From a virus: a stretch of DNA of 22,090 nt. Every line of letters starts with the position of its first letter. The first letter of the stretch is position 1. The position numbers and the translations under genes were made by a program. The stretch covers positions 1-22,090 of the IMG/VR virus record IMGVR_UViG_3300031951_001328; one strand, given 5' to 3'. A model generated the notes under the pieces. It saw only the letters and a list, made by a program, of their open reading frames with translations. It was not told the DNA's origin and searched no databases. Of this stretch, positions 1 to 22,090 are shown piece by piece.

Positions 1-30
1 CCCTCAGCCGTTCGCGGCTGGGGGCTTTTT
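1..30 (+). terminator. Rho-independent terminator hairpin with UUCG loop at the end of the late operon
   Basis: Positions 1-10 (CCCTCAGCCG) pair with 15-24 (CGGCTGGGGG) around a TTCG tetraloop, with one G-T pair, and CTTTTT follows on the plus strand. As written, the U-tract serves plus-strand transcription entering from the left. The hairpin also directly follows the stop codon (29-31) of the last minus-strand gene. It is therefore probably bidirectional, but a minus-strand U-tract would lie beyond position 1 and cannot be seen. Confidence 0.85.
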
Positions 31-3000
31 ATTCGCCCTTCTTCGCTGCGTTATAAACGGCGTTAAACGCGCTGTAATACTTGTTTTTCTCGGCGCGGTA
101 GTAGTCAAGCACCATCTGCTTATCTTCAGCAGACATCTCTTCCTTAAGGGTTTCCTTCTGGTCCTTACTGATGCGGTCGAGGTTAGCTTCCACAGCTTTA
201 TACGCGTCAAGAACGCGAGGGTCGGTATCCACGAAGTACCGCTCACCCTGCGCCGCCTGTTGTTCTGGCGTCAGTTTGCTCAGACGATTCATGATCTGGC
301 GTGTGGTCTCCGTGTTAGCGAAGTACTTAGTTTGCGCTGCATACTCTGCGCCAGTACCAACAAAGCTCTTAATGCCCGGGACGTCCGCTAGTTCCTCGGC
401 ATCCTTCAGACCCACCATCTGCTTTGCCAACTGGTAAGGCCCACCAAAGTAGCTCTCGATGAAGTAGCGATACACTTCTGGCTGGAAATCTACAACGCCG
501 CTGACAGCTTCCGAACCACCCGTAGCATAGTTTACAGCCTTGGCGACTTCCTTCCACGGCTCAGCAGTGCTGGGACGACCAAGCTCAGACTTAGGCGCAC
601 CGCCGGGGAACGACTCGGTATATATGGGCGACCCAAAGAAGTTCTGGTTGAACCCAACGCCGACAAACGGCTTACCTACTAGTGGCGTAATAGCACTAGC
701 AAAGCTGGGTAAGTCACCGCTTGGGATGCGCATAGGGGACATCAAGCTGAAGAAGCCGGGTACGAGACCCTTGGTTGCCTCTCCTGTCGTGCTGGCACCG
801 GCCATTACGTCGCCAATCTTATTCCCCACGAACTTGAAGTAGCCCAGCATCTGGCCGATTGGCACCTTGATGTAGTCATCTGGGCCGCTACCGTAGTAAA
901 TCGTAGCGCGAGACATACGCAAGCTAGCGCCTTGGTCGAGGTCGAGATAATCTTCCTGTCCGTCGTCGTCGCTGTCGCCACTCTGCATGGCATTCCACAC
1001 AGACTCCATCGCACCGTAAGCGATAAGGCCACCGATGATTTTCACCGCAGTCCTAGGGTTGGTGAGGATACGGAGCGTCTTACGGCTACCTTCGATGCTA
1101 GCACCGAAGAATGGGATAACGAGGTCGATATCACGCGCCATCTCACCACGACGGGTGAGGTTCAGTGACGAGTCAAGCGCAAGGTCAGCGGCAGCAGTTC
1201 CAGTTATGCCTAGGTCGCTAGCAGCACGGTACGTAGCAAAGCGTGCAGCCATATCCATGATGTCGGCAAGCCCATCAACCCAAGTGTTTAAGCCGGTTAG
1301 CAGGCTTCCCGCACGAGCTTTCGGGTCCATACCTTCCAAACCACGTAGCTGCTTAATCGCCTTGTTGGCGGCATCAGCCTTTTCCTGCGTATTAAGGAAG
1401 CGCGTCTGTAGCGGTGTGCCACCGTCACGTATCATGTCTTCGAGAAGCTTGCCCGTCTTGTCGTTCATAGCCCCCTTACCAAACACGAAGCGGCCAATGG
1501 TGCTCCATGTGGTTGGGTTGATGGCATAGAAGAACGTCTTAGCCGCCAGATTTTTACCGAAGGCAGCGTCACCCTTGGTGTTCTGGCGGAGCATGGCTGT
1601 AGCCACCGCGTCCGAAACGTCGCGGAACGGAGCCACAAACATCAGGTATAGCGGGTTCTTATATGTCAGCATCCCCTTAAGGAAGTTGTTGACGTTAGCA
1701 AGCTGCTGCATCGCATTACCCATATCCTTGGGGTTCATGCTGGCGAACATACGGTTTAGGTCTGCACCTACGCCCTCATCAGCAAACTCGATGTAGTGCG
1801 CTATACCGTTGTCCTTGACGAGGTAATACCTACCCTGTTTGTCGTCATAGTACTCCTGCTTCATATCCACAGGTTCAAAACGCCCACCGGGGATGTCCCG
1901 ACCCATCAAGACCTTTTTAGGGTTGGTGTCGGTATAGACGTTCATAATACCTTCGAAGGCACCGGGGTTTGCCTGCCATGTCTTGAGGATGGGCTTAATG
2001 GCTTCGTTGGTGATGTTGCGACGTACCGACTGCTCTGCGTCTTGGAACAGATTAAAGAGCGGATGGAAAGGCATGGACCCACGACCGAACGCCTTGCGGT
2101 ATTCGTTGATGCTACCAGTAGGCACGGCAGTGCGAAGCGCCCGCGCAGCTTCAGCGCGGCGGTTAGGGCTATGGGCATCCTCACCAATATCCGCTGTCAG
2201 CATGTCCCCATCGGAAGCAAAACCTTTGAGTGGCATGTAGTATGGCTGCGTCTTGCGCAGCTGCGCGGCTTCCTCTGTGGTCATAAGGCCAGCTTTGACC
2301 TTTTCTTTAAGCGTGAAGTCTACGATAGCATCAGCCTTACGCGCAAGCTGGTTCAGCTTGGGCAGCATACCTTCGTCCTTAAACTTCTGCATGACCTCTG
2401 CTGCTTGCGCAGTAGTGAGACCCGAGCCACCTTCAGGGAAGTCTACGTTCTGTTCAGCCACAATACGGTTGCGGTCCGCAGCGCCGCGTGCCCACAGGTA
2501 CATACCTAGGTCACCTATATCTACCTTAAGCTTAGCCGCAGTCTCTACGATGGGGTCGAAGAAGTTACGCTGTAGGAGCCGTTCTTGGCCTGCCTGCTTG
2601 GATGCTGCCATCTTCAGCTTGCTTTCGGTCCCCAGTTGTTCTGGTAGCACGTTGTAGCCAAGTGTGCTCTTCGCCCACGCGTCAAGCGGAGCGGACATGC
2701 CGAACTTATCGACGTACTTTACGAACCAATCTGGCGCAGGCTTAAGCTCAGTTACTTGTCCTGCTTCAGTAGGGGGAGCAATCTCTTCTTCCCGGGCTAA
2801 TGTATCAGGCTGCGCATCTGGGCTGACCGTAGGAGAAACAGGAGGTACACTATCGCTTCCCACTGGTCCCAAGTCAGGTTGTTCAATTCTTCCGGCAATA
2901 TCTCCAACAGGTCCCGGTTCTCCACTAGGCGGAACGCCTGCTCCAAGCTCGTCACCGATAGGTGCTGTATCTGCTCCAACTCCTCCTGCATCCGTCTCTC

Positions 3001-4300
3001 CCTCCGGTGCTGCTGGCGCGGCTTCCTCTACCGGCTCAACGCCTTCCAACATATCTTTGGCGCGTACCAATGCGCCTTCGTATATCGCCTTACCCTCTGG
3101 GTCGAACGCAGGTTTCCCGCTCTCATCTAAAGCTGGGCGTTGAAGCGGTTCCGCTAGTTCTTTGTCATACTCACCCGCAGCGAGCTTATCTTCGTACTGC
3201 TGAATGAACGAGCGTGCGGCTTTGATGTCTTCAGGGCGTCTGGTAGCCATGGCGTTTGATACCGTACGGCTCAGCGCTTTGACGGCTGCATCGGCACTAC
3301 TGTCTAAGTTAGTACCAGCGGCACTAGCTAGGCTCTCCCGAACTTTTTCGAGGTCCACCTTTTCAACTGGGATAATATCAGGCTCAGGAGCCTCTGGCTC
3401 GATTTCTTCTTCGGGGGCAGCTTCTTTAGTACGCGAGGATATAGCGCCGGAAACACCGCCGAAACCACCACCGAGAAGCAGTGCGCCGATTGCAGCCTGC
3501 CCATACTCACCTTGAGCTTCTTCATCCAATAATGGCTTACCAGCCTGCCAGCGCTCAAGCCCCTGCTGCGCAACTTCCTGTGGGACTTCGAAGGCTACAC
3601 CCTTACCGACACCGTATGCGATACCCTTGGCAAACTTAATTGTACCGTTCGCTGTCGCGTCAGCCAGAACTTCTCCAGCTTCCCGCGTAGCCTCACCGCT
3701 AGCCTTACCCAATAAAGGACGCATGAATGGGAAGGCTTTGGCGATACCAGAGAAGACCCGACCACCAGCCAAATCAAGCGCGGTCTGCCCGGTAGCTGCT
3801 AAGATAGCTTTACCTACCGAAGTATCCTCAGGCTTCTTGCCTGCGGCAATAGCTGCTTCTTGCTCCTGCGCCTGACGCAAAAGGTTCTGAGATGTGTACT
3901 GGGTACCCGAAGTAGCACTCGCCGCAACGAGACCAGCGATGGGAGTAGCCACAGAGCCAGCGATACCCGCAGCAACGGGGGCCGCGAGTTGGCCGAGTGA
4001 CCCACCGAGCAACTGCTTAAAAGCTTCCCAGTTGTTACCCTCACCAAACCCAACCTGCCGATACTTGGACTCACCAGCCTTGATAAGCGCACGACGATTT
4101 TCCTCAGTTGGGTTTGCAGCAAAGGCCGCAGCTTCGTCAGCAATACCAAGGGTCTGGGCACCCTCCATCAAAGACCCAAAGAAACCAGCTTCTTCCTTTT
4201 GGGGCCGAAGCCCTTCCGGAAGCTTATCTAGTGGGACAGCTTTACCCCCTGAAGGTCGTAGACCCTCCGGAAGTTTGTTCAGGGGGACAGGAGTAGGCAT
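29..4300 (-). CDS. 1423-residue polyvalent-type internal virion / DNA-ejection protein
   Basis: This very large protein is the last gene of the operon. Its N terminus carries two copies of a V-P-L-x-K-L-P-E-G-L-R-P motif (residues 5-16 and 22-33). A Gly/Ala-rich hydrophobic stretch follows (about 95-130), with another at about 265-290. An acidic, Pro-rich low-complexity linker spans roughly 400-520. The long helical C-terminal part includes a YKNPLYLMF segment near residue 880. This resembles the LPD38-type large polyvalent-protein domains of phage ejected proteins, but that is from memory of the family and not a search. Likely role: packaged in the head and delivered with the DNA. No peptidase or transglycosylase motif was recognised. 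ATG start, 3 bases after the upstream stop with a weak ribosome site, so translation is probably coupled. A terminator abuts the stop. Confidence 0.8.
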   Translation of the reverse strand: MPTPVPLNKLPEGLRPSGGKAVPLDKLPEGLRPQKEEAGFFGSLMEGAQTLGIADEAAAFAANPTEENRRALIKAGESKYRQVGFGEGNNWEAFKQLLGGSLGQLAAPVAAGIAGSVATPIAGLVAASATSGTQYTSQNLLRQAQEQEAAIAAGKKPEDTSVGKAILAATGQTALDLAGGRVFSGIAKAFPFMRPLLGKASGEATREAGEVLADATANGTIKFAKGIAYGVGKGVAFEVPQEVAQQGLERWQAGKPLLDEEAQGEYGQAAIGALLLGGGFGGVSGAISSRTKEAAPEEEIEPEAPEPDIIPVEKVDLEKVRESLASAAGTNLDSSADAAVKALSRTVSNAMATRRPEDIKAARSFIQQYEDKLAAGEYDKELAEPLQRPALDESGKPAFDPEGKAIYEGALVRAKDMLEGVEPVEEAAPAAPEGETDAGGVGADTAPIGDELGAGVPPSGEPGPVGDIAGRIEQPDLGPVGSDSVPPVSPTVSPDAQPDTLAREEEIAPPTEAGQVTELKPAPDWFVKYVDKFGMSAPLDAWAKSTLGYNVLPEQLGTESKLKMAASKQAGQERLLQRNFFDPIVETAAKLKVDIGDLGMYLWARGAADRNRIVAEQNVDFPEGGSGLTTAQAAEVMQKFKDEGMLPKLNQLARKADAIVDFTLKEKVKAGLMTTEEAAQLRKTQPYYMPLKGFASDGDMLTADIGEDAHSPNRRAEAARALRTAVPTGSINEYRKAFGRGSMPFHPLFNLFQDAEQSVRRNITNEAIKPILKTWQANPGAFEGIMNVYTDTNPKKVLMGRDIPGGRFEPVDMKQEYYDDKQGRYYLVKDNGIAHYIEFADEGVGADLNRMFASMNPKDMGNAMQQLANVNNFLKGMLTYKNPLYLMFVAPFRDVSDAVATAMLRQNTKGDAAFGKNLAAKTFFYAINPTTWSTIGRFVFGKGAMNDKTGKLLEDMIRDGGTPLQTRFLNTQEKADAANKAIKQLRGLEGMDPKARAGSLLTGLNTWVDGLADIMDMAARFATYRAASDLGITGTAAADLALDSSLNLTRRGEMARDIDLVIPFFGASIEGSRKTLRILTNPRTAVKIIGGLIAYGAMESVWNAMQSGDSDDDGQEDYLDLDQGASLRMSRATIYYGSGPDDYIKVPIGQMLGYFKFVGNKIGDVMAGASTTGEATKGLVPGFFSLMSPMRIPSGDLPSFASAITPLVGKPFVGVGFNQNFFGSPIYTESFPGGAPKSELGRPSTAEPWKEVAKAVNYATGGSEAVSGVVDFQPEVYRYFIESYFGGPYQLAKQMVGLKDAEELADVPGIKSFVGTGAEYAAQTKYFANTETTRQIMNRLSKLTPEQQAAQGERYFVDTDPRVLDAYKAVEANLDRISKDQKETLKEEMSAEDKQMVLDYYRAEKNKYYSAFNAVYNAAKKGE
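4202..4288 (-). repeat. Two-copy VPLxKLPEGLRP motif at the N terminus of the 1423-residue protein
   Basis: Residues 5-16 and 22-33 are the same 12-residue motif differing only at N/D. The copies are 17 residues apart and separated by a short Ser/Gly/Lys linker. The DNA copies have diverged at silent positions, so the amino-acid motif has been kept while the DNA drifted. It could be a short linear docking or packaging signal; that is inference. Confidence 0.75.
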
Positions 4301-4303
4301 GAG

Positions 4304-5962
4304 TTATGGATACACCCATTGTCCGTTGGAGAACACTATTGTTTTGCCGTCGCTATCTTTAGCTGTAGCTCCTTCGGCTGTGCCGCCAGTACGCCCAGCT
4401 TGCACCTTAGCCCTGATATCTTCAACTGTTTGACCGCCGCCTTCTGCTCCACCGCGCCTGAGTAGTAGTGCTTCAGCCATCGGCTCGGTAATTTTACCTG
4501 ACATCACCTGCGCGGCAAGTAGTTCGTCGAAGGATATACGGTCTCCCGTAGCCTTTAATTCAGCGTTAAGCCTACGCTCAGCCAAATCAACTTGCCGCTC
4601 GTCGAGGTCCAGTTTCCGTTCAAACTGCACCTGCTGCCTACCTTCTTTTTCAAGCTCGACAGCCAAACCAAACAGCTGCAGGTTTTCCTTCCGGCTCTTG
4701 TCATTTATCTGCCCCATGGCCTCAATAGCGCGGTCCTTGAGCGCCTTGCGCTCCTTCCTACTCGCACTTGCACCGGGCAGTGCAGCAGTGACTGCCTCAC
4801 CAAAAGCCTGCATCAAATCTGGTGACTTAGAAGCAGCTACACCAAAACCTATCTGTGCCAACAACATGCCGTCGTCGTAACGACGTTGTTCTTTCTCGTA
4901 CTCGTCGGACGCCATTTCTTCAGCGCGAGCCATACGTCTGGCGTTAACTTCTTGCTCTTGTTCCGTTGGACCAAACCGACGTAGCAGATTTTGGAATTGG
5001 TCTTCGACCGACCTTGCACGCCCTTCAGCAGTCCCAAAATCACGTTCGGGCGTATACGGCTTGAACTTACCGGAGGCGACTTGCGGAGCAATGCGCTTAA
5101 AGAACTCCGTGGGGTCTATACGGTTACCCTCTGCATCACGGGCACCAAAGTGCAGATGATAGCCTCCATTTTTACCGCTTACACGACCGGTGTTACCGGA
5201 CAACCCAATAACTTCACCTGTACCTACTTCCTGTCCCGGTGTGACGTTGAACTCTGATAAGTGAGAATACGACGAGCGCGTACCATCAGGGTGTTCTACA
5301 ATCACAAAGTTACCATTAATATTGTCGGTAGCCGCCTTAATGATTTTGCCCGGTGCTGGAACTCCAATCGGAGTTTTATTACCTACTCCAAAATCCATCC
5401 CTTGATGTGCACCCGTACTGCGCTGCACTCCGTACTTAGAAGTAACTGGAGACCGCATCCAATCCGTAGGGTCTACAACTTCATCACCTTGGGCAAATGC
5501 AACTATACCGCCACCTGCGTAGCCGTCGCCAAAGCCACCGTTGCTAGGCTCATCGAACATGCCGTCTGGTACGGGAACATCAGATAGACCACCGCCAGAA
5601 GCGTAAGGAGGCACCATGCCGCCCGCAGCCATCATAGGCATTTCTTGTGGCGCATCCATAGGAGGCGGAGCACCCATTTCAGGTGGTGGACCCATCGGGG
5701 GCATAGCCGCAGCTTCCGGCGTAGCGCCAAGACCAGCAGGAGGTGCGGGAGGCTCACCACCAAGAACTTGCTGCGCAACGGTTGGCTGTTGGGCAGATTC
5801 CATGACTTGGGCCGAACGCATACGGTCAATAAACATACCTGCAAGCACGGCTGCTGTAGGGTCAACGATACCCATCTGCGCAGCCTGCGCAATCTTCTGC
5901 TTATTGCCACCATACTCTTTAGCAATGTTTTCTGGTGCTTGGATGCTGAACGGCTTAGCCAA
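4304..5962 (-). CDS. Virion protein with M23 (LytM-like) peptidoglycan endopeptidase domain
   Basis: A 552-residue protein. Residues 1-60 are helical, and 70-130 are Pro/Met/Gly-rich low complexity. A glycine-rich GYAGGGIVAFAQGDE segment (148-161) precedes an M23 metallopeptidase domain at about 170-292. All expected metal and catalytic residues are visible: H186 and D190 (HQGMD), H234, and H269/H271 (HLHFG). M23 enzymes cut peptide cross-links in peptidoglycan. From about 310 to 470 the protein is charged and probably coiled coil, and the C terminus is Gly-rich. Placement among ejected proteins, fusion to structural-looking regions and lack of a signal peptide suggest a virion-borne enzyme that opens the cell wall on entry rather than the lysis enzyme. 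The start is TTG with a strong AAGGAG site; the first in-frame ATG would be residue 30. Confidence 0.85.
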   Translation of the reverse strand: MAKPFSIQAPENIAKEYGGNKQKIAQAAQMGIVDPTAAVLAGMFIDRMRSAQVMESAQQPTVAQQVLGGEPPAPPAGLGATPEAAAMPPMGPPPEMGAPPPMDAPQEMPMMAAGGMVPPYASGGGLSDVPVPDGMFDEPSNGGFGDGYAGGGIVAFAQGDEVVDPTDWMRSPVTSKYGVQRSTGAHQGMDFGVGNKTPIGVPAPGKIIKAATDNINGNFVIVEHPDGTRSSYSHLSEFNVTPGQEVGTGEVIGLSGNTGRVSGKNGGYHLHFGARDAEGNRIDPTEFFKRIAPQVASGKFKPYTPERDFGTAEGRARSVEDQFQNLLRRFGPTEQEQEVNARRMARAEEMASDEYEKEQRRYDDGMLLAQIGFGVAASKSPDLMQAFGEAVTAALPGASASRKERKALKDRAIEAMGQINDKSRKENLQLFGLAVELEKEGRQQVQFERKLDLDERQVDLAERRLNAELKATGDRISFDELLAAQVMSGKITEPMAEALLLRRGGAEGGGQTVEDIRAKVQAGRTGGTAEGATAKDSDGKTIVFSNGQWVYP

Positions 5963-5969
5963 CTTATAT

Positions 5970-5975
5970 CTCCTT
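5970..5975 (-). promoter_or_regulatory. Strong Shine-Dalgarno that fixes a TTG start
   Basis: AAGGAG lies 7 bases before the TTG at 5960-5962 and overlaps the stop codon of the preceding gene (5974-5976). No ATG is suitably placed, so a near-ideal ribosome site seems to compensate for the rare initiation codon of the M23 protein. Confidence 0.8.
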
Positions 5976-7548
5976 AACTACCGAGAGCACGCGATAGGCC
6001 CGCTGCGCCCAAACCAGCACCTAACACTGATTGGGCTGCAGACGCTCTGGGGGCGTATGTCGTTGTGGCACTGTTTAGCGCCATCGGCAAACCACGTAGC
6101 AGGTTGCTGTAGTTACCCAACACCTCCATGGGGTAGTCACGCTGACGTAGGAAATCGGCATACCGCTGGTCATACATCTGCTGTTGAAGCGCCTGTTGCT
6201 GCCCTGCCGCTGCCGCTTGCGCATTTAGACGCTGAAGGTCAGTATTCTGCTGAGCCGCACCAATGTTAGAGAGTGTCTGGCCTGTCTGCGCTGCCAAGGA
6301 TAGGTTTGAAAGTCCCTGCTGTGCCCCAAATTGACGTGACTGCTCTGACGCACGCTGAGCATCAAGACCTGCCGACTGATTAGCGAGCATAGCCCGCATA
6401 GCCTGTTCGGCGTTAAGCCCCTGCGTTTGTTGCTGTGCGGCAAGGTTCTGCGCGTTTGCTTGCTGCGATGCTGCTAAGTTAGCCAGCGAAGTCTGCATGC
6501 CAATGTTAGCACCCAACTCTTGAGTACCCAGCTGCGACTGGAGATTGGCTTGTGCGCGAGTGACATCCACACCTTGGTTAGCAAGTGCCGCACGTAGTGC
6601 GTTCTCAGCGTTCATACCCTGAGCTTGGAAATTCATCGCTTGGTTATTGACCCGCGCCTGCTGCTCATTCGACAGGTTGGCTAGCGCCATCTGTGTTCCA
6701 GTCTGGACACCCAACTGCTGCTGCCGAAGCGCAGCGTCAAGGTTCTGCTGTCCTGTGGTCAAGCCCGCTGCGCGGTCACGTTCGAACTGCTGCTGTGCGT
6801 TCTCGTACGCTGCTTGTGAACCACGGGCTTGGATATCACCAAGTTGCGTACCTAGGTTCCGTTCACGCTCAAGACTAGCAAGAAGCTGGCGGCTACCGCC
6901 ATAAGTACCCTGACGTGCAGAACCGAGGTCTTGAGCAATTTGCCCCCGACGAGCATCACGAGTAGCTTCGCGCTTCTGGGTCTCCACCACATTCTGCATG
7001 TAGGGAGACATATATTCACTGGCTTGCTGCTGCCCAAACTGTTGGGGGCCAGCCATACGGAACTGTTCAAGTGGCCCTTGGCCATAAGAAGACTGCGCAG
7101 CCTGCATAATAGGCGCGTTTACTTGTTGTGCGGACACCTCCCGCGTAGGTCCGAACTGAAACGCTTGTAGGTTCGGGTTATAGTTAGTCTGCGCAGTAGC
7201 CATCTGGTTTGCTTGCTGCTGCTGGTAAGATACGTTATTTGGGTTGAACTGAGCGGCAGCGTAATTAGGCTGCGCTAGTGCCCGCTGCCCTGCCTGATAA
7301 GTCATAGCAGAACCAGTTGCAAACTGGTTCGGCGCGCCCATAGCTAGCGTGTTCGCTTGGATTTGTTCCTGCGCAGGTGTAAATCCTGCGGTTCTGGCCC
7401 CTGTGTAGGGTTGGTATGTGGTGTTTAACGCCGCCCCTGCGCGGTCCATCATATTTTCGTAATACGAACGCGCGTAATCCGGCAGGTTGGTCTGCGTGGT
7501 AGTTACTTCTGACCGTTGCGGCCCGCTACTGCCCCCCATATCAACCAT
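5974..7548 (-). CDS. Gln/Ala-rich internal (ejection) protein with helical repeats
   Basis: A 524-residue protein extremely rich in Gln, Ala and Asn, with almost no Cys or Trp. After an N-terminal region containing Tyr and Pro, residues from about 190 to 470 are continuous amphipathic helix with internal repeats. For example NAENALRAALANQ and NAEQAMRAMLANQ recur about 65 residues apart, each followed by an LxxQ-rich segment. The C terminus (about 495-524) is Ala/Gly-rich and hydrophobic. The composition fits long helical internal core or ejection proteins of podoviruses; no enzyme motif is seen. The ATG at 7546-7548 has an AGGAG site inside the end of the upstream gene and overlaps it by 8 bases. 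An alternative ATG three codons later is less well spaced. Confidence 0.8.
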   Translation of the reverse strand: MVDMGGSSGPQRSEVTTTQTNLPDYARSYYENMMDRAGAALNTTYQPYTGARTAGFTPAQEQIQANTLAMGAPNQFATGSAMTYQAGQRALAQPNYAAAQFNPNNVSYQQQQANQMATAQTNYNPNLQAFQFGPTREVSAQQVNAPIMQAAQSSYGQGPLEQFRMAGPQQFGQQQASEYMSPYMQNVVETQKREATRDARRGQIAQDLGSARQGTYGGSRQLLASLERERNLGTQLGDIQARGSQAAYENAQQQFERDRAAGLTTGQQNLDAALRQQQLGVQTGTQMALANLSNEQQARVNNQAMNFQAQGMNAENALRAALANQGVDVTRAQANLQSQLGTQELGANIGMQTSLANLAASQQANAQNLAAQQQTQGLNAEQAMRAMLANQSAGLDAQRASEQSRQFGAQQGLSNLSLAAQTGQTLSNIGAAQQNTDLQRLNAQAAAAGQQQALQQQMYDQRYADFLRQRDYPMEVLGNYSNLLRGLPMALNSATTTYAPRASAAQSVLGAGLGAAGLSRALGS

Positions 7549-8026
7549 GTCCGTGCTCCTCTAAATAATGCGCAATAGTATCACGCTGAAATGATAAACG
7601 AGCGTCCCGCGCATACATGGCTGCATGCATAGGGCCACCCAAAAGTGCCATAACCATTAACGCTAAATCACTACCTGAATACCGTGTAGCGTGCGAAATA
7701 TAAAGCTCTTCTTTGCACCCGTTGCGCTCCATGTCGTTGGCACCGCGCCAGTTAAGAATACCTGTGGCTATGACCGGCGCTAAAGAAGTGGCATGGGTTG
7801 TATAGAATTTGTTGTTGGGTAATCCTACCATTATATCCCACATCACTGCGTGGATAACCTCAGGGTCTATTTCTTTATCCTCATCTATAAGGTCATCGTA
7901 CAGATGTGACCACCGACATACTGTGCTCATAAAGTGCATAGCATCAGCATTTCCAAGAAATAGCTCTTCGTAACTAGCTACCTGACCATCCCATGGTGGT
8001 AGGTCTTGCTCTGTTTCGGCGGTCAT
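7541..8026 (-). CDS. Conserved phage protein with DDLID motif, function unknown
   Basis: A 161-residue, mostly helical acidic protein between two ejection-type genes. Residues 41-51 read [11 protein letters not shown], with Asp at 44, 45, 48 and 50. This D-D-x-x-D arrangement looks like a metal-binding site and superficially recalls the aspartate motif of all-helical prenyl synthases. A hydrophobic helix (about 120-135, ending [12 protein letters not shown]) follows. A second clear Asp motif, which a true prenyl synthase would need, is not visible, so no enzymatic function is assigned. I recall similar proteins in uncultured aquatic phage genomes, without a described role. The start overlaps the upstream stop as ATGA, so translation is probably coupled. 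Confidence 0.75.
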
Positions 8027-10470
8027 CCTAGCCCCTTCCTAACTTTGGTGTCTTGACCGCGCTTTGCTTTCTTACGGGCCTTATGCGCCCTATCCATCAG
8101 GGCGTATAACTTAGCAGTGCCCCTCTTGTCACTTCCTTTTCCTATACGCCTTACCGCCTCTGGTGAGAACAATACTTCGTCGCGGGCGACACGTGCTTCC
8201 TGCTTGCCACCGATACGTGCGCGTATCGAGTCACTTACTCCGTCACCGGGTCCTTGCAGGGGGCGTCCACCCATGCGAGCCAAAAGCTCCATGCCAGCAT
8301 TACTGCTGCCGTTACCAAGTTCTGATACGGTGCGAGCATCAACAACAAAAGAGCCGTCACGCATGTCTACTTCACCACCACGAGCAAGTTCCTGCATGCT
8401 GTTAGCGCCATAATCCCGAACACCGCCACCGCCACCGCCACCGCCGTACATGGTATTAAGCGACGAGTCGTATGTGCTTGTATTAGTCGTGCCTGTGTTA
8501 GCGCCGGTAGCCGGAACATATACGCCGTTAACTAGCGTATAACCCAACGAAGCCATCATATTGTCGTAATAGTTGTCTCCAGAGGTACCAGTCGAAGCCC
8601 CAGTCGAAGCCCCAGTCGAAGCCCCAGTCCCAGCGTTATACCCGCCATCGCCAGCGCCGGGTCCACGACCTCCGCCAGAACCACCGCCGCCACCGGCTCC
8701 AGCAGAACCCCCGTTCATAATGTTGAGCGCAGGGTTATACGTACCGGTTCCAGTCGTTGTGGTTCCACCAGTTGTATTTGTGTTGGTTCCAGTGCCCGTG
8801 CCAGTTGTGTTGGTTCCAGTGACCGTACCGGTTCCGGTTGCCATGTCTAAAGGATTATATCTTCCTTGAGCTGAGTTCCACACGAAGGTTTCACCGAACA
8901 CGTTGATCCTGTGGCCGTCCTGTATACCGCCAGTCCCAGTCCCAGTCCCAGTCCCAGTCCCAGTCCCAGTCCCAGTCCCAGTGCCATACCCAGTGCCATA
9001 CCCAGTGCCATACCCAGTGCCAGTCCCGCCTTGGGTGAAGGTGTATCGTTCTTCTCCGGTGTCTATACCGCCAGTCCCAGTCCCAGTCCCAGTCCCAGTC
9101 CCAGTCCCAGTAGGATTAAGCACAGGGCGGTTTGATGCTGTTATAGGTCCCGAGCTGTTCGCGCCAAAAAAGTCTACAAGTGCTTGGAAGTTATTAACAT
9201 CCGGAACTGTAGTGCGGGTAGTCGCAGTTGTATTGGCACCAGTACTGCTATTTCCGGTTGACGCAGTACCGCCTTCGGCAAACCCATATTGGGCACGCTC
9301 TTCAGGAGTTAGGTCGTCTACGCGGCGTGGTTGTGGGTTGGACGGAGTAAAAAATGTATGCTCTGCCCCGCCAGATTTGTACATATCTTCATCAGATTGG
9401 TATGACAATTCACGTACGCCGGGTACAAACTGACCTCTGTCTTCGTATTTATATTCGTCCTCATCGTATGTAGGCATGTCAGGTCGCGTTGCATCTGATA
9501 TGGAGCCTAGTACCCCAATGCCTGCTAATATAGGGGCGTTCTTAGCAAGTATCTTCGGTGCGCCAGCCAAACCTTGTTTAGTGGCCTGCCCAAATTTGTT
9601 GAAGAAGTTACCTGTGAAGTTTGCGCCGCCGCCATACGTAGCAGTAGGTGCTGCCGCTGCCGCTGGTGCCGCTACGGTTGGTGCCACTGGTGCCGCTACG
9701 GTTGGTGCCACTGGTGCCACTGGTGCCGCTGCCACTGCCTGCGCTTGTGCTAGCATGTCAGGTGAAGTCATGGCGCTATTTAGAGTCGCACCTAGAGTAC
9801 CGGCCTGCGCACCTGCACCGACAGCCTGCTCTCCAAACTTCTGTGCAAGCTGCTTTCCGAACTCTGGGCTGTTGAGAAACGCCCCGATAGCAGGATCAGC
9901 CACAGCACCAAGACCCATGTTAGAACCGAACAAACCTGCGCTGTCGCTTAGCAACCCACCAGCGTTCCCGCCGAGAATAGAGCCGCCAGCACCTACGGCA
10001 CCGGCTAGACCAGCGCCACCAAAAGCGCTGAGGCCAGCCATAAGACCTTTACTAAGGTCTCCAGTAAGTAGAGTTGAACCAGCGCCTACGATACCAGCGG
10101 CAAGGGGGGCACCAACGCCAGTAGCAGCAAGGCCGAAGCCGATAAGTGTAGGAAGTAGTTTACTTAGGATACCAGCTTCGGGTAGACCTGTCTGCGGGTT
10201 AACGGAAAGCGACCCACCATTCGCCATGGCCAAACCTTGAAGGCTGTTAACCTCGCCCGGTGTCATATGGACGAGCATCGAGTCTTCGCCGCGACCCATG
10301 TTCTGCAGTTGGCTAGCCATTGGGTTAGCGGTCGCACTTAAGCCCGCTACCGCAGGAAGACCACCAGTCGTGCCGGGGATTTGTGACCCAAGCACAGGGG
10401 GCTTACCAACAGGAGGAGCAAAACTACCTGCTGCTGTGTATGGTGGCGGGGCCATCTGTACGTCCATCAT
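8023..10470 (-). CDS. 815-residue Gly/Thr-repeat internal virion protein
   Basis: The N terminus (1-50) is Pro/Gly-rich. Residues 59-76 contain [16 protein letters not shown], similar to 'GE' motifs found in large phage structural proteins. Residues 100-230 are hydrophobic Gly/Ala-rich and could insert in a membrane. Ala/Pro/Val repeats lie near 247-269, and (Gly-Thr)n and Gly-Thr-Gly-Tyr repeats at about 453-513. Poly-Gly and GAST repeats follow to about 680. The C-terminal 130 residues are complex again, with [20 protein letters not shown] and [11 protein letters not shown] motifs and a very basic tail (about 793-815). The pattern fits an internal or ejection protein; no enzyme motif was found. 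The ATG has an AGGA site 6 bases upstream, and a second ATG directly follows and could serve instead. Confidence 0.75.
8591..8626 (-). repeat. Three tandem 12-base units encoding Gly-Ala-Ser-Thr
   Basis: The plus strand shows GTCGAAGCCCCA three times without a mismatch, followed by a partial unit. The length is a multiple of three, so copy-number change would keep the reading frame of the 815-residue protein. Confidence 0.9.
8931..9023 (-). repeat. Hexanucleotide array (CAGTCC)8 followed by 12-base Gly-Thr-Gly-Tyr units
   Basis: Positions 8931-8978 are eight perfect CAGTCC units. Variant 12-base units (CAGTGCCATACC) follow, to about 9023. On the coding strand they give alternating Thr-Gly, then Gly-Thr-Gly-Tyr. 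Unit lengths of 6 and 12 preserve the frame. Perfect identity implies recent slippage expansion. Confidence 0.92.
9072..9110 (-). repeat. Second hexanucleotide array, (CAGTCC)6
   Basis: Six perfect CAGTCC units, separated from the larger array by about 50 bases of normal-looking coding sequence ([15 protein letters not shown]). Same unit, strand and frame as the 8931 array, so the two could recombine and delete the segment between them. Confidence 0.9.
9665..9730 (-). repeat. 24-base direct repeat plus 9-base units encoding Val-Ala-Pro-Thr repeats
   Basis: GGTGCCGCTACGGTTGGTGC plus CACT (24 bases) occurs at 9665-9688 and 9689-9712, followed by shorter GGTGCCACT units. It encodes an Ala/Pro/Val linker between the hydrophobic N-terminal part and the next region of the 815-residue protein. 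Confidence 0.85.
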
Positions 10471-10534
10471 ATCGTATCCTACCTTGTACCTACGCTTATA
10501 GCGACAATCTGATTAAAACTAAAGCCCTTACACA
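10471..10534. other. Largest intergenic gap in the window (64 bases)
   Basis: This gap separates the tail genes from the ejection-protein genes. On the minus strand it holds a TATAAG hexamer with only a poor match at the -35 spacing, and an AGGTAGGA ribosome site for the next gene. No hairpin terminator is evident. A weak promoter is possible but not supported. Confidence 0.5.
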
Positions 10535-11206
10535 TCATGCAATCTCCGACATAAATTCAACCTGCACGATTGCAGACGGAGTAGCTGGGATAGCAGGTGT
10601 CACTCCTGCTGAATACGTAACTGCTGGGAAATGTTCTAGAGATACGCCTGTGCTCGTGACATGCCACATAACTTGGATATAATCGTTTGCAGCTAGCTCA
10701 ACCATGAGGGGCGTCGTAACAATTAAGTGCGATGGGTTACCGGTACTTTTGCGCGCTGAAATAGAAAACCGGCTATTAGTGTCGGGGATATCGTTTCCAT
10801 TTTTGCGCAGCCAGATATCAATGTCTTGCACGTCATTGGTCGTATTCTTGAATTGCAGGCTGTAGTTAACGGTGTACACACCCGCGTCTGGCACTGTGAG
10901 GCGAGAACCGCTGCTGAGTGTGACCCCATCTAAGAAGTCCGACACATCGTAAGTAACAGCGTAAGCAGCGTCGATTGCAGCGGCAGTCTGGTCGGTCTGG
11001 CTTTGGAACTGCCCATAAGGAAGTGTTATATGGATACCACTCCCATAGAAATAATCAGCCGTGTAGCTCTGGGCATAGTTGGGTGTGTTGGAGTCAAGCT
11101 GCGAGAAGTACGTTTCCAGTACGCGGATAACCTGCCGTATATACTGTGCATCATACTCTGAAGGAGCATTTGGTAGCGGCGCTGCTTTGAACCTAGTAAG
11201 TGCCAT
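10535..11206 (-). CDS. Virion protein with C1q/TNF-like jelly-roll domain
   Basis: A 223-residue protein when started at the ATG at 11204-11206, which overlaps the upstream stop as TAATG. A longer reading frame starting inside the upstream gene is rejected. Residues 1-65 are a probably helical attachment region (SEYDAQYIRQVIRVLETYFSQL). From about 70 to 223 the protein is beta-rich: DFLDGVTLSSGSRLTV, then VYTVNYSLQFKNT, a charged IDIWLRKNG strand, then IQVMWH. This strand order, with a 'Y-x-v-x-y-s-l-q-f' strand and a 'v-w-l-r-k-N-g' strand, is typical of C1q/TNF-like domains in phage tail and spike proteins. Likely a trimeric surface protein used in receptor contact. Assignment rests on pattern only. 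Confidence 0.75.
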   Translation of the reverse strand: MALTRFKAAPLPNAPSEYDAQYIRQVIRVLETYFSQLDSNTPNYAQSYTADYFYGSGIHITLPYGQFQSQTDQTAAAIDAAYAVTYDVSDFLDGVTLSSGSRLTVPDAGVYTVNYSLQFKNTTNDVQDIDIWLRKNGNDIPDTNSRFSISARKSTGNPSHLIVTTPLMVELAANDYIQVMWHVTSTGVSLEHFPAVTYSAGVTPAIPATPSAIVQVEFMSEIA

Positions 11207-13137
11207 TAGCGACGTCCATCCGGACGAGCGTCCAAGCGCGGTGCACCAAGCTGCCAATTAACACCAAGAGTATCTGACTGGATTTTAAGCGCCATCTGAC
11301 GTGCACGGGCACGGACAAATATCTGGTCCGTATACTGGTTTACCGACGTTTCGATTACGCGCTGGGCATCCGCAGGGTCGATAGAGACCGGAGCACCGGG
11401 GAAGTTCCGTGGGCGGATGCTGAGAGTGACTTCTGGATCAGCAGCTACAGAACCACTGAAGTTAATGTCGGGCAGTATACGCCGAGTCAGCATGAAGTTG
11501 TCACCGTCATCAAGGTCAAAGTCCGATGACTGGATGTAGCTCTCCATAGGCAGGGCGTCGTCGTTAACACCAAACTCATGGATATATAGGGTACCAGCGT
11601 TTGTGCCACCCGGAGTGTTTGTAGCCTGCGGATATTCCCGCAACGCTGTGTCTAGCCATGCAGTGCGGTCAATCGTGCCGTAGTACCAGATACGCTCAAG
11701 GTGATTATAGACAACATAGGCGTCGTTATAGTCGCTCTGCTCGGTCGGGTAGAACCACCATACCTCGTTCCAACGCTCGTTAGTACCACATACCACTTGA
11801 TCTGCTTGGTTGATGTTGAAGTTGTTGAATACGTGGTTACGCAGCGAGCATGGTAGCGTTTCGACACGACCGGTGTAGGCATAGAACTTATCCTGCCCCA
11901 TCCAGTAGGTAATGTTAGACGCGGACGCTACGGCACGGGGCGACATAATGGATATGCTGTCCGCATACTCCTGAAGCCCGAATACATCTGTAGTGCCAAG
12001 GAACTGCAGTGTGAAAAGGTGCGTGTCAGTCCATACAAGGATTTCCTGCCGAGTAGGCAGTGCCCGTACGATACGCGAGCCACGTGAAACCCGAAGGTCA
12101 CCAGCGGTGTTAGTTTGTGTTGGCGTCCAGTCACCCGGAGTATCTTGGTCAGCCCAACGGATAAGCAGGGGGTCGAAGTCTGCTATGCTCGTAGAACCAA
12201 ACGGCACTGCGCCAAAGGCAATCAAGTGGCGGTCTTGTTGTGATACCAGCAACTGCATAATCTGCGCAGGTACTGCATCTGGGTCAAACCCTTCGTTATC
12301 AGCGTAATCCGCAAGGCGGATAGCTGGTGTACCCAGTGCTGAGCCGGGGTCTTCAAGCGTGCCGCGCACCCACCAGTAGCCTTCGCCGTTACGGATATTC
12401 ATAACGAGGTCGTTGTCAAAGTTATCAAACCACCAGTCGCGCTGCGGCAAGAACACAGGAGTAATGGTACCTGTACCCCAATCACCGCGACCCCATGTGC
12501 CGACGTTCCACCCGTAGCCGCCAACTGTTATAGGGTTTCCGGGGCTAATCTGAAAAGACAGGGTTATAGCCGTGCCGCCTGCGGCGGAAACAGTTGATGT
12601 AGCAGTCGTGCTAACTGTGTAGGTGAAGATAAAGTTATCTACGCGGGTTATCTCGTAGGTGCCGTTAATTTCGGTTATAGGGATACCGCCAATGGCGGAA
12701 GGACTGCCCGAACCGGTAACACCTGCAATAATTACGTAGTCGCCGGTCTGCGCACCATGCGCAGTGGCCCCAAGGTTAACGGTAATCGTTCTAGTGGCGT
12801 TCGTCGTGTTTATGCAGTTGTCAGTGGCCGTGGTAGAAAGAACCGGCACATCATCACGTAGCGGTGTGATGTCGTAGAAGTTACCAGCAATCTCGATGTA
12901 GACTTTGACGTTAGTGCCCATAGCAAGCATGTCGTCGGAGTAAGTCGTGATCCAGTTTAGCATCTGTCGGCAGTAGCCGATGAAGTCGTTAGGAGCCGAA
13001 CGCAGCCAGCCGCCCATCTTCTCAGGATAGCCCGAGCGGAACCGTATCTTGTCGCACTCGTACCAACCGCCCTCGTTGGAGTAGTCGGTCTGGTCGCGGT
13101 TCACACCGGGCTTAAACTGGAGCTTGATGAAGGCCAT
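11206..13137 (-). CDS. Putative tail nozzle / hub protein (P22 gp10- or SU10 nozzle-like)
   Basis: A 643-residue beta-rich protein with a highly conserved-looking start (FKPGVNRDQTDYSNEGGWYE, then KIRFRSGYPEKMGGW). Several strand blocks of propeller type follow, such as DRHLIAFGAVPFGS, RIVRALPTRQEILVWTDTHL and WWFYPTEQSDYNDAYVVYNH. An inserted Thr/Gly-rich beta module lies at about 100-200 (ATAHGAQTGDYVIIAGVTG). I recognise this type from aquatic podovirus genomes, where it is normally the largest conserved tail protein. The functional name, by analogy with the P22 gp10 or SU10 nozzle, is inference. TAATG overlaps at both ends couple it to its neighbours. No catalytic motif seen. Confidence 0.7.
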   Translation of the reverse strand: MAFIKLQFKPGVNRDQTDYSNEGGWYECDKIRFRSGYPEKMGGWLRSAPNDFIGYCRQMLNWITTYSDDMLAMGTNVKVYIEIAGNFYDITPLRDDVPVLSTTATDNCINTTNATRTITVNLGATAHGAQTGDYVIIAGVTGSGSPSAIGGIPITEINGTYEITRVDNFIFTYTVSTTATSTVSAAGGTAITLSFQISPGNPITVGGYGWNVGTWGRGDWGTGTITPVFLPQRDWWFDNFDNDLVMNIRNGEGYWWVRGTLEDPGSALGTPAIRLADYADNEGFDPDAVPAQIMQLLVSQQDRHLIAFGAVPFGSTSIADFDPLLIRWADQDTPGDWTPTQTNTAGDLRVSRGSRIVRALPTRQEILVWTDTHLFTLQFLGTTDVFGLQEYADSISIMSPRAVASASNITYWMGQDKFYAYTGRVETLPCSLRNHVFNNFNINQADQVVCGTNERWNEVWWFYPTEQSDYNDAYVVYNHLERIWYYGTIDRTAWLDTALREYPQATNTPGGTNAGTLYIHEFGVNDDALPMESYIQSSDFDLDDGDNFMLTRRILPDINFSGSVAADPEVTLSIRPRNFPGAPVSIDPADAQRVIETSVNQYTDQIFVRARARQMALKIQSDTLGVNWQLGAPRLDARPDGRR

Positions 13138-13313
13138 TAGCTTTTTTCACTCAAGGCAAAGATTAGAAACTGCACTTTGGCATCTGTAGCTACGGTATCA
13201 CAAGTCCCGTCTACGTTAAACACAGCGGGCACCTCAAAATAGGTTCCGCCCTCAAGCGTACCCTTGGCGTACCATTCAGCTTTATTTGCTGGGTAGGTGA
13301 TTTCTATGCCCAT
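13137..13313 (-). CDS. Small 58-residue conserved virion-region protein
   Basis: ATG at 13311-13313, stop at 13137-13139. The protein begins MGIEITYPANKAEWYAKGTL and ends in QFLIFALSEKS. It overlaps the preceding gene's end by 10 bases and the next gene's start by one base, leaving no gap. Its length, and start and stop both embedded in neighbours, support it as a real gene although it is short. A mix of beta strands and one Cys (C38); no recognised domain. Perhaps a minor tail component. Confidence 0.75.
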   Translation of the reverse strand: MGIEITYPANKAEWYAKGTLEGGTYFEVPAVFNVDGTCDTVATDAKVQFLIFALSEKS

Positions 13314-13708
13314 ACGATTGACCTCGTAGCGCCAACAGTTGTGCCAAACACAGCGGGCGCGCCGTTAAATATCCATGTCGTCGTTGACCCATTGTTAGTG
13401 TACGAACCGTCAACGCGGTTTATTGTGGTACCCCCGACAGTCAGTGTTTCCCAACCAGAATTAGGCGCGCTTCCAATAACCGTGAAATCCAACCACGCTG
13501 GCACACCACTAACATAAACGTCTTTAAGTGTATCAATAGTCAAGCCGCTGTTTGCCCATGTCGTTGGCGTGACGCTGCCTTGGCCGCCGCTGCCCTTACC
13601 GTAGCTGGAGAAACTGCCTTGTGATAGGAACCCGACGGTTACCGTTGCTCCGCCAATGTATTCGGAGCCGCCGCCACTTCCAGCCAGTGCGCACATAATC
13701 CCGGTCAT
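13304..13708 (-). CDS. Small Gly/Ser/Thr-rich structural protein, unknown
   Basis: A 134-residue protein starting at ATG 13706-13708 (MTGIMCALAGSGGG), coupled by TAATG to the fibre gene upstream. An in-frame ATG ten codons earlier lies inside that gene and is less likely. Beta-rich with Gly/Thr-rich loops (VTVGFLSQGSFSSYGKGSGG; GTTINRVDGSYTNNGSTTTW). The composition matches the neighbouring fibre-like proteins, suggesting a tail or fibre component. No domain recognised. Confidence 0.7.
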   Translation of the reverse strand: MTGIMCALAGSGGGSEYIGGATVTVGFLSQGSFSSYGKGSGGQGSVTPTTWANSGLTIDTLKDVYVSGVPAWLDFTVIGSAPNSGWETLTVGGTTINRVDGSYTNNGSTTTWIFNGAPAVFGTTVGATRSIVWA

Positions 13709-14664
13709 TAGCTTACACCTGCACCACTGATTACCCACGTAGTAGAACCAACTTTAACGCACGTTGCTAGGCCATATTCCGCAAGCGCCGCAGTTCCCGT
13801 CAGCGTTGTACCTGCAAGGCGGAGTGTGTCTGACGTGATGGATATATTTTGGCTGGTGCCACTGTTGTTGAATATGACAACGGCTGTGCCGATAGGGAAC
13901 GCAACCGAGCTATTAGCGGGAATGACTACCCCGCCAGTCGTGATTGAGATGTGCTTACCCGCATCGGAGAGCGCCAAGGTGTAAGCCGACGTTTGGCTAT
14001 TCTGCGGTAGACCACGGAAGCCGGGAGCCGCTGCACCTATGGTGCCTGCGTCTAGCACTGTCGTAGCAGTTAGGTTTGTAAATATAGCAGCTGTGGCGTT
14101 GACGTTCGTAGCAGTAGCATTTGTAGCTAGCAGGTTTGTAACTGCTAGGTTTGTGGTAGCTAAGTTTGTGGACGTCAGGTTTGAAGTCGTTATATTTACC
14201 GAGGTTAAAGTGCCAATTATGCCGTTAATCGCAGCAATATCTACAGTACTTAACTCCGACGCATAGGAAATAGCACTAACAACATTTACGCCGTCACTGT
14301 AAACCCAAGTCGTAGTATCTGCAGGTACAGTGACGCCAGTGCCAGCCGCAGTCTTAACAAGTATGCTGTCGGCGCAGTCATTCTGGACGATGTAGGGTTT
14401 CTCAATCGAAGGGACCACAAGGTTGCGAGTTGAGCCGCCAGTAGTACCTGTGCAGCGTAGACGTAAGTTACGCGCCGTCTGAGATGCGTTGGTGTTGGTG
14501 AGCGTGAGCGTGACGTTGGCACTGGCAAAAGTAACATCAGCAGAGCCAACAATGGCTTCCTCTAGTGCGGTGCCGAGGTTGACGTTAGTGACGTCACCCC
14601 ATGAGGTGTTGTTCTCACCCGTTGCCATTAGCTGAATTTTAAGGTTGCTGTATGTACTTGGCAT
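13708..14664 (-). CDS. Tail-fibre-like protein with pentapeptide-type repeats
   Basis: A 318-residue protein. Residues 1-140 form an attachment-type domain (MPSTYSNLKIQLMATGENNT, then SWGDVTNVNLGTALEEAIVG) of the sort seen at the start of phage fibre proteins. Residues about 154-200 are five-residue repeats of the xTNLx type, which may form a short right-handed beta helix. From about 226 a C-terminal domain (YTLALSDAGK, ASVAFPIGT) is clearly homologous to a module in the two glycine-rich fibre genes. Likely a trimeric fibre or neck protein. Start ATG with AAGGA six bases upstream; stop coupled to the next gene. Confidence 0.8.
   Translation of the reverse strand: MPSTYSNLKIQLMATGENNTSWGDVTNVNLGTALEEAIVGSADVTFASANVTLTLTNTNASQTARNLRLRCTGTTGGSTRNLVVPSIEKPYIVQNDCADSILVKTAAGTGVTVPADTTTWVYSDGVNVVSAISYASELSTVDIAAINGIIGTLTSVNITTSNLTSTNLATTNLAVTNLLATNATATNVNATAAIFTNLTATTVLDAGTIGAAAPGFRGLPQNSQTSAYTLALSDAGKHISITTGGVVIPANSSVAFPIGTAVVIFNNSGTSQNISITSDTLRLAGTTLTGTAALAEYGLATCVKVGSTTWVISGAGVS
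14065..14205 (-). repeat. 15-base repeats encoding xTNLx pentapeptides
   Basis: About nine imperfect 15-base units centred on a TTTGT core on the plus strand (GTNAGGTTTGTNNNN pattern) encode TSNLT, STNLA, TTNLA, VTNLL and similar. In-frame unit loss or gain would change fibre length. Confidence 0.8.
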
Positions 14665-14673
14665 CTTCGTTCC

Positions 14674-15378
14674 TTACGTCGGTATCTGTACCCACACTAC
14701 GGCATTGCCGTCGTTCACTTGCGTCCAGTTGCTACTTTGAGCGTCATTGACCGGTGTCCAGTTAGGGGTCTGATTGTCATTGATAACGCTCCATACCAAT
14801 GGGGTTGTGACTAATCCTGCGGCTTGTACACCAGTGGGGAATACTTTACAACTGGCTACTGTAGTAGCCGTTCCTATCTGACCGGTAGCTGTTAAGCCCG
14901 TTACGCGTACGCGTTGCGAGAGAAGTATGGATACAGAGGCAACAGAAGCAGTGGCTTGCAGCCCTGTCACGGTTACTTTTGCAACACCCGAAGTAGTAAC
15001 CGAACTCAGCACACCTGTCGCAGTTAAGCCGGATACCGCTGCGGCTGTATTAACGACGGCGTTAGCCGTGCCCAAAAGTGCTTGGGCAGATACGGAAGTA
15101 AGAGCGGTGGTAGCTTTTGCTTGTACGAGCACGGAGCCGAGTGCGGCTTGCGCAGTTACCGCTACTGCAGAGACGTTGGCGTCACCACTTATAAACGGTG
15201 TGCCGACCTCACCGACGCCGTCTACGTCATTAGGGTCTACGGATATGTTGCCGTCCGCAGCTACGCCCACACCATCATCAATGACGTCAAGCGTAAATCC
15301 GGTTAGCTCTACGGCTACCCGGTTAGTTTCTTTGATATCGGAAAATGCTGACCCTGAGAAAGGAGAGAAACCGAACAT
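14674..15378 (-). CDS. Repeat-rich virion protein with Ala/Val/Thr repeats and C-terminal W-x-x-V-N-D motifs
   Basis: A 234-residue protein. After an N-terminal FGFSPFSGSAFSDI segment and an acidic, Asp/Gly-rich stretch (about 33-60), residues 65-195 form about five or six degenerate beta repeats of 20-25 residues. The pattern is V-x-G-L-x-A-T-x-x-x-x-x (for example VTGLQATASVASVS and VTGLTATGQIGTAT). The C terminus has three W-x-x-V-N-D-type motifs (WSVINDNQTPNW, TPVNDAQSSNW, TQVNDGNAVVW). Likely an elongated structural or fibre accessory protein; no enzyme motif. It has a strong AGGAGG site 9 bases before the ATG. A 43-base gap precedes it after the holin gene. Confidence 0.75.
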   Translation of the reverse strand: MFGFSPFSGSAFSDIKETNRVAVELTGFTLDVIDDGVGVAADGNISVDPNDVDGVGEVGTPFISGDANVSAVAVTAQAALGSVLVQAKATTALTSVSAQALLGTANAVVNTAAAVSGLTATGVLSSVTTSGVAKVTVTGLQATASVASVSILLSQRVRVTGLTATGQIGTATTVASCKVFPTGVQAAGLVTTPLVWSVINDNQTPNWTPVNDAQSSNWTQVNDGNAVVWVQIPT

Positions 15379-15421
15379 GCCTTATCCCCTCCTTTCTTCA
15401 GTGGGTCAGTACGTAACTTTC

Positions 15422-15598
15422 TTAGTCTTGGGCAGCGACACGCTTGGACTTAACCGACCAAACAGCAGCGACGATAGTGGCAACAGCACCGGCAATAGCC
15501 ACGGCAGTTTCAGAGTCGATATACCCCTTACCCACGAGGACACCGCCAGCTGCAGCGAGAATGGTGCGTACTACACCGTAGACTTCGTTCTTATCCAT
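15422..15598 (-). CDS. Small holin-like membrane protein
   Basis: A 58-residue gene starting MDKNEVYGVVRTILAAAGG. It has two hydrophobic segments (about 9-24 and 33-47) joined by a short GKGYIDSE turn, and a basic tail (SVKSKR). Size, topology and position directly after a cell-wall hydrolase fit a class II-type holin, close to my memory of the Pam3-gp28-type small holins. Expected role: inner-membrane lesions that release the hydrolase to the wall. AAGGAG lies 7 bases before the ATG and overlaps the hydrolase stop codon, so the two genes form a pair. Family assignment by memory. Confidence 0.82.
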   Translation of the reverse strand: MDKNEVYGVVRTILAAAGGVLVGKGYIDSETAVAIAGAVATIVAAVWSVKSKRVAAQD

Positions 15599-15608
15599 AA
15601 TAAACTCC

Positions 15609-16091
15609 TTATGCTTCGTTTGCGGAGACTTTTCCGCCCTTCATAAAAACATACTTGCCAAGCACCGGTTCATCTTTAGGCCAGCGACATGCGACAAGAC
15701 GGCTTTTACCAAGCTTCATTATGTTTACAGCATTACCTTGGTTACCGCCAAGCACATAATAATGCCCCGTGTCTTCACCTACATAGAAGCCAACATGCCC
15801 GCCACCTGCACGGTCAAAGACAAGAATAGCTCCGGGAGCTACGCGGTCACGACGTAGTAGCGAGCCGTAGTCCGACCAAGCCTTAGCGCGCATGTAATAC
15901 TTAGGGTAAGGCAGACCGGCTTCAGCCATGCAGTGTGCCACAAACACGCCACACCAAGGGGTCTCATCGTCCCGCCACCAAGCACGTAGTTTAGAAAGCC
16001 AGCCTTGAATAACTTTGCTGTGCGCAGGACCGGGGATTTCCTTGGTACCTACGAGTTTCTCAGCAATGACGAGCCACCGAGGGTCAGACAT
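15609..16091 (-). CDS. TIGR02594-family NlpC/P60- or CHAP-like cell-wall hydrolase (endolysin)
   Basis: A 160-residue protein that is essentially one catalytic domain. C47 sits in TPWCGVFVAHCM and H99 in GGGHVGFYVGED. GGNQGNAVN (115-123) probably carries the third polar residue. This is the Cys/His arrangement of the TIGR02594 family within the papain-like NlpC/P60/CHAP group, which cut peptide or amide bonds in peptidoglycan. There is no signal peptide, so it needs the adjacent holin. The start is the ATG at 16089-16091, with GGAGAA 8 bases upstream overlapping the end of the previous gene. A longer reading frame starting 39 bases earlier lacks such a site. Confidence 0.88.
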   Translation of the reverse strand: MSDPRWLVIAEKLVGTKEIPGPAHSKVIQGWLSKLRAWWRDDETPWCGVFVAHCMAEAGLPYPKYYMRAKAWSDYGSLLRRDRVAPGAILVFDRAGGGHVGFYVGEDTGHYYVLGGNQGNAVNIMKLGKSRLVACRWPKDEPVLGKYVFMKGGKVSANEA

Positions 16092-16093
16092 AA

Positions 16094-16456
16094 TTAAGCT
16101 TCTCCGGTTGGTAACGTAACCTCTACCCAAGCCAATGTGGCTTCATCCCAATAGTAAGGCTTGCCGTCGTCTGGGTATGCTGTTGGTGCGTCCCACAGGC
16201 AGGTGTCTTCGTTCAGCGTCCATGATGGGAAAGGTTGCGGCGCATAAAACGCATCGCGCTCTGCATCGTAGGTAAACCCGATGCCAGCATAGTTTTTGCG
16301 TAGCGGACGGCCTTCGGGGTGCTGACCGCCATAGGTGTTATACGAGGTCTGCACCCAAAGCGAGGGATCGCCAAATAGGCCCGTGTCGATAACGTCCTGT
16401 TCGATGACCAGAACCTCTGTGACGATGCCGTTTTCTATTTTTGCAAAATGCGCCAT
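16094..16456 (-). CDS. Conserved 120-residue phage protein near fibres, unknown
   Basis: Begins MAHFAKIENGIVTEVLVIEQ and carries WVQTSYNTYGGQHPEGRPLR, NYAGIGFTYDAERDAF and repeated Trp/Pro motifs near the end (PSWTLNEDTCLWDAPTAYPD, YYWDEATLAWVE). I recognise this pattern from cyanophage and other aquatic phage genomes, where it is a short structural or fibre-associated protein without an established function. Its place directly after two fibre genes is consistent with a fibre accessory or assembly role, but that is inference. AGGA lies 6 bases before the ATG. Confidence 0.75.
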   Translation of the reverse strand: MAHFAKIENGIVTEVLVIEQDVIDTGLFGDPSLWVQTSYNTYGGQHPEGRPLRKNYAGIGFTYDAERDAFYAPQPFPSWTLNEDTCLWDAPTAYPDDGKPYYWDEATLAWVEVTLPTGEA

Positions 16457-16464
16457 GATAAATC

Positions 16465-17697
16465 CTATGCGAACGTAATTGTGCCAGATGAGTTGAATTG
16501 GTAAATTGTGTTACCACCGGATGTTGTGATTGTCGGTGAGCCTGTAGTTGAGGTCGCTGGGACAATAGATGAAATGATAACAACACCAGAGCCGCCAGCA
16601 GCATTACTACCAAATGCAGCTTTACCACCACCGCCACCGCCAGTATTGGCTGTTCCAGCAACTGGCGCTACTGATGTTCCGCCTCCAGCACCGCCTCCGC
16701 CTGTTCCGCCAGCGGGGCCGCTTGCCGCAAAAATACTACCGCCGCCACCGCCGCCAGCGCGAGTTATTGATGTTCCTGTGATTGACGAAGCTAAACCATT
16801 ACCGCCACGAGTAGGCACGGTTGATGGCCCATCAGGTCCAGCTTCACTAGCCCCACCGCCTCCAGCACACGCAAAACTGTCAGCATTGTTACCGCCTTTG
16901 AAGCCTTGCCCAGCAGTTCCTGCTCCTCCGGTAGTTGGTCCATAACCACCAGCGCCACCGCCAGACCCTCCAGAAACTCCGTTGGCCTCTGTACCACGGC
17001 CACCACCAACGGCGGTTGTACGCCCAGTAACTGAAGAGTTACCACCATTACTTCCGGCGCTACCCCCAGCACCGACAGATACGGTCAGTGTGCCTGTGGA
17101 ATATGTTACGGTTTCACTAACGTATCCGCCAGCACCGCCGCCGCCCGTATAGTTGGTGCTGGCGTTTCCGCCACTACCGCCGCCAGCAATAATTAAGTAA
17201 GAGACTGTGGGGGTGGACACCGTTCCAACTGTGCTATTCCATTCGTTTGTACCTGTCTTAAATAATTGCAAAGTTGTGTTTACGGCAAGAATTGATGGGT
17301 TAGAAATAGCCCCTACGCCGTTTTGTATTACAGATATGCCAGTTGTAGATAAAACGATGGAATTAGTTCCCCTATTCACAATCGTAATGAGTGTTCCTAT
17401 AGGAAAAGCCACCGACGCATTGGTCGGGATTGTGATTGTCTGAGCGCTAGTGTTAGCAGAATATATCTGCTTGCCCGCATCGCCGAGAACCAACGTGTAG
17501 TCGCCAGACTGGATATTCTGCGGGTATGCAACTGGGCTTGCTGGTATCGCGCTGGATACCCATACTGACCCATCGCTCGTAAGAACGTTAGCCGAAGTGC
17601 CCGGAGAGGTTAAACCTGTACCACCGCTGCCCGCAGGTAGTGTGCCTGAAGCTGTCGATACGTTTACCGGAGGAAGGATGCTTGAGAGGGTTGTCAT
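16465..17697 (-). CDS. Glycine-rich tail fibre / adhesin, copy B
   Basis: A 410-residue protein. Residues 1-56 include GGTGLTSPGTSANVLTSDG, a linker motif common in tail fibres. A neck module follows (58-160: YPQNIQSGDYTLVLGDAGKQ, ASVAFPIGT). A glycine-rich domain (about 170-370, with runs such as AGGGGGG) comes next, and a closing beta segment (GSGVVIIS, TTGSPTITTSGGNTIYQFNS). Glycine-rich regions of this kind form polyglycine-II bundles in known phage adhesins such as S16 gp38, which supports a receptor-binding tip role. It lacks the capsid-proximal N-terminal domain of copy A, so it may join copy A in a mixed assembly. It overlaps the upstream gene by ATGA and has only a weak ribosome site. 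Confidence 0.82.
   Translation of the reverse strand: MTTLSSILPPVNVSTASGTLPAGSGGTGLTSPGTSANVLTSDGSVWVSSAIPASPVAYPQNIQSGDYTLVLGDAGKQIYSANTSAQTITIPTNASVAFPIGTLITIVNRGTNSIVLSTTGISVIQNGVGAISNPSILAVNTTLQLFKTGTNEWNSTVGTVSTPTVSYLIIAGGGSGGNASTNYTGGGGAGGYVSETVTYSTGTLTVSVGAGGSAGSNGGNSSVTGRTTAVGGGRGTEANGVSGGSGGGAGGYGPTTGGAGTAGQGFKGGNNADSFACAGGGGASEAGPDGPSTVPTRGGNGLASSITGTSITRAGGGGGGSIFAASGPAGGTGGGGAGGGTSVAPVAGTANTGGGGGGKAAFGSNAAGGSGVVIISSIVPATSTTGSPTITTSGGNTIYQFNSSGTITFA
17383..17526 (-). repeat. Neck module, copy in glycine-rich fibre B
   Basis: Encodes residues 58-105 of copy B. It matches 18687-18830 at 44 of 48 amino acids by direct count, with extended nucleotide similarity. Confidence 0.9.
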
Positions 17698-19673
17698 GCC
17701 GTGTAGCTTCCCGATGAATTAAATTGAAGAATTGTATTGGAGCCACTGGTTGTAACCGTCGGTGAGCCAGTTGTCGTGCCGGTGTAGTCGGCTGTAGGGA
17801 TTGAGAGGATAACAACACCCGAGCCACCAGCGCCACCTGTGCGGACTGTACCTCCGCCACCCGTGCCAGCACCGCCGCCGCCACCGCCGCGATTTGCTGT
17901 ACCCGCAGAGCCGTTAGCCGCTGCACCACCATTACCACCGCCTCCAGCGCCGCCCGTACCAGCAGTACCAGCTAATCGTTTACCACCACCGCCGCCTCCG
18001 GCGTAAGTTACCGAGGAGCCAGTAATTGAGCTTGCTGTACCTGCGCCGCCATTACCGCCAGAAGTACCCGAAGCAGCCGCACCAACAGCAGAAGCGCCGC
18101 CGCCGCCGCCGCCAACTTGGGCTTCAGCATCGGAGGTGCTATTTTGTCCGGCACCGCCATTATTACCTTGTCCGCTAGTTCCAGCGCCACCAGATGTGGT
18201 TCCTGAAGCGAACGAGCCAGAGCCGCCGCCGCCCGACCCACCTGCAACACCTGCACCAGTACTTACACCGCTGCCGCCACCGCCACCACTGGCCGTTAAA
18301 CTTAATGCCGAAGAGTTGCTACCGGTGTTTCCGTTACCGTTGCTGGATTGCACAGCAGCACCAGCGCCAACCGTGATTGTGTAGGTGGTTCCAAATGTTA
18401 AAGTAGAAGTGCCGGTCAGCAATCCACCAGCGCCGCCGCCACCAGTCCCCATGTTGGTGTCGTTTGAGCCACCTGAACCGCCACCAGCGGCAATGAGATA
18501 AGAGGCGATAGTGGATGTTGTTAACGTACCTGTGAGTATGTTCCACGCGTTTGTACCAGTCTTTACCAACTGTACGGGTACACCAGAGGCTATCTTAGGG
18601 CTTGTTACGGCTGTCGTGCTCCCAATTTGATAAACCGAAACACCAGATACGCTTAGGGTAATTGTGCTTGTACCCATGTTGAACAGAGTAATTATGGTTC
18701 CGATAGGGAACGCCACCGACGCATTGGTTGGTATCGTGATGGTTTGGGCGCCAGTGTTGGCAGAATATATCTGTTTACCGGCATCGCCAAGAACTAACGT
18801 ATAGTTGCTGCTTTGTATGTTTTGCGGGTATGCTGCTATCGGTGCAGCAGACGTCCAGCCAGTGCCGTCACTGGTCAAAACGTTTCCGGCAGTACCTGAG
18901 GAAGTTAGCCCCGTACCACCGCCCGATGCCGAAACAACACCTGCACCTGCTCCGCCGACCTGCGCGTACACATCCCAAGTCGTACCGCTGTAAACCAACT
19001 GAACGCTGACACCGGAGATGTTGCAGATGAGGTCTGAAGCTGAGCCGTTGATGGTCGAGCCGTTACGTCCGACTGTGAGGTTATTTGTAGCCCACGACCC
19101 TGCACTATCGACAACAAAAACTTGGTCACCGACAGATGGAGTAGCTGGAAGCGTAACCGTGAAGGCTCCGCCGCTAGTATCAGTCTGTACGCCATCGTTT
19201 GCGGCGGCAGTAAAGTTCGCGGTCTTGACCGTAGTATACGCTATGCCTCCGCCGGAGGGAATCTGCGACACCCATTCCGTGCCGTCGCTGGTTAGGACAT
19301 TACCCGCCGTACCGGGGCTGGAGAGACCGGTGCCGCCATTAGCAGGTGGTAGGAGGCCGAAGCCGTCCGAGATAGACTTGCTGGCTGGGTAGTCGCAGAA
19401 CACATCTTTAGTGCCTGCGGAGAAGTTAACGAGTGAGCCGCTATTGCTGGACGCAAGCACAGTGTCACGCGAAAGCGTAGGGCCAGCACCTGAGTAAGTC
19501 CCAATACCGACTTCCCACTGTGCACCAGCATTAATGGTGTAGTATGTGGTGTTACCGTTGCCGACCGCACTAAAGGTCTGGTACCCCGTAGGTGAGGTAC
19601 CACTGAGCGTTATCGTACCTGTACCAGTGGTAGTGGTAGTATCGCGTACGCGGTCAGCAACATTTAAAGGCAT
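17694..19673 (-). CDS. Glycine-rich tail fibre / adhesin, copy A
   Basis: A 659-residue protein. Residues 1-105 form a typical fibre-attachment domain ([20 protein letters not shown] ... WEVGIGTYSG, LSRDTVLASSNSG, FCDYPASKS). Two linker repeats GGTGLxSxGTAGNVLTSDG occur at about 113 and 252. A beta module with VGDQVFVVDSAGSW lies between them. The neck module (282-380) and a glycine-rich domain (about 396-625) follow, and the closing segment (GSGVVILS, TTGSPTVTTSGSNTILQFNS) is shared with copy B. Probably the main receptor-binding fibre, with the glycine-rich part as polyglycine-II tip. AAGGA lies 6 bases before the ATG. Confidence 0.85.
   Translation of the reverse strand: MPLNVADRVRDTTTTTGTGTITLSGTSPTGYQTFSAVGNGNTTYYTINAGAQWEVGIGTYSGAGPTLSRDTVLASSNSGSLVNFSAGTKDVFCDYPASKSISDGFGLLPPANGGTGLSSPGTAGNVLTSDGTEWVSQIPSGGGIAYTTVKTANFTAAANDGVQTDTSGGAFTVTLPATPSVGDQVFVVDSAGSWATNNLTVGRNGSTINGSASDLICNISGVSVQLVYSGTTWDVYAQVGGAGAGVVSASGGGTGLTSSGTAGNVLTSDGTGWTSAAPIAAYPQNIQSSNYTLVLGDAGKQIYSANTGAQTITIPTNASVAFPIGTIITLFNMGTSTITLSVSGVSVYQIGSTTAVTSPKIASGVPVQLVKTGTNAWNILTGTLTTSTIASYLIAAGGGSGGSNDTNMGTGGGGAGGLLTGTSTLTFGTTYTITVGAGAAVQSSNGNGNTGSNSSALSLTASGGGGGSGVSTGAGVAGGSGGGGSGSFASGTTSGGAGTSGQGNNGGAGQNSTSDAEAQVGGGGGGASAVGAAASGTSGGNGGAGTASSITGSSVTYAGGGGGGKRLAGTAGTGGAGGGGNGGAAANGSAGTANRGGGGGGAGTGGGGTVRTGGAGGSGVVILSIPTADYTGTTTGSPTVTTSGSNTILQFNSSGSYTA
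18687..18830 (-). repeat. Neck module, copy in glycine-rich fibre A
   Basis: Encodes residues 282-329 of copy A; partner of 17383-17526. The similarity extends on both sides through the GGTGLxS linker and into the following beta region, indicating tandem gene duplication. Confidence 0.9.
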
Positions 19674-19682
19674 TGGTTTTCC

Positions 19683-20153
19683 TTATACGATGCGGATGAT
19701 TGCAGTCGTATTAGCAGCAGTCGGGAAGATGATGGTGAAGTCACCGTCTGTCGAAGTCTTATCCGAACCAAAATCCAGTGTGGCTACCGCAGCGTTCGTC
19801 AGCGTGGTGTTCGCGTTCGAGTTAGCCGAAGGCGTCGTGTTATAGATGAGCGCGCCACGTGCCGTGATGGACGAGTTTGCAAAGGTCAAGTCGGAGAAGT
19901 CCGTGAAGCCCGTACCCGAAGACGCGTTATTGTTCGACGTAACAACACCAAGGTTAGTCAGTGTACCACCGCCAGCGGTGTAGTTTGTACCTGTTACTTC
20001 GTTAGACGTAGTGTATGCGGTGGTGTTGGCGTCAATCGTAGCCGACGAAGTATACATCGCCAGCTTAAAGGTATCGCCGCCTACGCGGAAGTCGTGCACA
20101 GCCAGCATAAGCTCGGCCTTAAACGACGTGGTCATTGCTTGGGTAATTGCCAT
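19683..20153 (-). CDS. 156-residue virion structural protein, likely decoration or tail component
   Basis: Begins MAITQAMTTSFKAELMLAVH and continues GDTFKLAMYTSSATIDANTT, YTTSNEVTGTNYTAGG, then LDFGSDKTSTDGDFTIIFP. A compact beta-rich protein of this exact plan is common in tailed phages, where it is annotated as a structural protein; its precise role is not settled. It lies between the connector and fibre genes. AAGGAGG lies 7 bases upstream of the ATG, one of the best ribosome sites in the window, which suits an abundant product. Confidence 0.78.
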   Translation of the reverse strand: MAITQAMTTSFKAELMLAVHDFRVGGDTFKLAMYTSSATIDANTTAYTTSNEVTGTNYTAGGGTLTNLGVVTSNNNASSGTGFTDFSDLTFANSSITARGALIYNTTPSANSNANTTLTNAAVATLDFGSDKTSTDGDFTIIFPTAANTTAIIRIV

Positions 20154-20165
20154 CTTAAGGCCTCC

Positions 20166-20450
20166 TTATGTATCAAGTATCGAGGTAAGCTCTGGATACC
20201 CCGCCTGTTTAAATTTGTTCACCAGAGTTACGTTATGCGACCGCACAGCTTCGTGCATATAGTGCACTAACACTCCACGGATGCTGTCTTTGAAGGCTTC
20301 AGCTTGGTCCCGGATAGCAGGATGTGCATTGCTGCCGACATAGATAATCTTATCCAGCGCACGCTCGGCAACTTCTTCCGGCGTGGAACCACGACCTTGG
20401 GTAGCCATAACCATGACGTTGCCAATAGTGCCTGAAACGGGGTCGAACAT
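20166..20450 (-). CDS. Small 94-residue helical phage protein, unknown
   Basis: After a short hydrophobic start (MFDPVSGTIGNVMVMATQG) the protein is predominantly helical (TPEEVAERALDKIIYVG, AIRDQAEAFKDSIRGVLVHY, RSHNVTLVNKFKQAG) and ends GYPELTSILDT. I recall such proteins next to adaptor genes in aquatic phages, without a known role. AGGAG lies 6 bases before the ATG. Its stop is followed at once by the ribosome site of the next gene. Confidence 0.75.
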   Translation of the reverse strand: MFDPVSGTIGNVMVMATQGRGSTPEEVAERALDKIIYVGSNAHPAIRDQAEAFKDSIRGVLVHYMHEAVRSHNVTLVNKFKQAGYPELTSILDT

Positions 20451-20459
20451 CTATATCTC

Positions 20460-21137
20460 CTATTGGACCGGATATCGTGCTTGCGGCGTCCGGTACATAT
20501 CCTGACGGTTCTTACCTTCGCCAAGCTGCTTGAGCATACCCATCGCGCTGTCGTACCGCTTCTGGTACTCAGCGTTAATATCCTGCTCGCCCTTCATAAA
20601 GACATATGCTTCAATCAACGCACCGTAGAGCAGCGCGCTATCGAAGTTATCGCCCAACCAGCTTGTGCCAGCAGTTACGATGGACTCTGGGTAGTAGAAG
20701 TAATGCAGTTCGACTGCATAGTTAGCGTCCGGCGTCGGCCCCAGAATGTACGAGTTCTCGTCGAAGTAAGCATAGTGTGTGGGTATGCCGGTCGTATTTG
20801 GGTTTGGGAACGACTGCCGGATAAAGCTGACGTCCTTGTTGAGCAGGTATTCGTAGCGTCCAGTGGCGTCGATAACCGCCATGGAGAAGTTAGCCAGCCA
20901 GTCTGAAGGCACCGAAAGGTATTTGTTGCCTGACGTCATGTTACCCGTCACGTTCTTGCGCAGGTCAAGCAGCTGCACCGTGTTAAAGATGCGCTGCTCA
21001 GCCTGTTCGATAAACGTGTTGATCTGTTCGGTAGACGTCAAAGTCACCGTAGTACCGTTAGAGCCGGTCCACGAAGTGTTGGGGAAGTCGTTTTCGACGT
21101 ACCCCTTGATTGTCTCGAACAGTTCAGCGTAATTCAT
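20460..21137 (-). CDS. SU10-type head-tail adaptor protein
   Basis: A 225-residue protein. It starts MNYAELFETIKGYVENDFPN, then INTFIEQAEQRIFNTVQLLD, LSVPSDWLANFSMAVIDATG, and a helical C terminus (LLYGALIEAYVFMKGEQDIN ... YQKRYDSAMGMLKQLGEGKN). The order of an N-terminal helix, a central beta region and C-terminal helices is that of the phage SU10 adaptor family, which forms a ring between portal and tail nozzle. Start ATG shares a base with the upstream stop (TAATG). Well supported by pattern; no search was run. Confidence 0.82.
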   Translation of the reverse strand: MNYAELFETIKGYVENDFPNTSWTGSNGTTVTLTSTEQINTFIEQAEQRIFNTVQLLDLRKNVTGNMTSGNKYLSVPSDWLANFSMAVIDATGRYEYLLNKDVSFIRQSFPNPNTTGIPTHYAYFDENSYILGPTPDANYAVELHYFYYPESIVTAGTSWLGDNFDSALLYGALIEAYVFMKGEQDINAEYQKRYDSAMGMLKQLGEGKNRQDMYRTPQARYPVQ

Positions 21138-21277
21138 TATGCCAACTTCTTGCTGCTATGCGTACCCTTAGTTGCCGCACCCGTACCGCGAGTCTTCACG
21201 GTCTGAGTGTTAGGTACATTGTTTGGGTAGCCGCTATTGTTCTTCACAATCGGTACCGTTTTTGGCTTATAATCCAT
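21137..21277 (-). CDS. Small basic 46-residue protein
   Basis: ATG at 21275-21277, one base after the upstream stop, with a GGGG-type ribosome site. A longer frame beginning 45 bases upstream lies in the preceding gene and is rejected. Rich in Lys, Asn and Thr (MDYKPKTVPIVKNNSGYPNN ... TKGTHSSKKLA), with no predicted fold. It sits in a chain of short basic genes next to the adaptor, with no recognised domain. Confidence 0.65.
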   Translation of the reverse strand: MDYKPKTVPIVKNNSGYPNNVPNTQTVKTRGTGAATKGTHSSKKLA

Positions 21278-21278
21278 A

Positions 21279-21470
21279 TTATTTACCCCGCGAAGATTTC
21301 TTCTGGTTAGCGATTTTGGCAAGATTGCGGCCCAAAGCCTTCATCTGCGCGTTGGTCTTACCACCTTTAGCCAGCTTAGTTAGCGGCTGACCCTTGTGTT
21401 TCGCACGCTCGTGCTTGTGCACAGCCTTTGCCACAGTGGCCTTGTCTTGCTTCAAATCTTTCTTATCCAT
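21279..21470 (-). CDS. Small lysine-rich 63-residue protein
   Basis: Starts MDKKDLKQDKATVAKAVHKH and ends in RNLAKIANQKKSSRGK; strongly basic and helical. The ATG at 21468-21470 has GGAG 8 bases upstream. The GTG just before it is too close to the ribosome site and overlaps the upstream stop. I recall related basic proteins in uncultured aquatic phages. Nucleic-acid binding or a virion component is possible, but no function is established. Confidence 0.7.
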   Translation of the reverse strand: MDKKDLKQDKATVAKAVHKHERAKHKGQPLTKLAKGGKTNAQMKALGRNLAKIANQKKSSRGK

Positions 21471-21472
21471 CA

Positions 21473-21865
21473 CTAATTCTCCGTCTCAATCGTTACGGTC
21501 CCTACTTGACCATTACCTAATAGCGTATTTGGAAGACCAAATAAACCCAAAGGATTATTTAACCCTACAGGGTCCCACCCCCACTGAATTACGCGACTAC
21601 CATCAGTGGGATTATTGTTCACGTTCAAACCCGCTTGATAATAGCTGTTGTCTGGGCGTGGGTTGCGCAACGCCTGTGGGTCATCAACGGGGTACATACC
21701 CAACTGAAGCTGCGGCTGGTCTGGTTCCCAACATGTGGGGCATACGAGAATATTGACGTTCTTGGTCTTGATGACAAGCCGCTTGAGTTCCTTCAGCTTA
21801 TAGCGGAAGTTACAGCGGTCGCACTGGGCGATTGCCCATTTACCAGATGCAAACCGATTAGGCAC
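21473..21865 (-). CDS. Zinc-ribbon protein
   Basis: A 130-residue protein with two CxxC pairs (C15/C18 in QCDRCNFRYKLKE and C42/C45 in LVCPTCWEPDQ), the classical four-Cys zinc ribbon, followed by a Pro/Asn/Gly-rich C terminus. It starts with GTG at 21863-21865. The MPNRFASGKWAIAQCDRC reading is preferred because the zinc ribbon follows at once; an in-frame stop lies two codons upstream. No strong ribosome site, so it is probably coupled to the upstream gene. Position in the structural operon suggests a virion-associated or assembly role; DNA binding is possible. Confidence 0.8.
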   Translation of the reverse strand: MPNRFASGKWAIAQCDRCNFRYKLKELKRLVIKTKNVNILVCPTCWEPDQPQLQLGMYPVDDPQALRNPRPDNSYYQAGLNVNNNPTDGSRVIQWGWDPVGLNNPLGLFGLPNTLLGNGQVGTVTIETEN

Positions 21866-21868
21866 ACG

Positions 21869-22090
21869 TCACCGGAAATACTGACGAGGCGCAAGGCGTA
21901 ATGGTGCCTTCTCGCGGTCCTCATCAGCAGCCTGCTGCCAGAGTTCTTCGTACTGCATCTTCAACCCCGCAGAACGCTCAAGCGCGCCGGGGATTTTCAG
22001 GGATAGGTGATACGCGAGACCAGCCACCATACAAGGGATGAACCTAAACGGTATATCTTGCGTAGTAACACCATCACCAGCATCCTGTAA
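21869..22090 (-). CDS. C-terminal fragment of a putative head-tail connector / virion protein (cut by window edge)
   Basis: The last 73 residues of a gene whose start lies beyond 22090. Visible sequence includes DIPFRFIPCMVAGLAYHLSL, then KIPGALERSAGLKMQYEELW, QQAADEDREKAPLRLAPRQY and FR before TGA. This tail (PFRFIP, LAYHLSLK, QxAxDEDREKAPLR) is of a type I recognise next to adaptor genes in aquatic podoviruses, probably another connector or tail accessory protein. The stop is 3 bases before the next GTG start. Confidence 0.7.
   Translation of the reverse strand, partial: LQDAGDGVTTQDIPFRFIPCMVAGLAYHLSLKIPGALERSAGLKMQYEELWQQAADEDREKAPLRLAPRQYFR

Follow-up and report, generated by a model that had tools for sequence, protein, structure and literature searches.

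In gp38 of phages T2, S16 and PP01, glycine motifs alternate with variable loops that set host specificity (PMC12892980), and in the Pam3 fibre gp24, encoded together with the small chaperone gp25, receptor binding has been proposed for the variable loops at the distal end of a glycine-rich stem (PMC9608196, PDB 7YPX). CBA120 encodes several receptor-binding proteins together, the branched tailspikes TSP1-4, and the tailspike authors describe the XD1 domain of tailspike 4 as a spacer between docking modules (PMC8825819). In the Alteromonas A5/V22 module, a host-recognition fibre and a small chaperone move between unrelated phages (PMC10579305), and in SU10 the long tail fibres are carried by the adaptor (PMC9509320). 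A further group, the "Glycine-rich domain-containing proteins" of uncultured phages (phrog_2295/PF21722), belongs to families that carry no function. Swapping of adhesin tips often changes phage host range, but the borders of natural exchanges are rarely resolved to single bases.

We analysed a stretch of 22,090 bases (the window), which is one entire virus record. Its minus strand carries a structural module in the order SU10-type adaptor (PF24175, E 4.5e-25), 94-aa gene, 156-aa gene (phrog_644), A, B and p120, followed by an NlpC/P60-like gene (a match below the Pfam cut-off), a 234-aa gene, a 318-aa gene and a 643-aa virion protein (phrog_3287). The locus of A and B (Table 1) is probably a two-adhesin host-recognition cassette of an uncultured tailed phage, in which one tip would be kept constant and the other exchanged. 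The adaptor in the same module fits a role of A as a fibre, by analogy with SU10.

Table 1 Features of the putative two-adhesin locus and its surroundings, in window positions
Feature	Position	Strand	Detail
Gene A, 659 aa	17694..19673	-	anchored fibre/adhesin with conserved-type tip (putative)
A N-terminal domain, aa 1-105	19359..19673	-	presumed virion attachment domain; in A only, not in B
A linker copy 1, GGTGLSSPGTAGNVLTSDGTEW	19263..19355	-	from sequence
A middle domain, aa 141-241, XD1-like	18951..19253	-	phrog_31104, E 2e-21
A linker copy 2	18840..18935	-	from sequence
A neck, aa 282-329	18687..18830	-	44/48 residues identical to B neck
A glycine-rich tip, aa 387-624	17802..18515	-	PF21722, E 5.5e-20
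A closing segment	17697..17801	-	ends SYTA*; start codon of the following gene lies within GCATGA
ATGA stop/start overlap of A and B, 4 nt	17694..17697	-	same -4 in every dyad
Gene B, 410 aa	16465..17697	-	second adhesin with exchangeable tip (putative)
B head (MTTLSSILPPV...) and linker, aa 1-57	17527..17697	-	
B neck, aa 58-105	17383..17526	-	144 nt
Recombination breakpoint versus L005/L006	17388..17389	.	B codon 103, last codons of the neck
B glycine-rich tip, aa 161-376	16570..17217	-	variable among dyads; PF21722, E 1.4e-18
B closing segment	16468..16569	-	ends TITFA*, terminal type; next gene at +8
p120, phrog_7759	16094..16456	-	candidate tip chaperone/assembly factor
Third, diverged neck domain, in the 318-aa gene	13711..14013	-	

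Both A and B are members of phrog_2295 and of Pfam PF21722 (Gly_rich_2), scoring 72.8 and 68.2 bits, respectively, against a curated cut-off of 24.3. In an alignment of the tips, consensus glycines are kept in 82% of rows, compared to 53% for other columns, a pattern that resembles the constant and variable parts of gp38 (PMC12892980) and Pam3 gp24 (PMC9608196). As in gp38, constant glycine motifs alternate with variable segments, but the tip in this locus occurs in two copies, each joined to a neck domain. Membership of the gp38 family was considered and rejected, as no sequence relation was detected: Pfam gives PF21722 only and a PDB profile search returned no gp38 chain. The tips share GGGGxGG motifs with Pam3 gp24, and the models of B and p120 both find their gp24/gp25 counterparts among the top PDB matches; the similarity is nevertheless weak (B versus gp24, Foldseek prob 0.33), and Pam3 has one fibre gene. 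The predicted structure of B is confident (pLDDT 81.5, about 90 in the tip). Its Foldseek matches in the PDB also include CBA120 TSP4 and, weakly, the Bxb1 tail tip and the LTK/ALK glycine-rich domains, and 233 BFVD matches at E ≤0.001 are mostly named "Glycine-rich domain-containing proteins". A possible polyglycine-II packing of the tip was addressed with this confident model, whose matches to Pam3 gp24 and the LTK/ALK domains are weak. None of the papers searched names PF21722, and those found do not describe the gene pair or its tip exchange.

Gene A resembles the CBA120 tailspikes in its XD1-like domain. Residues 134-262 match PDB entry 7rfv (CBA120 TSP4-N) with a phmmer E value of 2e-7, by sequence only, and 7rej at E 5.5e-4. 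When the docking domains XD2 and XD3 were sought, the sequence matches of 7rej and 7rfo to A stopped at about residue 204 of 335. Unlike in the CBA120 tailspikes, no XD2/XD3 match was seen in the sequence of A, and there are no tailspike enzyme domains. The N-terminus of A is 64-73% identical in many other phage contigs, 94-97% identical in L005, L060 and L070, and 100% identical in L052. The neck has no sequence match among solved domains, and hhalign of the neck against the XD1-like domain gave a low probability of 6.7%, from shallow profiles, so that a fold shared by the two is a conjecture. All relatives compared (L-numbers) are metagenomic contigs.

Residues 244-658 of A align with residues 17-408 of B at 55% identity (BLASTP E 4e-135), and of residues 1-241 of A only the linker repeat recurs in B. 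Alignment and Pfam thereby confirm an earlier note on this DNA, which described a linker, a neck with 44/48 identical residues, a glycine-rich tip and a closing segment shared by both genes, and an attachment domain in A only; the third neck domain in the 318-aa gene, the second linker copy of A and its XD1-like domain are additional to that note. The break between the genes is real: across the A-B junction, 7,519 nt of the window recur at 99.95% identity in L004, a contig assembled from a different metagenome. This match and the repeated ATGA dyads led us to reject a sequencing or assembly break; single-gene relatives do exist (L070, L132 and L137), yet the split here is no error. The tips of A and B differ, so the possibility of identical tips, also raised in that note, does not apply.

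The same note read the pair as a recent local duplication followed by divergence of the tips, and this reading fared less well. The two genes are indeed adjacent paralogues with the same module order and necks that are 91% identical, but the comparison of neck and tip divergence that the note called for does not support recency: synonymous sites are saturated in every module (pS 0.67 in both neck and tip and 0.90 in the part after the neck), and dN rises from 0.06 for the neck to 0.47 for the tip. With pS saturated and dN this low, the likeness of the necks reflects protein constraint rather than recency or gene conversion; recent gene conversion of the neck was rejected on the same saturation. 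Nor is the identity between A and B tips higher within than between genomes (0.534 in the same genome, n=9 pairs; 0.535 in different genomes, n=90 pairs; 61 tips), and the same dyad occurs in many other contigs. A recent tandem duplication in this lineage, with two tips now drifting apart, is accordingly most improbable. The closest tip to that of B in the window belongs to another phage (L018, 68%), and in the tip tree eight dyad A tips and two single-gene tips form one group with support 97/99. Judged by their sequences, the A and B types are ancient paralogues whose split is older than these phages. Their homology certainly goes back, on the same alignments, to an old duplication or to the capture of a related gene; these two origins are indistinguishable.

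Ten related contigs (the window, L005, L007, L010, L014, L123, L124, L125, L128 and L129) share the arrangement of a tip gene and then, at exactly -4, a gene with neck and tip. The N-terminus of A is completely different among several of them, and the B head is conserved in L005, L007, L014 and L123. In the dyads p120 comes after B at +8 or +9, except in L123-L125, where a third tip-bearing unit precedes p120. Other arrangements also occur. L070 has a single fused gene without the XD1-like domain, in which linker copy 1 is joined straight to the neck; the absence of B from the single-gene relatives implies that B is not always needed. In L052, L060 and L127 tips are mounted on other short heads, and L005 has a split shaft and a double tip. 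One gene of L005 (3016-4692) has two complete glycine-rich tips in tandem, and one gene of L027 (6243-8912) carries three.

In eight dyads the A tips are 0.81-0.99 identical and the B tips 0.48-0.92, with the A tips at least as alike as the B tips in 28/28 pairs, although these dyads are related contigs and not independent lineages. The A tip of the window is 99% identical to that of L014. The constancy of A has exceptions, as L005 and L007 carry different tips at the A position. Tip variants, which the earlier note proposed to seek in relatives, are found, and B tips vary more than A tips. Between L128 and L129, nucleotide identity is 83-100% in the A tip and in the B head and linker, mostly 35-60% in the B tip, and back to 90-95% in p120. 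Aligned with L005, the window differs at 67 positions within the opening 309 nt of B and then at none for 1,419 nt (window 15970-17388), a stretch that takes in the B tip and p120 and reaches the NlpC gene; on these sequences this exchange is very recent. L006, a contig from a second metagenome, shows the junction of L005 as well (99.45% identity over 10.2 kb). Maximum-likelihood change points lie 116-171 nt after the start of the neck in 7/9 comparisons and at 209-210 nt in the other 2/9, in comparisons that share genomes and are not independent events. The tip swapping suggested in the earlier note is thus supported as exchange between phages, with its border at the neck end; we saw no exchange between A and B of one genome. 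The cut points are placed at the end of a conserved neck, and one swap is recent enough to be free of later mutations.

The far greater exchange of B tips than of A tips, together with the solo relatives that do without B, could also mean that B serves as a spare tip module, a decoy copy or a reservoir for exchange, which is rarely built into virions and is kept to let tips move. We consider this very unlikely, because complete B reading frames are intact, with a conserved head and neck and tight coupling to A, and because none of the dyads had an A-type tip in its B position.

The closing segments of the tips follow a junction rule. The gene after a tip ending in SYTA* or TYTA*, be it a tip gene, p120 or another, overlaps by exactly 4 nt in 21/21 cases where a next gene is assigned; this constancy implies that GCATGA in the SYTA cassette holds the start codon for the gene that follows. 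Tips ending in ITF* and its variants have the next gene at +4 to +10, and two outlying ITW endings overlap the next gene instead. In the dyads A belongs to the SYTA*/TYTA* closing class and B to the ITF* class. Such class-specific junctions would let tips interchange without breaking translation. A more elaborate division of labour between the two adhesins, with a conserved tip on A, a hot-swappable B, cassettes running from neck end to closing segment and class-specific coupling signals (ATGA or spaced start), remains a tentative proposal; if its coupling signals are as described, tips would plug in and the operon would still translate.

For the two-adhesin cassette, we envisage A as the virion-anchored fibre, built of the attachment domain, a linker, the XD1-like domain, a second linker, the neck and a conserved-type glycine-rich tip. 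B would be a second adhesin, coupled to A by stop-start overlap and bringing its own linker, neck and fast-exchanging glycine-rich tip; lacking an attachment domain, it probably joins the virion via A or another fibre part. Both tips would bind receptors, and the constant/variable split could correspond to two receptors or two adsorption steps, so that the phage may keep one grip on host cells while changing the other. Dual receptor use or a hetero-oligomeric fibre, as the earlier note suggested, would be plausible. The missing attachment domain, the strict order and the stop-start coupling could instead indicate that B sits at the distal end of the same fibre, capping or extending A, as gp38 does gp37, with the tips forming one composite binding head. 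The separation of the A shaft from its tip gene in L005 and L007 points the same way. B nevertheless repeats the neck and a full tip, unlike gp38, and has no sequence match to solved gp38 chains, and we regard this composite fibre as unlikely, though less so than a spare tip. As a two-adhesin cassette, the locus would allow receptor recognition by one constant and one variable tip to be tested in aquatic phages; it would also name a candidate chaperone and suggest hypothetical functions for PF21722, phrog_2295 and phrog_7759, families without any so far.

That candidate is p120, which directly follows 35/55 tip genes with an assigned next gene; another tip gene follows 13 more. The top Foldseek match of its model is 7ypx_a (Pam3 gp25), a weak one (prob 0.80, E 0.13, TM 0.31), and unlike gp25 the model has no C-terminal helical trimerisation domain, only one short helix. 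By sequence p120 joins no family of known chaperones such as Tfa: it had no Pfam match at E 0.1 and no PDB match. The A5/V22 system is alike in pairing a host-recognition fibre with a small chaperone, but its chaperones have 195-240 aa with an alpha-helical body and beta-hairpins, and it has one fibre gene. Among loci spanning the adaptor to the 643-aa gene, p120 and tips co-occur in 3/3 versus 0/5 (Fisher p 0.018), a weak test on few loci, which include the near-duplicates L005 and L006 and of which the tip-bearing ones were mostly found with tip queries. The weak gp24 and gp25 matches together with the 35/55 adjacency make a chaperone role the best guess, and p120 probably chaperones the tips. 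The gene immediately preceding a tip gene in L036 (4899-5312) combines a p120-like C-terminal half with another N-terminal half, which indicates that p120 is itself modular.

A tblastn search for isolated phages with the same tips gave neck-level matches only, in Gordonia phages and a small number of others; the masking of low-complexity glycine runs by BLAST is part of the reason. A DNA search gave two short matches, DSL-LC04 and HTVC023P, and a genome scan for the host found only weak neck or glycine-tip matches in unrelated genomes.

Several other genes deserve mention. In several relatives, L052, L066 and L077, an unrelated gene set replaces the NlpC-like region after p120, a second variable island adjoining the tips. 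The 318-aa gene (13708-14664) ends in the third neck-type domain, without a glycine tip, and the L005 shaft gene (444 aa) has the same ending. A 240-aa protein (10535-11257) has weak C-terminal matches to BclA_C (E 0.002) and TNF (E 0.01) and is possibly another trimeric virion tip. An 815-aa protein (8023-10470) contains long Thr-Gly dipeptide repeats, encoded by a microsatellite-like stretch. Two further proteins, one of 1,423 aa with LPD38 (PF18857; 29-4300) and one of 552 aa with an M23 peptidase (4304-5962), are candidate ejection or cell-wall proteins.
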